From Alcanivoracaceae bacterium (GTDB taxonomy: Bacteria > Pseudomonadota > Gammaproteobacteria > Pseudomonadales > Alcanivoracaceae): a stretch of DNA of 64,000 bases. A program made the translations under genes and the position numbers. Shown piece after piece: positions 1 through 64,000 of the stretch; the first letter of the stretch is position 1, and every line of letters starts with the position of its first letter. The stretch spans positions 1-64,000 of the forward strand of contig JARGPN010000008.1 in NCBI GenBank assembly GCA_029213045.1, written 5' to 3'. Below the pieces are notes generated by a model. That model was not told the origin of the DNA and made no database searches. It worked only from the letters and a program-made list of their open reading frames with translations.

Positions 1-141
<141 letters not shown>

Positions 142-163
142 GATTGCAGTCAGAAAGCAGTAT

Positions 164-195
164 AAAAAAAGCCGCTCAGTTGAGCGGCTTTTTTT
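164..195 (+). terminator. Rho-independent terminator after tuf
   Basis: A G+C-rich stem (arms GCCGCTC and GAGCGGC, small AGTT loop) at 171-188 is preceded by seven A and followed by seven T. It lies 22 bases after the tuf stop and would end the str operon transcript. The flanking A run means it could also act on the other strand. Confidence 0.9.
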
Positions 196-196
196 C

Positions 197-224
197 GCCT
201 AACACTTTTGATTAGGTGTTAGGC
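197..224. repeat. 9-bp inverted repeat between two terminators
   Basis: GCCTAACAC at 197-205 and GTGTTAGGC at 216-224 are perfect complements with a 10-base loop. There is no T run. The repeat is wedged between the tuf terminator and the EF-G terminator, so three hairpins stand within about 100 bases. It may be a transcription-barrier element or the relic of an older junction. Confidence 0.6.
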
Positions 225-225
225 A

Positions 226-260
226 TAAAAAAGCCCAGCGACAAAAGTCGCTGGGCTTTT
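226..260 (-). terminator. Rho-independent terminator of the EF-G gene
   Basis: Arms AAGCCCAGCGAC and GTCGCTGGGCTT with an AAAA loop sit 25 bases past the stop of the minus-strand EF-G gene. Read on the minus strand the stem is followed by a T run. The symmetrical A/T flanks would also let it back up the tuf terminator. Confidence 0.88.
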
Positions 261-284
261 CTGAGCAAGTATCAGGTTAAACTG

Positions 285-2369
285 TTACTTAGCTTCTTTT
301 CTTGCTTTGGCTTCTGCAATCACTACCTCGGCAACATTCTGCGGGCATCCCATGTAGTGTGAAAATTCCATGGAGAACTGGCCGCGACCTGAAGTGATCG
401 TGCGTAAGTGGCCAATATAGCCAAACATTTCAGATAGCGGAACGTCAGCCTTGATACGTACACCGGTAACGCCTGCTTCCTGATCCTTGATCATGCCGCG
501 ACGGCGGTTTAGGTCGCCGATTACGTCACCAACGTTGCTCTCAGGCGAGTATACGTCGACTTTCATGATGGGCTCGAGCAGTTGCGGGCCGGCTTTTGGC
601 ATTGACTGGCGGTATGCGCCTTTGGCTGCGATTTCGAAAGCAACAGCCGAGGAGTCAACCGCGTGGTAGCCACCGTCGTAAAGCTCAACTTCCACATCCA
701 ACAGAGGGAAGCCTGCGAGTGGGCCCTCTTGCATCATCACGGCAAAGCCCTTTTGAATGGCTGGGAAGAATTCTTTAGGTACGTTACCGCCAACAACCGT
801 TGCTTCGAACTTGAAGCCTGAATTGGTTTCGCCAGGACGAATGCGATAATCAATTTTACCAAATTGACCAGAGCCACCAGATTGCTTTTTGTGTGTGTAG
901 CTATCTTCAATCGCTTTAGTAATCGTTTCGCGGTAGGCAACCTGAGGTTTGCCTACGTTGAGCTCAACACCGTACGTACGCTTGAGAATGTCGACTTTAA
1001 TATCCAAGTGCAGTTCGCCCATACCCTTAAGGATGGTTTCACCAGAATCTTCATCGGTTTCTACGCGGAATGAAGGATCTTCTGCGACCAGCTTGCCGAT
1101 CGCTATACCCATTTTTTCTACGCCGGCTTTATCTTTAGGGGATACGGCAATAGAAATAACTGGTTCAGGGAAGACCATGGCTTCGAGTGTGCAAGGATGA
1201 TCTGGATCGCATAGCGTGTGGCCGGTCTGAACGTTCTTCATGCCGACTACAGCGATGATGTCGCCCGCCTGTGCTTCGCTCAACTCGGTCCGCTCGTTCG
1301 CGTGCATCTCTACCATGCGGCCGATGCGCTCAGTCTTGCCCGTGAAGGAGTTAAGAACGGTGTCGCCCTTTTTAAGCTTGCCGGAGTAAATGCGGACGAA
1401 TGTCAGCGCGCCGTAGCGGTCGTCCATGATTTTGAATGCCAGCGCGCGGAACGGTTCGTCAATAGAAACAGTCGCTACTTCACCTGTTGGCTCGCCAGCT
1501 TCATCAGTAAGATCCTGCGGATCTACTTCCGTAGGGCTCGGCAGGTAATCTACAACAGCGTCAAGCACCAGCTGAATGCCTTTGTTTTTAAACGCAGAGC
1601 CACAGTAGGTGGGGAAGAAGTCGAGCTTGCGGGTGCCTTCGCGGATGCAGCGCTTCAGGTCGTCAATGGAGGGCTCTTCGCCGTCCATATAGGCCATCAT
1701 TAACTCATCATCCTGTTCAACAGCGGTTTCTACTAACTGCTCGCGGAATTTTGCGGCCTTTTCTTTCATGTCATCCGGAATATCGGTGACGGTGAAGTTT
1801 TCGGGTAGGCCGGAGTTATCCCAGATATAGGCTTTCTGACTAAGCAGGTCGACTGCGCCAACAAAGTTTTCTTCTGTGCCGATTGGCAGCGTCATGACCA
1901 GTGGATTGGCGCCTAGTACCTTTCGGACCTGCTCAACAACGCGATAGAAATCCGCGCCAATACGGTCGAGCTTGTTTACGAAGATAATGCGCGCAACTTC
2001 AGATTCGTTCGCGTAGCGCCAGTTTGTTTCTGACTGAGGCTCCACGCCGCCGGAACCGCAAAACACGCCGACGCCGCCATCTAGCACCTTCAAGGAGCGA
2101 TATACTTCAACAGTGAAGTCAACGTGGCCAGGGGTGTCGATAATATTTAGACGGTGATCATTCCAGAAACAGGTTGTCGCAGCCGACTGAATAGTAATGC
2201 CGCGCTCAGCTTCCTGCTCCATAAAGTCAGTGGTTGACTGGCCATCATGTACTTCACCGGTCTTATGAATCTTGCCTGTGAGTTTCAGAATGCGTTCTGT
2301 GGTCGTTGTTTTACCAGCGTCAACGTGAGCGAAGATGCCGATATTGCGGTATTGGGCTATGTCAGTCAT
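285..2369 (-). CDS. fusA: Elongation factor G, second-type paralogue (EF-G2/FusB-like)
   Basis: A 694-residue translational GTPase that promotes ribosomal translocation (and, in some EF-G types, recycling). The P-loop AHVDAGKT is at residues 14-21, with switch motif RGITI, DTPGH and NKLD after it, followed by EF-G domains II-V. The segment [21 protein letters not shown], where housekeeping FusA has [20 protein letters not shown], and [16 protein letters not shown] match, from memory, the second EF-G of Pseudomonas (FusB) and Shewanella rather than str-operon FusA. It lies on the minus strand between tuf and rpsJ, so it is not part of the str operon; the regular fusA is expected just upstream of the window. 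Whether it is active in translocation, in recycling, or is condition-specific cannot be told from sequence. The product family is certain and the paralogue type likely. Confidence 0.93.
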
Positions 2370-2408
2370 GGCTATTTAACTTCTGGTCCGTGGGTGGAAA
2401 AACGCGCG

Positions 2409-2414
2409 ATTATA
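2409..2414 (-). promoter_or_regulatory. -10 element for the minus-strand EF-G gene
   Basis: On the minus strand a perfect TATAAT lies about 40 bases upstream of the EF-G start codon and is followed directly by a G+C-rich CGCGCG discriminator. No good -35 hexamer is visible at 16-18 bases. This gives the EF-G gene its own promoter, back to back with the S10 promoter. Confidence 0.55.
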
Positions 2415-2627
2415 CCGATCAGGCGGCGCGTAAGATACACTCGCGACCGACCAATTTGACAAACTTATCTAGGACTGAGCAATTTGGGCAGGGCTGTTGC
2501 CAAGTTAAATTGTGGAGTTGCTATATATAGAAGGCTTTTCGAGAAGGGGCGGAAAAGGTAAGATGCCGCCCGCAAGGCGTCCTTGGGCTGTCTTTGCAAG
2601 TCATAGTGAAAATATTCAATCAAAGTG

Positions 2628-2656
2628 TTGCTCTCCCTAAATTTGTTCCCTATACT
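2628..2656 (+). promoter_or_regulatory. Sigma-70 promoter of the S10 operon
   Basis: TTGCTC at 2628-2633, a 17-base spacer and TATACT at 2651-2656, followed by the G+C-rich discriminator TCGCGCCCTC. Transcription would start near 2663 and give a leader of about 147 nucleotides before rpsJ. The discriminator fits stringent (ppGpp/DksA) control, as is usual for ribosomal protein operons; the same TCGCGCCC stretch follows the rplU -10 element. Confidence 0.7.
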
Positions 2657-2727
2657 TCGCGCCCTCTCATCGACACGTTCGATGGGGATAGCACAACCGG
2701 GGCATCGTTCCCGGGCTTGATCGCAGA

Positions 2728-2766
2728 CCCGCCGCCTACATTTATTGCAGGCAGGTAGGGTTTTTT
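2728..2766 (+). promoter_or_regulatory. Terminator-like hairpin in the S10 leader (possible L4 attenuator)
   Basis: Within the untranslated leader, CCC (2728-2730) and CCGCCT (2732-2737) can pair with AGGC-A-GG (2749-2755, one bulged A) and GGG (2758-2760), followed by six T at 2761-2766. This is an attenuator shape 43 bases before the rpsJ start. In E. coli ribosomal protein L4 causes termination at a U-rich hairpin in the S10 leader. Length and position match that case; actual L4 binding is inference. Confidence 0.45.
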
Positions 2767-2809
2767 GCCATCTAAAGTATGGTCGCAACAAGTTCGGAGT
2801 TTGTTAGCT

Positions 2810-3121
2810 ATGGCTAACCAGAGAATTCGCATACGTCTCAAAGCATTCGATCATCGTTTGATTGATCAGTCTGCTCAGGAGATTGTGGACACCGCCAAGC
2901 GGACAGGTGCCCAAGTGCAGGGGCCAATTCCCCTGCCAACCCGCAAAGAGCGGTTTACTGTGCTGGTGTCTCCGCACGTCAATAAAGACGCGCGTGATCA
3001 GTACGAAATCCGTACCCACAAGCGCATGGTCGATATCGTCGAGCCAACAGATAAAACTGTTGATGCTTTGATGAAGTTGGACCTTGCTGCTGGTGTGGAT
3101 GTGCAGATCAGTCTGGGATAA
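2810..3121 (+). CDS. rpsJ: 30S ribosomal protein S10 (NusE)
   Basis: First gene of the S10 operon; 103 residues, the usual family length. S10 sits in the head of the 30S subunit and also serves as NusE in the NusB-S10 antitermination complex. The start [15 protein letters not shown] is the canonical one, preceded by CGGAG 12 bases upstream; the reading frame stays open for 15 codons further upstream, but that part lies in the leader hairpin and is not coding. rplC follows after 43 bases. Confidence 0.98.
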
Positions 3122-3164
3122 CAACGAGCGGGTTCGCCCGTGAAAAGTTGTGTAGAGGTAGACA

Positions 3165-3800
3165 ATGGCGATTGGTTTAATCGGTCGTAAATGCGGGATG
3201 ACCCGAGTGTTCACTGAAAGCGGTGCCAGTATTCCGGTAACTGTTGTTGAGGTGACTCCGAACCGCGTGACCCAGATCAAAACGAATGAAGTGGATGGCT
3301 ACGAAGCAGTGCAGGTTACTGTCGGTGAGCGTCGCGCTTCTCGTGTGACTAAACCTCAGGCGGGGCATTTTGCGAAAGCGGGTGTTCAGGCTGGTCGAGC
3401 GGTGCGCGAATTTCGTGCCGCACCGGGCGAGCTGGTTGCTGGCGGCGAAGTAACAGTTGGAATATTTGAGGCGGGCCAGAAGGTTGATGTTACTGGCACG
3501 TCAAAGGGTAAGGGGTTCCAGGGTGTTATCAAGCGCTGGAATTTTGCTACTCAGGATGCGACGCACGGTAACTCGTTGTCGCATCGCGCGCCGGGCTCTA
3601 TTGGTCAAAACCAAAGTCCTGGTCGTGTATTTAAAGGTAAGAAGATGGCCGGGCATATGGGTGCTGAACGTGTAACTGTTCAGAATCTTGAGGTTGTTCG
3701 TGTCGATGCCGATAAAAATCTTTTGCTGATTAAGGGTGCGATCCCTGGAGCTCCTGGCTCTAATTTGATCGTAAGTCCTGCAGTGAAAGCGAAGGCCTGA
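3165..3800 (+). CDS. rplC: 50S ribosomal protein L3
   Basis: 211 residues, full length. It starts [16 protein letters not shown], typical for bacterial L3, and contains the glycine-rich extension that reaches toward the peptidyl transferase centre ([17 protein letters not shown]). The Gln in GQNQSPG is the site methylated by PrmB in related bacteria. L3 is an early assembly protein of 23S rRNA domain VI. rplD begins 15 bases downstream. Confidence 0.98.
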
Positions 3801-3815
3801 AAGAGGAATTAGAGG

Positions 3816-4418
3816 ATGAATCTCAATACTGCCTCTGGAGGAACCATCACCGTTTCTGAAGTCGCTTTCGGCAAAGATTTTAATGAGCCATTAGTGCATC
3901 AGGTGGTGACAGCCTATTTGGCTGGTGCTCGTCAGGGTTCTAAAGCACAGAAAACGCGCTCACAAGTGAGCGGTGGTGGCAAGAAGCCTTGGCGTCAGAA
4001 AGGTACTGGTCGTGCTCGTGCGGGAACTATTCGTAGTCCGCTATGGCGCGGCGGCGGCAAGACATTCGCTGCGGTACCGCGTGATCACTCGCAGAAAGTA
4101 AACCGCAAAATGTATCGCGGCGCGCTGCAGTGCATTATGTCTGAGCTTGTTCGTCAAGAGCGTTTGGTTGTCGTTGATGATTTTGTGGTCGCTGAGCCGA
4201 AAACAAAGGCTTTGGCGGCTCAGTTAAAAGAATTGTCATTGGCTAATGTGTTGATCGTTACTGAATCGGTTGATGAAAACCTTTTCTTGTCAGCACGTAA
4301 CTTGCCGCACGTTGAAGTGTGCGATACGCAGGCGGTTGATCCAGTAAGCCTTATTGCCTTCGAGAAGGTTTTGGTTACTGTTTCTGCGCTTAAGAAGCTG
4401 GAGGAGGCGCTAGCATGA
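3816..4418 (+). CDS. rplD: 50S ribosomal protein L4
   Basis: 200 residues. L4 binds 23S rRNA domain I, and its extended loop (here [18 protein letters not shown], about residues 50-67) lines the nascent-peptide exit tunnel. In E. coli L4 also represses its own operon at transcription and translation through the S10 leader; the leader hairpin at 2728-2766 is a candidate target. The gene starts at ATG after GAGGAATTAGAGG and overlaps rplW by four bases (ATGA), which implies translational coupling. Confidence 0.98.
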
Positions 4419-4708
4419 ATAAGGAGCGTATTTTTCAGGTTCTTTTATCGCCGCATATTTCTGAGAAGGCGACGGTTGTTGCAGAGCGAAACCAGTTTGT
4501 ATTTCGCGTTGCTGGCGATGCGTCGAAGCTAGAGATTCGCAAGGCCGTTGAGACTTTGTTTAGTGTTAAGGTCAAAGGCGTTCGCACGCTAAATGTCAAA
4601 GGTAAGACTAGAAACTTTGGTCGTACTATTGGCAAGCGTAGTGATTGGAAGAAGGCTTATGTCGCGCTAGAAGCGGGACATGATATCGACTTCTTAGCGG
4701 CTGAATAA
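4415..4708 (+). CDS. rplW: 50S ribosomal protein L23
   Basis: 97 residues. L23 lies at the tunnel exit and is the docking site for trigger factor and SRP; the start region ([17 protein letters not shown]) is typical. The start codon overlaps the rplD stop, and rplB follows after 17 bases. Confidence 0.98.
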
Positions 4709-4725
4709 GGAAGAGGGAGAAAATC

Positions 4726-5550
4726 ATGGCGATTGTTAAGTGCAAGCCGACCTCTCCAGGCCGTCGCTTCGTAGTAAAGATCGTATCGGAAGATCTGCAT
4801 AAGGGCGCGCCCTATGCTGCATTGACTGAGCACAAGTCTAAGAATGGCGGCCGTAATAACAATGGTCGTATTACTACTCGCCATAAAGGCGGTGGTCACA
4901 AGCAAAAATACCGCGTCATCGATTTTCGTCGCAATAAGGACGGCGTCGCGGGTGAAGTTGAGCGTCTTGAGTATGATCCAAATCGCTCTGCGCACATTGC
5001 GCTTGTGAAATATATGGATGGCGAGCGTCGTTATATTCTCGCGTCCAAAGGTTTGAAAGCGGGTGATAAGGTGCAGTCTGGTTCTGACGCGCCGATTAAG
5101 TCAGGTAACTGCCTGCCGCTTCGCAATATTCCTTTGGGTTCGACTGTTCATAATGTTGAGCTTAAGCCAGGCAAGGGCGGGCAGATTGCGCGCTCGGCCG
5201 GCGCATCGATTCAGGTGTTGGCGAAAGAAGGCCAATACGTGACGCTGCGTTTGCGCTCAGGTGAGATGCGCAAAGTTCATTCGGAGTGTCGAGCGACTAT
5301 TGGTGAGGTTTCCAATAGTGAGCATAGCTTGCGCTCTTTGGGTAAGGCTGGTGCAAAACGCTGGCGTGGTGTTCGTCCAACGGTTCGTGGTGTTGCCATG
5401 AACCCAGTTGATCACCCGCATGGTGGTGGTGAAGGTCGTACGTCTGGTGGTCGTAACCCTGTTACTCCTTGGGGTGTTCCGACTAAAGGCTACAAGACCC
5501 GTACTAATAAGCGTACCACCAAGATGATCATTCGTGATCGTCGTAAGTAA
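4726..5550 (+). CDS. rplB: 50S ribosomal protein L2
   Basis: 274 residues, full length. L2 is needed for subunit association and peptidyl transfer; the C-terminal [13 protein letters not shown] motif contains the conserved histidine close to the catalytic centre. The RNA-binding OB and SH3-like domains occupy the middle of the protein. rpsS follows 18 bases later. Confidence 0.98.
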
Positions 5551-5568
5551 TAGAGAGAGGTTGACGCT

Positions 5569-5844
5569 GTGCCACGTTCACTGAAAAAAGGTCCTTTTAT
5601 TGACCACCACCTGTTGAAAAAGGTGGAAGAGGCGGCGGAAGCAAATTCGCGCAAGCCGATCAAAACTTGGTCTCGCCGTTCCATGATTATTCCTGAAATG
5701 GTAGGCCTGACGATTGCCGTACATAACGGTCGTCAACATGTTCCGGTTCTAGTAACTGAGCACATGGTCGGCCATAAATTGGGCGAGTTCTCCATGACGC
5801 GTACGTATCGCGGTCATGTGGTGGACAAAAAGGCCAAAAGGTAA
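5569..5844 (+). CDS. rpsS: 30S ribosomal protein S19
   Basis: 91 residues, starting [17 protein letters not shown] after the initiator. The start codon is GTG, with GAGAGAGG about 10 bases upstream; no ATG fits the conserved N-terminus. S19 forms a head complex with S13 that contacts the A-site tRNA and the intersubunit bridge. Confidence 0.97.
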
Positions 5845-5855
5845 GGTAGCGAGCC

Positions 5856-6197
5856 ATGGCGACTGAAATTGCAGCCCGCCTGCGCGGGGCAAGGATCTCA
5901 GCTCAGAAGGCCCGTCTGGTTGTTGACCAGATTCGAGGCAAGAAAGTTGAGGAAGCACTGAACATTTTAGCGTTCTCGCCAAAGAAAGCGGCGACGATTG
6001 TTAAAAAGGTGCTGGAATCCGCTATTGCGAACGCAGAGAACAACGACGGTGCGGATGTGGACGAGCTTAAAGTGTCTTCCGTGTTCGTTGATGAGGGTAT
6101 GTCACTGAAGCGTATTAAGCCGCGTGCCAAAGGCCGCGCAGATCGCATCACTAAGCGTACTTGCCACATTACCGTCAAGGTAGCAGAAGGGGAGTAG
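5856..6197 (+). CDS. rplV: 50S ribosomal protein L22
   Basis: 113 residues. The long beta-hairpin of L22, ending near [17 protein letters not shown], lines the exit tunnel and is the place of macrolide-resistance mutations and SecM/TnaC stalling in relatives. The spacing is tight: 11 bases after rpsS and 4 before rpsC. Confidence 0.98.
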
Positions 6198-6201
6198 CCC
6201 G

Positions 6202-6900
6202 ATGGGTCAGAAAGTTCATCCAATCGGTATTCGTCTGGGTATCGTCAAGGAGCACAACTCCTTGTGGTATGCCAGCCCGAAGCACTATGCCGAGTACTTG
6301 GTCACTGACCTTAAGGTGCGCGACTATCTGTTTAAGCGTTTGAAAAGCGCTTCGGTTAGCCGTATCAAGATCGAGCGCCCAAGTGAAAATGTTCGTATCA
6401 CTATCAGCACAGCACGTCCTGGTATTGTGATTGGCAAAAAAGGCGAAGACGTAGAGCGTCTGCGTAAAGAAGTTGCTGAGAAGATGGGTGTGCCTGTTCA
6501 CATCAACATCGAAGAAGTGCGAAAGCCTGATATCGATGCTCGTCTAGTCGGCGACAACATTGCTGGTCAGCTAGAGCGCCGTGTTATGTTCCGTCGTGCC
6601 ATGAAGCGCGCGGTGCAAAACGCTCTTAAAGCTGGCGCTGAAGGTATTAAGGTGCAGTTGTCTGGTCGTCTTGGTGGCGCCGAGATTGCTCGTACTGAGT
6701 GGTATCGTGAAGGACGTGTGCCCTTGCACACCCTGCGCGCAGATATCGATTATGCAAGTGTTCGTGCGGAAACCACGTACGGAACAATCGGTATTAAAGT
6801 TTGGATCTTCCGCGGTGAGGTGCTCGGTGGTATGGAGCAGGTTCAACAGGAAGAAAAGGCTGGCAAAAGCGCGCCGAAAAAGCGCGGCAGCCGTAGCTAA
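6202..6900 (+). CDS. rpsC: 30S ribosomal protein S3
   Basis: 232 residues. The KH domain with its [11 protein letters not shown] loop lies at about residues 70-80, and the C-terminal S3 domain follows. S3 lines the mRNA entry channel and contributes helicase activity with S4 and S5. The basic low-complexity tail ([10 protein letters not shown]) varies between species. rplP starts 14 bases downstream. Confidence 0.98.
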
Positions 6901-6914
6901 GGGGTCGCGAAAAA

Positions 6915-7328
6915 ATGTTGCAACCTAAGCGCACTAAGTTTCGTAAGCAGTTTAAAGGCCGTAACCGTGGTCTGGCGCAGCGTGGTAGTAAGGTTTCATT
7001 TGGAACGATCGGTCTTCAGTCTACTAGTCGTGGACGTTTGACCGCTCGCCAGATCGAGGCTGCTCGTCGTGCTATGACTCGTCACGTAAAACGTGGTGGT
7101 AAAATTTGGATTCGCGTGTTTCCGGACAAGCCGATTTCGAAGAAGCCCCTCGAAGTACGTATGGGTAAGGGTAAAGGTAGCGTCGAGTACTGGGTTGCTG
7201 AAATTAGACCTGGAAAGATGTTGTATGAGATGGAAGGTGTGGCAGAAGACGTGGCGCGCGAAGCATTTCGCCTCGCTGCGGCAAAACTGCCGCTGGACAC
7301 CCGCGTAGTTATTCGGACGGTGATGTAA
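6915..7328 (+). CDS. rplP: 50S ribosomal protein L16
   Basis: 137 residues. L16 binds near the A-site tRNA elbow and the peptidyl transferase centre. The [24 protein letters not shown] segment is diagnostic; its Arg in the [12 protein letters not shown] region is hydroxylated by RoxA in some gammaproteobacteria. rpmC starts 3 bases after the stop. Confidence 0.98.
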
Positions 7329-7331
7329 GCC

Positions 7332-7523
7332 ATGAAAGCTAGCGAGCTGAAAGACAAAAGCGTAGATGAGCTGAAGCAGGATCGACTTGGTCTGCTTGAG
7401 CAGCAATTCAAGCTACGCATGAAGAGAGCTTCCGGGCAGCTTTCCCGTACTCATGAACTCGGACAGGTGCGCCGTGATATCGCGCGCGTAAACACCATTC
7501 TGAGAGAGAAGCAGGGTAACTGA
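7332..7523 (+). CDS. rpmC: 50S ribosomal protein L29
   Basis: 63 residues, a two-helix hairpin at the tunnel exit beside L23 where chaperones and targeting factors dock. It starts [15 protein letters not shown] and ends in the conserved basic helix [18 protein letters not shown]. It is separated from rpsQ by a single base. Confidence 0.97.
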
Positions 7524-7524
7524 T

Positions 7525-7791
7525 ATGTCAGAAGCTAAGAAACTGCGTCGGACTGTAACCGGTAAGGTTGTGTCCAATAAAGCTGATAAAACCATCACCG
7601 TGATGGTAGAGCGTCGCGTTAAGCACCCGGTATACGGCAAATTTCTACGCCGTTCTACCAAGCTAACCGCGCATGATGAAACAAACCAATGCCGCGAGGG
7701 TGACGTAGTCACAATCGAGGAGTGTCGTCCTCTGTCCAAGCGCAAAACCTGGATGTTGGTTAGCGTTGTGGAACAGGCCCCTCAGGCCTGA
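7525..7791 (+). CDS. rpsQ: 30S ribosomal protein S17
   Basis: 88 residues, OB-fold protein of the 30S body and a primary 16S rRNA binder. The motif [28 protein letters not shown] is typical (residues about 12-39). It is the last gene of the S10 operon proper; a 22-base gap without a visible terminator or promoter joins it to the spc genes, so read-through is likely. Confidence 0.97.
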
Positions 7792-7813
7792 GGCAGAGTT
7801 GGAGAGATAAGCG

Positions 7814-8182
7814 ATGATACAGACCGAATCGATGCTCGAAGTTGCCGATAACAGCGGCGCCCGTCGAGTACAGTGCATCAAGGTACTGGGTGGTTCCAAG
7901 CGCCGCTATGCGGGGATTGGCGACATCATCAAGGTCACTGTTAAAGAAGCAATTCCGCGCGCCAAGGTTAAGAAGGGCGATGTTATGAACGCTGTGGTTG
8001 TACGTACACGCCACGGAGTTCGTCGTCCAGATGGTTCGCTGATTCGTTTTGACGAAAATGCCGCGGTTTTGTTGAACAACAACAAAGCGCCGATCGGTAC
8101 CCGGATCTTCGGCCCAGTGACGCGCGAGCTGCGTACTGAGCAGTTTATGAAGATCATTTCCCTCGCACCTGAAGTTCTATAA
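7814..8182 (+). CDS. rplN: 50S ribosomal protein L14
   Basis: 122 residues, first gene of the spc segment. It starts [17 protein letters not shown], the canonical L14 N-terminus. L14 lies at the subunit interface (bridge B5/B8) and is the docking site of the silencing factor RsfS. Confidence 0.98.
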
Positions 8183-8196
8183 AGGCGGGTAAGGGC

Positions 8197-8511
8197 ATGT
8201 TAAAGATTAAACGTGATGACGAAGTCATCGTAACGGCAGGAAAAGACAAAGGTAAGCGTGGCAAGGTTGAGAAAGTTCTCACCAATGGTCGCCTGATCGT
8301 GTCTGGAATTAACATCGTCAAGAAACACGTTCGCGCTAACCCGCAACGTGGTGTTCAAGGCGGTATCGTTGAGCAGGAAGCCGGACTTCACCACTCAAAT
8401 GTGGCGATCTGGAATTCCAAAACCCAAAAGGCGGACCGAGTTGGTTTCCGCGTTGAAGGTGAAAAGAAAGTCCGCTTCTTCAAATCAAACGGCGAAGCGC
8501 TGGACGCCTGA
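8197..8511 (+). CDS. rplX: 50S ribosomal protein L24
   Basis: 104 residues. The N-terminal KOW motif (about residues 8-34, [21 protein letters not shown]) is clear. L24 starts 50S assembly on 23S domain I near the tunnel exit. 14 bases after rplN and 12 before rplE. Confidence 0.97.
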
Positions 8512-8523
8512 GGTTAGTGAACC

Positions 8524-9063
8524 ATGAGTAATCTTAAGCAGGTTTACGATAAAGAAATCGTGCCAAAGCTGCAGAAAGAGCTAGGCCTAGTAAACGTGAT
8601 GGAAGTGCCGCGTATCACCAAAATCACCCTGAACATGGGTGTGGGTGAGGCATCTCAGGATCGTAAGGCAATCGACGGTGCTGTCGCTGATATGACGCTT
8701 ATCTCTGGCCAAAAGCCGGTGGTAACTTTGGCGAAAAAATCTGTTGCGGGTTTTAAAATCCGTGAAGGTTGGCCTATCGGTGTAAAGGTGACATTGCGCT
8801 CGCAGCGTATGTATGAGTTTTTCGAACGCTTGATATCTGTGGCTGTGCCGCGTATCCGAGATTTTCGTGGGTTGAGCTCTAAGTCATTCGATGGCCGTGG
8901 AAATTACTCAATGGGTCTGCGCGAGCAGATTGTATTCCCAGAAATTGATTTCGATAAAGTCGACAAGCTGCGCGGTATGGATATCACCATTACCACTAGC
9001 GCAAAGAGCGACGATCACGCACGGGCGCTCTTGCGCGCCTTCAACTTCCCGATGAAGGGCTGA
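8524..9063 (+). CDS. rplE: 50S ribosomal protein L5
   Basis: 179 residues, 5S rRNA-binding protein of the central protuberance that contacts the P-site tRNA. The motifs [15 protein letters not shown] and [19 protein letters not shown] are as in E. coli. In E. coli the S8 feedback site lies at the start of this gene; I did not identify a clear S8 target here by eye. Confidence 0.98.
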
Positions 9064-9068
9064 GAATC

Positions 9069-9374
9069 ATGGCAAAGGTCTCAATGAAAGAGCGGGAAAA
9101 GAAACGCGCCAAATTGGTTAAACGTTTCGGTGAAAAGCGTGATGCGCTTCGAGCCGTAATGAAAGACCCTAACGCTGAAGCGGAAGCTAAGTGGGAAGCG
9201 CAGCTGGCGTTGCAGAAAATGCCGCGCGATTCAGCTCGCATCCGTCAGCGCAATCGCTGTCAGATTACAGGTCGTCCGCACGGTGTTTATCGCAAGTTCG
9301 GCTTGGGCCGTAACAAGTTGCGTGAAGCAGCAATGCGCGGTGATGTTCCCGGACTGGTTAAGGCCAGCTGGTAA
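9069..9374 (+). CDS. rpsN: 30S ribosomal protein S14 (zinc-free form)
   Basis: 101 residues, the long form. The C-terminal core [21 protein letters not shown] has a single cysteine instead of two CxxC pairs, so this is the zinc-independent (C-) version. S14 is a late-assembling 30S head protein. Five bases after rplE. Confidence 0.97.
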
Positions 9375-9400
9375 GCAAGGTTTAGCGGAGCGATAGCAGC

Positions 9401-9793
9401 ATGAGCATGCAAGATACCCTAGCGGATATGTTTACTCGTATTCGCAACGCTCAAATGGCGAAAAAGGCTAAGGTAGAAATGCCAGCTTCCAAGTCCAAGG
9501 CAGCGATTGCCAAGGTGCTTCAGGAAGAAGGTTATATTGGCCCATTCGAAGTGAGCGAAGACGTTAAGCCGGTGTTGACCATCGAGCTTAAATATTATGA
9601 AGGCAAGCCAGTTATTGAGCACATCAAGCGTGTATCGTCGCCTGGTTTGCGCATTTATAAAGCCGCTGGTGAGATCCCGAAGGTTAAGGGTGGTTTGGGC
9701 GTAATGGTCATTTCCACTAACCAGGGCATTATGACTGATCGCGCAGCACGCCAAGCCAATGTTGGCGGCGAGCTGATCTGCGAAGTCTCCTGA
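9401..9793 (+). CDS. rpsH: 30S ribosomal protein S8
   Basis: 130 residues. S8 binds 16S helix 21 and in E. coli represses the spc operon. The C-terminal signature [19 protein letters not shown], with the conserved STNQG, is present. ATG follows GCGGAGCGATAGCAGC. Confidence 0.98.
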
Positions 9794-9811
9794 TAAAGGC
9801 GGGGCGCAGAA

Positions 9812-10345
9812 ATGTCGAGAGTAGCGAAAAGTCCAGTAAAATTGCCTAGCGGCGTAGAGGTTTCTGTAAAAGAGCAGGAGCTTACCGTTAAGGGAAGCAA
9901 AGGTAGCTTGCAGCTCGCGCTGCACAATTTGGTAGAGCTTTCTCAGGAAGACGGTGCGGTAAGCGTTCGTCCAACTGAAGAGTCACAGATTGCTTGGGCG
10001 CTGGCCGGTACAACTCGCTCACTTGTTAACAACATGGTGACGGGTGTGTCTGCAGGGTTTGAGCAGAAGCTTGAGTTGGTTGGCGTTGGTTATAAGGCGC
10101 AGGCACAAGGCAAGGTACTTAATTTGTCACTCGGTTTCTCCCATCCGGTTGCATACGAGTTGCCAGAAGGAATTACCGCTGAAACCCCGACCCAGACAGA
10201 GATTCTGATTAAGGGTGTTGATAAACAGTTAGTTGGCCAAGTAGCGGCGAACGTTCGCGCTTATCGTCCGCCTGAACCTTATAAGGGCAAGGGTGTTCGA
10301 TATGCTGGTGAGCAAGTGCGCCGTAAAGAAGCCAAGAAGAAATAA
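9812..10345 (+). CDS. rplF: 50S ribosomal protein L6
   Basis: 177 residues, two tandem L6 domains (about 1-80 and 90-165) that pack against the sarcin-ricin loop region, the GTPase factor-binding site. The C-terminal signature [20 protein letters not shown] is diagnostic. Confidence 0.98.
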
Positions 10346-10362
10346 CCGTTGAGATTGATGCG

Positions 10363-10713
10363 ATGAAAGATAAAAAGGTTCAGCGTACACGCAGAGCGAC
10401 TCGCACACGGGCTAAAATCCGAGAGTTGGGTGAAAGCCGCCTTTGTGTGAATCGTACACCTCGTCATATCTATGCTCAGATCATTGCGCCAAATGGTGCA
10501 CAGGTCTTAGCTGCTGCCTCGACGGTAGAGAAAGATTTGCGTGGTGGTACGACAGGTAATGTTGATGCTGCTGCCACAGTAGGCAAATTGATTGCTGAGC
10601 GCGCGAAAGCGGCAGGCGTCGAAAAAGTAGCATTTGATCGTTCCGGCTTCCGTTATCACGGCCGGATCAAGGCGCTGGCTGATGCTGCGCGCGAAAACGG
10701 GCTTGAATTCTAA
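10363..10713 (+). CDS. rplR: 50S ribosomal protein L18
   Basis: 116 residues with a basic N-terminus ([20 protein letters not shown]), typical of this 5S rRNA-binding protein of the central protuberance. The C-terminal half ([20 protein letters not shown]) is strongly conserved. 17 bases after rplF and 11 before rpsE. Confidence 0.98.
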
Positions 10714-10724
10714 AGGTACGGGTT

Positions 10725-11222
10725 ATGGCGAAAGTTGATCCCAACGAAGGTCTGGTCGAAAAGCTGGTTCAGGTGAACCGCGTTGCCAAAGTTGTTAAAG
10801 GCGGCCGAATCTTCGCATTTACTGCGCTGACCGTAGTTGGCGATGGCAAGGGTAAGGTAGGTTTTGGTCGAGGCAAAGCACGAGAAGTGCCTGCAGCGAT
10901 TCAGAAAGCCTTGGAAGCTGCGCGTCGCAATATGATTCACGTTGAGCTCAAGGGCACAACGATTCAGCATCCAATTCGTGCTCGTCACGGCGCTTCAAAG
11001 GTTTATATGCAGCCTGCGTCTGACGGTACTGGCGTAATTGCCGGTGGTGCGATGCGAGCGGTGCTGGAAGTGGCAGGCGTACAAAACGTGTTGGCTAAGT
11101 GCTATGGCTCAACCAACCCGGTAAACGTTGTTCGTGCGACCTACGAAGGTTTGCGCAGCATGACGTCTCCAGAGTCGATTGCCGCTAAGCGCGGTAAATC
11201 AGTCGAAGAAATTACGGGTTGA
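10725..11222 (+). CDS. rpsE: 30S ribosomal protein S5
   Basis: 165 residues, with an N-terminal double-stranded RNA-binding domain and a C-terminal ribosomal S5 fold. The loop [30 protein letters not shown] contains the positions where spectinomycin-resistance and ram mutations fall in E. coli (Lys-Gly-Gly region). S5 forms part of the mRNA entry pore. Confidence 0.98.
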
Positions 11223-11249
11223 TCCCGCTAACCGACCGGAAGAAGAAAG

Positions 11250-11438
11250 ATGGCGGCGAACAAGATCAAAGTAACCCTGACCAAGAGCTTAAACGGTCGC
11301 TTGCAGACTCAGAAAGCATGTGTACGAGGCTTAGGCCTTCGTCGCATTGGTCATACTGTTGAAGTTGAAGATACTGCTTCTGTGCGCGGCATGATTAATA
11401 AGGTGTCGTTCATGTTGCAAGTAGTAGAGGGAGCATAA
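11250..11438 (+). CDS. rpmD: 50S ribosomal protein L30
   Basis: 62 residues, ferredoxin-like small protein with the signature [21 protein letters not shown] follows GACCGGAAGAAGAAAG. Three bases separate it from rplO. Confidence 0.97.
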
Positions 11439-11441
11439 AAG

Positions 11442-11876
11442 ATGCGTCTCAATGAATTGCAGCCTGGCGTTGGTTCACGTACTGCGGCAAAGCGTCGCGG
11501 TCGTGGTATCGGAAGCGGACTAGGCAAAACAGGTGGTCGTGGTGTTAAGGGTCAGACTTCTCGCTCGGGCGGTTCAATCAAGCCAGGGTTCGAGGGTGGT
11601 CAGATGCCTATTCAGCGTCGTTTACCTAAGTTCGGTTTTACTTCCAAGTTAGCCATGGGCACAGCCGAGGTTCGCTTGGCAGAGTTGTCGAAAGTTGGCG
11701 GTGAAGTTATTGATTTGGCGAGCTTAAAAGCCGCTAACGTTGTTCGTGCTGACATGAAGCGCGCCAAGATCGTGCTGAGCGGTGAAATCGACCGTGCGGT
11801 AACTGTTCGTGGCGTAATGATCACGAAGGGCGCTCGTGCAGCAGTTGAGCAGGCCGGCGGAAAGATTGAGGAGTAA
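11442..11876 (+). CDS. rplO: 50S ribosomal protein L15
   Basis: 144 residues. The glycine- and arginine-rich N-terminal extension ([19 protein letters not shown], about residues 20-38) penetrates 23S rRNA; a globular C-terminal domain follows. L15 is a late assembly protein. It is followed after 9 bases by secY. Confidence 0.98.
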
Positions 11877-11885
11877 GGCTTAGTC

Positions 11886-13265
11886 ATGGCAAAAAACCGA
11901 GCACAAAGCACAAAACCGAACATGAACGTAGATAGTTCCGCGTTGGGTGAGTTGTGGCGTCGAATCGGCTTTTTGCTAGGTGCCTTACTGGTCTTTCGTG
12001 TCGGGTCGCATATTCCGGTCCCAGGAATTGACCCCGACCGTTTAGCGCAGATGTTTAGCGGGTCAAAGGACACGATCCTTGGTCTGTTTAACATGTTTTC
12101 GGGCGGCAATCTTGAGCGCATGAGTATTTTTGCGCTTGGCATCATGCCCTATATTTCTGCGAGTATTGTGATTCAGTTGATGACCGCAGTGGTTCCGAGT
12201 CTGGAGCAACTGCGTAAAGAGGGCGAGCAGGGACGACGTAAAATCACGCAGTACACGCGTTATCTTACCGTCGCTCTGGCGCTTATTCAGTCTTTTGGTA
12301 TGGCTGCGGGTTTACTTGGGCAAGGCGTAACACTTGTTCCTGATGGCGCAGCGATGATGCAGATCGCATCTTATTACTTCGTCGCTATTACAACGTTAGT
12401 CACGGGCACGATGTTCTTAATGTGGCTGGGCGAGCAAATTACAGAGCGCGGAATTGGTAACGGAATATCGATGCTTATTTTTGCAGGCATCGTTGCTGGT
12501 TTGCCAAGTGCGGTAGCGCAGTTGTTTGAATCTGCCCGTCAGGGTGAGATCAGTTTGTTGATTATGCTTTTGGTATTGGCTATCGCGGTAGCTGTGATAT
12601 TTGGGGTGGTCTGGGTAGAGCGTGGCCAGCGCCGTATCACTGTTAATTACGCGAGACGTCAGGAAGGAAAAAGAGTGTACGCGGCTCAGCAAAGCCATTT
12701 GCCGCTAAAGGTGAATATGGCTGGTGTGATTCCCGCGATTTTTGCTAGCTCGATATTGTTGTTCCCTGCGTCAATTAGTCAGTGGTTTAGCTCAGCCGAT
12801 GACGGCTCTGCATTTAGCTCTACCATGCAGAAAGTCACTGAAGCGCTGATGCCTGGTACGCCGCTCTACGTTTTGCTGTTTACGCTGGGCATCGTTTTTT
12901 TCTGCTATTTCTATACGGCGTTGGTGTTCAACCCTAAAGATGTAGCGGACAACCTGAAGAAATCTGGTGCGTATGTGCCCGGAATTCGCCCAGGTGAACA
13001 AACTGCACGTTATGTCGACACGGTGATGGGGCGTTTAACTCTAATCGGTGCGGTGTATATGGCGTTGGTTTGTCTGCTTCCAGTTGGATTGCAGGCAGCT
13101 TGGAATGTGCCTTTTTATCTTGGCGGTACTTCACTGCTTATCGTAGTAGTGGTGGTCATGGACTTTTGGTCGCAGGTTAACGCGCACCTAATGTCTACGC
13201 AGTACGAGAAGATGATGAAAAAGGCCAATCTCAAGGGTTACGGCGCTACCGGTTTGGTACGCTAA
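11886..13265 (+). CDS. secY: Preprotein translocase subunit SecY
   Basis: 459 residues, slightly longer than E. coli SecY (443). Ten hydrophobic helices form the protein-conducting channel in the inner membrane, working with SecE, SecG, SecA and YidC. TM1 begins at about residue 25 ([20 protein letters not shown]), the plug helix and [17 protein letters not shown] follow, and the cytoplasmic loops carry the basic SecA/ribosome contacts ([15 protein letters not shown]). Its position at the end of the spc operon is universal. rpmJ follows after 24 bases. Confidence 0.98.
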
Positions 13266-13289
13266 TTAAGTTTAATAGAGGCGAGTGCT

Positions 13290-13406
13290 ATGAAAGTCCA
13301 GGCTTCCGTCAAAAAGGTATGCCGTAATTGCAAGATTATCCGCCGCAAAGGCAGCGTGATGGTGATTTGCAAAGCTGAGCCGCGGCATAAGCAGCGTCAG
13401 GGTTGA
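13290..13406 (+). CDS. rpmJ: 50S ribosomal protein L36 (zinc form)
   Basis: A 38-codon gene: [16 protein letters not shown] at the start and PRHKQRQG at the end. Cys11, Cys14, Cys27 and His33 form the zinc ribbon, so this is the zinc-binding (C+) version, the type usually replaced by a paralogue under zinc starvation. ATG follows GAGGCGAGTGCT. It closes the spc operon. Confidence 0.96.
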
Positions 13407-13437
13407 TTGGCAATTTAATTGCGAATCATAAGTTTAG

Positions 13438-13466
13438 TTGAAATTCGCTAGGTCTGACGCTAGTAT
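13438..13466 (+). promoter_or_regulatory. Sigma-70 promoter of the alpha (rpsM) operon
   Basis: TTGAAA at 13438-13443, a 17-base spacer and TAGTAT at 13461-13466, then a G+C-rich discriminator (CGCCGCCCTCGG). Transcription would start near 13473, leaving only about 49 nucleotides before the rpsM ATG. GCTAGTAT occurs again at 13492-13499 as a direct repeat of the -10 region. Confidence 0.6.
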
Positions 13467-13521
13467 CGCCGCCCTCGGCTGAGACAGACCAGCTAGTATT
13501 GTTTTTATCGGAGAATTTCGG

Positions 13522-13878
13522 ATGGCCCGTATTGCAGGCGTAAACATTCCGGACAATAAGCACGCAGTGATTTCACTGACGTATATCTTTGGCATCGGAC
13601 GTACTACCGCGCAGAAGCTGTTGGCTTCAACCGGTATTGCTCCTGAAGTTAAAGTTCGCGAGTTGTCTGAAGAACAACTCGACGCTTTGCGTAATGAGAT
13701 CGCAAAGACGCCGGTTGAAGGTGACCTGCGCCGGGAAATCAACATGAACATCAAACGGCTGATGGATTTGGGTAGCTTTCGCGGTATCCGCCATCGTCGT
13801 GGTTTGCCGGTACGCGGTCAGCGTACTAAGACTAATGCCCGGACCCGTAAGGGACCGCGGAAACCGATTCGCAAATAA
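13522..13878 (+). CDS. rpsM: 30S ribosomal protein S13
   Basis: 118 residues. S13 forms the head part of intersubunit bridges B1a/B1b and touches the P-site tRNA through its basic C-terminal tail ([16 protein letters not shown]). N-terminus [21 protein letters not shown] is canonical. ATG follows TCGGAGAATTTCGG. First gene of the alpha operon. Confidence 0.98.
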
Positions 13879-13904
13879 GTCCTGATTTCAGGTAGGCACG
13901 TATC

Positions 13905-14297
13905 ATGGCGAAGAAAGACAGCGGCGCTCGTCGGAAAAAAGTAACACGGACAGTGGCGGACGGTATTGCACACGTTCACGCTTCCTTTAACAACACCATC
14001 ATCACCATCTCTGATCGTCAGGGCAACGTATTGTCTTGGGCGACCTCAGGTGGCGCTGGTTTCCGTGGGTCGCGTAAAAGCACCCCGTTTGCAGCTCAGG
14101 TAGCGGCTGAAAACGCAGGTAATGCAGCGAAAGATTATGGTTTGAAGAACTTAGAAGTGCGGGTGAAAGGCCCAGGTCCAGGACGCGAATCATCTGTTCG
14201 TGCCCTGAACACATGTGGCTACAAAATCACCAGCATCCAGGACGTGACGCCTATTCCGCACAACGGATGTCGTCCGCCTAAAAAGCGTCGCGTGTAA
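13905..14297 (+). CDS. rpsK: 30S ribosomal protein S11
   Basis: 130 residues, 30S platform protein next to the E-site and the anti-Shine-Dalgarno region. Conserved elements [19 protein letters not shown] and [11 protein letters not shown] at the C-terminus are present. The Asn-Gly near the C-terminus is the known isoaspartate site in E. coli S11. Confidence 0.98.
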
Positions 14298-14312
14298 CGG
14301 GAGTTTTATAGC

Positions 14313-14939
14313 ATGGCAAGATATCTTGGTCCCAAGTGCAGGCTGTCCCGTCGTGAAGGCACCGACCTGTTTCTAAAAAGCGGTATTCGCCCGCTGGACT
14401 CTAAATGTAAAGCTGAACAGGCACCAGGCGCAGCGGCAGCATCTCGCCGCGGCGGTCGTTTGTCTGATTACGGCGTTCAGCTGCGCGAAAAGCAAAAGGT
14501 TCGTCGTATGTACGGCGTTCTCGAAAAGCAATTCCGCGGCTATTACAAAAAAGCCTCACGTTCGCGTGGCGCTACTGGCGAAGTTCTTCTGCAATTGCTG
14601 GAAGGTCGTTTGGATAACGTGGTTTATCGTATGGGCTTCGGCGCTACGCGCTCAGAAGCACGTCAACTCGTTAGCCATCGAGCAATTCTAGTAAATGGCC
14701 GTTCAGTTAACGTAGCGTCTTATCAGGTTACTCCTGGTGATATTGTCTCTGTTCGTGAGAAGTCTCGTGAGCAAGGACGTGTTAAGAACGCTATGGAATT
14801 GGCACAACAACGCGGTTTCGCGTCGTGGGTAGAAGTCGACGAGAAGAAACTGGAAGGTACTTTTAAGGCTCGTCCGGAGCGTATTGACCTACCGGCTGAG
14901 ATTAATGAGAACCTGATCGTCGAACTTTACTCCAAGTAA
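14313..14939 (+). CDS. rpsD: 30S ribosomal protein S4
   Basis: 208 residues, primary 16S rRNA binder and, in E. coli, repressor of the alpha operon. It has an S4 RNA-binding domain at about residues 95-160 ([27 protein letters not shown]). There is a single cysteine (Cys9) in the N-terminal region and no zinc cluster. Confidence 0.98.
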
Positions 14940-14959
14940 GGATTGCCTGAGGGATATCT

Positions 14960-15964
14960 ATGACCGCTGTGAACGATTTTCTGACTCCGCGTGCTATCGC
15001 GGTCAATGCTATCAGTCCGACCCAGGCGAAAGTGGTTCTGGAGCCGCTGGAGCGTGGCTTCGGTCATACCTTGGGTTCTGCGTTGCGCCGTATTTTGCTT
15101 TCAAGCATGCCCGGCTGCGCTATCACTGAAGTAGAAATTGATGGTGTTCAACACGAGTACTCGTCAATTGAAGGCGTACAAGAAGATGTGATCAATATTC
15201 TTCTTAATCTGAAAGGTGTTGCGCTTCGTATGGAAGAGCGCACTGAAGCCACGCTTGAATTGGTTAAGAAAGGCGGTGTAGTAACCGCCGGCGACATTCA
15301 GCGCGATCATAGCGTTGAGATCGTTAACCCTGATCACGTGATTTGTACGATTACAGGTGATACTGAATTACGCATGAAGGTAAAAGTCAGCAAGGGACGT
15401 GGCTACGTTGCTGCTGACTCTGGCTTGTCCGATGAAGACGAAACGCGCGGAATCGGCAAGTTACAGCTGGATGCGAGTTACAGCCCTGTACGTCGTGTAG
15501 CCTATGTTGTAGAAGCAGCGCGTGTTGAGCAGCGGACCGACTTGGATAAGTTGGTTATCGATCTCGAGACAGACGGCACTATCGACCCTGAAGATGCTAT
15601 TCGTCGCGCGGCGACTATTTTGCAGCAGCAAATCGCAGTTTTCGTTGATCTTGAGCAAGAACGTAAGCCTGAGAAGAAAGAGCAGCGTGAAGAAGTTGAT
15701 CCTATTCTGCTTCGTCCAGTAGACGATTTGGAATTGACTGTTCGCTCAGCGAATTGCTTGAAAGCGGAAAATATTTACTACATCGGTGATCTTGTACAGC
15801 GCACCGAAGTAGAGCTTTTGAAAACGCCGAATCTTGGCAAGAAGTCGTTGACGGAAATCAAAGACGTATTGGCATCCAAAGGTTTATCTTTGGGCATGCG
15901 TTTAGAGAGCTGGCCGCCGGCTAGTTTGCGCGATGATGATCGCCTGAACACCCGTCTGCGTTAA
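14960..15964 (+). CDS. rpoA: DNA-directed RNA polymerase subunit alpha
   Basis: 334 residues. The N-terminal domain (about 1-235) dimerises and nucleates core RNA polymerase assembly; [21 protein letters not shown] is the assembly signature. A flexible acidic/basic linker leads to the C-terminal domain (about 245-334), which binds UP elements and activators through the [14 protein letters not shown] helix-hairpin-helix. rplQ follows after 51 bases. Confidence 0.98.
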
Positions 15965-16015
15965 TTGATTGTTTAGCGGACGCCGTGAGGCGTCCTCAAG
16001 CGAAGGAACAGAACC

Positions 16016-16402
16016 ATGCGTCATCGCAAAAGCGGCCGTAAATTCAACCGCAATAGTGCCCACCGTCAAGCTATGTTGCGTAATATGGCTGTATCGTTAT
16101 TGGAGCATGAAGCGATCAAAACGACACTGCCGAAAGCAAAAGAGCTTCGCCGTGTTGTTGAGCCTCTCATTACATTGGCTAAGACTGATTCGGTAGCGAA
16201 TCGTCGTTTGGCATTTTCTCGTACTCGCTCTGACGCGATTGTGGGCAAGCTATTCAACGATTTAGGCCCACGCTCAAAGGACCGTCCAGGTGGTTATGTT
16301 CGGATCCTTAAAATGGGACATCGTACCGGTGATAACGCGCCTATGGCGTATGTAGAGCTGGTTGATCGGGCTCAAGGCGCGCAAGCTGCTGACGCTGAAT
16401 AA
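16016..16402 (+). CDS. rplQ: 50S ribosomal protein L17
   Basis: 128 residues, tunnel-exit protein of the 50S subunit. It starts [20 protein letters not shown]. Last gene of the alpha operon and of the whole ribosomal cluster; a strong terminator lies 16 bases after its stop. Confidence 0.98.
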
Positions 16403-16417
16403 GCGAATACCCAATCC

Positions 16418-16446
16418 AAAAAAGCCGAGCTATGCTCGGCTTTTTT
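16418..16446. terminator. Bidirectional terminator between rplQ and uvrA
   Basis: AAAAAAGCCGAGC and GCTCGGCTTTTTT flank a TAT loop as a perfect 13-base inverted repeat. It serves rplQ on the plus strand and uvrA (stop at 16451) on the minus strand. Confidence 0.92.
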
Positions 16447-16450
16447 GTTT

Positions 16451-19273
16451 TCAGAGCATTCCTTTCAGGAAGTGGCCGGTATAGGAGGCGCTTTGTTCGG
16501 CGACGGATTCCGGTGTTCCTTGAGCGATAATCTCTCCTCCGCCATCCCCACCTTCTGGCCCTAGATCAATAATCCAGTCTGCCGTTTTAATCACATCCAA
16601 ATTGTGCTCAATTACTGCAATTGTGTTCCCGTGATCGCGTAATCGATAGAGCACCGTAAGCAGCTGTTGAATGTCATGGAAATGGAGTCCTGTGGTGGGC
16701 TCATCTAAAATATAAAGTGTTCTTCCTGTATCGCGCTTGGATAATTCTTTGGCCAATTTAACCCTTTGTGCTTCACCGCCTGAAAGTGTTGTTGCGGCTT
16801 GTCCTAGGGTGATGTAGCTGAGGCCCACGTCGATCAATGTCTGTAGCTTTCGAGCCAGCGCGGGGACAGCATCGAAAAATTCACGAGCATCTTCTACGGT
16901 CATCTGTAGAACCTCGTAAATATTTTTTCCTTTGTATAATATTTCCAGCGTCTCGCGGTTGTAACGCTTGCCGCTACAGACCTCGCATGGCACGTAAATA
17001 TCGGGAAGGAAGTGCATTTCGACTTTAATCACGCCGTCGCCTTGGCATGCTTCGCAGCGTCCACCTTTAACATTGAAGCTGAATCTTCCCGTTTTGTACC
17101 CTCTCGATCGAGCTTCCTGCGTCGCAGCGAATAAATCCCTTATCGGTGTAAATAAGCCTGTGTAGGTTGCTGGGTTAGATCGCGGTGTGCGACCGATCGG
17201 GCTTTGGTCGATGTCTATGACTTTGTCAAAGAGATCCATCCCTTGGATGTTCTCGTAGGCCGCCGCCTTCAATAGCGTCGCGCCATTTAGCTGCGTGGCG
17301 GCTATCGGATATAGTGTTCCGTTTATGAGAGTCGATTTTCCCGAGCCTGACACGCCTGTAATACAGGTCAGCAGTCCTACGGGAAGCTTTAACTCGACGT
17401 TCTTTAAATTATTTCCAGTGGCGCCGGAAAGGGTTAGCCAGTCTTTTCCTGGTTGAGTTCTTTTCTTGGGAATGGCGATGCACTTTCGGCCAGATAAATA
17501 ATCCCCTGTTATAGAGTTTTTGTTGGCAATGATTTGCTTCGCCGTTCCTTGCGCAACGACCTCGCCTCCGTGGACGCCGGCTCCGGGTCCAATATCGATA
17601 ACGTAGTCTGCTTGTCGAATGGCGTCTTCGTCGTGCTCTACAACTATCACTGTATTACCGAGGTCACGCAGTCTGGTAAGTGTGGCTAGTAGGCGCTCAT
17701 TGTCGCGCTGGTGAAGGCCGATTGAGGGTTCGTCTAGAACGTACATAACGCCGACAAGCCCTGCGCCAATTTGTGAAGCGAGCCTAATGCGTTGGGCTTC
17801 GCCGCCTGATAGGGTATCGGCATTACGCTCAAGGGACAGATAGTCTAGGCCGACATTCACTAAGAATTGCAGACGCTCCAAAATTTCCTTGAGGATTTTC
17901 TCCGCGATCTCGCCGCGATGTCCTGAAAGCTTTAGGTCCGAGTAATATCCGCATGCTTTGCCGACGGGCATTCTTACTATTTCAGGGAGTGTTTTTTCAT
18001 CGATAAACACATGGCGGGCGGATTCGCGTAATCGCGAGCCATTGCAGCTCGGGCACGATGACGTGCTCAGATACCCGGAGAGGTCTTCGCGAACCGCATC
18101 GGATTCAGTTTCGCGATAGCGCCGCTCCATATTCGGGATGATCCCCTCAAATGGATGATTGCGTTTCACAATATCGCCGCGATCGTTTAGGTATTTGAAC
18201 TCGATGACATCTTTTCCTGTTCCGTACAATATTTTTTGCCGCACGGCTTTTGGCAGCTTGGAGTACGGTTTGTCCATGTCAAAGTCGAGTTGATCGGAAA
18301 GGGACGCGAGCATTTGGAAATAATACACATTGCGACGATCCCACCCTCTGATAGCTCCTTCGGCTAGTGAGAGTTCTGATGAAACAATGACTTTTTCTTC
18401 GTCGAAAAACTGCTTTACGCCGAGGCCGTCGCACTGCGAGCAAGCGCCCGCTGGATTATTGAATGAAAAGAGACGGGGCTCTAACTCTGGAATGGAATAA
18501 CCACAGTGGGGGCAGGCAAAACGTGCTGAAAATACGGTCTCTTCGCCTTTGCCTTCCATTGGCGCAATGATGGCTATGTCGTCGGCGAGGCCAAGCGCTG
18601 TTTCGAAAGATTCAGCCAGGCGATTTTGTAAATCGTCGCGCACTTTAAATCGGTCAACGACGACTTCAATAGTATGTTTTTTCTTTTTGTCGAGTTCAGG
18701 TGCCTCGTCGAGTTCATGAACGCGACCATTAATGCGTGCGCGAATAAAGCCGCGCGCGCGAAGCTCATCAAACAGCGCTAGGTGCTCTCCCTTTTTCTCG
18801 CGAATTACTGGGGCTAGAAGCATAAGTTTTTCGCCTTCTGGGAAAGCGAGAACTTGATCGACCATTTGGCTGACGGTTTGCGCAGCCAGTGGCGCTTGAT
18901 GAGTAGGGCAGCGCGGCTCGCCTGCTCGCGCATATAGAAGTCGCAAGTAATCGTAGATTTCGGTAATGGTGCCGACAGTAGAGCGAGGGTTGTGGCTCGT
19001 GGATTTTTGTTCGATAGAAATTGCAGGGCTTAAGCCTTCGATGTGATCAACATCGGGCTTTTCCATCATAGATAAAAATTGCCGCGCATAAGTGGACAAT
19101 GATTCGACGTAGCGTCGTTGGCCTTCAGCGTAAAGCGTGTCAAAGGCGAGCGACGACTTTCCCGATCCGGATAAGCCCGTAATAACAACTAGCTTATCGC
19201 GTGGAATATCAAGGTCGATATTTTTTAGGTTGTGGGTCCGAGCGCCCCGTACCAGAATTTTATCCATAGCCAT
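16451..19273 (-). CDS. uvrA: Excinuclease ABC subunit A
   Basis: 940 residues, same length as E. coli UvrA. It is the damage-recognising ATPase of nucleotide excision repair, loading UvrB. Two ABC modules are present: Walker [10 protein letters not shown] near residue 32 and GVSGSGKST near 645, two LSGGEAQR signatures, and zinc-finger cysteine pairs (CPHCGYS..., CEACQGDG...CEVCSGK). The start could also be the second Met two codons on ([13 protein letters not shown]), which matches E. coli better. A LexA box overlaps the presumed transcription start. Confidence 0.97.
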
Positions 19274-19281
19274 GTGTACTA

Positions 19282-19297
19282 CTGTCTAAATGAACAG
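19282..19297 (-). promoter_or_regulatory. LexA (SOS) box of uvrA
   Basis: On the minus strand CTGTTCATTTAGACAG fits the CTG-N10-CAG rule of gammaproteobacterial LexA sites. It lies between a TATACT -10 element (19301-19306) and the uvrA start codon, so bound LexA would cover the transcription start. E. coli uvrA is likewise in the SOS regulon. Confidence 0.8.
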
Positions 19298-19380
19298 GCG
19301 AGTATAGGATAAACAAGCAGGCGGGACTATGCGCGAACCAAATAAATCTGTGGCTCTTTAGTAATGCTTGCATAGCGCAA

Positions 19381-19415
19381 AGTAAAAGGGCCAACAGTGT
19401 GTCGGCCCTTTTACT
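19381..19415 (-). terminator. Terminator of the LuxR-type gene
   Basis: AGTAAAAGGGCC and GGCCCTTTTACT form a perfect 12-base inverted repeat with an 11-base loop, 16 bases past the minus-strand stop. The A/T outer stem supplies the T run. Confidence 0.85.
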
Positions 19416-19430
19416 AAATCTTTATTTGGA

Positions 19431-20093
19431 TTAAAGGTTCTCTTGCGCCCAATTTACAGCCTGTAGGCGGTTCGAAGCGTTAATCTTTTTAAAGATATTG
19501 TAGATGTGCGTTTTAATCGTATGCGGGCTCAGACTTAGCGTTTTTGCTATTTCTGAGTTTTTCGCCCCGGTGGCGAGTACTTTCAGCACTTCTATCTCGC
19601 GATCCGTCAACGTAACTTCACTGCGTGCGAAGGTTTTGTTGAAGCCTCTAGATTTCATTAAGTACTGCTGAAGCACTTTGCGCGGCAACCACAATTCGCT
19701 TTCGAACATGGCTCGTACGCCTTTCAAAAGTTGCTCCTGCGGGCAGTCGTGCAAGAACCCACCATTGACCATCGGCAGGCCGGCTAGCCTTGACAGAGAA
19801 TCTTCGAGGTCGACGTTAAATACGCCGATGAGAAGATCTCCGTCTACTTGCTGATCAACGTCCATCAAATGAGTGATGATGGCGTTAATATCTACGGTAT
19901 TGAAATCAATCAGGAACAGGCTTTGCTCGCAATCGGCTAGCGCGGAAAGATTAATATCTTCCGGGCGTTTCACAGCGGTAGCCGGAACTCCTTGCTTGCC
20001 AAGAAACTCGGCGAGTAGTGAGTTCTGTAGGTGCTGTCCCCCTACGACAAAAACTTGTTGTTCTTTTGCAAATACAGTCATCGGGTCTTCCAT
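19431..20093 (-). CDS. LuxR-family (CsgD-like) transcriptional regulator
   Basis: 220 residues. The N-terminal 150 residues look like a degenerate receiver (FVVGG..., FLIDFN...) without the usual acidic pocket and phosphorylatable Asp pattern. The C-terminal GerE/LuxR helix-turn-helix is clear at about 158-215 (LTDREIEVLKVLATGAKNSEIAKTLSLSPHTIKTHIYNIFKKI). This architecture is that of CsgD, VpsT and similar biofilm regulators, but the target genes are unknown. A start at Met5, with GGAAG six bases upstream, is equally possible. It is transcribed on its own, divergent from the MFS gene. Confidence 0.85.
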   Translation of the reverse strand: MEDPMTVFAKEQQVFVVGGQHLQNSLLAEFLGKQGVPATAVKRPEDINLSALADCEQSLFLIDFNTVDINAIITHLMDVDQQVDGDLLIGVFNVDLEDSLSRLAGLPMVNGGFLHDCPQEQLLKGVRAMFESELWLPRKVLQQYLMKSRGFNKTFARSEVTLTDREIEVLKVLATGAKNSEIAKTLSLSPHTIKTHIYNIFKKINASNRLQAVNWAQENL

Positions 20094-20286
20094 CCAGGAG
20101 CTGGCGCAAATATGGTGCGCGGTCCCAATCTAAGCCAAGCGCTAAGAAAAAACACTGAACATCTGGGAATTTATCACCAGTTACGTTTTCGTTCAATTTG
20201 GCGATAGCAGAGCATACAGCATTACGGGCGGGCGTTGTCGAGGGATTCTGCTACACTGGCGCGCTTTCCCAAATACTGGTCGTAAA

Positions 20287-21669
20287 ATGAGTAGTACGTC
20301 ACCCCGCGACGCTCTGCGAAAGGCTGAGATTCGCATTACTTCGACGATGGCGATGATATTTGGCCTCCGCATGTTTGGCCTTTTTTTGTTGTTGCCGGTG
20401 TTCAGTCTATTAGGCGGAGAGCTATCGGGTGCCACGCCGCTCCTTATTGGCACGGCAATAGGTGCTTATGGTCTTTTGCAGGCATTCTTGCAGATACCGT
20501 TTGGCATGCTATCAGATCGGTTTGGCCGGCGACCTCTCATTCTCGCTGGATTGGTGTTGTTCACGGTCGGCGGTGTTGTTGCCGCGCTCTCAGACCATAT
20601 CTATGGCGTGATCCTTGGTCGCGCGCTGCAAGGCGCCGGCGCTATCGCTAGCGTTATTATGGCCCTCGTCAGCGATTCGGTGTCAGATGACCGGAGGACC
20701 CGGGCGATGGCATTAATAGGTATGTCGGTTGGTGGTGCTTTTGTGCTCGCATTAATTGTTGGCCCATTGGCGGCGCGTTCGCTGGGGCTCTCCGGTTTGT
20801 TTTGGGCCATATCAGTGATGGGCGCGATAGCGTTGTTGGTCGCTTGGTTCCGCGTGCCGCGCTCGAAAAATCTCCATGCTCACGCAGCAATGAGATCCCC
20901 GCTCTCGTTGCTGCAACTATTCCGTCACAGTGATTTGTGGCGATTGAATTTAAGCATTTTTAGCCTTCATTTGGTGATGACGGCTACCTTCGTGGTATTG
21001 CCCCTAGTGCTTCGACAGCAGGTCGGGCTCACGCTCGAAGCCCACAGCCTGCTTTATTTGCTCGTCATGTTAGGTGGCGTTGTTGGTATGGTTCCGTTAA
21101 TTATCTACGCAGATAAGCGTCGTGTGCGGCCAGTCATGTTGGCGGGCATTGCTATGCTTATCGCCGCAGAGGCGCTGTTGGCAGTGTCTGGCAGCGCGCT
21201 CTGGCAGCACATTGTTGCGCTGTTGATATTTTTTACCGCGTTTAATTTGCTGGAAGCGTTGTTGCCTTCCTTAGTGGGCCGCGCGGTGCCTGCGGGCACA
21301 CGCGGAGCGGCGATGGGGATTTATTCAAGCAGCCAATTCTTTGGTGTGTTTGTTGGTGGTCAGTTGGGTGGATGGTTGCTCGGCAGCAACGGTTCGGCTG
21401 GCGCGTTTTGGTTATGTGTTGGCATGTTGGCGGTGTGGTTGCTATGCGCGTTATCTTTTCGGGAGTTGCCACGCTTAGAAAGCCGCATTATTCAAATGGA
21501 CGAGGGCGTTCAGTCAGGCGCGCGCCTGCAAGAGCTGCTGTCGCTGGAAGGCGTAGTCGAGGGGCTGCTGGTGCCTGAAGATGGTATCGCGGTCTTAAAA
21601 GTTGATCCTGCAATATTGGATGAAGACCTACTAAAACAATGGCTAGCTGGCAGTGCGCAGGCAGTTTAA
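20287..21669 (+). CDS. MFS transporter with C-terminal YAM-like domain (YajR family)
   Basis: 460 residues. Twelve hydrophobic segments occupy about residues 20-395, with the MFS motif A DRFGRRPLI after TM2. The last 60 residues are soluble and resemble the ferredoxin-like YAM domain of E. coli YajR (LLSLEGVVEGLLVPEDGIAVLKVD). YajR-type proteins are proton-coupled drug/H+ type carriers of unknown natural substrate in the inner membrane. The order uvrA-MFS-ssb is shared with Pseudomonas. The ATG lies 48 bases before the next gene's leader region ends; no terminator separates it from ssb. Confidence 0.88.
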   Translation: MSSTSPRDALRKAEIRITSTMAMIFGLRMFGLFLLLPVFSLLGGELSGATPLLIGTAIGAYGLLQAFLQIPFGMLSDRFGRRPLILAGLVLFTVGGVVAALSDHIYGVILGRALQGAGAIASVIMALVSDSVSDDRRTRAMALIGMSVGGAFVLALIVGPLAARSLGLSGLFWAISVMGAIALLVAWFRVPRSKNLHAHAAMRSPLSLLQLFRHSDLWRLNLSIFSLHLVMTATFVVLPLVLRQQVGLTLEAHSLLYLLVMLGGVVGMVPLIIYADKRRVRPVMLAGIAMLIAAEALLAVSGSALWQHIVALLIFFTAFNLLEALLPSLVGRAVPAGTRGAAMGIYSSSQFFGVFVGGQLGGWLLGSNGSAGAFWLCVGMLAVWLLCALSFRELPRLESRIIQMDEGVQSGARLQELLSLEGVVEGLLVPEDGIAVLKVDPAILDEDLLKQWLAGSAQAV

Positions 21670-21716
21670 ACCTGCCACAATAGCTGCCCGATTTAATTAA
21701 TTAACGGAGTAATGGC

Positions 21717-22196
21717 ATGGCACGTGGCGTGAACAAGGTGATCCTGATCGGTAATCTTGGAGCGGAGCCTGAAACCCGCTTTATGCCCAGCGGTGGGGCA
21801 GTGACGAATATTCGTCTAGCCACGAGCGAAAGCTGGAAGGACAAGCAGAGCGGTCAGATGCAGGAGCGCACCGAATGGCACCGTGTTGTTTTCTTCAATA
21901 AGCTTGCCGAAATTGCCGGTGAGTATTTGAAAAAAGGCAGCAAGGTATACGTTGAGGGAAGTCTTCGCACGCGCAAGTGGCAAGGGCAGGATGGCCAAGA
22001 CCGTTATTCTACGGAAATTGTCGCGGACCAAATGCAAATGCTCGACGGTCGCGGTGACAGCGGCGGCGGAAATTCTAGTGGCTATGATAGTGGAAGCGAC
22101 CAAGGGTACAGCGCGCCGGCTCAGTCAAAGCAAGGTGGCGGTTACTCCGCGCCTGCGGCGCCTGCCGAGGACTTTGACGACGATATCCCGTTCTAA
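21717..22196 (+). CDS. ssb: Single-stranded DNA-binding protein
   Basis: 159 residues. The OB fold spans residues 1-110 ([19 protein letters not shown] at the start), followed by a Gly/Ser/Gln-rich linker and the conserved acidic tip DFDDDIPF that recruits repair and replication partners. ATG follows ACGGAGTA. It lies 47 bases after the MFS gene and 9 before gspN. No CTG-N10-CAG LexA box was found in front of it. Confidence 0.97.
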
Positions 22197-22205
22197 GGGT
22201 TTTAG

Positions 22206-22919
22206 ATGCCTGCAAAAAAATGGCTGATTGGGGCTTTCTTCATCAGCCTAGTCGTTTTCGTGGTGGTGACGCTGCCGGCGTCATTCGTCCTCGGTCGTTT
22301 GAACGGGCTTCAGCTCGGCTCGGGCAGGCTGTCTATCGAATCTGTCGGGGGTTCCATTTGGCACGGCCAAACGCATTGGCGTTGGAGTTCGTTGTCAGGT
22401 GATTTGCTCTGGCAGCTCAAATGGCAGGGCCTCTCGCCTGGTGTAGAGGTCGCTGTGTCTGGGCCGCTGACGCTGAGTGGTTGGGTGGGTGGCTGGTCAA
22501 ATGCGCTATCGTTACGCGACGCTAATCTTCATTTAAGCGGCACATTTGTATCGAGCTTGCAGCCTCAGCTTAAGTTTGCCGGCGATATATATGCGAAGAA
22601 TGTGTCACTTAAGTTCAGAGACAAAGCGCTTACAGACGCCGCCGGTCAGTTTACCTACACTGGCGGGCTAGGTAGTTGGGCTGGTCAGAAGCAAGTAATG
22701 GTTCCAGCGCTTAACGGTGAACTTATTCAGAAAGACGATGGTCCTAGCCTTCTTGTGAAAAGCGAATCCGGTACTGCACTAGGATTGCTTGGCGTGTCGG
22801 AGAACATAGGTAGTATTGCTGTTTACCGCGCATGGGCTGGAGAACTCGGTTTGTCGCGCGGCGGTGATGACGCAGACGTAATATTTGAAACCAGTCTGCC
22901 GCTTTGGCAAAAGCCATAA
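22206..22919 (+). CDS. gspN: Type II secretion system protein N
   Basis: 237 residues. One N-terminal membrane helix (about 6-29) anchors a periplasmic beta-rich domain; LGRLNGLQLGSGRLSIESVGGSIWHGQ is the typical GspN opening. GspN is an accessory pseudopilin-system component whose exact role is not settled. It is followed by gspC and gspD, the same trio known from other gammaproteobacteria in which N-C-D are apart from gspE-M. Confidence 0.88.
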   Translation: MPAKKWLIGAFFISLVVFVVVTLPASFVLGRLNGLQLGSGRLSIESVGGSIWHGQTHWRWSSLSGDLLWQLKWQGLSPGVEVAVSGPLTLSGWVGGWSNALSLRDANLHLSGTFVSSLQPQLKFAGDIYAKNVSLKFRDKALTDAAGQFTYTGGLGSWAGQKQVMVPALNGELIQKDDGPSLLVKSESGTALGLLGVSENIGSIAVYRAWAGELGLSRGGDDADVIFETSLPLWQKP

Positions 22920-22973
22920 AATGAAACAATAATAAGACTAACGAGTTGGGCGGGATTTCAAGTTTTGGTTACG

Positions 22974-23813
22974 ATGGCGCAGATCAAAGGCAATGAAAAG
23001 TGGCAGCGCATACTTCGTGCTGCCTGCTCTTTGGCATTAGTGATTTGGCTGGCGTGGCTCACAGCAGAAACATTCTGGTTGTTTTTCTCAGGTCCATCCA
23101 AAACAGTGAGCTTAGACCGCTCCATGATCCGGCTTGAATCAAGCAGCAGTGTGTCCAATTCCTCCGGTGCCAGTGTTGAACAAGTTCAAAGCTGGGAGCT
23201 GTTCGGGCCGCTACAGGCAGAACAACAGCAAGTTAGTGAAGCGCCTGAAACGAGATTGCGTCTAGAGCTATTGGGTGTTTTTGAAAACACCGATCCGAAA
23301 ATGGCGTCTGCCATTATTTCGGAGCAAGGAAAGGATTCAGATGTTTACCAAGCCGGCGATAAAGTGCCAGGCAACGCCACGCTCGAAGAGGTTTATGCCG
23401 ATCGCGTGATTTTGTTGCGCATGGGGCAGCGTGAAGCATTGAAGTTAAAAGACATGAACTTAGGCAGCGGCGTTGTTGAAACCTCCGGACAATCGTTTCA
23501 AGACGATCCGCAGCAAGAGCAAGTGACTTCGGGTGACGCGGCTGAGCTTTCCCAGCAACGAGACATGATCATAACGCGTTTAAGTTTGCAGCCGTCCAGC
23601 TCGGGCGGTTACGTAATTGGCCCAGGCGCACCGGATCAGGTGTTGCAAGTAGTGGGCCTCCAAGCAGGCGATGTACTAATAACAGTCAACGGATTTGATC
23701 TGGGTAGCGAAGAGGCGGACTTGGCCGCGTTGCAACAGTTTCGTGACACCGGTGCAGCGTCGATCGTCGTGCAGAGAGGCGCGCAACGGTTTACCGTAAA
23801 TTATCCGCCGTAG
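22974..23813 (+). CDS. gspC: Type II secretion system protein C
   Basis: 279 residues from the ATG at 22974; a TTG three codons upstream (22965) is also in frame and neither has a strong ribosome site. One inner-membrane helix lies at about residues 15-38. A homology region (SWELFGPLQ..., RLELLGVFENTDPKMASAIISE) follows, which in relatives touches the secretin N0 domain. The end is a PDZ domain (about 195-279; GPGAPDQVLQVVGLQAGDVLITVNG). GspC links the inner-membrane platform to GspD. The stop is 11 bases before the gspD ATG. Confidence 0.92.
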   Translation: MAQIKGNEKWQRILRAACSLALVIWLAWLTAETFWLFFSGPSKTVSLDRSMIRLESSSSVSNSSGASVEQVQSWELFGPLQAEQQQVSEAPETRLRLELLGVFENTDPKMASAIISEQGKDSDVYQAGDKVPGNATLEEVYADRVILLRMGQREALKLKDMNLGSGVVETSGQSFQDDPQQEQVTSGDAAELSQQRDMIITRLSLQPSSSGGYVIGPGAPDQVLQVVGLQAGDVLITVNGFDLGSEEADLAALQQFRDTGAASIVVQRGAQRFTVNYPP

Positions 23814-23824
23814 GAATGGGCGAA

Positions 23825-25900
23825 ATGTGTATTAAGCAATTAAAACAATTAATCGTGCTGTTGGTGGCGTTGTCACTAACGCAATTTTCTTTGGCTGCGG
23901 ATAAAGAAATGCAGCCTTCTGCCGACGGGAAAACATGGACGGTGAATATTCGCAATGCGGATATTCAGGCGTTTATTGCTCAGGTGGCAGAAATGACAGG
24001 AAAAAACTTTGTCATTGATCCTCGTGTGCGTAGTAGAGACGTGACTGTTATTTCAAAGCAATCGCTGAACTCTGAAGAAGTCTATCAGTTGTTTTTATCT
24101 GTGTTGCAGGTGCATGGCTACGCAGCGGTGCCAGCGGGCGATGTGATTAAGATCGTCAATAACACGGTGGCAAAGCAGAGCAACTTGCCGCTTGTACAGT
24201 CGCGAAATATTAACGGTGAAGAATTAATTACGCGTGTCATTCCAATCAAAAATTCACCCGTTGATGAGTTGGTGCCTGTTTTGCGCCCCCTTGTGCCGCA
24301 GTACGGGCATTTGGCCGCGGTAAGCTCTGCGAATGCATTAATTATTAGTGATCATGCCGATAATATTCGTCGCATTGAAGCTATTATTTCGCACTTAGAT
24401 AACGCTGAAAACCAAGAAGTACACATCATTCAGTTGGAAAATGCATGGGTTGGCGATCTAGTCAAATTGCTTGAAAACCTCACGCCAGAAAAAGGCGGTC
24501 GTCGTAAGGAGCAGCCATCCAGTGTGACCTTGGTAGCGGACGAGCGTACAAACCGATTAATAATTCGTGGTGACCAGAATGCCGTTGGCCGATTGCGTTC
24601 GCTCGTCGTCGAGCTGGATATCCCCCAGAATCAAACTGGCGGAGTGCAGGTCGTTCGACTGGCTCATGCGGATTCGAAGTCCATGGCTGAGCTGCTGAAA
24701 ACCTTCACTGACTCTGCATCAGAGGGCAAGCCTGGTGAGAAGAGTACGCCGACAAATTCCAAGGTGTCGATTCAAGCAGATGAATCATTAAATGCGTTGG
24801 TGATTCGTGCTGAGCCTGCTCAAATGACCGAAATTAAATCGGTGATTAATCAGCTCGATATTCGTCGCGCTCAAATTCTTATCGAAGCGGCAATTGTCGA
24901 AGTGACAGGTGATAAAGGTAAGGCCTTGGGCTTCCAGTACGCTGCAGGCAATGAAAACGATGGCGTGGTTGGCGTTAATTTTAGCAACGTCGGCGTGAGT
25001 GTTAACCAAATTCTTGGGTCTATTATCGGTGGTTCTGCAGCCGGCGCGCAGCTGGGCGATGGCATTACGGTCGGCGGCGGCGAAGTAGACTCGAACGGCG
25101 ATTTGAAATGGGGCGTTATTATGCAAGCGCTCGCCTCAACAACGAACGCCAATTTACTTTCTACGCCAAGCATTTTGACGCTAGATAACCAAGAAGCATC
25201 AATTATCGTTGGTGAAAACGTGCCGTTCGTAACAGGCCAGAGCACGAGCACCGGCGCAGGGGTGTCGAATCCGTTTACCACCATTCAGCGAGAAGACGTT
25301 GGTCTAACATTGAAAGTCACGCCCCACCTTGCGGGTTCTGATTCAATTCGGTTGGAGTTGGAACAAGAAACTTCCAGTGTGAAAGATTCGACGTCGTCGA
25401 GTACTACTCAGCCCGTCGACATCGTGACGACCAAGCGCAAAATCCAGACCACAGTATTGGCGGATGATGGTGAGACCATTGTTCTGGGTGGTTTGATTCG
25501 TGATGACATTCGAGAGGTGCAGCGTAAGGTTCCACTGCTCGGTGATATCCCATTGCTAGGCGTATTTTTCCGTTCTACGACGAAAGCGCGTTCAAAGCAA
25601 AACCTCATGGTGTTCTTGCGTCCGACAATTTTGGCCGATAACGAGCGCCTAGTGAAGATGACTCGTAAAAACTACCTCGGCATTACCGCACTTCAATTTG
25701 AAGTGACTAAGAACGGTGATTTAGAGCGTGTTGTTAAGAAGCCATTGCCCGCTAAGGTCGAGAACCTTTTCCGTGGCCGCGATCCTATACCCGAAGACCT
25801 GCAGCGCTACCATGATGAGCATTATGAAGAGCAAGCTCAGCAGCGCGCGCAGAGCGAGCCGCCGATGGCTCCTCCGGCTGGAGTTTCAGGGGAAGAATAA
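23825..25900 (+). CDS. gspD: Type II secretion system secretin GspD
   Basis: About 691 residues from the ATG at 23825, which has AGGA nine bases upstream; an ATG three codons earlier is too close to that site. A Sec signal peptide ends near SLAADKEM. Periplasmic N0 (WTVNIRNADIQAFIAQVAEMTGKNFV) and N1-N3 repeats (about 100-330) precede the secretin beta-barrel (about 400-610) with VPLLGDIPLLGVFFRS near its end. It forms the outer-membrane pore for folded exoproteins. No gspS pilotin or gspE-M genes follow in this window. Confidence 0.96.
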   Translation: MCIKQLKQLIVLLVALSLTQFSLAADKEMQPSADGKTWTVNIRNADIQAFIAQVAEMTGKNFVIDPRVRSRDVTVISKQSLNSEEVYQLFLSVLQVHGYAAVPAGDVIKIVNNTVAKQSNLPLVQSRNINGEELITRVIPIKNSPVDELVPVLRPLVPQYGHLAAVSSANALIISDHADNIRRIEAIISHLDNAENQEVHIIQLENAWVGDLVKLLENLTPEKGGRRKEQPSSVTLVADERTNRLIIRGDQNAVGRLRSLVVELDIPQNQTGGVQVVRLAHADSKSMAELLKTFTDSASEGKPGEKSTPTNSKVSIQADESLNALVIRAEPAQMTEIKSVINQLDIRRAQILIEAAIVEVTGDKGKALGFQYAAGNENDGVVGVNFSNVGVSVNQILGSIIGGSAAGAQLGDGITVGGGEVDSNGDLKWGVIMQALASTTNANLLSTPSILTLDNQEASIIVGENVPFVTGQSTSTGAGVSNPFTTIQREDVGLTLKVTPHLAGSDSIRLELEQETSSVKDSTSSSTTQPVDIVTTKRKIQTTVLADDGETIVLGGLIRDDIREVQRKVPLLGDIPLLGVFFRSTTKARSKQNLMVFLRPTILADNERLVKMTRKNYLGITALQFEVTKNGDLERVVKKPLPAKVENLFRGRDPIPEDLQRYHDEHYEEQAQQRAQSEPPMAPPAGVSGEE

Positions 25901-26027
25901 AGAAAGATAAAGCAATTCTTCCATGATGGTTCACATCGCCTAAATAGTCTCTTATATTGAGCCTTTCTGGGATTGTGGGTGTTGGCCACCATTATTGAAC
26001 GGTGTCCTGCAGGGAGTAACAGGCGTC

Positions 26028-26936
26028 ATGCTGAAGTTGCAATTTAAGGATAAAAGGAAAGCGGCTATTTGGCTGGTGGATTCTCGCTATGCTATTGGTC
26101 GTGATAAATCTAATGACATCGTATTTGATGAAGAGGGCGTCAGCGGATTCCACGCTGAGCTTCGTGTCGAAGATGATGATCGCGTGTTCGTGACGGATGC
26201 CGGCAGTATCAACGGCACCTTCGTTAACGGTAAGCAAATCAAGGCTCGTACCCAATTACGTCCGAATGATGTTATTCGAGTGCATCGCGCCGAACTCACC
26301 CTCGTTGATCCCAAGGAACAGTTGAAAGTACAGCCGCCGGAAGATGCAGCGACTGCTATGACTCCTGCTCTTCAAGGTTTGAATGTCGGCTCAGGGGTGG
26401 GCGGTGTGCCTACTGGTTGGCTGTTGCGCGCCAAGACGGGATCTGTGTCTGGGCAGGTATTTAAGATTCCTGCGTCAGGTCGAGCAATTCTTGGGCGTTC
26501 GCAATCATGCGATATTGTGATTACCGGCACGCACGTATCGCGGCAGCACGCTGAGCTTTACTTCCAAAGTGGCAAGTTACACGTCAAAGATCTCGGCTCC
26601 TCCAATGGAACCTACGTTAACCGTAAAAAAGTCGATGACGCTGTGGTTAATGCCGGTGACGAAATCCGATTTGACACCCTAGTGTTTCAGGTTGAAGCGC
26701 CTGCAAATGCTGCGCCGGTAACGCCTGCGGCACCAAGTGAAGGGGCTGACAGCACGATGTTTCGTCCAGCTGCTGCGGCGCCGGCACCTAAGCCAGCTGC
26801 TTCTCAGCCAGCTCGTCGAGTGGCACCAAGTCAGCCTCCTGTTGCGCAACCAAAGTCGTCTTCCTCAGCAACTATTGTATTAGTTGTGGTGGTCGTTGCG
26901 GCATTGGGTGGGGCGGCTGCGTGGTTTTTAATGTGA
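26028..26936 (+). CDS. Tail-anchored protein with two FHA domains
   Basis: 302 residues from ATG 26028 (AGGGAG 11 bases upstream). Two forkhead-associated, phosphothreonine-binding domains are visible: residues about 20-85 (YAIGRDKSNDIVFDEEGVSGFHAEL..., GSINGTFVNG) and about 145-215 (AILGRSQSCDIVITGTHVSRQHAEL..., GSSNGTYVN). Both keep the GR, SxxH and NGT/N residues. A Pro/Ala-rich linker (about 225-275) leads to a C-terminal membrane helix with only a few residues after it, so the FHA domains face the cytoplasm. The partner kinase is not in the window. The gene follows gspD after 127 bases; linkage to type II secretion or to the convergent cyclase is inference. Confidence 0.88.
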   Translation: MLKLQFKDKRKAAIWLVDSRYAIGRDKSNDIVFDEEGVSGFHAELRVEDDDRVFVTDAGSINGTFVNGKQIKARTQLRPNDVIRVHRAELTLVDPKEQLKVQPPEDAATAMTPALQGLNVGSGVGGVPTGWLLRAKTGSVSGQVFKIPASGRAILGRSQSCDIVITGTHVSRQHAELYFQSGKLHVKDLGSSNGTYVNRKKVDDAVVNAGDEIRFDTLVFQVEAPANAAPVTPAAPSEGADSTMFRPAAAAPAPKPAASQPARRVAPSQPPVAQPKSSSSATIVLVVVVVAALGGAAAWFLM

Positions 26937-26950
26937 CTACTGGCGATCCG

Positions 26951-26999
26951 TTTGACGCATAAAAAAACCGGCTTAGTGCCGGTTTTTTTATGCGTCAAA
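26951..26999. terminator. Bidirectional terminator, 22-bp perfect inverted repeat
   Basis: TTTGACGCATAAAAAAACCGG-C (26951-26972) and its exact complement (26978-26999) flank a 5-base loop. The inner GCCGG stem with A/T runs is a terminator for both the FHA gene and the convergent lipoprotein gene; the outer ten base pairs go well beyond what termination needs. Confidence 0.88.
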
Positions 27000-27020
27000 T
27001 TGGGCGGATCTCAGGTGTTA

Positions 27021-28115
27021 CTAAGAACCGGACAGTGCTTTCAAGTTGCTCAGCACTTTACGCGCTCTATCCATTTTCTTTTCTAGCTCGTTGTCGCCAG
27101 GGTAGATTTGGGCAACGTTTTCCCAGGTTGTAAAGGCATCTTGGTAGCGGCCCTGTGCATAGAGCGCATCGCCATCAGATAGGCCCTGCTGGAAGCGTTT
27201 CTGACAAATAGCCTCGAGACGCGAAGCATATTGGTCTAGTTGTCCGGTTCCATTATTGCTGACGATATAATCTCTTGCGCTAAGGAGATCTGCTAAAGAG
27301 CGGCTGTTCTCGTAGGTATCGAGCAACGTCAGTGCTTTGCTTTGAATTTGTTGTTCGCGCGCGCGTCTGTTGCGATGCGCTTCGCGGGATAATTGTTGTT
27401 GCGCCTGGGCCAGTGCTGGCGGAGTGTCTTTGCTGCCTGATAATAGGCGCGCGGCAGTGAGAAGGTCGCGAGTTCTGACCCAGTCTTCTTGCTCTGCAAA
27501 GCTATTGCCCAGTTCAGTAAGGGTGTCGATCAGTTGCTGGCGCCGCTGGGTCAGCGTCTCACTAATCTCCGCTGCGTCGCCGCGCTCTAGTGTGGCGAGC
27601 TGTTGAACGGTTGCTTGTTTGTTGGCGAGCCAGCGCGCCTCATCAACCAATAAATCTGTGCGCAAACGATTGAATAATAATGTCTCGCGTTGGCGCAAAT
27701 TGTTGTCTGCGTCTTCGAGCGTTTTGCTTTGACGCCACTGTTTGCGAGCATCATCCAATACCTTGAACGCTTCAGTCCAGCGACCCGAGCTGGCAAGTGA
27801 TTGGGCTTCGTTTGCCCTTTCTTTTTCAAACGTTTCCGTATCTGCGGCGAGCTTTTCGCGTAGCGCATCAACCTGTTCGTACTGCGGGTTGGACTCACGT
27901 ATGTTGTCTAGGTAATACCACGCCTTATTATAGTCGCCGTTAGCCGTGGCTTGCGCAATTTCGGCCGCGACATTCTTGGATGTCATCAGCGTAAGCCGTG
28001 CACAGCCCTGTAACGAAACTAGCAGTATCAGGGAAAGTAATGTGGCTGATTTTCTCGAAAGCAGGCGGGTGAAGACTTCAAAAAACTGTAATTTCGGCGC
28101 GATGAATATTGTCAT
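27021..28115 (-). CDS. Lipoprotein with tetratricopeptide-like helical repeats
   Basis: 364 residues. A long signal peptide ends in a lipobox LQGC with the lipidated cysteine at residue 38, so the protein is exported and membrane-anchored. The rest is almost all helical, with repeated TPR-like pairs (GDYNKAWYYLDNIRESNPQY, GRWTEAFKVLDDARKQW, GRYQDAFTTWENVAQIYPGD). The last repeat looks most TPR-like. The gene starts 15 bases after the adenylate cyclase stop, so the two are probably one transcript. Function is not recognised; it could scaffold a periplasmic or outer-membrane complex. Confidence 0.75.
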   Translation of the reverse strand: MTIFIAPKLQFFEVFTRLLSRKSATLLSLILLVSLQGCARLTLMTSKNVAAEIAQATANGDYNKAWYYLDNIRESNPQYEQVDALREKLAADTETFEKERANEAQSLASSGRWTEAFKVLDDARKQWRQSKTLEDADNNLRQRETLLFNRLRTDLLVDEARWLANKQATVQQLATLERGDAAEISETLTQRRQQLIDTLTELGNSFAEQEDWVRTRDLLTAARLLSGSKDTPPALAQAQQQLSREAHRNRRAREQQIQSKALTLLDTYENSRSLADLLSARDYIVSNNGTGQLDQYASRLEAICQKRFQQGLSDGDALYAQGRYQDAFTTWENVAQIYPGDNELEKKMDRARKVLSNLKALSGS

Positions 28116-28130
28116 TGTTATACGAGTTCT

Positions 28131-29693
28131 CTAAGCATTTCTGATGCGCAGGGGTTCTTCCATTAGCTCATTGAGGAACTGAGCAATGCGTTGCTCCATC
28201 AGCGTTTCTGATTGTGCGTGCACACCATCAACAATGTACGTCATTATCGGTTCTGATTTGCCGCGCACGCGCATTGCGCCAGACTGACGGGCGCGAATGC
28301 GAGAGCTAATATTCGGCTGAACGGCTAGCGCCTGAGGCACGATCACTTCACCAGAGCCTGACATATTCGAAAGCCGTGAGGCCAGATTAACAGCGTCGCC
28401 AACTACCGTATATTGCATCCTGTCGCGCGATCCCAGGTTCCCCGCCAACATCGAGCCTGAGTTAATGCCGATTCTGAATTCTACGGTGGTAAGTCCGCGG
28501 CTTGCGCGATATAAATTCAGACGCTGAATCATGCGTTGAATCATTACGCCACAGCACATGCTGTGATATTCGTGCTCATCATCGTCCTCAGGCACACCGA
28601 AAACGATCATGGCGCAATCGCCCATGTATTTGTCGATGGTGCCGCGATAAAACGTTGCTGCCATGCTAATTGCATCAAAATAGCCATTGAGCATTTCGGC
28701 GACGGCGTCTGGGGCCATGTTTTCTGATAAGCGCGTAAAGCCGACGATATCGGCAAAGATGACGCTGCCTTCAACTTCGCGGCCGCCGAGAGAAATTTGG
28801 TCTAAATCCGCCATCATTTTACGTGCGACCGTGGGGCTGACGAAGCGCGATAAGACCTTTTCGACTTGGCCCTTTTCCAGCAAGCCGTGAGCCATGCTGT
28901 TGTAAGCATTGATGAGCAAGCCAATCTCGTCGTTGCGGCGATCATCAATACGGTAATTTAAATCGCCTGCGCTAATCGCGCTGGCGGCGGTAAGTAGCTG
29001 GTGAATGGGCGCAGAAAGCTTTCGACTGACCACGAAGGCGACCACGATGGCAATTAAGCTCATCAGAATAGTGGCAGTGACAATCGTGTCTTGGGCATTT
29101 TGCCGCGCTTCAATAATGCGCTTGCCAGACAGCGTGACAGCGGCATAGCCCGCCGTCATGTCGTTAATGGCGATGGGCACAAAATACGTGCTGAGTGGGC
29201 CGTCCGCTCCGTCCCAGCGCATTAATCTGCTGTCGGTGGTGATCAGTACGCGTTCCGGCGATTCACCGACAATTTGACTCAGGTTGCCGTCCCGATCGAA
29301 CAGGGCCGCACCACGTAAGGTGTCGCTGCGGACAAGGTTATTCAAAAGGACTTTGAGGTTGAAGCCGTCGTCAGCGAGTAACGGTTCACGAGCGGTGTCA
29401 GCCAGCTGTAAAGCAATAGTGGCGCCGAACCTATCGGCCTGCGTTTGCATGCGTTCAAGCTGGCTGTTCAAAACAATGCTGCCGAGCACCGCCATGCCGA
29501 CGATGATTAAGCCAGATATGGAGAGGCCAAGCTTCCACGCGACAGGGAAATAATCGGGCAAATAGGGGCTAAGGCCGTCACCGAAGTTCCGACTTACGTT
29601 GCGTAGTTTTTCTTTGAAACCAGCTGCCACGTCTGCCTTCCTGTGCTTGATCAGCCTTAGGGTATCCCTCAAAGCCTTGTCTGTAGCCAACAA
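28131..29693 (-). CDS. Membrane class III adenylate cyclase with HAMP domain
   Basis: 520 residues. TM helices at about 54-74 and 204-222 enclose a periplasmic sensor domain; a HAMP linker (about 223-275) joins the cyclase domain (about 305-490). Metal-binding Asp315 (FADIVGFTR) and Asp359 (DKYMGDC), the adenine-selecting Lys355 and Asp433 (VVGDAVNLASRL), and transition-state Asn436 and Arg440 are all present, so an active cAMP-forming enzyme is expected. The start is a TTG without a clear ribosome site; no ATG occurs before TM1, so the N-terminus is uncertain. It is probably co-transcribed with the downstream lipoprotein. Confidence 0.92.
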   Translation of the reverse strand: MLATDKALRDTLRLIKHRKADVAAGFKEKLRNVSRNFGDGLSPYLPDYFPVAWKLGLSISGLIIVGMAVLGSIVLNSQLERMQTQADRFGATIALQLADTAREPLLADDGFNLKVLLNNLVRSDTLRGAALFDRDGNLSQIVGESPERVLITTDSRLMRWDGADGPLSTYFVPIAINDMTAGYAAVTLSGKRIIEARQNAQDTIVTATILMSLIAIVVAFVVSRKLSAPIHQLLTAASAISAGDLNYRIDDRRNDEIGLLINAYNSMAHGLLEKGQVEKVLSRFVSPTVARKMMADLDQISLGGREVEGSVIFADIVGFTRLSENMAPDAVAEMLNGYFDAISMAATFYRGTIDKYMGDCAMIVFGVPEDDDEHEYHSMCCGVMIQRMIQRLNLYRASRGLTTVEFRIGINSGSMLAGNLGSRDRMQYTVVGDAVNLASRLSNMSGSGEVIVPQALAVQPNISSRIRARQSGAMRVRGKSEPIMTYIVDGVHAQSETLMEQRIAQFLNELMEEPLRIRNA

Positions 29694-29827
29694 TCGCCAA
29701 AAGGACGCTTTGACCCAGACGGTTCAAATAGTTTCCTAACTCGGAGGTATGGATCGCCTAAAGATAGCACTCCCTTTATATAAGGTATGCAGATGTGAAG
29801 CCTATCACAAAGCAGTGTCCGACAAGC

Positions 29828-30808
29828 TTATGTCATTAGCGGACGACCGTGATCTTCTCGGTCGGTCAGAATCTCAAATGCGGCGCCATGGCGGCTAGTC
29901 AGCGTCAGAGGGCTATGCCCCTCTCGCCTAAGAGTAAGTCGACAGGTGGCTATCTTGCTGTTCAGGCAGGTTTTATTGCCTTTAGAGGGGTTGTAGTAGG
30001 TCAGTGCAGCAAAGTGTCTGGGTGGAGCCTCAAAGCTCACGTCGAGTTCTGCATCGCCGTTTTCGGTATGCAGCCGCCAATCAAAAAATTGGTAGGCAGC
30101 CTTTGCACGAAACGCATTGCTCAGCGAGTTGAACAAATAATCTTTGCCCTCCAAACGCACGCACGCGAGTGTCATCCAAGGCGAAGGCAATGGACCGATC
30201 TTTACCCGAGCAGTAATGCATTCAAGAAATGCTTCCGGCATATTATCGAACGCGGCGACCTGGCCCCACGCGTATTGATCCGTATGGCGAGATCCCCAGT
30301 TATGATTTTCGCTGCCAAGCCAATTATCTAACGCAATAGTTTCGCCGTTCACGATTAACTCACCACTCAATGCTATTTGTGGTCGGCTGATAACGGATTT
30401 CGCGCGCGGCAACTTTCCGGCATATAAGTTTTCGGGTAAAAATAAAAGACTATTGTCATCACCCTGATAGTTGAGCGACCAGCGAATGCTATTGCCATTT
30501 AGCTTCGCTTCACCGCGCAATTGATGATCGCTTAAAACGCTTTTCCCGATCTGCGCATGGAGATGGCTATTGGAGAATTCACAAAGGTCTAATGGGAACT
30601 CTTCTTTCACGACGACGACGTTATCCTGATCGCCATCAAACCAAATAGCCCAAATCTCGCCGAGCGCATCACGTGACGTATCGCGCGGAATAAACCGCGT
30701 ATAGCGAATCCAGAACGCCTGCGGTTGATGAGGATGATTACCGCGCACGAACCAAGATTCGTAATGGCCATCAGGTCGGGCCGGCTGCGCACTGTGATAA
30801 GGAATCAC
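29828..30808 (-). CDS. Conserved unknown protein, CrtC/AttH-like (tentative)
   Basis: 326 residues with no signal peptide or membrane segment. It starts with GTG, whose bases overlap the stop of the upstream 150-residue gene (GTGA), so translation is coupled. Visible motifs are YESWFVRGNHP at residues 17-27, LFLPENLYAGKLPRAKS in the middle and a very characteristic WLGSENHNWGSRHTDQYAWGQ segment near 165. From memory this WG.HNWG pattern occurs in lipocalin-like proteins related to carotenoid hydratase CrtC and AttH, which bind or act on hydrophobic substrates. The assignment is a weak family guess and the substrate is unknown. Last gene of the minus-strand lipid cluster. Confidence 0.6.
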   Translation of the reverse strand: MIPYHSAQPARPDGHYESWFVRGNHPHQPQAFWIRYTRFIPRDTSRDALGEIWAIWFDGDQDNVVVVKEEFPLDLCEFSNSHLHAQIGKSVLSDHQLRGEAKLNGNSIRWSLNYQGDDNSLLFLPENLYAGKLPRAKSVISRPQIALSGELIVNGETIALDNWLGSENHNWGSRHTDQYAWGQVAAFDNMPEAFLECITARVKIGPLPSPWMTLACVRLEGKDYLFNSLSNAFRAKAAYQFFDWRLHTENGDAELDVSFEAPPRHFAALTYYNPSKGNKTCLNSKIATCRLTLRREGHSPLTLTSRHGAAFEILTDREDHGRPLMT

Positions 30809-31257
30809 TGGTGCAACTCCTGCATTGTGTAGGCGTTGTGTTCATCTACAAATCGAATACATTTAAAGGGAAAGGCCACGATGGAATCCAAGTAGGCTAC
30901 TTCGGCCATCCCGATCACTTGATCATCACGGGTGACGGTCATGGCGCAAGTGACCAGAGATCGAAGAAAACCATTTTTCCCGTAGGCTTTTTTTCCTGCG
31001 ATACGCAGAGCGCCGAGCTCTGAATGCTCAAGTTCCAGCCAATAGCTCGGGCCATCTAAGTGAAGCGTGAGTACGCCGTGACATGGCATTTCTTGATCAT
31101 TAATTAAGGCAATGCCGCGAAAAGCGCGCGGCGCTGAAAAACGTGAAATTTCACTTGTAAAGGCGCGAATAGAAAAAGAGAAATCCCGCGCGGAGCCCTC
31201 GCCGCTAAGGCGCAGCCAGCCGCTCATGCTTTCCTTTATTAACATACCCATTGCCAT
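30805..31257 (-). CDS. Small conserved protein of unknown function in lipid cluster
   Basis: 150 residues, no signal peptide or membrane helix. GAGG stands eight bases before the ATG. The core (FRGIALINDQEMPCHGVLTLHLDGPSYWLELEHSELGALRIAGKK) looks like a beta-rich domain. It faintly recalls the extra domain attached to some actinobacterial cholesterol-oxidase-like GMC proteins (pattern: short-lipid-like greek-key strands with GxKxxG), here as a separate protein directly after a GMC gene. That link is inference. It overlaps the next gene by four bases and lies 47 bases after the GMC gene. Confidence 0.6.
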   Translation of the reverse strand: MAMGMLIKESMSGWLRLSGEGSARDFSFSIRAFTSEISRFSAPRAFRGIALINDQEMPCHGVLTLHLDGPSYWLELEHSELGALRIAGKKAYGKNGFLRSLVTCAMTVTRDDQVIGMAEVAYLDSIVAFPFKCIRFVDEHNAYTMQELHQ

Positions 31258-31304
31258 AAGATGCGCCTCAATACTCTAGTTTTCTATCTAAAATAAAGAA
31301 AATA

Positions 31305-33248
31305 TTACTGCTGAATTCGATCGGCTAAGCGCGACGCTGCACGGGCAGCCATCGCCATAATGGTGACCTGAGGATTTGCACCTAGGCTAGAAGGCACGCT
31401 GCTCCCGTCCATGACGTACAGCCCTTGCCAGCCAAATACCTGATGCTCTGTATCACATACACCCTCTTCTTCATCTGGTGCAATACGTGCACTGCCCAGC
31501 GGGTGATATGCGCTGATAAGAAAGTCCTTTGGTGTTCGATTGCCTTGCAGCCACGCGGTAAGCTCCGATTCGCTTTTAATACGTGTGTGCTGGCGTACGC
31601 CGGGCACGATCACTTCCTTTGCGCCGGCGAGCAGGAAAATTTTCGCGAGGGTTTCAATGCCGACCTTAAATTGCGCGAAGTCTTCTTCATTAAGGTGATA
31701 GCGAAGCAATGGCAGGTCACGGTGGGGGCCTTTTTTAACACTACCTTCGCTGGTGTCTTTAATCATAAATCCGAAGTAGGCGGTGTGCTGATAGTCGTTG
31801 CAGAACTGCACAAACTCATCGCCGTAAAATGGATTGGAAAGACCGTGCCCGACAAAGGGAAGGGTGCCGCCTTCAAATATCAGCCCTTTTTCGGCAAAGT
31901 CTGCGATGCCAAAACCTTGCGGGATAGTGCTGCCGTTGGCGAAATCTTTGTCCGGAAAAATAGCGTTGACGACGCCACATGGATGGAGCGTGAGATGTCT
32001 GCCTAGGTGCGAATTTTTAACACCGTTTCTGGCCAGCAGTCCTGGTGTGAGGAGGGCGCCGGCGGCGACAATCACATTGCTAGTTTTAATATGGATGCGA
32101 ACTTTTTTTCCTGACTCTTTAACCGAGTGAAGAACTACGCCCTTGGTGGTTTGATTGGTGTGTAGAACTCTCTCTGCTCTAAAGCCGGTAAATAGAAAAG
32201 CGCCACGCTCAAGAGCGCGCGGAATATAGCTAACGTTGGTCGAGCGCTTGGCATCAGTTGGACATCCAAATTGACAGAGACCCTGACCATCGCACCCCGG
32301 TGCATTTCTGCGTAGCGCGTGCATTGCTGTTAAGCCAAGTTGTTTGCCGCCGTCGCGAATGACGTTGCCAATTTCTCCAACATAGCGTTCTTGCGCTTGT
32401 GTAACACCGAGCATTTCTTCAACGCCATCGAGCCACGGCGCCATTTCATTTTTTGTGAAGGCGGAGAGACCTTTTCGGCGCCACGCATCTAGCACTGCAT
32501 CAGGCGTGCGCATGCAGGTGCCGGAGTTAATGGTAGTTGTACCGCCAACGTTGCGACCTATTGGAACAGGGATAACTGCATTGCCAAACGTCGCTGTGGC
32601 ACCCATGGCGCGATAAAGTTTTGGGACGACGTCTTGCAGACGTCCGCTAAAATCTTTGCGGGTGTAGTAGTTCCCTTCTTCGACGATCAATACCGCCAGC
32701 CCGCGGCTGGCGAGCTCGTATGCCGCAGCTGCCCCACCTGCGCCACTGCCAATGACCACAACGTCTGCTTCGAGCTGTTGGTCTTCCTCTAACTCTTCGG
32801 CGCGAGTAATTTGATGCTGCCATGGGAAGACTTCCACTTGGCTGGGTGCCGACACCGGCGCTCGGCCGACAACTTGTTTCTGCAACTCCTCATCGAAAAG
32901 CCATGCGGCTTTATACGGTGCTGCAAGGGCGCGCAGGACATGCCCGCTGAGGGGCTTTCCGGCGAGCGCATTGAGTAAGCGTTTTCTTTTCTCGAGGGGC
33001 AAGGCGCTAAATCGATTCCCGCTTAGCAGTGCTCGCGCTTCTAGCCAAAATAATGCGCTGTTAAGTGAAGCCTTAATAATGGGATGAGGGGCAAGCCATG
33101 TGTCTACTTGCGCGCAAACGGCGTGAATGTCTATATCGGCAGCGGGAATCATCGCCTCAACAAACGCAAAGGCGGTGCCTCGCGCCTTTTGGGTTGAGTG
33201 GCGAGGAGGCATCGAGCTGGCGTTGTCAGGTTTATTAGATTTTGACAT
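31305..33248 (-). CDS. GMC-family FAD-dependent alcohol oxidoreductase
   Basis: 647 residues. The FAD-binding Rossmann motif DVVVIGSGAGGAAAAYELASRG lies at about 163-185, followed by the glycine loop GRNVGGTTTINSGTCMRTPD. The C-terminal half has the catalytic-His segment AYHPLGSARI and the closing FAD contact GANPQVTIMAMAARAASRLADRI. Among GMC enzymes the layout, with a roughly 150-residue N-terminal extension, is like that of long-chain alcohol and cholesterol oxidases or dehydrogenases rather than choline dehydrogenase. Its natural substrate may be a fatty alcohol made by the neighbouring reductase or a sterol-like alcohol; this is inferred from context only. Confidence 0.88.
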   Translation of the reverse strand: MSKSNKPDNASSMPPRHSTQKARGTAFAFVEAMIPAADIDIHAVCAQVDTWLAPHPIIKASLNSALFWLEARALLSGNRFSALPLEKRKRLLNALAGKPLSGHVLRALAAPYKAAWLFDEELQKQVVGRAPVSAPSQVEVFPWQHQITRAEELEEDQQLEADVVVIGSGAGGAAAAYELASRGLAVLIVEEGNYYTRKDFSGRLQDVVPKLYRAMGATATFGNAVIPVPIGRNVGGTTTINSGTCMRTPDAVLDAWRRKGLSAFTKNEMAPWLDGVEEMLGVTQAQERYVGEIGNVIRDGGKQLGLTAMHALRRNAPGCDGQGLCQFGCPTDAKRSTNVSYIPRALERGAFLFTGFRAERVLHTNQTTKGVVLHSVKESGKKVRIHIKTSNVIVAAGALLTPGLLARNGVKNSHLGRHLTLHPCGVVNAIFPDKDFANGSTIPQGFGIADFAEKGLIFEGGTLPFVGHGLSNPFYGDEFVQFCNDYQHTAYFGFMIKDTSEGSVKKGPHRDLPLLRYHLNEEDFAQFKVGIETLAKIFLLAGAKEVIVPGVRQHTRIKSESELTAWLQGNRTPKDFLISAYHPLGSARIAPDEEEGVCDTEHQVFGWQGLYVMDGSSVPSSLGANPQVTIMAMAARAASRLADRIQQ

Positions 33249-33295
33249 GGATTAAGTGTAGCAACTTAATATTGTATTGCTTGTCTTGTGGTGCA

Positions 33296-33325
33296 CGCGC
33301 ACTTGCGTGTTTGGATAAGTGCGCG
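33296..33325. repeat. 9-bp G+C-rich inverted repeat between GMC and SDR genes
   Basis: CGCGCACTT (33296-33304) and AAGTGCGCG (33317-33325) are perfect complements with a 12-base loop, without a T run. It lies between the SDR stop and the GMC start and could stabilise or process the mRNA rather than end it. Confidence 0.5.
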
Positions 33326-33336
33326 CGCGGGCTGCT

Positions 33337-34305
33337 CTAATGCCTTTGGAGCGGTGTTATCGAGGCGCGCTTTCTCGCTTGACGCTCTTCGTCCAGTACG
33401 GTGACTTTGCTAAATGATTCCGGTGCAACCTGATATCCGATATTCATCAGGAATTCTGTCGTTCGAGGAACTAGGTAATTCATTCCCACAAATACCAATC
33501 CCGATGTCGGCACAATACGTTTCTGCCGGCGTACGATGGCGTTGCACAGCCACTGCGCCGCTTGCGCTTCAGTGAGAGCAGGAAAGCGATCATAGGCTTT
33601 TGTTGGTGCGATCATTGGAGTGCGTACAAGAGGGTAGTTGATTAGGGTGAAGTCGATGCCTTTATGCGCAAGTTCGTTTTGCGCGGCACTTGTCCAGCCT
33701 TCTAATGCGCATTTAGAGCCGAGATACGCTGAGAATCTCGGCACACCAGTTTGCACCCCAAGCGTAGAGATGTTGATGATGTGGCCATCACCGCGCTCGA
33801 TCATGCTCGGAATTAAATTCAAGGCTATCCGAATAGCGCCGAAATAATTTAATTGCATGGTGCGTTGAAAGTCGTGGAAGCGATCTACGGAAAACACAAC
33901 GGAGCGTCGGATCGAGCGGCCTGCATTATTAATCAAAATGTCGACGCGTCCGTGTTCGTCAATGACGCGGCGGCAAAGACGGTCGCAATCATCTAAATCG
34001 GAAATATCGCAGCGAATAGCAGAAGCCTTGCCTCCGTGATCACGAATGCTTTGTACCAGCTTGGTGAGTTTATCTTCGGTTCTCGCCGTCATCACAACGA
34101 TGGCGCCCGCTGCGGCTAGCCGCTGAGCGGTAAATGCACCTATGCCGCTGCTAGCCCCAGTCACCAAAACAACCTTGCCTTTAACTCGCTGCTCTAGCGA
34201 AAGGCTTGGCGTCAGGGTGGACAGAAGCGTCCAGCGAAGCGATGCGCCGAGGCGCTTGAGGTGAGGTCTGATGTGCGGGCGTCGTAAGAGTGAAGGGGTT
34301 GCCAT
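33337..34305 (-). CDS. Short-chain dehydrogenase, copy of the reductase C-terminal domain
   Basis: 322 residues from the ATG at 34305, which has GGGAGAA seven bases upstream; the frame is open for 14 more codons without a ribosome site. A classical SDR: TGASSGIG cofactor loop, NNAGRS, catalytic Ser (INIST), and YLGSK as the YxxxK. Stretches such as NNAGRSIRRSVVFSVDRFHDF and RTMQLNYFGAIRIAL are almost identical to the C-terminal half of the next gene upstream (NNAGRSIRRSVVHTYERFHDF, RTMQLNYFGALRLIM), so the two arose by duplication. It should act on a fatty acyl or aldehyde/alcohol substrate with NAD(P)H. It is 137 bases downstream of the fatty acyl-CoA reductase. Confidence 0.9.
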   Translation of the reverse strand: MATPSLLRRPHIRPHLKRLGASLRWTLLSTLTPSLSLEQRVKGKVVLVTGASSGIGAFTAQRLAAAGAIVVMTARTEDKLTKLVQSIRDHGGKASAIRCDISDLDDCDRLCRRVIDEHGRVDILINNAGRSIRRSVVFSVDRFHDFQRTMQLNYFGAIRIALNLIPSMIERGDGHIINISTLGVQTGVPRFSAYLGSKCALEGWTSAAQNELAHKGIDFTLINYPLVRTPMIAPTKAYDRFPALTEAQAAQWLCNAIVRRQKRIVPTSGLVFVGMNYLVPRTTEFLMNIGYQVAPESFSKVTVLDEERQARKRASITPLQRH

Positions 34306-34412
34306 TTTACTGTTCTCCCAAGCTGTGGCGTTCAGCGTAGTCGCCATGTATTCGGTCAGTCTAACCCGAATCAGGTTGAGAGAAAGGAGGCGGTTGGGAC
34401 AGAAAGAGGGAC

Positions 34413-34435
34413 GGCGGGGTCAGGGCGACCCCGCC
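34413..34435. repeat. Strong G+C hairpin between SDR and reductase genes
   Basis: GGCGGGGTC (34413-34421) and GACCCCGCC (34427-34435) pair perfectly around a 5-base loop, 8 bases past the minus-strand stop of the reductase gene. No T run follows, so it may be a partial terminator or an mRNA-stabilising hairpin that sets different levels for the upstream and downstream genes of the cluster. Confidence 0.55.
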
Positions 34436-34442
34436 AGAACGG

Positions 34443-36452
34443 TTACCAGTGAATGCCTTTGAACAGGCGGGAGAATGCGGCTTGTTCGCGGCTGATACGC
34501 TTCGGCGTGCCTTCTTTCGAGCCAAGCGACGCAGCTGAATCTGAGAACAGCTTGTAACCGGTGTTCATAATCGTTTCGGTGACTTTTGGCGTCAGGAAGT
34601 GCATGACTTGGCCAAAAATGCCGAGGCCTGTTGCGACGCGTTTGGGGCGCCGCACAATCGCATCACAGATCATTTCCGCCGCTTGGTTTGGGCTGATGGT
34701 CGGCACGTGATTGTACAATTTTGTCGGTGCAATCATTGGCGTACGCACTAGCGGCATGTTGATTGTGGTGAAGCGAACGCCTTCATGCGCAAGCTCGGAT
34801 GCGGCGCAACGTGTAAAGGCATCCAGCGCCGCTTTTGAAGCAACATAGGCTGAAAAGCGCGGTGCGTTGGTGAGCACGCCAATGGAAGAAATGTTGATAA
34901 CGTGACCGTCACTACGTTCTGTCATGCTTGGCAGCAGGCCCATGATTAAACGCAGCGCTCCAAAATAGTTAAGTTGCATTGTGCGTTCAAAATCGTGGAA
35001 TCGTTCATAAGTATGAACCACTGAGCGGCGAATAGAACGGCCGGCATTGTTGACCAGCACATCAACTTGTCCGTGATCAGCGATAACTTGCTTAATTAAA
35101 TTATCGACATCATCAAGGTGCGAAACGTCGCAGCTATAGGAGTAGGCGGTGCCGCCTAGTTGATCAATTTCATGCAGTGTTTGTTCAAGCTTTTCTTTAT
35201 TGCGCGCAACGACTAATACTTTGGCGCCGGCGCGGGCGAGTTTGATCGCGACAGATTTGCCGATGCCAGATGTCGCCCCGGTAATCAAAATAACTTTGCC
35301 AGTAACGTGTTGTTCAAGTGAATGAGACGGCTCACTTTCGTCTTCGCGTTCGTCTCGATCTGGGTCTAGGTGGTTCTCCCAATAATCCCAAAGGATCTGT
35401 GCGTAAGACTCTAACTCTGGCGCTTCAATGTTTGATCCTTCCAATGCCGCTTTGGCGTGTGAGTTATCGAACGTTGTCGGGTAAGTCAGAAAACGTAACG
35501 CGCCTTCCGGAATATCGAGGCCGTCTAATGCTTGATGCAGTAAAAACTTCGCGGGAGGCAAATTCGACATGCCTTTGCGTAGCACGCTAGGCACATTATC
35601 GAACAGGTTTGCATCGAACCGCACGGGCATTTTCGGTGCGTCAGCGACAGAGGCGAATGCGTTCATTACCTCGCCAACGCTGTAATGTTTATCAGCCGTC
35701 AGGTGGAAGCATTGACCATCTAAGTTCGGCTGATGGGCGATGTGATCGATGGCGTCTGCAACAAAGTCCACTGGGACAATATTGAACTTGCCGCCGTCTA
35801 TGCCAATCAGTGGAACCCACGGAGGTAGCATGTCGCCCAGTTTCTGAATCAATTTGAAAAAATAGTAGGGCCCGTCAATTTTATCCATTTCGCCATTTTC
35901 GGAATCGCCAACCACCATTGATGGACGGTAGATTCGGAAAGGGATGGGGCTCTCTTGTCGCACCAACGCTTCGGATTCGTGTTTGGTTTGCAGATAAGCG
36001 TTGGCCAACTCACCCGCTTCGTCAAACATATCTTCGTAGAACATGCCGTCAAATAATCCGGCGGCGGCAATGGAGCTGGTGTGGTGGAAGCAGGTTGCGC
36101 TTAGCTCTCCGGCGAGCTTCAGTGCGTTACGGGTGCCTTCGATATTGGTGTAGCGCTGCTGGTTTTCATCCGCTTCTAGATCGTAAATGGCGGCAAGATG
36201 AAAGAAATGTCCGATTTGATCGCGCAGGTCGTCCCGATCGCGTTTGCTGACACCGAGCAGCTTCTTCGTGAGGTCACCGTTAATGGCGATTAACCGGTCT
36301 TCGTTTACGCCAAGACGTTTGCGCATGCCATCAAGTTTGTATTCTGAGCCTGGGCGGATTAGCGCGAACACGCGCGAATCCTCTCGCTCTAATAAACGCG
36401 CAACTAAAAAACGACCGATAAAACCAGTGGCACCTGTGACGAAGTAGTTCAT
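34443..36452 (-). CDS. Two-domain fatty acyl-CoA reductase (fatty alcohol-forming, Marinobacter type)
   Basis: 669 residues from the ATG at 36452 (AAGGGG eight bases upstream). Residues 1 to about 370 are an extended SDR (MNYFVTGATGFIGRF Rossmann start; HHTSSIAAAG; YLQTK active site). Residues about 380-669 are a classical SDR (TGATSGIG, NNAGRSIRRS, YVASK). The whole sequence parallels the characterised Marinobacter fatty acyl-CoA reductase (Maqu_2507 type), which reduces acyl-CoA or acyl-ACP via bound aldehyde to fatty alcohol using NADPH, and mycobacterial AcrA1. Likely products are wax-ester or ether-lipid alcohols. No wax ester synthase is in the window. It is the first gene of the minus-strand cluster and is divergent from a FabR-like regulator. 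Confidence 0.9.
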   Translation of the reverse strand: MNYFVTGATGFIGRFLVARLLEREDSRVFALIRPGSEYKLDGMRKRLGVNEDRLIAINGDLTKKLLGVSKRDRDDLRDQIGHFFHLAAIYDLEADENQQRYTNIEGTRNALKLAGELSATCFHHTSSIAAAGLFDGMFYEDMFDEAGELANAYLQTKHESEALVRQESPIPFRIYRPSMVVGDSENGEMDKIDGPYYFFKLIQKLGDMLPPWVPLIGIDGGKFNIVPVDFVADAIDHIAHQPNLDGQCFHLTADKHYSVGEVMNAFASVADAPKMPVRFDANLFDNVPSVLRKGMSNLPPAKFLLHQALDGLDIPEGALRFLTYPTTFDNSHAKAALEGSNIEAPELESYAQILWDYWENHLDPDRDEREDESEPSHSLEQHVTGKVILITGATSGIGKSVAIKLARAGAKVLVVARNKEKLEQTLHEIDQLGGTAYSYSCDVSHLDDVDNLIKQVIADHGQVDVLVNNAGRSIRRSVVHTYERFHDFERTMQLNYFGALRLIMGLLPSMTERSDGHVINISSIGVLTNAPRFSAYVASKAALDAFTRCAASELAHEGVRFTTINMPLVRTPMIAPTKLYNHVPTISPNQAAEMICDAIVRRPKRVATGLGIFGQVMHFLTPKVTETIMNTGYKLFSDSAASLGSKEGTPKRISREQAAFSRLFKGIHW

Positions 36453-36844
36453 GGACGACCCCTTATTTGTAGCTTCCTGTTCATGATATGCGCCAGCCGG
36501 AGCTAGCATTCCAATTTATATAGGCGTCTTTCTAATTAGGGCTAACGACTTACTTTAACGCAACGTTCATCGAATACTTCCTAAGAGACGCGAGTAACGC
36601 AACACTTGTTGGCAATGCAGCGATCAATTGTTAGGGCGGCGGCGTTCTTGCAGTAAACCGCTCCTGTAATTATGACTAACAAGTGTGAGTTGAATTCTCT
36701 GCTTAAGCGTTTCCTCTGTCAACACGGAATAACGTATTAGGCAAAAAATTAGATTAATTGGCTTATTTTTACAGTATTCAGTGGCAGCATCATCCTGGTG
36801 TGCTTATAGTTCTGCAACTTACACGTGTATGTTGGAGTGATGTT
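36453..36844. other. Divergent regulatory region between reductase and TetR genes
   Basis: 392 bases without a credible gene. It holds AACACTTGTT (36601-36610) and its near-complement AACAAGTGTG (36678-36687), and CAACA-CT-TGTTG centred at 36605. It also has a possible -10 TATAGT (36805-36810) for the TetR gene and the palindrome listed separately. On the minus strand a TATATA stretch lies about 75 bases before the reductase start. The recurring ACACTTG/CAAGTGT half-sites may bind the regulator. Confidence 0.5.
36816..36833. promoter_or_regulatory. Candidate TetR-family operator
   Basis: AACTTACAC and GTGTATGTT form an 18-base palindrome with one mismatched pair. It stands six bases after a TATAGT -10 element and directly before the GGAG ribosome site of the FabR-like gene. 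That is the usual place for an autorepression operator. Confidence 0.5.
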
Positions 36845-37510
36845 ATGTCGTCGGTGAGGGCTCAGCGAAAAGCTGAAACGCGGCAGCGGATTCTTGATGC
36901 GGCGCTGGCGTTGCTAGCGTCAGGGCGAGGTATGGATAGCTTAGGACTCCGTGAGGTGGCGCGCGAAGTGGGTTTGGCCCCGCCATCGCTGTATAACCAC
37001 TTCCCAACAATGGACGACTTGGGGCTCGCGCTGATTGATCTGGCTTGTTATCGCCTGCGCTCAGTGATGCGCCAAGGTAGAAAACAGATGGTTGTTCGAG
37101 ATCCGTCTGCTGGAGTGCAGGACCTAGTTCACCGTTTTCTCGCTTATCTAGCTGAGTATGAGGGAGAGTTTCGGTTGTTGGTGCAGCAGCGCTTGGGGAA
37201 TACCGAGCGCTTTCGGCGGCGGATTCAACGTGAGCTGCAGCTTTTTCGTGAAGAGCTAGAGGAGGACGCGCGCGCGGTGGCTGAGTCGAGGGGGATGACC
37301 GACATGCATTACAGAGCTGCGTCAGAGGCGGCAGTGGCAGTGATATTCGGGTTCGGCATTATTGCCTTGGAGATGAGTCCTGCGGTTCGTCAGGCAGCAA
37401 TTCCTAGGGCGGTCATGGAGTTGAAAATGGTTTTTTTGGGTGGCCGCGCGCTCGCCGCAGGCGCTGAGTTAGGCGATGAATTAGTGCCTAAGACGATTAA
37501 ATTGAAGTAG
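36845..37510 (+). CDS. FabR/DesT-like TetR-family regulator
   Basis: 221 residues from the ATG at 36845 (GGAG eight bases upstream); an in-frame upstream extension of 29 codons lacks family similarity. The start SSVRAQRKAETRQRILDAAL, the helix-turn-helix SLGLREVAREVGLAPPSLYNHFPTMDDLGLALID and the end MELKMVFLGGR line up with E. coli FabR and Pseudomonas DesT, which sense acyl-CoA or acyl-ACP pools and control unsaturated fatty-acid genes. Divergent orientation to the fatty acyl-CoA reductase suggests it controls that cluster. Ligand and mode are inferred. Confidence 0.85.
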   Translation: MSSVRAQRKAETRQRILDAALALLASGRGMDSLGLREVAREVGLAPPSLYNHFPTMDDLGLALIDLACYRLRSVMRQGRKQMVVRDPSAGVQDLVHRFLAYLAEYEGEFRLLVQQRLGNTERFRRRIQRELQLFREELEEDARAVAESRGMTDMHYRAASEAAVAVIFGFGIIALEMSPAVRQAAIPRAVMELKMVFLGGRALAAGAELGDELVPKTIKLK

Positions 37511-37637
37511 TTTATTATGAGGTGAGTCTAACTTCATGAATAAACTGGATAATTCTGCAAAGTAAGTGCTTGCGAAAGAGTCGGGTTTACTTTAAGTATG
37601 TGTTGTAACTTATTGAAACTATGACAAGGAGGCCGTT

Positions 37638-37979
37638 ATGGCTTTCAATCCGCGGGACTTATACGACGCCGCAGCATTGTATGACATGTGGCTAAACTGC
37701 CAGAGCTGTCCCAAGACGTTTGATTTTGAGCCGAACCGTCCGATCGGCTTGGACTACTACCATGACATAGGCCAGCAGGCGAAGCGTGATGGCTGGGTTG
37801 TGGCTGAGCAGGTGGATACTGAAAACCCTAGCGAGCAATCCTATATGGTGTTGTGCCCGCACTGTGCGGCACATTACGGCCTGTCAGCACGGGATGTTCA
37901 GCAGTGCCCGGTGTCGCCGGCCATTGAGGAAATTTGCCAAGCCATGGCGCAGGCTGAACGCGAGCAGTTTGCCGCGTAA
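37638..37979 (+). CDS. Small protein with two CxxC pairs, unknown function
   Basis: 113 residues. Two cysteine pairs, CQSC at 21-24 and CPHC near 76-79, fit a four-cysteine zinc ribbon split by a 50-residue insert; a further CP follows near 92. The N-terminus MAFNPRDLYDAAALYDMWLNC is helical. ATG follows ACAAGGAGGCCGTT, a strong ribosome site, and the gene has its own terminator, so it is a real, independently expressed gene. I do not recognise the family. Confidence 0.75.
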   Translation: MAFNPRDLYDAAALYDMWLNCQSCPKTFDFEPNRPIGLDYYHDIGQQAKRDGWVVAEQVDTENPSEQSYMVLCPHCAAHYGLSARDVQQCPVSPAIEEICQAMAQAEREQFAA

Positions 37980-37997
37980 GCGCCACAGTCGGTTGTG

Positions 37998-38036
37998 AAA
38001 GTGGGCGCCTAAATGTTGGCGCTCACTTTCTTTTTA
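37998..38036 (+). terminator. Terminator after the CxxC-protein gene
   Basis: AAAGTGGGCGCC (37998-38009) pairs with GGCGCTCACTTT (38018-38029), one G-U pair, followed by CTTTTT. It ends the CxxC gene and lies just before the stop of the convergent small membrane protein gene. Confidence 0.8.
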
Positions 38037-38040
38037 AAGC

Positions 38041-38262
38041 CTATTCTTGCTGGCTTTCCTTCATTGCCTGCCCGGTTTTTTCAAGTGCCTCGCCGGACTG
38101 TCTGATCACATCCTTCCCTGCTTCTTTTAGCTTGTTTGGTACCTGTGTTTGCGTCAGTGGATTGGCGTACAGTGGCTGCCCCTTACCGATATTGATACCA
38201 CCCCAGACGCCTAGTACTAGCCCAATGATCAAACCAAACACCCACATCTTTATTTTTGCCAT
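38041..38262 (-). CDS. Small single-helix membrane protein
   Basis: 73 residues from the ATG at 38262, with AAGGAG six bases upstream; the frame is open further upstream without a ribosome site. A hydrophobic helix (about 5-25, MWVFGLIIGLVLGVWGGINIG) is followed by a hydrophilic, Lys/Glu-rich amphipathic tail. Such proteins usually sit in the inner membrane with the tail outside. Function unknown; convergent to the CxxC gene and divergent from the nitroreductase. Confidence 0.7.
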   Translation of the reverse strand: MAKIKMWVFGLIIGLVLGVWGGINIGKGQPLYANPLTQTQVPNKLKEAGKDVIRQSGEALEKTGQAMKESQQE

Positions 38263-38346
38263 CGCCATCTCCTTATTTTCAGTCATCATAGGCGACAGAT
38301 GTTTGCGTTGCTGTTGTGCAGCGCACGAACTCAAAAAGGAGTCAGT

Positions 38347-39033
38347 ATGACGGCAGCAACTATGACGCTTGAGCAGGCGTTAAACGAACGACGTTCAGTA
38401 CGCGGGTACACCGAGCAGCCGGTAACGCAAGATGTGATGAACGAGGTGTTCTCACTGGCTAACCTGGCCCCAAGTAATTGCAATATTCAGCCGTGGAAGG
38501 TGTTTGTCGCTTCCGGCGCCGTACGTGATGAGTTGCGTCGGCGAATGATGGAAAAGGTGATGGCGGGCGTTATGGTGAATCCAGACTTTGAGCATTTGCC
38601 TAGCTTTTCCGGTGTCTACCGGCAGCGCCAGGTGGATTGCGCGGTTGAACTGTACGGCAATATGGGAATTGGTCGCGACGATCGCGCCGGGCGGATGCGC
38701 GCAAACTTGCGCAACTTTGAGTTATTCGATGCCCCTCACGTGGCGTTTATTGGTATGGAAAAGACCTTTGGTGTGACCGTCGGCATGGATGTCGGTATGT
38801 ACATTCAGTCGTTGTTGCTGACCATGACTGCGTACGGTATAGGCTCATGCGCTCAGGGCAGCATGCGTTATTACCCCGACGATGTGCGCGAGATCTTCGG
38901 CGAGCCAGATACCACGGGCATTCTGTGTGGCATTAGCTTTGGCTACGAAGACAAAAGCGTGGCCGCTAACCGCACACGCGTAGGGCGTGCTCCGTTAGCC
39001 GAAAATGTGCAATTTCTCGACGCGCTCGAGTAA
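38347..39033 (+). CDS. Nitroreductase-family FMN oxidoreductase
   Basis: 228 residues from the ATG at 38347 (AAAAGGAG seven bases upstream). The FMN-binding opening (ERRSVRGYTEQPV) and LAPSNCNIQPWKVFVASG, and the later GIGSCAQGSMRYYPDDVREIFG, mark a nitroreductase-fold enzyme that reduces nitro compounds, quinones or similar acceptors with NAD(P)H. The natural substrate is unknown. Stands alone; the ABM protein gene follows under its own promoter. Confidence 0.9.
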   Translation: MTAATMTLEQALNERRSVRGYTEQPVTQDVMNEVFSLANLAPSNCNIQPWKVFVASGAVRDELRRRMMEKVMAGVMVNPDFEHLPSFSGVYRQRQVDCAVELYGNMGIGRDDRAGRMRANLRNFELFDAPHVAFIGMEKTFGVTVGMDVGMYIQSLLLTMTAYGIGSCAQGSMRYYPDDVREIFGEPDTTGILCGISFGYEDKSVAANRTRVGRAPLAENVQFLDALE

Positions 39034-39065
39034 TGACAGCGTCAGCGCCCATCTGAATCAGCCCA

Positions 39066-39102
39066 CGCAAGGCCGGTTTGTGCTAGAATGCGCGGCCTTG
39101 CG
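39066..39102 (+). promoter_or_regulatory. Extended -10 promoter flanked by a 9-bp inverted repeat
   Basis: CGCAAGGCC (39066-39074) and GGCCTTGCG (39094-39102) are perfect complements. In the loop lies TGCTAGAAT, an extended -10 element (TAGAAT at 39084-39089), 31 bases before the ABM gene. No T run follows, so this looks like a promoter inside an operator or a cruciform rather than a terminator. Confidence 0.5.
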
Positions 39103-39119
39103 CACCCGTTGGGAGTCCC

Positions 39120-39485
39120 ATGATCATTGTTAAAGGTTCCATTCCGGTAAAAGCCACTCATAAAGATGAGGCTTTAGACCTTATCCAAGCCCTTGCTGGC
39201 CAGTCTCGCCGCGAGCAGGGTTGCGTTGCGTACGAAGTGTATGTCGATGCGCAGTCGCCGGAGACCTTTATTATTTGGCAGCAATGGACGGGGCTTACTG
39301 CGCTGGAAGAACATTTTGCTTCGCCGCACGTTGATGCATTTTTGGATGCGATTCCAGATTTGATTGAAGGCGAAGTGACGTCGGCGAGATTTGAAGTGCT
39401 GGCGGAAGAAGGTCAGGAAGCGATTCTCGATGAAGCGTTAGATTTTCCTTCCGTACAGTTGGCGGACAACATCACTCTGCACTGA
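39120..39485 (+). CDS. ABM-domain (YgiN-like) monooxygenase family protein
   Basis: 121 residues. One antibiotic-biosynthesis-monooxygenase domain covers residues 1-95 (MIIVKGSIPVKATHKDEAL..., QGCVAYEVYVDAQSPETFIIWQQW..., HFASPHVDAFL), similar to E. coli quinol monooxygenase YgiN. The C-terminal 25 residues are extra and acidic. ABM proteins are dimers that oxidise quinols or aromatic compounds without cofactor, but many have no proven activity. ATG follows TTGGGAGTCCC. Confidence 0.8.
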   Translation: MIIVKGSIPVKATHKDEALDLIQALAGQSRREQGCVAYEVYVDAQSPETFIIWQQWTGLTALEEHFASPHVDAFLDAIPDLIEGEVTSARFEVLAEEGQEAILDEALDFPSVQLADNITLH

Positions 39486-39524
39486 TATTTCTCGCAAGAT
39501 TAATAGCTTCCTTTTTTAAGATGT

Positions 39525-41996
39525 TTATAGGGATGCGGTATTGCTGCCGCGTCCCGGCGATGAATTTTCGTCCTTTCCTTCTGTGTGTTGTGTGCCATGC
39601 TTTAGCACGGACCGAATCTCACGATCTAATTTTTTACTGTTAATCGGTTTGGCAATATGGCTCACCATGCCAGCCTCGTGACACAAGCGAATTTTATCGG
39701 GCACTGCGTGCGCAGTAAGTGCCACAATGGGGATTGCGTCGATCTTCCCTTCATTTTGAAGGCGAATAATTTCACGGGATGTTTCGAATCCGTCCATCTC
39801 CGGCATTTCGCAGTCCATTAACACTAAATCAAATGGACGGCTGTCATTGAGTAACACGGCAATTGCTTCAGGGCCCGTTTCAGCAACTTCTACATCGTGC
39901 CCGAGTTTCTTCGCTAGGCCTTGCGCGACCAATAGATTGACGTGGTTGTCGTCGACGATAAGCAAGCGAATCTTAGGCGCATCGCCCCACTCAATTTCTT
40001 CGTTTTGCCGAGCGCGACGTTGGTCGTGTGACACCTCGGGAAGGGGCAAGCGAAACCAAAAGTGAGAGCCTTTGCTTGGCTCGCTTTCTACGCCAATCTC
40101 GCCGCCCATTAACTCAACCAACTGCCTGCAAATGGCTAAGCCTAAGCCCGCGCCTCCGTAGCGTCGGCGTGTGGAGCTGTCTGCCTGTTGAAATAATTCA
40201 AACAAATGTGAGAGCTGGCGTCGCTCTATGCCAATGCCGCTGTCACGAATTTCGAACAACGCGTAGGTCGCGTTGTTCGGGTCTCTCTTGGCCGAAACGA
40301 TTACTTCACCGCGTTCAGTAAATTTTACTGCGTTACTCGTCAGGTTAACGATTATTTGTCGCAATCGAATTGGGTCGCCGCGGCACAGCAAGCCGATGTT
40401 TTCATCAAGATCAATGCGCAGTTGGTTTCCGTTTATGCGGGCGCGATGTTCGAAAAGTGCAACTGATTCGCGAATGAGCCCTGGGAGATTGAACTGCTCT
40501 TCATCAATAGGAAGTTTGCCGGCTTCAATGCGAGCGTAGTCAAGAATGTCATTGATAAGTTCTACCAGCGTGTTACCTGATTGCTCGATGACGTGCATCT
40601 GCCGGCGTTGCTCATCGTCTAGCCGCGAGTCCTTGAGCATGTCCACGGTGCCGAGGATGCCGTTCAGAGGCGTGCGAATTTCGTGACTCATGACCGCTAA
40701 AAATTCGCTTCGCGCATTGAGTGCTTGATTTAATTCTTCCGTGCGTTCTTGAACGCGATGCTCAAGGTCAATGGTTGCTTCGCGCTGAATGCGATCATTT
40801 TCCGACTTGAGCATGGTCAGGCGATACGCCAGCGCAAATGAGAGAAGCCATGCTTCCACTGAGCTGCCGATCTCGAACGCATGATCGATAAGCCAATTGC
40901 TTTGGATAATGGCGAATGTTTTTAATACAAAAAGGGGAACAAGCAATGCTATTGGTAAAAATGACAATAGAAAATATCGCGCTGGCTTGAAGCCATCTCG
41001 AAGTCGTAGTGACGCCGCGACAAGTAGTAATGGAATAACAAGGGCTACTGCAGATGTGGCGACGCGTAATGTATGTGCGGGTGAAAAAAACAATGAAGCC
41101 ACAGCGGCGACAATAAACGCGCAGCCGGCAAAGCGCATTAACAAACTATAGTTTGGTCTTGCGGAGGAAAGGCGTAAGAATGCTGAGGCAAATAAGATTG
41201 CAAACCCTTCACCAATTAAAGCGGAAAACGCCCGAACGATATCATTAAGCCAGGGCTGATCCGGCCAAAAAAGCTGAAATGCTAAACTGGAACGCGCTAA
41301 TAAAAATACCGACAGCGACATAAGGTAAGCGACATATAGCAGATAGCTGCTGTCGCGAATGGCAATGAAAAGTAAAAGATTAAATAGGCTCATGGCCAGG
41401 ATTGCGCCAAAAAATAAACCAGTAAAAATCTGCAGCGAGAATTTATGCTTTGAAAGCTGTTGTTGGTCTAAAAGCGAGAGAGGCAGTTCTAGCGAGCCTG
41501 TAGTTGTCATTTTAAATACGAGGTAGCTCGTATCACCGGCAGGAACGGTAAGCGGAAAGATTAATTCGTTGTCGCTGTAGGGGCGATCACTCCAGGCAAT
41601 GCGGTCGCCATGGTGAATGACCTCACGCAGTTCGCGGTCGCTGTTGAAAACGTAGAGATCAACGTAGTCGCTATGTGGGCGGCCGGCAATTAAATAGCGT
41701 TGCGCCGTGTCGTCTGTATTGGTGATACGCGAAAAAAACCAGAATGAATTTTCTTGGAATCCGAGAGACGGAAGCGTCGCAGAAAATATCTCGGCAGACT
41801 TATTTTCTAGAAATAATGCCAGCGCTTGATCCGCTTGCAGATCCGCCCCCGTGTCCTCCAGCCCGAGTACAGTAGGCTGCAATTGGACGGTATTTTCCAA
41901 TTGCGCTTGTTCAGCATTACAGGATGCTAAAAAAAGCGGCGCGAGCAGGAATAGCGCCAGCAGTAAACATCCCCCAACTCGACTATTCGTAGGCAA
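39525..41996 (-). CDS. Hybrid sensor histidine kinase with 7TMR-DISM sensor
   Basis: 823 residues, starting at a TTG with AAGGGAAG eight bases upstream. Signal peptide with lipobox-like LASC (Cys26), a periplasmic DISM-type beta domain (about 45-185), seven TM helices (about 195-395), then HisKA with the phosphoacceptor His in [11 protein letters not shown], a HATPase domain ([21 protein letters not shown]) and a C-terminal receiver with phosphorylatable Asp in [15 protein letters not shown]. The output partner is not adjacent, so it is an orphan. DISM domains often bind carbohydrates or small ligands; the signal is unknown. No terminator is obvious after it. Confidence 0.92.
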
Positions 41997-42175
41997 CGGG
42001 TGCTTCCCTTCTTTTCATTCTTGTTGGTCTCAGTGTACGGTTCTTGCGGCGTCCGACAACCACTTAGTGACGAAGCGGTATCCTTGACGCGCGCTTGTGA
42101 TGGTATGCGCTTGTTTCTAATGGTGCCTGCACGGCACACTGCTTACTACACCCACTACCCGCTGAGAGTTCTGTC

Positions 42176-44413
42176 ATGCCGAATAGCCTGCATTACCGTA
42201 CGTGTAACCTGTGTGAGGCGATGTGTGGCCTCGAAATAGAGCACGCGGGGGATGAAATCATTGCTATTCGTGGGGATCAGCACGACGCCTTTAGCCGTGG
42301 CCATATCTGCCCGAAGGCTGTGGCGTTACAGGATTTACATGAAGATCCGGACCGGCTCCGTATGCCGGTGCGACGTACCGCCGATGGCTGGGTTGAAATT
42401 AGTTGGGATGAGGCGCTCACGGAGACGGCGACACGGCTGGCAGGCGTTCAGCGAGAATATGGTCGCAACGCTGTGGCGATTTATGCGGGTAATCCTACCG
42501 TACACAATCACGGTGCTATGTTTACGTTGTTGCCTTTTTTGCAGGCATTAGGAACGCGAAATCGTTATAGCGCCACTTCGGTAGATCAGCTTCCGCAGAT
42601 GCTGGCCTGTTTTAAGCTGTTCGGCCATCAGCTGTTGTTTCCCGTGCCTGATATCGATCGGACGGACTACTTTTTAGTTATCGGCGCTAATCCGATGGCG
42701 TCAAACGGCAGCCTAATGACGGCACCTGATATGCGCGGACGTTTAAAAGATCTGCGTCGGCGCGGCGGCCGCCTAGTGGTCATTGATCCACGCAAAACTG
42801 AAACGGCGGACGTGGCCGATGAGCATGTGTTTGTTCGTCCAGGCACAGACGCGGTGCTGCTGCTTGGCATGCTCAATGTGTTGTTTGAAAACGACAAAAT
42901 AGACCTCGGCCACTTGGCGGCAATCGTGGATAACGTCGATGCCATTGCTGCGTTGGCCAAAGAGTGGCCGGCTGAGCGCGCGTCTTCAATCTGCGGCATT
43001 GCTGCTAAAGACATTCAGCGCATTGCGCTAGAGTTCGCCGCCGCGCCTTCAGCAAGCGCCTACTGCCGCGTAGGAACCAGCACGGCGCAACACAGTAGTG
43101 TGGCGGCGTGGTTGGTATACGTTCTGAATATCGTTACGGGAAATCTGGATCGTGAGGGTGGGTTAATGTTCCCGCTGCCCGCGGCAGATATGGTGGCGTT
43201 CACGGCCCAGGGCGGACACAAAGGCGGCTTTGACCGATATCGTTCACGTGTGCGTAATTTGCCAGAGTTTGGCGGCGAATTCCCGGTGACCACCTTGGCT
43301 GACGAAATGCTCACCCCGGGGGAAGGCCAAGTGAGAGCGATGGTGACCCACGCGGGTAATCCGGTGCTGTCCAGTCCGGGTGGTGCGCGACTAGAAGGGG
43401 CGCTAGAACAGCTCGACTTTATGGTGAGTATTGATCTCTACATCAACGAAACAACTCGTCATGCCAATATAATTTTGCCGCCGACAGGGCATTTAGAGCA
43501 CGCTCAGTTTGACCCTGTTTTTCACGGTGTCGCCGTGCGCAATTCCATTAAGTTCTCGCCCGCGTTGTTCGAGCCATCGCAAGGTGCTCGGCATGACTGG
43601 GACATAATGATTGAACTAATTCGACGCCTTAGCGAAGAAAAAGGCGTGCCCGCGTGGCGTGCGCGACTGACTGAAAAAGTGATGCGAGGCTTCGGCGATA
43701 GAGGCATCACCGATGTCTTGTTGCGTTTTGGTCCGTATGGGCAGGTCAGTGGTTTGATGCGCACAGCGTTGAAGAAATTGTCATGGGTGCCGGGTTTGAC
43801 GAGGCGCGTTGAAAATCTCGTTGCTCCGTCGTCGGTAAAACAACACGGCAATCATAATTTATCGTTAAAAAAAGTATTGAGAGCGCCGCATGGTATTGAT
43901 TTAGGTCCGCTGCAGCCTGCGCTGCCGGATCGGCTATTTACACAAGGTCAGCGCATTAATCTCATGCCAGATGTCTACCTTGAGCCGATAAAGAAAATAG
44001 CGCAGTCCACTGCTTTGGGCGCGGATGAATTTTTATTGATCGGCCGTCGCCATCTTCGCAGCAACAATTCATGGATGCATAACAGTTATCGACTGGTGAA
44101 AGGCAAGAATCGCTGTGACGTAATGTTGCACCCCGACGATGCAAGTCGGCTAAACGTTGAGAATGGCGATATGCTTTCGGTCTCTGGGGAAGGTGGCGAG
44201 ATACAGCTTCCTGCATCAATTAGCGACAAGATGATGGCGGGCGTGGTGAGTATTCCGCACGGTTGGGGGCATGATCGGAAAGGCGTAAAATTAAGCGTGG
44301 CTAGACGTTACGCGGGACAAAGTATTAATGATGTCATTGGCGCTGCAACCGTTGAAAGCCTTACCGGCATGGCGGTACTAAATGGAGTTCCCGTTAAAAT
44401 ACGAAAAGCATGA
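42176..44413 (+). CDS. Molybdopterin-dependent oxidoreductase (DMSO reductase family)
   Basis: 745 residues without a twin-arginine signal, so cytoplasmic. The N-terminal [4Fe-4S] motif is Cys10-x2-Cys13-x3-Cys17-x27-Cys45. Molybdopterin-binding segments (IGANPMASNGSLMTAPDMRGR, VIDPRKTETADVADEHVFVRPGTDAVLL) and the C-terminal dinucleotide-binding domain (LIGRRHLRSNNSWMHN..., MLHPDDASRLNVENGDM) are clear. In the usual metal-ligand region near 130-138 the sequence is YSATSVDQ, with Ser/Asp and neither Cys nor selenocysteine. It is therefore not a standard formate dehydrogenase or nitrate reductase. No electron-transfer subunit is adjacent, so the acceptor and substrate are unknown. Confidence 0.88.
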   Translation: MPNSLHYRTCNLCEAMCGLEIEHAGDEIIAIRGDQHDAFSRGHICPKAVALQDLHEDPDRLRMPVRRTADGWVEISWDEALTETATRLAGVQREYGRNAVAIYAGNPTVHNHGAMFTLLPFLQALGTRNRYSATSVDQLPQMLACFKLFGHQLLFPVPDIDRTDYFLVIGANPMASNGSLMTAPDMRGRLKDLRRRGGRLVVIDPRKTETADVADEHVFVRPGTDAVLLLGMLNVLFENDKIDLGHLAAIVDNVDAIAALAKEWPAERASSICGIAAKDIQRIALEFAAAPSASAYCRVGTSTAQHSSVAAWLVYVLNIVTGNLDREGGLMFPLPAADMVAFTAQGGHKGGFDRYRSRVRNLPEFGGEFPVTTLADEMLTPGEGQVRAMVTHAGNPVLSSPGGARLEGALEQLDFMVSIDLYINETTRHANIILPPTGHLEHAQFDPVFHGVAVRNSIKFSPALFEPSQGARHDWDIMIELIRRLSEEKGVPAWRARLTEKVMRGFGDRGITDVLLRFGPYGQVSGLMRTALKKLSWVPGLTRRVENLVAPSSVKQHGNHNLSLKKVLRAPHGIDLGPLQPALPDRLFTQGQRINLMPDVYLEPIKKIAQSTALGADEFLLIGRRHLRSNNSWMHNSYRLVKGKNRCDVMLHPDDASRLNVENGDMLSVSGEGGEIQLPASISDKMMAGVVSIPHGWGHDRKGVKLSVARRYAGQSINDVIGAATVESLTGMAVLNGVPVKIRKA

Positions 44414-44504
44414 ACTGAGGAGGTTTTTTTCTCAATTCTGCGCCGTTCATCGCAATTGTGTTTGTCGAGTTGAACGAATGCGTCGCTCGCTCGCTCCAAG
44501 TACT

Positions 44505-44543
44505 CGTGAATAAGTAAAACGGTTTATTCACGCTTATTTTTTT
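44505..44543 (+). terminator. Possible terminator after the molybdopterin gene
   Basis: CGTGAATAA (44505-44513) and TTATTCACG (44524-44532) pair perfectly, then CTTATTTTTTT follows. The stem is A+T-rich, so strength is uncertain. Confidence 0.5.
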
Positions 44544-44565
44544 AGCGAGACAGGAGTGAGTTACT

Positions 44566-45162
44566 ATGGATGGCACGCAAAAAGTTCAATCAACGTCTAC
44601 TCATAACTTCGGCCCGAAAGTGGTTTTCCGTGCTGCGTTGTGTTTGCTTTTGGTATCGCCGACAGCTGCGTTCGCGGAGGGGTTGTATTTCGGCGGTAAT
44701 TACTCGCGCTTTGAGTTTTCTGATAAAAACATCGACAAGGACGAAACGGTGAACCCAGACGGCATAACGTTGCGCATCGGTGTTGAGCCGGTTAAGTGGT
44801 TTGGCGTGGAAGCACGTGGTGCGGTTGGCATTAAAGAAGATAAGCGTCAATTTACGGGTGGTTCGTTGGCGTTTGACTTGGACGAGTTGTACGGGGCGTA
44901 CGCGAAAGTGGGTGTTCCGGTTGGAGACGTCGTGATGCCGTATGCAATCGCCGGTTATTCTCGTGTAAAGGGCTCTGCAAATCTTACCGTTTTGGGCATT
45001 AGTACCAGCGAAACAGAAACGTGGGAGGATCAGTCCATTGGTGCAGGCGTTGACTTGAACCTCTCAGAAAGTTTAGCGCTAAATGTTGAATTTATGCGCT
45101 ATTTGGATAAGGACGATCAGGAGTTATCGGCTGTTAATTTAGGGCTTCGTTCAGCCTTTTAG
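44566..45162 (+). CDS. Outer-membrane beta-barrel protein (OmpA/OmpW-like porin family)
   Basis: 198 residues. A signal peptide ends near SPTAAFA/EG (about residue 38). The mature part has alternating amphipathic strands typical of an 8-stranded barrel (GLYFGGNYSRFEF, YGAYAKVGVPV, MPYAIAGYSRVKG, SLALNVEFMRYL) and ends in Phe (LGLRSAF), the usual C-terminal signal for the BAM complex. The role may be structural or a small-molecule pore. ATG follows GACAGGAGTGAGTTACT. Confidence 0.85.
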   Translation: MDGTQKVQSTSTHNFGPKVVFRAALCLLLVSPTAAFAEGLYFGGNYSRFEFSDKNIDKDETVNPDGITLRIGVEPVKWFGVEARGAVGIKEDKRQFTGGSLAFDLDELYGAYAKVGVPVGDVVMPYAIAGYSRVKGSANLTVLGISTSETETWEDQSIGAGVDLNLSESLALNVEFMRYLDKDDQELSAVNLGLRSAF

Positions 45163-45173
45163 AGCCAGTTGCT

Positions 45174-45222
45174 CTCCACCATAAAAAAGAGCGCCTTTGT
45201 TGCGCTCTTTTTTATGGTGGAG
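45174..45222. terminator. Bidirectional terminator, 21-bp perfect inverted repeat
   Basis: CTCCACCATAAAAAAGAGCG-C (45174-45194) and its exact complement (45202-45222) flank a 7-base loop. It serves the porin gene and the convergent ABC1 kinase gene. As at 26951, the outer pairs extend well beyond the minimal stem and T run. Confidence 0.88.
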
Positions 45223-45243
45223 CGTTTTTTTAGGGGTGATTCA

Positions 45244-46572
45244 TTATTCCTGTAGCGCCATTTCTATTTGATCTCGGAAAGAAGTGTTTACGCCAAGCTT
45301 CACCATTGTCCAATAGTGCCCGCCAAAGATGCGATTGATCTGCAGTGTTCGTGCTGAAGGTTGGAATGATTCGAGATATCGCCACGGCGTATTGCGTGTT
45401 TCTTTCACTAATTCGATGTGCAGGCGCGAGTGGCTAAAATCAAATGGAGTGTCTGAAAAAGGGGGGATTAAAAGATTGACCCATTTTCGGTAAAACGCCT
45501 CGTCGACTGCAGGACTGTCCGGCTTGCGCACTTCGAGTTCAATCAATGCTTGGTCAACCGCTTCGAAATCATCGGCGTAGGCTGCCCGCATTAAATGTCT
45601 CATGCCAATTAAATCAGTTTCGTCTAATCGTTTAGTTGCGCCGAAGTCGTACATAATGAGACCGCCGTCGGGCCTGAATGCGAAGTTGCCTGGATGTGGA
45701 TCACAATGCACTTCACGCAAGAAAAAGATTTGCTTGCCGATGGCTTCAAAAAGGCGGACGCCGAGCAAATTACGCATGTCTTGCGTGTAGCGCTCATCGC
45801 TTTCCAAGGCTTGCAGGTCGTCGCCTGGTTCGTACACCAGCGTCAATATTTTTCCGGTGCTGAGCTCGCTGATGACGTTGGGAATAATTAGCCAGTCATC
45901 GTCTTGGTGAAATTCTCTGAAGCGTTGAATATTGCTGGCTTCCTTTTCGTAATCCAGCTCCTCAGCAAGTTGCGTGCGAATTTCTTTGAAGATCGCATCA
46001 AGGGTCGCTTCGTTAACTTTGAACAAGGCGCCGAGTCGAAGAATGCGGCGTAGCTGACGCATATCTGAGTCGATAGATTCTTTGACCGCCGGATACTGCA
46101 CTTTCACGACAACATCGGTGCCGTCTTTTAAAGTGGCGCGATGTACTTGCCCGATTGAGGCGGCAGCGAAAGGAATGTCTTCAAACGTCGCGAACAGGTT
46201 TAGCGGGTCATCGCCCAGCTCCTGTCGTAGCTGACGGCGGATAATGGAGAATGGCATAGGCGCCGAGGCTTTTTGCAATACTTCTAGCGCTTGGGCGATT
46301 TCCTCTGGCAGCAAATCTTGCATTTGTGATGCAATTTGGCCGACCTTCATGACCGCGCCTTTCATTTCACCCAAGGTTTCCGCGACTTGTTTGCCAACAT
46401 TGCGCATTAATTTTTCGCGATCGCGCGCAGATGCCTCTTCGCTTTGAAAAAGCTTCTTAACCTGATGCCCTGCCACGCGTGACGCAATGCTCGTTGTCAT
46501 TCCCGTAAGGCGTAACAGTCGTCCTGTGGGCGTGCTGCTACGGGGCTTTTTCTTCTTAGGGTCGTCTTTCAT
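45244..46572 (-). CDS. ABC1/UbiB (ADCK) family protein kinase-like ATPase
   Basis: 442 residues. The family hallmarks are present: KxGQ (MKVGQIASQMQDLLPEE, about 78-94), the Ala-rich loop FAAASIGQVHRA in place of the Gly loop, ExD region (EELDYEKEASN), catalytic HCDPHPGNF and DFG (MYDFGATK). UbiB-type proteins support ubiquinone synthesis and lipid homeostasis as ATPases. There is no C-terminal membrane helix pair as in UbiB proper, so this is the shorter AarF-like type. Its target lipid or protein is unknown. Confidence 0.9.
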   Translation of the reverse strand: MKDDPKKKKPRSSTPTGRLLRLTGMTTSIASRVAGHQVKKLFQSEEASARDREKLMRNVGKQVAETLGEMKGAVMKVGQIASQMQDLLPEEIAQALEVLQKASAPMPFSIIRRQLRQELGDDPLNLFATFEDIPFAAASIGQVHRATLKDGTDVVVKVQYPAVKESIDSDMRQLRRILRLGALFKVNEATLDAIFKEIRTQLAEELDYEKEASNIQRFREFHQDDDWLIIPNVISELSTGKILTLVYEPGDDLQALESDERYTQDMRNLLGVRLFEAIGKQIFFLREVHCDPHPGNFAFRPDGGLIMYDFGATKRLDETDLIGMRHLMRAAYADDFEAVDQALIELEVRKPDSPAVDEAFYRKWVNLLIPPFSDTPFDFSHSRLHIELVKETRNTPWRYLESFQPSARTLQINRIFGGHYWTMVKLGVNTSFRDQIEMALQE

Positions 46573-46760
46573 GGGCGTTGTATTCTGGCTTGGCCATTAT
46601 TGTCGATTTTTATCAGTTAAGACGTTTTCGTGTAACGTCCTGCCGCTCTTAGGCCAATCTGCTACTGATTGATGAAGGGGTCAATGCTTAGTTGAGTCAA
46701 AGTGGTTGGCGAGGCTGGCGCATTCGTGCTGGAAGTACGTGGAAAGGCAGATGAGAAGTG

Positions 46761-46795
46761 AAAAAAGAGGGGCTAAAAAGCCCCTCGAAAAAATA
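46761..46795 (-). terminator. Terminator of the phasin-like gene
   Basis: GAGGGGC (46767-46773) and GCCCCTC (46780-46786) flanked by A runs on the plus strand; on the minus strand this is a stem followed by six T, about 20 bases past the stop. It can also act in the other direction. Confidence 0.85.
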
Positions 46796-46815
46796 GTGCG
46801 GCAAATAATTCTAAA

Positions 46816-47244
46816 TTAAGCGCGTTTTTCGCCTGTCGCGATAAGGTCGTTTAAGAACTTCTCGCCTTCACTGCGGGCAGTCAATACTGCGCCTAAGCCG
46901 GCTAATACGAATTCGTTGGTGCCATCTGCTTTCTCGCCACGCTGCTTGCTGCCAGCGGCGATGAAGGTTTCATACAATTCTTTGCGCTTTTCAGGCGCTG
47001 CGTCGATCAACTCTTTAGCAGCTTCTAACGCGCCACGGCTAACTAACACAGCCTTTGGCTTGCCTTCCGCTTTTTCGCCAAGTGCTTTGCTGCCTGTGGC
47101 GCTGTATTTTTCCAGCATTTCAGTAGAGCTGGCTTCAGCTTTGGTCACAGCGCCAAGGCCTGCAAGATAAAGCTTATTGCCTAACTCTTTAGCGCGGCCA
47201 AGAAGTTGCTCTTGCTGAGTGCGTAGATCTTTCAATTCGCCCAT
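46816..47244 (-). CDS. Phasin-like repeat protein
   Basis: 142 residues, all helical, no signal. Three related units can be seen: residues 25-61, 65-108 and 112-142. Units 1 and 3 share LAGLGAV, and units 1 and 2 end in GSK-x2-GEKA-x-G (52-61 and 99-108). LAGLGA...E..ATGEK resembles the phasin/PHA-granule-associated family (PhaF/PhaI), small amphipathic proteins that coat polyhydroxyalkanoate granules. No PHA synthase is near, so it could instead be a general amphipathic surface or stress protein. ATG at 47244, with GGATAT upstream. Confidence 0.65.
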   Translation of the reverse strand: MGELKDLRTQQEQLLGRAKELGNKLYLAGLGAVTKAEASSTEMLEKYSATGSKALGEKAEGKPKAVLVSRGALEAAKELIDAAPEKRKELYETFIAAGSKQRGEKADGTNEFVLAGLGAVLTARSEGEKFLNDLIATGEKRA

Positions 47245-47488
47245 GGAGATATCCTCAATAATTTCAAATGAATCAATCGTTGGAATTGCTCCAACGTATG
47301 AGGCGAAGCATAACGGTGTCGTTCGCTCGGTGATGGACTGCTGTTTGACAATTGAACAGAGGCTGAGGGATTGATCGAAGATTCCAGTCTGTGACCTGCG
47401 TCAGGGTTTGTTCGCCAAGTGGAACACGGCAAGACGCAGGGCATATGTCGTAGCCTTACCCCTAAGAAATACGAATGAGGTGGGTCTG

Positions 47489-47869
47489 ATGGTTCAGAAG
47501 CTAGTTGCCGAGGTTCCTTCCCGCATTTGGGGAGAGGCTAGGCCACCGCGAATGCGCGTGTGGGAAAACGAATTCAATGTGGCATCGTGGATTCGCGTGT
47601 CAGGCGGCAATGGCGAGCTTGCGCTCACCGCGTTTCATATTGATGAAGCGGGCGAGCATACGACTTTGATTGATCGCACATTGATTGACGGCGACGGCAG
47701 CGCGCTGATGTCGGGTTTGGTGCGGCTACGCTTTACCGGTGAGGTGGAGCTGGTGCAGGTGCACCTTAAGCTCGGCGACGCAGCGATGCGCTTTCATGTA
47801 GATGAGCTGTTTTTCCAACGACGTGGCAGCAATTTGCGTCGTGAAGACAAGCTTATCTCAAACTTTTAA
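47489..47869 (+). CDS. Conserved protein of unknown function
   Basis: 126 residues from the ATG at 47489 (GAGGTGGG eight bases upstream). No signal peptide or membrane segment; predicted beta-rich with regular hydrophobic alternation (ASWIRVSGGNGELALTAFHIDE, MSGLVRLRFTGEVELVQVHLKLG, MRFHVDELFFQRR). Ends in basic residues. I do not recognise a family. It has its own terminator downstream and is divergent from the phasin-like gene. Confidence 0.7.
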   Translation: MVQKLVAEVPSRIWGEARPPRMRVWENEFNVASWIRVSGGNGELALTAFHIDEAGEHTTLIDRTLIDGDGSALMSGLVRLRFTGEVELVQVHLKLGDAAMRFHVDELFFQRRGSNLRREDKLISNF

Positions 47870-47951
47870 TGTTGGACTGTTACTTGTTTGTTTAGATTTT
47901 ACTCGTCGTGACGCGCCCCCGGCTGGGCAGTGCGTTCGCGAATGCGCTCAC

Positions 47952-47976
47952 GCCGACCTTGTGTCGGCTTTTTTTT
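47952..47976 (+). terminator. Terminator after the unknown 126-residue gene
   Basis: GCCGAC, a CTTGT loop and GTCGGC, followed by eight T. Confidence 0.85.
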
Positions 47977-47996
47977 GCCTGCAGTCTCTGCTCAGC

Positions 47997-48161
47997 TTAT
48001 GACACTCTTTGCTCGGGCAGCGGGTAGTCGCCATCTTCAAACTCTTCTAGCTCATCAAGAATAGATTCAGGCCATTGGTCGAACTCTAAACCGGTCAAGC
48101 GATTCAGGCGCTCCAAGGCGGACTCTGGTACGGCGTCTTTAATCTTGATTATCTGTCCCAT
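47997..48161 (-). CDS. Small acidic protein, unknown
   Basis: 54 residues from the ATG at 48161, with GGAG six bases upstream. MGQIIKIKDAVPESALERLNRLTGLEFDQW starts the protein; the second half is strongly acidic (ILDELEEFEDGDYP). No membrane segment. The good ribosome site and codon usage like its neighbours argue for a real gene, but there is no recognised function. Confidence 0.6.
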   Translation of the reverse strand: MGQIIKIKDAVPESALERLNRLTGLEFDQWPESILDELEEFEDGDYPLPEQRVS

Positions 48162-48468
48162 TACGCACTCCAAGTGTGATTTGGTTAACGTCTTGTAGAG
48201 AAGAGCCAGAACCATGCCAGTTTTTAATATTAGTATAACTGTATGTTTTATATGAGGTTATTTAGGTTTATGGGTTTTGGTGTTTGATCATAAAATGCCC
48301 TTTCTGCCTGATACTGACAATTTACGTCCATTCACCTAACCCATCCTTAGGCGCCTAGTGACTGATGCGCCAAGTGATGGGGTTGAGGCGGGCTTGCAGC
48401 GGTGATGATGACGGGGTATGGTTGGGCAACTCGGTCATTTTGGGCCATGCGTTGAGCGAGAGAGTGAC
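48162..48468. other. Intergenic region, mostly A+T-rich, no gene seen
   Basis: 307 bases. The left half is A+T-rich (TTTAATATTAGTATAACTGTATG) and may carry the promoter of the small acidic gene on the minus strand. TAGGCGCCTA at 48348-48357 is a perfect 10-base palindrome. No clear promoter for the AraC gene stands out. Confidence 0.5.
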
Positions 48469-49488
48469 ATGACCATTCTAAAAATGAACCCAGATGAATA
48501 TTCGGTTTCGGCGGAGTACGGACCGCTGTTAATCAATCTGGTAGAAAAATACGGAATCTCTGAAAAAACCTTTCTTGGGGGGCTGCAACACGTTGACACC
48601 GTAGATTGGCGTAATCCTAGCGCGCGCTTGCCATTGCACGTGTTTGAGCAGGCCGTGCATCGTGCATTAGAACTCACCAAAGCGCCTTGGCTCGGCTGGG
48701 AATTTGGCGCCTCGTTGAACTTGTCGTCGCATGGCTTCCTAGGGTATGCCGCCATGAGCAGTGAAACCTTACGAGACTCTCTGGAATTAGCGGTTAAGTT
48801 TTTGCAAACACGCGGGACAGTCCTGGAATTGCAACTGTTCGTCGAAGGTGAAACCGCCGTCATTCAAGTTGATGAATTGGTTGCACTAAATGATGTTGCA
48901 CCTTTTATGATTGAAAGTTTTTTTAGCAGTTTGCATTTTATGGGTTCGCATTTGATGGGCGAAACCTATTTAGATGGCGAATTGCGCTTTGCCTACCCAG
49001 AGCCAAAGTATTTTGAAAAAATGCGTCCGATTATTCCTGTGAACGTATTGTTTGATTGCGCTTACCATCAAATGCGCTTTCCTGCGCATCGGTTGGACCA
49101 AAAATTATTGTTTGCCGATCCGCGTTTAACGCGCATGGCGGCAGACCAATGTGAGCAGGAATTGGCATCGATTAAGTCGCCACCAAAATTACTTGGGCAG
49201 GTGCGCCGAATTATTCTTGGCGAAGCGGGGCGGTTCCCCAGCGTTGAGGAGACTGCGTCAGAGCTACATATGTCGTCGCGCACGCTCAAACGTAAGTTGC
49301 AGCAACTGGGCACTAGCTATCAACGTATTATGGATGATCTACGAAAAGGCTTGGCGGTGGAGTACCTAACCCAAACTCAGCGTACGGTGGATGAAATTGC
49401 CATTCAATTAGGTTACTCAGACGCGTCTAATTTCGCACGAGCATTCCGCCGATGGACCAAGAAGAGTCCTTCGGATTATCGCCGATAA
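48469..49488 (+). CDS. AraC-family transcriptional regulator
   Basis: 339 residues from the ATG at 48469 (GAGAG nearby); the frame is open 17 codons further up. An arabinose-binding-like N-terminal domain (about 15-205, as in OruR/CfaD-type AraC proteins) is followed by two helix-turn-helix motifs at about 235-335 (PSVEETASELHMSSRTLKRKLQQLGTSYQRI and VDEIAIQLGYSDASNFARAFRRWTKKSP). It probably activates the adjacent SDR gene 24 bases downstream; that is inference. The effector is unknown. Confidence 0.9.
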   Translation: MTILKMNPDEYSVSAEYGPLLINLVEKYGISEKTFLGGLQHVDTVDWRNPSARLPLHVFEQAVHRALELTKAPWLGWEFGASLNLSSHGFLGYAAMSSETLRDSLELAVKFLQTRGTVLELQLFVEGETAVIQVDELVALNDVAPFMIESFFSSLHFMGSHLMGETYLDGELRFAYPEPKYFEKMRPIIPVNVLFDCAYHQMRFPAHRLDQKLLFADPRLTRMAADQCEQELASIKSPPKLLGQVRRIILGEAGRFPSVEETASELHMSSRTLKRKLQQLGTSYQRIMDDLRKGLAVEYLTQTQRTVDEIAIQLGYSDASNFARAFRRWTKKSPSDYRR

Positions 49489-49512
49489 CGGCAGCCTCCC
49501 GGGAGAGAAGTC

Positions 49513-50313
49513 ATGAAGAGTGAATGGTTGCCAGCAAACCTGCTGGCCAACGATGTTGTATTTATTACTGGCGCAGGCAGCGGCATCAATCAGGGCATCG
49601 CGCAAATGCTAGCGGGGCACGGCGCGAAAGTTGTGATGGTTGGGCGTCGCCAAGAAAAGCTCGATGAAACGTGCAAGTTAATTCAAGACGCAGGTGGCGA
49701 AGCACTAGGGATTTCTGCAGATGTCCGAAGTCTGGAGGCAATGACCGAGGCCGCTGAGAAAGGTAAGGCCGCGTTTGGGGAATACACGATTATTGTTGCT
49801 GGTGCGGCAGGAAACTTCATGGCGCCGGTAGCCAACATAAGCAGCAATGGTTTTTCCTCGGTGGTTGATATCGATTTAAAAGGCACGTTCCACACCTTTA
49901 AGGCCTGTTCTGGATTTATGGCGAAATCCAACGTGCGCGGTTTGGCGATTACTGCGCCGCAATCGCAAATGGCGATGCCTATGCAGGCGCATGTGTGCGC
50001 AGCGAAGGCGGGCGTCGATATGTTGGTGAAAACTTTGTCGTTGGAATGGGCCTCGTTAGGGTTTCGCGTCAATGCCTTGTCGCCTGGGTTTGTTGAGGGC
50101 ACTGTCGGCGGCGATGTCGTGTCTGCCGGGCAGGGCGAGCACATTAAAAAGCTGTTGCCGTTAAAGCGTTTTGCGACAGTGCAGGAAATGGCGCAAATGG
50201 CGTTGCTAATGGTGAGCCCATTAACGGCGTATTTAACCGGGCAAATTATTGGCTTGGACGGTGGCATTTCGCTGCTCGGGCCGGCCGGTATGATGGGCGG
50301 TGCCCATGGCTGA
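49513..50313 (+). CDS. 2,4-dienoyl-CoA reductase-like SDR
   Basis: 266 residues. The cofactor loop is TGAGSGINQGIA, then AGAAGNF and DIDLKGTFHTFK. The classical YxxxK tyrosine is missing: the segment reads QAHVCAAKAGVD. That pattern, with NF instead of NAG and a lysine in AAK, matches the 2,4-dienoyl-CoA reductase (DECR) branch of SDRs, which use NADPH to reduce dienoyl-CoA in unsaturated fatty-acid beta-oxidation. The family match is from memory. Overlaps the HIT gene by 8 bases, so translation is coupled. Confidence 0.82.
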   Translation: MKSEWLPANLLANDVVFITGAGSGINQGIAQMLAGHGAKVVMVGRRQEKLDETCKLIQDAGGEALGISADVRSLEAMTEAAEKGKAAFGEYTIIVAGAAGNFMAPVANISSNGFSSVVDIDLKGTFHTFKACSGFMAKSNVRGLAITAPQSQMAMPMQAHVCAAKAGVDMLVKTLSLEWASLGFRVNALSPGFVEGTVGGDVVSAGQGEHIKKLLPLKRFATVQEMAQMALLMVSPLTAYLTGQIIGLDGGISLLGPAGMMGGAHG

Positions 50314-50719
50314 GTTGTATGAGCGTTTAGCGGCGGACACTCATGCTTTAGGTGAAACACCTGATTGCTGGATTCGTTGGATGAACGATCAGCGCTTTGC
50401 CTGGCTGGTAATTGTGCCGAAACGTGACGGCGTGCGTGAATGGTATGAGTTGGACTCTGCGCTGCAACATGATTTATTGGATTTGGTAAATCGTAGCGCG
50501 ATGCATTTGCAGGCGTTGGTGGGCGCTGAAAAAATTAATATCGGGGCGCTGGGGAATTTGGTGCCGCAGCTACATATACATATTATCGCCCGCCGTTCAG
50601 ACGATCCCTGCTGGCCTGGTCCAGTCTGGGGTCAGGGCGCGCCCGTTCCCTTTGTTAATGGCGAAGAGCCGGACTGGCTTGCCGCCCTGCGTCAAAGATT
50701 GAGTTATCGTTGTGCTTGA
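50306..50719 (+). CDS. HIT-domain protein
   Basis: 137 residues from the ATG at 50306; a GTG two codons upstream is also in frame. The histidine-triad segment reads QLHIHIIAR, so the first His of the usual HxHxH is Gln while the nucleophilic second and third are kept, as in many proteobacterial members of this type. HIT proteins hydrolyse nucleotide phosphoramidates or dinucleoside polyphosphates. It overlaps the CPXCG gene by 8 bases. Confidence 0.88.
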   Translation: MAELYERLAADTHALGETPDCWIRWMNDQRFAWLVIVPKRDGVREWYELDSALQHDLLDLVNRSAMHLQALVGAEKINIGALGNLVPQLHIHIIARRSDDPCWPGPVWGQGAPVPFVNGEEPDWLAALRQRLSYRCA

Positions 50720-50897
50720 ATCAGTGACAGTGAGTTGCCCTTACTGTGGCGAGCGGTTTGAGGCGCTGATCGATTGCTCCGTACCGGAGCAAAGTTATTA
50801 CGAAGATTGCTTCGTGTGTTGTCGGCCTATTCTATTTTCCGTTGACGTTGATATGTCTGGGATGCCTACCGTTGACGTCCGCCGAGACGATGATTAG
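50712..50897 (+). CDS. CPXCG-motif cysteine-rich protein
   Basis: 61 residues, starting at GTG 50712 inside the end of the HIT gene. Four-cysteine zinc-ribbon pattern: CPYC near 9-12 and CFVC near 33-36, plus extra Cys. This is the small CPXCG family common in gammaproteobacteria, function unknown. No room remains for an ATG start with the conserved N-terminus. Confidence 0.8.
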   Translation: MLESVTVSCPYCGERFEALIDCSVPEQSYYEDCFVCCRPILFSVDVDMSGMPTVDVRRDDD

Positions 50898-50963
50898 TGA
50901 GCGTACGTTTGGCTGAAACATTTTGCTCGGCTAAACCGCGAATGAAGATTTTGGGAGAGAACA

Positions 50964-51740
50964 ATGTCTAAGAGTGAATTCGTTCAAGTGAGCGAAAACG
51001 GGGGCGTACTGGACGTGCGCATCAATCGCCCTGATAGAAAAAATGCGCTAACCCATGAAATGTACAGTGCTCTCACAGCGGCGTTAGAGCTTGCAGCCAG
51101 TACAGCGTCAGTGCGCGTCGTATTGATTGCAGGTACTGATGATTGCTTTACCGCAGGCAATGATATGGTGGATTTTTTGAATAATCCGCCAGAAGGTGAC
51201 GAAGCACCGGTAATGCGCTTCTTGGGTAAACTAGTTGCAATGGAAAAGCCGATTATTGCCGCGGTAAATGGCCCCGCCGTGGGCGTTGGCACGACGATGC
51301 TGTTGCATTGCGATTTAGTGTATGTGGCGCAATCTGCAAAGTTACAAATGCCATTCGTGAACTTGGGGCTGTGCCCTGAAGCAGCGTCCAGTATGTTGCT
51401 GCCAACCCTTATGGGGCATCAGCGTGCTGCGGAGCTGCTGCTGCTCGGAGAAACCATTGGTGGTGAGCAAGCGGTTGCGTTGGGCATCGCGAACGCTGTA
51501 TTCGATGATCAATCGTATCTTGCCGAAGCGCGGGCGAAAGCAGAAAAGCTTGCTAAGCAACCTGCAGCGTCTGTGCGCTTAACTAAACAACTATTGAAGG
51601 CTCCATATATCGATGCGCTAAAAGCGCACATGAAAGTCGAGGGTGATTTATTTTTTCAGCGGTTAAGCTCGCCGGAAGCACGTGAAGCAATGTCTTCATT
51701 TGTAGAGAAGCGCAAGCCCGACTTTAGTAAATTCGATTAA
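50964..51740 (+). CDS. Enoyl-CoA hydratase/isomerase family protein
   Basis: 258 residues, crotonase fold. The oxyanion-hole loops AGNDM (about 68-72) and NGPAVGVGTTMLLHCD, and the acid-region Glu in GLCPEAASSMLLP, are visible. It probably hydrates or isomerises enoyl-CoA in beta-oxidation, in line with the dienoyl-CoA reductase-like SDR upstream. ATG follows TTGGGAGAGAACA. Confidence 0.9.
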   Translation: MSKSEFVQVSENGGVLDVRINRPDRKNALTHEMYSALTAALELAASTASVRVVLIAGTDDCFTAGNDMVDFLNNPPEGDEAPVMRFLGKLVAMEKPIIAAVNGPAVGVGTTMLLHCDLVYVAQSAKLQMPFVNLGLCPEAASSMLLPTLMGHQRAAELLLLGETIGGEQAVALGIANAVFDDQSYLAEARAKAEKLAKQPAASVRLTKQLLKAPYIDALKAHMKVEGDLFFQRLSSPEAREAMSSFVEKRKPDFSKFD

Positions 51741-51753
51741 CTTATGTTTGTGA

Positions 51754-51785
51754 AAAATGCGCGCAATGGGCGCGCATTTTCATGA
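51754..51785 (+). terminator. Terminator after the enoyl-CoA hydratase gene
   Basis: AAAATGCGCGC (51754-51764) and GCGCGCATTTT (51770-51780), then CATGACGTTTTT. The T run is displaced, so moderate strength. Confidence 0.65.
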
Positions 51786-51841
51786 CGTTTTTCTTCTGAC
51801 TCCGACTTATTTCAGAGCGCTTTTTTTCGAGCCGGAGTGCC

Positions 51842-52414
51842 TCAATTTTTTTCCTCAATTAAGCTAAGAAGCTGTCCATTGAATAAGTGCGTGAGTACTT
51901 TCGCCATTTGCTTAGGCGTTTGCTGCATGCCGCTATTCATCCATTCCTTTAGGCTGTAAAAGCACGCCCCTGCTAACAACGCGGTAACCAGATCAAGATC
52001 GCTTTGGTTGAGCTTTTTGACTGGGCCTTGGCGCAGCAGTGTGCCGATAAGTCTGGCGAAGTATTTGCGCATTTGGCTAATAAAAATGTCGTCAGCCCCG
52101 CTCTTCAGGAGGACTTGAATTAATTCCTTCTGCTGGAAGGCAACGCTTGATGCTAGATAGTTTACCGCGAGCGCTAGGTTGTCTTCGAAGTTCTCTAGGT
52201 ACGGCTCGGCTTGATCATAAAATTTCTCAAACAGGCCATCTACGATTGAGCGAAAGAGCTGTTCTTTGCTGGCGTAATACCGGTAAAGCGTTGGCCGGGA
52301 TGTGCTGGCGGCCGCTGCGATCTGCGCCATACGCACGTCCGAGAATGATTGGCGCTCTAGCAGGGACAGCAGTGCGGCTTGGCAGCGCTGTGAAATGTCG
52401 GGGTTTTCAGGCAT
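51842..52414 (-). CDS. TetR-family transcriptional regulator
   Basis: 190 residues. The N-terminal helix-turn-helix (FSDVRMAQIAAAASTSRPTLYRYYASKEQLF, about residues 19-49) is typical. The ligand-binding domain resembles no characterised member I can name. Divergent from the fatty acid desaturase gene, with two ACATAA palindromes between the genes, so control of the desaturase and of itself is likely. Confidence 0.9.
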   Translation of the reverse strand: MPENPDISQRCQAALLSLLERQSFSDVRMAQIAAAASTSRPTLYRYYASKEQLFRSIVDGLFEKFYDQAEPYLENFEDNLALAVNYLASSVAFQQKELIQVLLKSGADDIFISQMRKYFARLIGTLLRQGPVKKLNQSDLDLVTALLAGACFYSLKEWMNSGMQQTPKQMAKVLTHLFNGQLLSLIEEKN

Positions 52415-52450
52415 GGCAGAACCTTCTGCTACTCAGGGGGCTGATACAAA

Positions 52451-52463
52451 ACATAAAATATGT
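52451..52463. promoter_or_regulatory. Candidate TetR operator near the regulator gene
   Basis: ACATA-AAA-TATGT, a perfect 13-base palindrome 37 bases upstream of the TetR start codon, followed by CTC. The site at 52550 shares ACATAA and TATGTCTC. Confidence 0.45.
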
Positions 52464-52549
52464 CTCAAAGCATTTTCCTGCAAGCCAATGAATTCAAGGC
52501 AAAATCTCTTTTTGGCTAGCAAGCCCGTGAAATAAGGGGTTAACGGGTT

Positions 52550-52567
52550 ACATAATGGGATTTATGT
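52550..52567. promoter_or_regulatory. Candidate TetR operator near the desaturase gene
   Basis: ACATAA-TGGGAT-TTATGT, perfect 6-base arms, 60 bases upstream of the desaturase start, followed by CTC like the other site. Confidence 0.45.
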
Positions 52568-52626
52568 CTCGTGCGCGATGCACCGCTTTAAGGGAAGAAT
52601 GGGGCGTTGTTTGATGGGAGAGAGAA

Positions 52627-53535
52627 ATGACACAAGCTGCAAGTGAATTGCCTGATGCATTTCGCAAACTTCGTGCTCGGCCCCTTTATGCATGGCCGAC
52701 CATCGTGTTGATGGTGCTGTGCTTGGCGGTAGTGTTTGCTAGCTGGACGCTGGTGTTGATGGCGTTGATGCCAGTCGCACTCGGCTGCGTGCTGAATTGC
52801 GTGGCCATGTACTACTTGTTCAGCCCTATCCACGACGCTATTCATCGTTCCATGGCGCACAGCAATAAACTGAATGACTTTTTTATGTGGCTGATCCTCC
52901 TGCCTATTGTGCCGTTTTCCAACGGGCGTTTATTGCGAGTGATGCACATGCAGCATCACCGTTTCGCGAATGATCCTGAGCGCGACCCGGATCACTGGAC
53001 GATGACGGCACCGTTTAAGATGTTTTGGATTTGGTTTGCGTGGGATTTTTACTACCTTTATTTTTACCTTCGTCACAAAGATCAATTTAAAGATATTGAT
53101 GTAGGCAAGCCGGTACGAGACACCATTTGGGTGTGGATGCTCGCTTTCTCTATTGGATATTTTCATCCCGAAGCCGTTATTTTTCTTTGGTTCGTGCCGT
53201 CGCGTTTAATGGCGTGGTTAATCGCTGCGGTGTTTATGTACTTGCCGCATTGGCCGCATGATATTGAGCATGAAAAAGCACCGTATCAAGCGACGCATAA
53301 TCGTCTTGGGTTGGAGTGGCTGCTCACGCCGGTGTTGTCGTATCAAAATTATCATTTAGTACACCATCTTTATCCGACGGTGCCTTTTTATCGCTATCGA
53401 AAAATTTGGCAGGCGCGCGAAGCGTGGCATAACAGCCATTCACCTTCTTTTGTGGCGCCGTTTAGTCGAACGCCGAATCGCTTAAAGGCTGGCGCTGATT
53501 CATCGCTAGAATCGCCAGAAAGAGACGGGATTTAA
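52627..53535 (+). CDS. Fatty acid desaturase-family membrane protein
   Basis: 302 residues with four to five membrane segments. Three histidine boxes: HDAIH (69-73), HMQHH (107-111) and HLVHH (243-247), plus HWPHD near 208-212. The pattern is that of membrane-bound di-iron desaturases or hydroxylases (fatty-acid desaturase, beta-carotene hydroxylase). Regulation by the divergent TetR is likely. ATG follows GGGAGAGAA. Substrate (acyl lipid or carotenoid) cannot be told. Confidence 0.88.
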   Translation: MTQAASELPDAFRKLRARPLYAWPTIVLMVLCLAVVFASWTLVLMALMPVALGCVLNCVAMYYLFSPIHDAIHRSMAHSNKLNDFFMWLILLPIVPFSNGRLLRVMHMQHHRFANDPERDPDHWTMTAPFKMFWIWFAWDFYYLYFYLRHKDQFKDIDVGKPVRDTIWVWMLAFSIGYFHPEAVIFLWFVPSRLMAWLIAAVFMYLPHWPHDIEHEKAPYQATHNRLGLEWLLTPVLSYQNYHLVHHLYPTVPFYRYRKIWQAREAWHNSHSPSFVAPFSRTPNRLKAGADSSLESPERDGI

Positions 53536-53554
53536 AAAGAAAGATAGAGACAGG

Positions 53555-53845
53555 TTAGGCTTTGCGGTCGTGGTGTCCCAAGTCGCGTTCGGGGCAAATT
53601 CTGTCTCTGACGCGGCGTTTGAGTTCGCCAATATCAGGAAAGCCGCCATCGCGCTTACGTTCCCAGATGAGTTCGCCGGCGGCATAAATTTCGAACACGC
53701 CGCCGGTGCCAGGTATTAATTTCAGTGACGAGATTTCTTCGCAGAAAGAGCTGAGAAGTTCTTGTGACATCCATGTGGCACGCAGCATCCAATTACACTG
53801 CGTGCAGTAGTGAATGATGACGTCTTTGTCGTTTTCATTGTGCAC
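53555..53845 (-). CDS. SelT/SelW/SelH-family (Rdx) thioredoxin-like protein
   Basis: 96 residues. Redox CxxC in IIHYCTQCNWMLRATW near residues 14-17, then GTGGVFEIYAAGELIWERKRDGGFPD, as in the SelW-like bacterial family with Cys replacing selenocysteine. Probably a small thiol oxidoreductase. Between the desaturase and lipoprotein genes, in its own right. Confidence 0.88.
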   Translation of the reverse strand: MHNENDKDVIIHYCTQCNWMLRATWMSQELLSSFCEEISSLKLIPGTGGVFEIYAAGELIWERKRDGGFPDIGELKRRVRDRICPERDLGHHDRKA

Positions 53846-53856
53846 TGCCGTCAGTC

Positions 53857-54519
53857 TTACTGATTGATCGGCGGGATAACGACGGTGGCATTGATGTCTT
53901 CGTCATCGCCCACGTTTGAAGTGCTATTTCCTGCGCCGTTTCCTGTCAGGAACCTAGTTAGGTTTGGGTCTGCAAACATTTTGGTGAGGCCGCGAGAAAG
54001 GACTTCGTTGATCATCTCTTCATTGCGTTTAGCGGACGGTGTTACCGGCTGCTCGTAGGTGTTGCCGGTGCTATAGGTGCCGACGTATTTATCACCCGCT
54101 GCGTTGATCGCAGCCGCTTCAATAACGGCTTTCACTTCAACGCGATTCACGATTGAGCCGGATTCGGGAACATAGCTAAGTTCTTTTAACCGAATATCGA
54201 GGCCGCTGGCATTGTCTGTGGGGTTGTAGGCGTTAAATCCTTGTGCTTGCAGGCCTTTTTTTACCGCGCTGATTAATACTTGCGGGATGTCATCGGCGGG
54301 ACGAATTAAGCTGGTGTCGCCATAAATGCCACCGCGTGTGCCAAACGCAGAATCGCTACGTTGATCGGTGGCAGACACGGCAACAGGCGTGTTATTGCCA
54401 ATGTTTTGAGAGTCTACTTTCGGTGTCGGTTTTACTTCGATCACTTGTGGGCTCAGTGCGCAGGCGGTTAAACCCAAGGCGATGATAGGGGCTGTCAAAA
54501 CGGCTCTCAAATTGCGCAT
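53857..54519 (-). CDS. YajG-family lipoprotein
   Basis: 220 residues. Signal peptide with lipobox LTAC; the lipidated Cys is residue 20. The rest matches YajG-type proteins (VAVSATDQRSDSAFGTRGGIYG..., LKELSYVPESGSIVNRVEVKAVIEAAA). YajG is an outer-membrane lipoprotein of unknown role. The C-terminal 20 residues (NSTSNVGDDEDINATVVIPP) are an extra acidic tail. Confidence 0.82.
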   Translation of the reverse strand: MRNLRAVLTAPIIALGLTACALSPQVIEVKPTPKVDSQNIGNNTPVAVSATDQRSDSAFGTRGGIYGDTSLIRPADDIPQVLISAVKKGLQAQGFNAYNPTDNASGLDIRLKELSYVPESGSIVNRVEVKAVIEAAAINAAGDKYVGTYSTGNTYEQPVTPSAKRNEEMINEVLSRGLTKMFADPNLTRFLTGNGAGNSTSNVGDDEDINATVVIPPINQ

Positions 54520-54572
54520 AGTGCGACTCCTGCTTGGGTTTTTAATGCCAACTTTCGCGGTGGCGAGCGTTG

Positions 54573-55547
54573 TTAAAAGTGACGGTCTGCGGCTTCTTGT
54601 GCTAACTGTATCAGCGCATCTTTATACGCAGAATCTGGAATAATGCCGAGCGCGTTAATGGCTAATGCTGTTTGCTCTCGCGCTTTTTCCATTGTGTATT
54701 GCAGACCGCCAGATTGCTGAACAGTTTCAACAATCGGCTGTAATTGATCGATGCCACCATTGCGTACCGCTTGCTTAATCATTTCAGCTTGCTCGGGGCT
54801 GCCTTCGCGAATGGTGTAAATCAACGGCAGTGTTGGTTTGCCTTCGGCTAAATCGTCACCGACGTTTTTGCCCAGCTCTGCAGCGTCGCCGACGTAATCC
54901 AGCACGTCGTCAACAAGTTGGAACGCAATGCCAAGGTGGCGGCCGTAAGCCGCCAAGGCGTCACGCACAGCTCGGTCCGTGCCGCCGTCACCCAGTACTG
55001 CGCCTGTTTCAGCCGCAGATTCAAACATCTTTGCGGTCTTATGGTGAATTACGCGCATATAGCGTTCTTCCGTGGTGTTCGGATCGCGGCAGTTAATCAG
55101 CTGCAATACTTCGCCTTCGGAAATAATGTTGGTGCTGTGCGCGAGAATATCGAGCAAGTGCTGATTGCCGATGGCAATGACGAGCTGGAACGCACGAGAA
55201 ATAAGAAAATCGCCGACTAGAACGCTGGCGGAATTTCCCCAAACGGCGTTCACCGTGGGACGGCCTCGTCGCATGCTGGACTCATCGACAACATCGTCGT
55301 GCAGCAGTGTGGCGGTGTGGAGAAACTCGATAATGGCCGCAACATCGACGTGCTTGTCGCCCTGATAGCCGCCGGCGCGTGCGCACAGCACAGACACCAA
55401 GGGCCGCAAACGCTTGCCGCCTGAGCTTACGATGTAATCGCCGACTTCCTTGATTAGCGGCACGCCGGAGTCCAGATGCTTGGCAATGAAGCGGTTTACC
55501 GCGTCAAAATCGTCTGCGACGACGGAATAGATGGCTTTGAAATCCAT
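54573..55547 (-). CDS. ispB: Octaprenyl diphosphate synthase
   Basis: 324 residues from the ATG at 55547 (AGGA seven bases upstream), matching E. coli IspB (323); the frame is open upstream for 19 codons of unlikely sequence. The trans-prenyltransferase aspartate motifs are LLHDDVVDESSMRRG and QLVDDVLDY, with GGKRLRP binding isopentenyl diphosphate. It builds the side chain of ubiquinone. As in relatives, it is divergent from rplU-rpmA-obgE. Confidence 0.95.
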   Translation of the reverse strand: MDFKAIYSVVADDFDAVNRFIAKHLDSGVPLIKEVGDYIVSSGGKRLRPLVSVLCARAGGYQGDKHVDVAAIIEFLHTATLLHDDVVDESSMRRGRPTVNAVWGNSASVLVGDFLISRAFQLVIAIGNQHLLDILAHSTNIISEGEVLQLINCRDPNTTEERYMRVIHHKTAKMFESAAETGAVLGDGGTDRAVRDALAAYGRHLGIAFQLVDDVLDYVGDAAELGKNVGDDLAEGKPTLPLIYTIREGSPEQAEMIKQAVRNGGIDQLQPIVETVQQSGGLQYTMEKAREQTALAINALGIIPDSAYKDALIQLAQEAADRHF

Positions 55548-55684
55548 GGGAAGTCCTGGGGCCGTAATTGGCGGCAATGCTAACAGTCGGCGGCACTGAG
55601 TCAAGGAAAGGAGCGGATCTGGGCACGCGCGTGGGCTGGGTTTCAGCGGTGCGTAAAATCAATATCAAACCCTAGCGCAAAGAG

Positions 55685-55713
55685 TTGTTCTGCGTCGCTG
55701 AATCCCTTAGAAT
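55685..55713 (+). promoter_or_regulatory. Sigma-70 promoter of rplU
   Basis: TTGTTC at 55685-55690, 17 bases, TAGAAT at 55708-55713, then TCGCGCCCC. The discriminator is the same as after the S10 promoter's -10 element. Confidence 0.6.
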
Positions 55714-55822
55714 TCGCGCCCCTGACCCGTCGCCGTGGCCAGCAAGTGACGCCTACGCCAAGAAATGCAGTAATTGGAGCGTAAGGAAGTCCGCCACTGG
55801 GGGCTATTTTGAGGTAATACCG

Positions 55823-56134
55823 ATGTACGCAGTAATTAAAACCGGTGGCAAGCAGTATCGCGTTGAAGAAGGCGATACGCTGAAAATCGAAAAGCTAGAA
55901 GTAGGCACCGGCGAAAGCGTTGATTTCGACGAAGTCCTGCTGGTAGCAGACGGTGACAACATCACCGTTGGTCAGCCGCTGGTAAGTGGCGCCAAAGTGA
56001 CCGCCGAAGTTGTAGAGCAAGGCCGTCATGACAAAATTCGCATTATCAAATTCCGTCGCCGCAAGCACTATCGTAAGCAGCAAGGCCACCGTCAGTGGTT
56101 TACTGCGGTGAAGATTACGGGCATCAAAGCCTGA
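55823..56134 (+). CDS. rplU: 50S ribosomal protein L21
   Basis: 103 residues from the ATG at 55823 (GAGGT 10 bases upstream; [17 protein letters not shown] opening). The frame is open upstream but that lies in the leader. L21 binds 23S rRNA domain II near L20. Followed 42 bases later by rpmA. Confidence 0.97.
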
Positions 56135-56176
56135 TCGGCGGATCCCTTGTTGGGGAATTACTAGAGGATTTGAACA

Positions 56177-56437
56177 ATGGCACATAAAAAAGCCGCGGGC
56201 AGTACCCGCAACGGTCGCGATTCAGAAAGTAAACGCCTTGGTGTAAAACGCTATGGCGGCCAACTGGTAAGCGCAGGCGAAATTATCATTCGTCAGCGTG
56301 GCACCCAGTTTCATTCTGGTCCGAATACAGGCATTGGCCGTGACCACACTATCTTCGCCACCAGCACCGGTCGCGTGAAGTTTGAAGTGAAAGGTCCGCA
56401 CAGCCGCAAGTTCGTGACAATCGAACCGGTTGCCTAA
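56177..56437 (+). CDS. rpmA: 50S ribosomal protein L27
   Basis: 86 residues. The N-terminus [21 protein letters not shown] reaches the peptidyl transferase centre; no Firmicutes-type prepeptide is present. ATG follows TAGAGGATTTGAACA. Confidence 0.98.
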
Positions 56438-56455
56438 GTTCTTAGGAACTTAAAG

Positions 56456-56488
56456 AAAGCCCCGCCGGTTCGCCTGCGGGGCTTTTTT
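56456..56488 (+). terminator. Terminator after rpmA
   Basis: AAAGCCCCGC (56456-56465) and GCGGGGCTTT (56476-56485) with more T. A small AAGTTC/GAACTT hairpin lies just before it. Confidence 0.9.
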
Positions 56489-56617
56489 GTTTTGGTCGGT
56501 GGGTGCTTTGCTTGGGGCTCGGTGACCGAATATTTGTTATAGGAAGTATTTGTGCGGATGTCCTGTAAAAGGGCCACCGACGCCTTCCGAAAACGTTACT
56601 ATTAGCGAAATCTTTGA

Positions 56618-57838
<1,221 letters not shown>

Positions 57839-57862
57839 TCGAAGTAGGACGTAGAGGCGAAT

Positions 57863-58969
57863 ATGGCGCGTCAGGGACGCTGGGTTATTAAAATCGGCAG
57901 TGCGTTGTTGACCAATAATGGTCAGGGACTTGACTGTGCGTTGATGCAAAGCTGGGTTGATCGAATGGTCGACCTGAAGCGCCAAGGCATTGAAGTGGTT
58001 GTGGTGTCGTCCGGTGCGGTGGCCGAGGGTATGACTCGACTTGGCTGGCAAAAAAGGCCCGCGTCTGTGCATGAGTTACAGGCTGCAGCAGCGGTTGGTC
58101 AGATGGGATTAATCCAAGCGTGGGAGTCGCGCTTTCAAACGCACGGCTTGCACACTGCGCAAATTCTTTTAACCCATGATGATTTGTCTGATCGTAAGCG
58201 GTATCTCAATGCGCGCTCTACATTAGAAGCGTTAATCGGATTGAATGTGGTTCCTGTCGTCAACGAAAACGACACGGTAGTAACGGACGAAATTCGATTT
58301 GGCGATAACGATACATTGGCTGCCTTGGTGGCCAATTTAGTTGTCGCTGATCGTTTGATTATTCTCACGGATCAAAATGGTTTGTATGAGTCCGATCCGC
58401 GAAATAATCCTTCGGCAGAAATGATTAAAGAAGCACAAGCGTCTGATCCCCATTTATATGAAGTCGCCGGTGATTCTGGGAGTGGATTGGGTCGTGGCGG
58501 GATGATTACTAAAGTGCGCGCAGCAGAGCTGGCAGCGCGTGGCGGCGCGAAAACAAATATTTGTTCCGGTCGCAGCCCCGATGTACTTGTGCAAATAGCG
58601 AAGGGCGAAAATCCTGGCACGTTGCTGCATCCTGACACGTCTCCTATGAATGCCCGCAAGCAATGGTTAGCAGGTCATCTGCAAATGCGCGGAAAACTCA
58701 TTCTTGATGATGGTGCGGCGAAGCGTTTGCGTGAAACGGGCGCGAGTTTGTTACCAGTGGGTGTGATGCATGTTGAGGGTGAGTTTTCTCGCGGCGAAAT
58801 GGTGCTGTGCGAAGATCAGCATGGCGAGCGTATCGCTGGCGGTTTGGTAAATTACGATGCCTGGGAAGCGACGAAAATTGCCCGCAAGAAAAGCGGCGAA
58901 ATCCAGCAAGCGTTGGGGTATATCAACGAAGAAGAATTAATTCATCGTGATAACTTAGTTATTTTTTAA
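57863..58969 (+). CDS. proB: Glutamate 5-kinase
   Basis: 368 residues. The amino-acid kinase domain (about 1-255: [37 protein letters not shown]) catalyses the first step of proline synthesis; a PUA domain follows (about 275-355). Starts 24 bases after obgE, the usual obgE-proB pair. Confidence 0.96.
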
Positions 58970-59012
58970 TTGGTTTTGCCTGCTATGAAGATGGCGGGGT
59001 AAAGAACCAGGC

Positions 59013-59047
59013 AATAAAAAAGCCGACATAAAGTCGGCTTTTTTATT
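59013..59047. terminator. Bidirectional terminator between proB and rpsT
   Basis: AATAAAAAAGCCGAC (59013-59027) and GTCGGCTTTTTTATT (59033-59047), 15 perfect pairs with an ATAAA loop. Serves both convergent genes. Confidence 0.92.
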
Positions 59048-59062
59048 TCACCAAAGAAGCTA

Positions 59063-59335
59063 TTAGGCAGCTGCGCCCATTGCTTTGATTTTGGCGTTTA
59101 AGCGGCTCTTATGACGAGCTGCTTTATTGTCGTGGAACTTACCCTTACGGGTAGCTTTGTCCAGGACCGATACAGCGGTTTGGTAAGCTTGGGAAGCCGC
59201 CGCCTGGTCACCGGACGCAATAGCCGCGTTTACCTTCTTCAGGTAAGTCCGCACCATGGAGCGCATTGCTGCATTGTGCTGGCGACGCTTCTCCGACTGA
59301 CGAGCACGTTTGCGTGCTTGCGGTGAGTTAGCCAA
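59063..59335 (-). CDS. rpsT: 30S ribosomal protein S20
   Basis: 90 residues with a TTG start codon, preceded by AGGAG seven bases upstream on the minus strand. E. coli rpsT also starts with UUG, which takes part in translational autoregulation. The protein is the all-helical 16S rRNA binder ([20 protein letters not shown] start). Confidence 0.96.
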
Positions 59336-59536
59336 GGTCCTGCTCCTACTGTCTGGTTAATCTGTAAATGCTGTTTTGGGTTCGCGGCAAGGCTTAAAAG
59401 TAGGCCCTGCCCGAAAGGCCCGCAACTATGCCGATGCGTCTAGCTCTTGTCAAGGAACAGACTGCTCTAAGAGCGGTCCTTTTTATGGCGGTCAGGGCGC
59501 GGTTTCGCTACCCTTGCGCGGTTGTTGGAGGGGTGG

Positions 59537-61108
59537 ATGGAGCAGGACACAGAAAAGCAGCCAGCGAAGCGCCGTAACGGGCTACTCGCGTCAACCGCGG
59601 TCGTCAGCCTAATGACCCTGTTGTCGCGGGTGCTGGGACTGGTGCGAGATGTCGTGCTGGCCCGTCTGCTGGGCGCGTCCGCCGGCACTGACGCCTTTTT
59701 CGTGGCGTTTCGCATCCCCAATTTTCTACGGCGGTTATTTGCCGAAGGCGCCTTTAATCAGGCCTTCGTGCCGGTGTTATCGGAATACAAGACCAATGGT
59801 TCGTCGGCGGCTGTAAAGCTGTTGATAGACAGAGTCGCAGGCACGTTGGGATTGTCCCTCGCGCTGGTGACCGCCGTGGGCGTGGCGGGAGCGCCAGTCC
59901 TTATTACTGTCTTCGCGCCAGGTTTTGGCGACGAACCGCATAAAAGGGCGTTGGCAGTAGAAATGCTGCGACTCACCTTCCCGTATCTCTTCTTTATTGC
60001 GTTAACGGCCTTTGCGGGCGCGATTCTGAATACGTGGAATCGCTTTGCCGTGCCAGCGTTTACGCCTGTGCTGCTGAATATCAGTCTGATTGGGTTTGCC
60101 CTGTTCGTGGCGCCGACATTTGCAGAGGGGCGCATGGCGGTGGCGCTGGCGTGGGGAGTGTTGGCTGCTGGGATCGTGCAGTTAGCGTTCCAAATGCCGT
60201 TTCTGGCACAGCTCGGGTTAATGCCCAAGCCGCAGTTGGCATGGAAGGACCCGGGTGTTCGAAGAATTCTTAAACTGATGGCGCCGGCGATTTTTGGGGT
60301 GTCGGTGAGTCAGATCAATTTGCTGTTGGACACCGTTCTGGCGTCGCTGCTGGAAACAGGCAGTGTCACTTGGCTGTACTACTCTGATCGACTTACAGAG
60401 CTGCCTCTCGGGGTATTTGCTATCGCGATCGGCACCGTTATCTTGCCGAGTTTATCGAAAAAGCATGCAGCGGATTCTACTGAAGCGTTTTCGAAAACGC
60501 TGGATTGGGCGCTTCGGCTGGTAATCTTTATCGGACTGCCCGCTGCGGTTGCACTCGCGGTGATCGCCAAGCCTCTCCTTTCTACCCTGTTTCAATACGG
60601 CGAGTTTGGCGCGAATGATGTGCTGCGCGCATCCCAATCGCTCATGGCCTATAGCGCTGGCGTACTGGCGTTTATGCTGATTAAAGTCTTGGCACCGGGA
60701 TTTTTCGCGCGGCAAGATACCAAAACCCCAGTGAAAATTGGCGTGATCGCCATGACGGCGAATATGGTGTTCAACTTGGCGTTAGTCTGGCATTTGCATC
60801 ATGCTGGTTTGGCTCTGGCGACGTCGCTGTCAGCGTGGCTGAATGCGTACCTGCTTTGGAGCAGTCTGAAGCGCGCAGGGGTGTATAAGCCGACACCCGG
60901 CTGGCCAATGATACTCACGCGCTTCGCGCTGTCGGGCACTGTAATGGCAGTAGTGCTCTGGTCTTTGGCTAATCATTTGGGTGATCTGTCGACGGGCGTC
61001 GCGCTAGAAAGAGTGGTGAATCTATCGCTGCTAGTGCTTGCCGGCGCCGCCAGTTACTTCGTCAGTCTGGCTATACTGGGGCTTAGACCTCGTCACCTTC
61101 GTCGTTGA
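59537..61108 (+). CDS. murJ: Lipid II flippase MurJ
   Basis: 523 residues from the ATG at 59537 (GGAGGGG immediately upstream); TTG codons up to 15 bases earlier are less likely. About 14 membrane helices of the MOP superfamily; LSRVLGLVRDVVLARLLGAS and FNQAFVPVLSEY are typical. Flips lipid II across the inner membrane for peptidoglycan synthesis. Divergent from rpsT, as in other gammaproteobacteria. Confidence 0.96.
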   Translation: MEQDTEKQPAKRRNGLLASTAVVSLMTLLSRVLGLVRDVVLARLLGASAGTDAFFVAFRIPNFLRRLFAEGAFNQAFVPVLSEYKTNGSSAAVKLLIDRVAGTLGLSLALVTAVGVAGAPVLITVFAPGFGDEPHKRALAVEMLRLTFPYLFFIALTAFAGAILNTWNRFAVPAFTPVLLNISLIGFALFVAPTFAEGRMAVALAWGVLAAGIVQLAFQMPFLAQLGLMPKPQLAWKDPGVRRILKLMAPAIFGVSVSQINLLLDTVLASLLETGSVTWLYYSDRLTELPLGVFAIAIGTVILPSLSKKHAADSTEAFSKTLDWALRLVIFIGLPAAVALAVIAKPLLSTLFQYGEFGANDVLRASQSLMAYSAGVLAFMLIKVLAPGFFARQDTKTPVKIGVIAMTANMVFNLALVWHLHHAGLALATSLSAWLNAYLLWSSLKRAGVYKPTPGWPMILTRFALSGTVMAVVLWSLANHLGDLSTGVALERVVNLSLLVLAGAASYFVSLAILGLRPRHLRR

Positions 61109-61169
61109 CCCTTATAATTCGGCGCTTGGCCCACGCGGGCTGCGTCGCGCACTAGGCATTTAGGTATAA

Positions 61170-62105
61170 ATGGAATTGATCCGAGGTTTACACAATTTAC
61201 GTCCGCGGCATCAGGGCTGCGTGGCAACCATCGGCAATTTTGACGGTGTGCATCTTGGCCATCAGCAGATTCTTGCCCAGTTGTTGGCACAGGCGCGCGA
61301 ACGCGGCGTGAAATCCACGGTGATGTTGTTTGAGCCACAGCCGCAGGAATTTTTTGCGCCGGAATCAGCGCCACCGCGATTAATGACATTGCGCGATAAA
61401 GTTCGTGCTCTGGCCGACGCGGGTGTCGATCAGCTGTTGTGTTGTCGGTTTAACGATGCGTTCCGTAGCCAAACAGCTGATGAATTTGTACAAAATATTT
61501 TAGTGAACGGATTAGGCGTTGAATATTTAGTTGTTGGTGATGATTTTCGTTTTGGTGCTGGCCGCGAAGGGGACTTTTCCTATTTGCAGAAAGCTGGCCG
61601 TGAAAACGGATTTGAAATTACCGATACGCCCACTTGCCTAGTGGACGGTGAGCGCGTTTCAAGCACACGTATTCGTTCGGCATTGCAAGATGGGAAGTTG
61701 GATATCGCTGCGCAATTGTTGGGGCGTCCGTATCGTATTAGTGGTCGAGTTAGGCATGGCGATAAGCTCGGACGACAGTTGAATACGCCAACAGCAAATT
61801 TAGCCATGCGCCGCGTTCAGTCGCCGGTGGCAGGTGTGTATAGCGTGCGTGTTAGCGGCGCTGGATTGAAGCAAGCGCCGGCGGTGGCAAACGTGGGGAC
61901 GCGTCCCACAGTGAACGGCACCGATAATCGTTTGGAAGCACATTTACTAAATTTTGACGGCGATTTATATGGCCGCTATTTGGAAGTGGAATTTTTGCAC
62001 TACCAGCGATCGGAATTGAAATTTGACGGGTTGGACGCATTGAAAGCTGCGATTCAACGAGACATCGATAACGCCAATTTGTTTTTTGGCATCACTCAGA
62101 ACTGA
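61170..62105 (+). CDS. ribF: Bifunctional riboflavin kinase/FAD synthetase
   Basis: 311 residues. The N-terminal nucleotidyl transferase domain (about 15-160; [11 protein letters not shown]) makes FAD; the C-terminal kinase domain (about 180-305; [11 protein letters not shown]) phosphorylates riboflavin. Starts at ATG 61170, 61 bases after murJ; ileS follows after 8 bases. Confidence 0.96.
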
Positions 62106-62113
62106 AGCTGTTT

Positions 62114-64000
62114 ATGAGCACTGACTACAAGGCAACCTTGAATCTTCCGCAAACAGGCTTTCCGATGAAAGCCGGATTGGCGCAGCAAGAACCCGCGCGT
62201 TTGGCGCAGTGGGATGACAATAAGCTGTACCAAAAAATTCGGGAAAAATTTGCCGGCCGCGAGAAATTTATTTTGCACGACGGCCCTCCGTATGCGAACG
62301 GCAATATTCATATTGGTCATGCGGTAAATAAAATTCTGAAAGACATGATTATTAAGTCACGCACATTGAGCGGTTTCGATGCGCCGTACGTGCCTGGCTG
62401 GGATTGTCATGGCCTGCCGATTGAGCACAAGGTTGAGCAAAAAGTTGGCAAAGTTGGCCAAAAGGTTGATGCAAAAACCTTTCGTGATGAATGCCGTAAA
62501 TATGCGGCCACGCAAGTTGAAGGCCAAAAAGCAGAATTTATTCGTTTGGGCGTGTTTGGCGATTGGAGCAATCCGTACTTAACGATGAATTTTGAGTTTG
62601 AGGCAAACATTATTCGTGCCTTGGGCAAAATTATTCATAATGGTCATGTCACGAAAGGCTTTAAGCCCGTGCATTGGTGTTTGGATTGTGCGTCTGCACT
62701 GGCCGAGGCAGAAGTCGAATACCAAGATAAAAAATCGCCATCCATTGATGTCGCGTTTGCCGTGGTGCATCCCTCGGATTTCACGGTGCGTACCGGCGTT
62801 GAAGCGAATGCGCCACAAGTGGTGATTTGGACAACAACGCCTTGGACGTTGCCGGCTAACCAAGCGGTGGCCCTGAATCCGGAGCTTGATTACGTCGTGC
62901 TCACAGGCCAACAAGACGGTGTGACTGTCGAGTACATTGTTGCTGATGCGTTGGCGCAAGCGGTGGCCGCACGTGCAGGCTTGGAAAACATTTCTGTTTC
63001 CCAAGCGTTCAAGGGCGCGGTGCTGGATAACATGCCCGTAGCACATCCTTTTCTTGAACGCGAAGTGCCTGTCATTCTCGGTGACCATGTGACGATTGAT
63101 GCGGGTACTGGTTGCGTACATACCGCTCCGGGGCATGGCCAAGATGACTTTATCGTCGGCAAAAAATACGGCCTTGACGTAGACAGCCCGCTGCAAGATA
63201 ACGGACTGTTTCGTGAAAGCCTGCCTTACGTTGGCGGCATGCATGTGAGCAAGGCCAACGAGCCGGTTATTGAAACGTTAAAAGAATTAAATCGATTGGT
63301 TGCGTTGAGTCGTATAGAGCACAGCTACCCGCACTGCTGGCGGCACAAAACGCCGCTGATTTTCCGCGCGACGGCACAATGGTTTATTAGCATGGATGCG
63401 GCGGGCTTGCATAAACGTGCCATGGAAACCATTGAAGAGGTTCAGTGGTTTCCTGAGTGGGGCAAGGCCCGCATCGATGGGATGGTAAAAGATCGCCCGG
63501 ATTGGTGTATCTCGCGTCAGCGTACTTGGGGCGTGCCTATTGCGTTGTTCGTTCATCGCGAAACCTCAGAGCTGCACCCAAACACGCCTGCATTAATTGA
63601 GCAGGTAGCACAGCGTGTTGAGAAAGAAGGTATTAATGCGTGGTTTGAACTGGACGCAAAAGAGTTGCTCGGTGATGACTCTGATCTGTATTCCAAAGTG
63701 CCAGACACACTAGATGTGTGGTTTGATTCTGGTGTAACGCATTTCTGTGTGCTGGACCAGAACGACGCGCTGGCGGTGCCGGCTGATTTGTATTTAGAAG
63801 GCTCGGATCAACATCGCGGTTGGTTTCAATCTTCGCTTCTGACGAGCCTGGGTGTGCGCAACAGCGCGCCATACAAAACGGTGTTAACGCATGGCTTTAC
63901 CGTTGATGAGCAGGGCAGAAAAATGTCCAAATCATTGGGTAACGTGATCGCACCGCAAGAAGTGACTAATGATCTTGGCGCGGATATTTTGCGGCTGTGG
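62114..64000 (+). CDS. ileS: Isoleucine-tRNA ligase, N-terminal 629 residues
   Basis: Partial; runs off the right edge in frame (629 codons). The class I signature HIGH occurs in [12 protein letters not shown], the CP1 editing domain follows ([29 protein letters not shown]), and KMSKS lies at RKMSKSLGN near the end. Charges tRNA-Ile and edits misactivated valine. Starts [18 protein letters not shown]; lspA usually follows outside the window. Confidence 0.97.

Follow-up and report, generated by a model that had tools for sequence, protein, structure and literature searches.

Two-domain fatty acyl-CoA reductases (FARs) of the PRK07201 type, among which we count Marinobacter Maqu_2507, are the closest described relatives of the central enzyme of the locus analysed here. 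According to excerpts of the respective articles, the FAR family provides alcohols for wax esters (PMC10351704), and the single-domain reductase FCR2 corresponds to the C-terminal half of the two-domain FCR1 (PMC3522743). Characterised long-chain alcohol oxidases are mostly GMC proteins and act on alcohols of C6 and longer (PMC9299179, in the part seen), the Salmonella FabR core has been published as ACAnnTGTnnnnT (PMC4804515, likewise an excerpt), and an operon rv0492c-rv0493c is named in a passage of PMC10100808. Among the matches listed from open-licence PMC papers, no title or abstract opening described the gene set reported below.

Our analysis of a window of 64,000 nucleotides from an Alcanivoracaceae bacterium (the whole stretch of contig JARGPN010000008.1 that was examined) revealed a locus that is two things, a TetR/FAR locus and a separable trio of genes encoding a GMC flavoprotein, a 150-residue protein (p150) and a protein of the AttH/CrtC fold. 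Five genes (FAR, SDR, GMC, p150 and AttH) lie on the minus strand with gaps of 95, 88 and 47 bases and one 4-base overlap, and a TetR gene diverges from them on the plus strand (Table 1). The open reading frame coordinates confirmed the gene places, strands, short gaps and overlap given in a preliminary description of this DNA, and Pfam and NCBIfam profile scores agreed with its gene identities, including its two proteins of no assigned function, p150 and the AttH-like protein, neither of which has a family match over cut-off. Two starts probably differ from those first called: the alignment to the family starts at residue 20 of FAR, favouring a protein of 669 residues, and at residue 31 of TetR, beside an ATG preceded by GGAG.

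Table 1. Features of the locus, in positions of the window.
Feature	Position	Strand	Description
AttH/CrtC-fold protein	29828..30808	-	326 aa, GTG start; profile search and AlphaFold model; predicted (de)hydratase/lyase/cyclase-type or lipid-binding double barrel
p150	30805..31257	-	150-aa predicted beta-barrel, GMC/AttH partner; fused to GMC and to AttH elsewhere
GMC flavoprotein	31305..33248	-	647 aa; N-terminal extension of ~155 aa; FAD motif and His582/Asn625
SDR	33337..34347	-	336 aa; free-standing protein related to the C-terminal domain of FAR
FAR	34443..36452	-	Two-domain fatty acyl-CoA reductase, PRK07201/Maqu_2507 type; start probably at ATG 36452, first called at 36509
Third ACANNTGT core	36602..36609		Also in this intergenic region; weakly palindromic, matching ACAnnTGTnnnnT on the minus strand
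Predicted operator 1 (ACTAACAAGTGTGAGT)	36675..36690		Immediately past the -10 in the promoter-like site that faces FAR
Promoter-like site facing FAR (TTGACA-17-GAGAAT)	36694..36722	-	Consensus match only
Promoter-like site facing TetR (GTGGCA-18-TATAGT)	36781..36810	+	Consensus match only
Predicted operator 2 (ACTTACACGTGTATGT)	36817..36832		Follows the TetR promoter-like site and precedes the ribosome-binding site of TetR
FabR/DesT-like TetR regulator	36845..37510	+	221 aa; start probably at ATG 36845, first called at TTG 36758

The first part of the locus is widely conserved. FAR was found in 45 of the 46 genomes of the family and matched PRK07201 over its full length (944.6 bits, cut-off 549; residues 20–688 on model positions 1–657), with both NAD_binding_4 and adh_short domains over cut-off, as expected from the earlier assignment to the two-domain acyl-CoA reductases. 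It probably converts acyl-CoA into fatty aldehyde or alcohol, and the locus would thus make fatty alcohols. The SDR aligns with the C-terminal domain of FAR at 56% identity across 265 aa, as a free-standing relative; it exceeded the adh_short cut-off and did not reach that of PRK05866 (318 of 368 bits). It is present in three of 15 trio-less FAR loci and missing from some loci that do have the trio.

The regulator matched FabR best (NF008402), 1.2 bits short of the equivalog cut-off (149.8 versus 151). The genome encodes several such paralogues, and two of the others exceed that cut-off. Predicted FabR-type operators with the core ACAnnTGT are conserved at both divergent promoter-like sites, in keeping with the FabR-like regulator of the preliminary description. 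At least two copies of ACANNTGT were present in all 26 TetR-FAR intergenic regions, compared with 2.2% of random segments, and the long operator pattern, at one mismatch or fewer, occurs at only two places in the 3.17-Mb genome, both at this locus. Over the whole window neither ACANNTGT (9 found, 12.0 expected) nor a 13-base form of the motif (5 found, 6.0 expected) was over-represented; only the clustering of the core is unusual, not its frequency. The regulator presumably binds these operator-like sites. A TetR match beside FAR was absent in five of 20 FAR loci examined, and L054, which has both FAR and the trio, is also without one.

The GMC-p150-AttH trio is well supported as a unit that can be separated from FAR. 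The 25 of 46 family genomes that contain GMC are precisely those that contain AttH. Among 80 AttH loci on genome contigs, 43 have GMC nearby on the same strand, and 35 of these 43 also have p150. Moreover, we found p150 fused to GMC (L040) and, twice, to AttH (L050, and L127 from Streptomyces, where the fusion adjoins GMC); these three fusions indicate that the products of the trio act together. In other bacteria the trio occurs without FAR. Outside this family it is also seen next to regulators that we named by eye as GntR-like (L044, L127) or AraC-like (L073, L118). In 14 loci with AttH and no GMC, inspection by eye revealed no common partner among the neighbours. Plasmid records yielded no AttH at E 1e-3, 14 matches to GMC (best 34.5%) and one to the ETMSG protein of L073.

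Within the trio, GMC is the most readily classified. Its GMC_oxred_N and GMC_oxred_C domains are both over cut-off (167.3 and 74.6 bits), and an alignment with 11 relatives from the order (62% mean identity per column) showed invariant G167, G169 and G172 of the FAD motif as well as H582 and N625, which we take to be the GMC active-site pair. Among solved structures, choline oxidases are nearest in sequence (E 4e-24). The best NCBIfam match, cholesterol oxidase ChoxAB (NF058674), fell far short at 98 of 850 bits, and we do not assign GMC to it. The N-terminal extension of about 155 aa has no Pfam match; its assignment as Gluconate_2-dh3 is unproven, the profile meeting the Alteromonas subunit only at E 0.11.

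The AlphaFold model of the AttH protein (pLDDT 95.9) matches the AttH structure 2ich_B over its whole length (Z 25.3, rmsd 3.3, 275 residues aligned), and it also matches kievitone hydratase (Z 22.9) and 25-phosphosteroid lyase (Z 19.3). The protein is predicted to fold like these three and may act by a hydration, elimination or cyclisation type of reaction. Residues Y16, E17, K137, H169, N170 and Y179 are invariant. Judged by score, it does not belong to Tocopherol_cycl (PF14249; 17.2 of 26.6 bits, a relative at L097 reaching 24.5 against this gathering cut-off) or to the Rv3169 family (NF053593; 17.4 of 150 bits), which 32 of 50 aligned AttH sequences hit with E ≤ 0.01 (1.4e-8 at best). The 50 aligned rows span several phyla at 47% identity.

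For p150, no family match was found in Pfam, NCBIfam or PDB sequences, and Foldseek, run with its model against the PDB, found nothing at E ≤ 0.001 (best hit 7.5e-3). The model is that of a small beta-barrel; VIA-align rows with an erythrocruorin linker, avidins and designed barrels (Z up to 10.4) were read as a description of that shape only, not as kinship, and the AttH profile is unrelated (probability 4.7). Profile comparison with exported ETMSG proteins gave an hhalign E of 2.1e-5 (probability 77, 91 columns), with weak single HMM scores (E 0.0097 to 1.7), and kinship between the two appears likely but not certain. p150 was detected in at least two of 398 genomes of the phylum, including that of the window, only 10 candidates having been scored in many genomes.

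In all 21 genomes with FAR and GMC on one contig, GMC lies on FAR's strand at a distance of 0.25–7.1 kb, directly adjacent (within 0.42 kb) in nine; in the remaining four of the 25 trio genomes, they are on different contigs. The co-occurrence and neighbourhood proposed earlier were therefore recovered, and the contrary outcome, genes that are never neighbours, was looked for and not encountered. The shared set of 25 genomes together with a conserved gene order across the relatives' loci indicates conservation beyond chance. Of the AttH rows, the 17 with an Alcanivoracaceae label group in a single set of 21 (100/99), in which four rows bear other labels; taken with the distances to FAR, this argues for an old placement that has been kept. 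Since the family AttH sequences group together, recent mobile insertion is not supported as the cause of the trio's patchiness. In four of the 21 genomes (G601, G109, G595 and G593; loci L045/L153, L048, L152 and L154), opposite-strand genes stand between FAR and GMC, and there the trio is not on FAR's transcript. Between FAR and the cyclase gene the gene content varies, and unrelated genes are found there too. As a separate observation, a transposase-like gene, named by eye, is found in the FAR-downstream slot of L152. Of the 45 genomes with FAR, 20 lack the trio, and in other taxa the trio occurs without FAR, so that neither requires the other. Hence the single five-gene pathway of the preliminary description, in which moreover the SDR varies independently, did not hold up, while its suggestion of an unusual lipid as product is possible.

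We lean, at somewhat less than an even chance, towards an acyl-responsive operon that makes a fatty alcohol or aldehyde which the flavoprotein and the two barrel proteins process. The FabR-family repressor would sense the acyl pool and, via the ACAnnTGT operators, repress its own gene and the divergent operon; FAR, helped or varied by the SDR, would reduce acyl-CoA to the fatty aldehyde and alcohol; GMC would oxidise a hydroxyl group on a long-chain lipid; p150 may hold or present that lipid while bound to GMC and AttH; and the AttH-fold protein could carry out a non-redox step on the same molecule. On this reading the trio would act on what FAR makes. It counts against it that a reductase producing alcohol beside a flavoprotein oxidising alcohol would form a futile pair if the two enzymes worked on one and the same carbon.

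A strong competitor, which we also hold to fall short of an even chance, is that the trio works by itself: it would occupy a variable slot downstream of FAR, act on another lipid, such as an alcohol of the sterol-like, terpenoid or hydroxy-lipid kind, and share with FAR only a promoter or a chromosome position. The trio-less FAR genomes, the intervening opposite-strand genes, the other occupants of the slot and the GntR-like or AraC-like neighbours elsewhere all fit this explanation, as does the lack of FAR in 28 of the 43 GMC-AttH loci, several of the examined stretches being short; the distant cholesterol oxidase match and the steroid lyase among the AttH-fold relatives point the same way. 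Against it stand the position of GMC on FAR's strand in every same-contig genome and the single set holding the family AttH rows. It is unlikely that the trio serves catabolism by oxidising long-chain alcohols or ketones from alkanes and waxes, with FAR and SDR balancing reducing power under the same acyl-sensing repressor as a valve between storage and consumption. The hosts are of the Alcanivorax kind, bacteria that degrade alkanes, and the genome has one WS/DGAT gene (WS_DGAT_cat), located on another contig, yet profile search found no aldehyde dehydrogenase among the six genes, alcohol-making and alcohol-using enzymes neighbour each other, and 21 of 46 family members lack the trio. The alcohols of C6 and longer taken by the mostly GMC long-chain oxidases (PMC9299179, excerpt) would suit such a use. 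An ordinary supply of wax-ester alcohols, with FAR the only gene that matters and the others neutral, would agree with the near-universal FAR, its family's role (PMC10351704, excerpt) and the WS/DGAT gene, but is very improbable given the p150 fusions and the conservation of GMC and, across several phyla, of AttH.

Returning to the trio itself, we put forward, at clearly less than an even chance, that it is an undescribed three-component lipid-modifying enzyme, in which a member of a new beta-barrel family (p150, the 'ETMSG' family) would hand the flavoprotein's substrate to an AttH-fold hydratase, lyase or cyclase. It might exist in a cytosolic form, at this locus and in Streptomyces, and in a form with exported parts in Hahella and Kangiellaceae, where a Tat-like GMC accompanies an ETMSG protein with a signal-like start; here it would be plugged into fatty-alcohol synthesis, leading to a lipid not yet known. 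Conserved, and with a p150 of no known domain that is fused to two different partners, the trio is a good target in the search for a new lipid reaction. Genomes with and without it at a single syntenic locus, even two members of the same genus, offer natural controls, and the FAR neighbourhood with its FabR-type sites points to acyl-chain state as the condition to study in a strain such as Alcanivorax jadensis T9 (L058). In short, a marine bacterium of an oil-degrading type has switchable genes that probably produce fatty alcohols and may alter these with a three-protein kit found in many bacteria.

Compared with known systems, the FAR resembles the two-domain reductases, among which we count Maqu_2507 of Marinobacter and mycobacterial FCR1, by its full-length PRK07201 match; it differs in the adjoining FabR-like regulator, the additional free C-domain-like SDR and the trio in 25 of 46 genomes. 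The SDR resembles the single-domain reductases of the Acr1/FCR2 type in that it matches the C-terminal half of FAR as FCR2 matches that of FCR1 (PMC3522743, excerpt); its score is below the PRK05866 cut-off, and its conversion of acyl-CoA to aldehyde is putative. The regulator shares with FabR/DesT a family match just below cut-off and the ACAnnTGT core seen in Salmonella FabR (PMC4804515, excerpt), but is one of several paralogues, with long-pattern sites confined to this locus. GMC has the domains and His/Asn pair of plant and fungal long-chain alcohol oxidases and of choline and cholesterol oxidases, and differs in its own N-terminal extension and in its partners. The AttH protein matches the calycin double barrels NE1406, kievitone hydratase, the pericyclases CghA/Fsa2 and 25-phosphosteroid lyase over its whole length (Z 18.8–25.3), but at 8–14% identity, with conserved residues of its own (GSENHNWG, HTDxYAWGQ) and over no Pfam cut-off. 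Finally, the arrangement in Mycobacterium tuberculosis of Rv0494 (GntR), Rv0493c and Rv0492c, which we take to be GntR, AttH-like and GMC neighbours, may be similar to L044 and L127; to our knowledge, that region has no FAR.

Comparison across 46 Alcanivoracaceae genomes (the family) separates the five minus-strand genes of the locus into two parts: the fatty acyl-CoA reductase (FAR), with its relative the SDR, and a trio of a GMC flavoprotein, a 150-residue protein (p150) and an AttH-like protein. The family name follows the closest named relatives at the locus, which are Alcanivorax and other Alcanivoracaceae. A preliminary description had joined all five, with the divergent FabR-like regulator gene (TetR), in one lipid pathway. 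All six open reading frames that it claimed were found at its coordinates, and the short spacing it reported holds: the gaps measure 95, 88 and 47 bases, and the p150 and AttH-like genes overlap by 4. Judged from profiles, FAR probably starts at the ATG at 36452, as the family profile opens at residue 20, and TetR at the ATG at 36845, which is preceded by GGAG and adjoined by the FabR profile, opening at residue 31.

Features of the locus and of sequences compared with it (C6 and C11, contigs of the same genome; L108, L110 and L128, loci of other bacteria)
Feature	Sequence	Coordinates	Strand
Adenylate-cyclase gene	window	28131-29693	
AttH-like gene	window	29828-30808	-
p150 gene	window	30805-31257	-
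GMC gene	window	31305-33248	-
SDR gene	window	33337-34347	-
FAR gene	window	34443-36452	-
Main predicted operator	window	36675-36690	
Main predicted operator	window	36817-36832	
TetR gene	window	36845-37510	+
Nitroreductase gene	window	38299-39033	
Variable slot	window	28131-34443	
Gene passing FabR cut-off	C6	122417-123004	
Gene passing FabR cut-off	C11	158537-159166	
GMC protein with ETMSG domain	L128	5868-8663	
SDR after AttH gene	L108	9109-10470	
SDR after AttH gene	L110	10973-12289	

The family counts cover FAR, AttH and GMC. FAR is present in 45 of the 46 genomes (E <= 1e-150), AttH in 25 and GMC in 27 (E <= 1e-80); six weaker GMC copies (271.6-278.8 bits, 35-36% identity, six genomes) were taken as paralogues. 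Copies of GMC above 500 bits occur in 25 genomes, the identical set that carries AttH, which bears out the expected co-occurrence of these two genes. The proposal of one five-gene unit stood in part: FAR and GMC share a contig and strand, 0.25-7.1 kb apart, in 21 of the 25 genomes (gap <= 0.42 kb in nine) and lie on separate contigs in four (G602, G589, G604, G596), but FAR and trio are separable. Genes on the opposite strand part them in genomes G601, G109, G595 and G593 (loci L045/L153, L048, L152 and L154), so that the trio is off FAR's transcript there. Twenty family loci are syntenic, with TetR, FAR, SDR in some, the trio or none of it, and usually the adenylate-cyclase gene, which is missing from L150, while the L151 stretch ends before it. 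In G599 (L138), a genome from the same genus as the window, TetR-FAR-SDR is followed directly by the cyclase gene, without the trio. TetR was seen in 15 of the 20 loci (5/5 with the trio, 10/15 without); no TetR match was obtained at L054, where FAR and trio are present. The slot from FAR/SDR to the cyclase gene is variable in the family (L138-L157), holding in other genomes transposase-, penicillin-acylase-, beta-lactamase-, YcaO- or epoxide-hydrolase-like genes (named by eye). Close to TetR lies a nitroreductase gene, and 17 of the 20 loci likewise have it in the vicinity of FAR.

Outside the family the trio has a distribution of its own. An AttH alignment scan of genome_contigs gave 96 relatives, and among the best 80 of these, many cut by contig ends, GMC lies nearby on the same strand in 43 (with p150 in 35 of them), p150 in 36 and FAR in 15, always with GMC. 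Among 194 sampled genomes of the order, including the window's, p150 occurs in 11 and AttH in 12, together in 10; G126 has p150 without AttH, and G062 and G119 the reverse. A Fluviicoccus MAG (L050) encodes p150 and AttH as a single protein of 470 residues, and p150 and GMC share a frame in L040, a genome 75% complete in which the frame stops within GMC. In Streptomyces chartreusis (L127), picked up solely through the likeness of its GMC to that of the window (34.5%), a p150-AttH fusion gene lies directly upstream of GMC and overlaps a GntR-like gene (by eye); in a small search p150 scored E 7e-9, AttH E 6.6e-17 and GMC E 9e-110. These arrangements indicate that GMC, p150 and AttH act together, the fusion of p150 to two different partners being the strongest evidence.

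In the GMC protein both GMC domains are above cut-off, and the His582/Asn625 pair and the FAD motif are invariant (n=11); its N-terminal extension had no Pfam match. We found no family for p150 in Pfam or NCBIfam, no PDB relative by sequence, and a single Pfam match (E 0.034) among 32 aligned members. Its model is mostly beta (pLDDT 83) and looks like a small barrel. Four of the eight GMC loci without a p150 match carry other candidates. In Hahella L073 and Kangiellaceae L118 a protein with an FSETMSG motif and a signal-like start (by eye) lies between GMC and AttH, and the GMC start is Tat-like (TAT_signal narrowly below cut-off in L073); in Massilia L092 and L113 a frame similar to these ETMSG proteins directly follows GMC. 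In profile comparison p150 matched five ETMSG-type proteins at E 2.1e-5 over 91 columns. An Arthrobacter plasmid (L128) has an ETMSG domain at the C-terminus of its GMC protein, of which a Pfam scan matched the flavoprotein part only.

Profiles gave only sub-threshold matches for the AttH-like protein. Its AlphaFold model (pLDDT 95.9) matched the AttH structure NE1406 with a Z of 25.3 (rmsd 3.3 over 275 residues); Z was 23-24 for fungal [4+2] cyclases, 22.9 for kievitone hydratase and 18.8-19.3 for 25-phosphosteroid lyase, enzymes of the latter three kinds being named for hydration, elimination or cyclisation. NE1406 is described as lipocalin-like and lipid-linked (PMC2954199). Other phyla also have the AttH subfamily (GHYESYFLRANHP ... 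SENHNWG), there with no neighbouring GMC: it occurs in Desulfatibacillum (L097, L102), where it adjoins an acyl-CoA-synthetase-like gene (by eye), in Chloroflexota (L081, L084, L091) and in Spirochaetota (L095, L101). An SDR of ~440-450 residues directly follows the AttH gene in L108 and L110.

We propose that an acyl-sensing repressor, TetR, would control its own gene and the FAR operon, that FAR (and SDR) would make a fatty aldehyde or alcohol, and that the trio would oxidise a long-chain lipid and then convert it further, p150 serving as barrel partner of both GMC and AttH. We infer a common substrate for FAR and the trio from position and strand only. Since many genomes have FAR without the trio, many trio loci lack FAR, and opposite-strand genes part them in four genomes, it is nearly as likely that the trio is a passenger with its own lipid. 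The trio may credibly be a new lipid-modifying system. No description of this gene set turned up among the open-licence papers listed by the searches, and no assigned function for the trio, p150 above all, was found in the sources searched.

The predicted operators bear on the regulatory step. A blind palindrome search of TetR-FAR intergenic regions gave sites with the core ACANNTGT; 26 regions came from 36 loci tried, the other 10 having no TetR or FAR match in the available stretch. At least two cores occur in 26/26 regions, which are related and include at least one genome twice and thus are not independent tests, against 2.2% of random same-length, mostly coding segments of the same loci. 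Near-perfect palindromes (>= 7/9) occur in 19 of the 26 (21 sites, where 200 first-order Markov randomisations give an expectation of 0.07). The two main operators each lie just downstream of a promoter-like -10, which faces FAR in one case and TetR in the other; such matches number 4 across the region against 7.4 in shuffles and are themselves weak evidence. With at most one mismatch, the long operator pattern occurs in the 3.17 Mb genome only at these two sites, and a reversed control gave 4 per strand, so that placement matters rather than number. The Salmonella FabR core is given as ACAnnTGTnnnnT (PMC4804515); the window contains 5 matches to it, where 6.0 would be expected, and 4 of the 5 fall inside 36597-36833. 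The likeness to FabR stood, but TetR narrowly misses the FabR cut-off itself. Two further genes in this genome do pass it, giving at least three FabR-like regulators. TetR is best described as a FabR-like paralogue, and it probably serves the FAR locus.

FAR scored 944.6 bits against PRK07201 (cut-off 549), a family to which we assign Marinobacter Maqu_2507 and mycobacterial FCR1. Its C-terminal domain is 56% identical to SDR over 265 residues. Reductases of the Maqu_2507/FCR1 type are covered by PMC3522743 and PMC10351704. In the former, FCR2 has one domain and corresponds to the C-terminal half of a two-domain reductase, and SDR is like FCR2 in both respects. FAR and its use are already known, and TetR is a paralogue within a known class of regulator.
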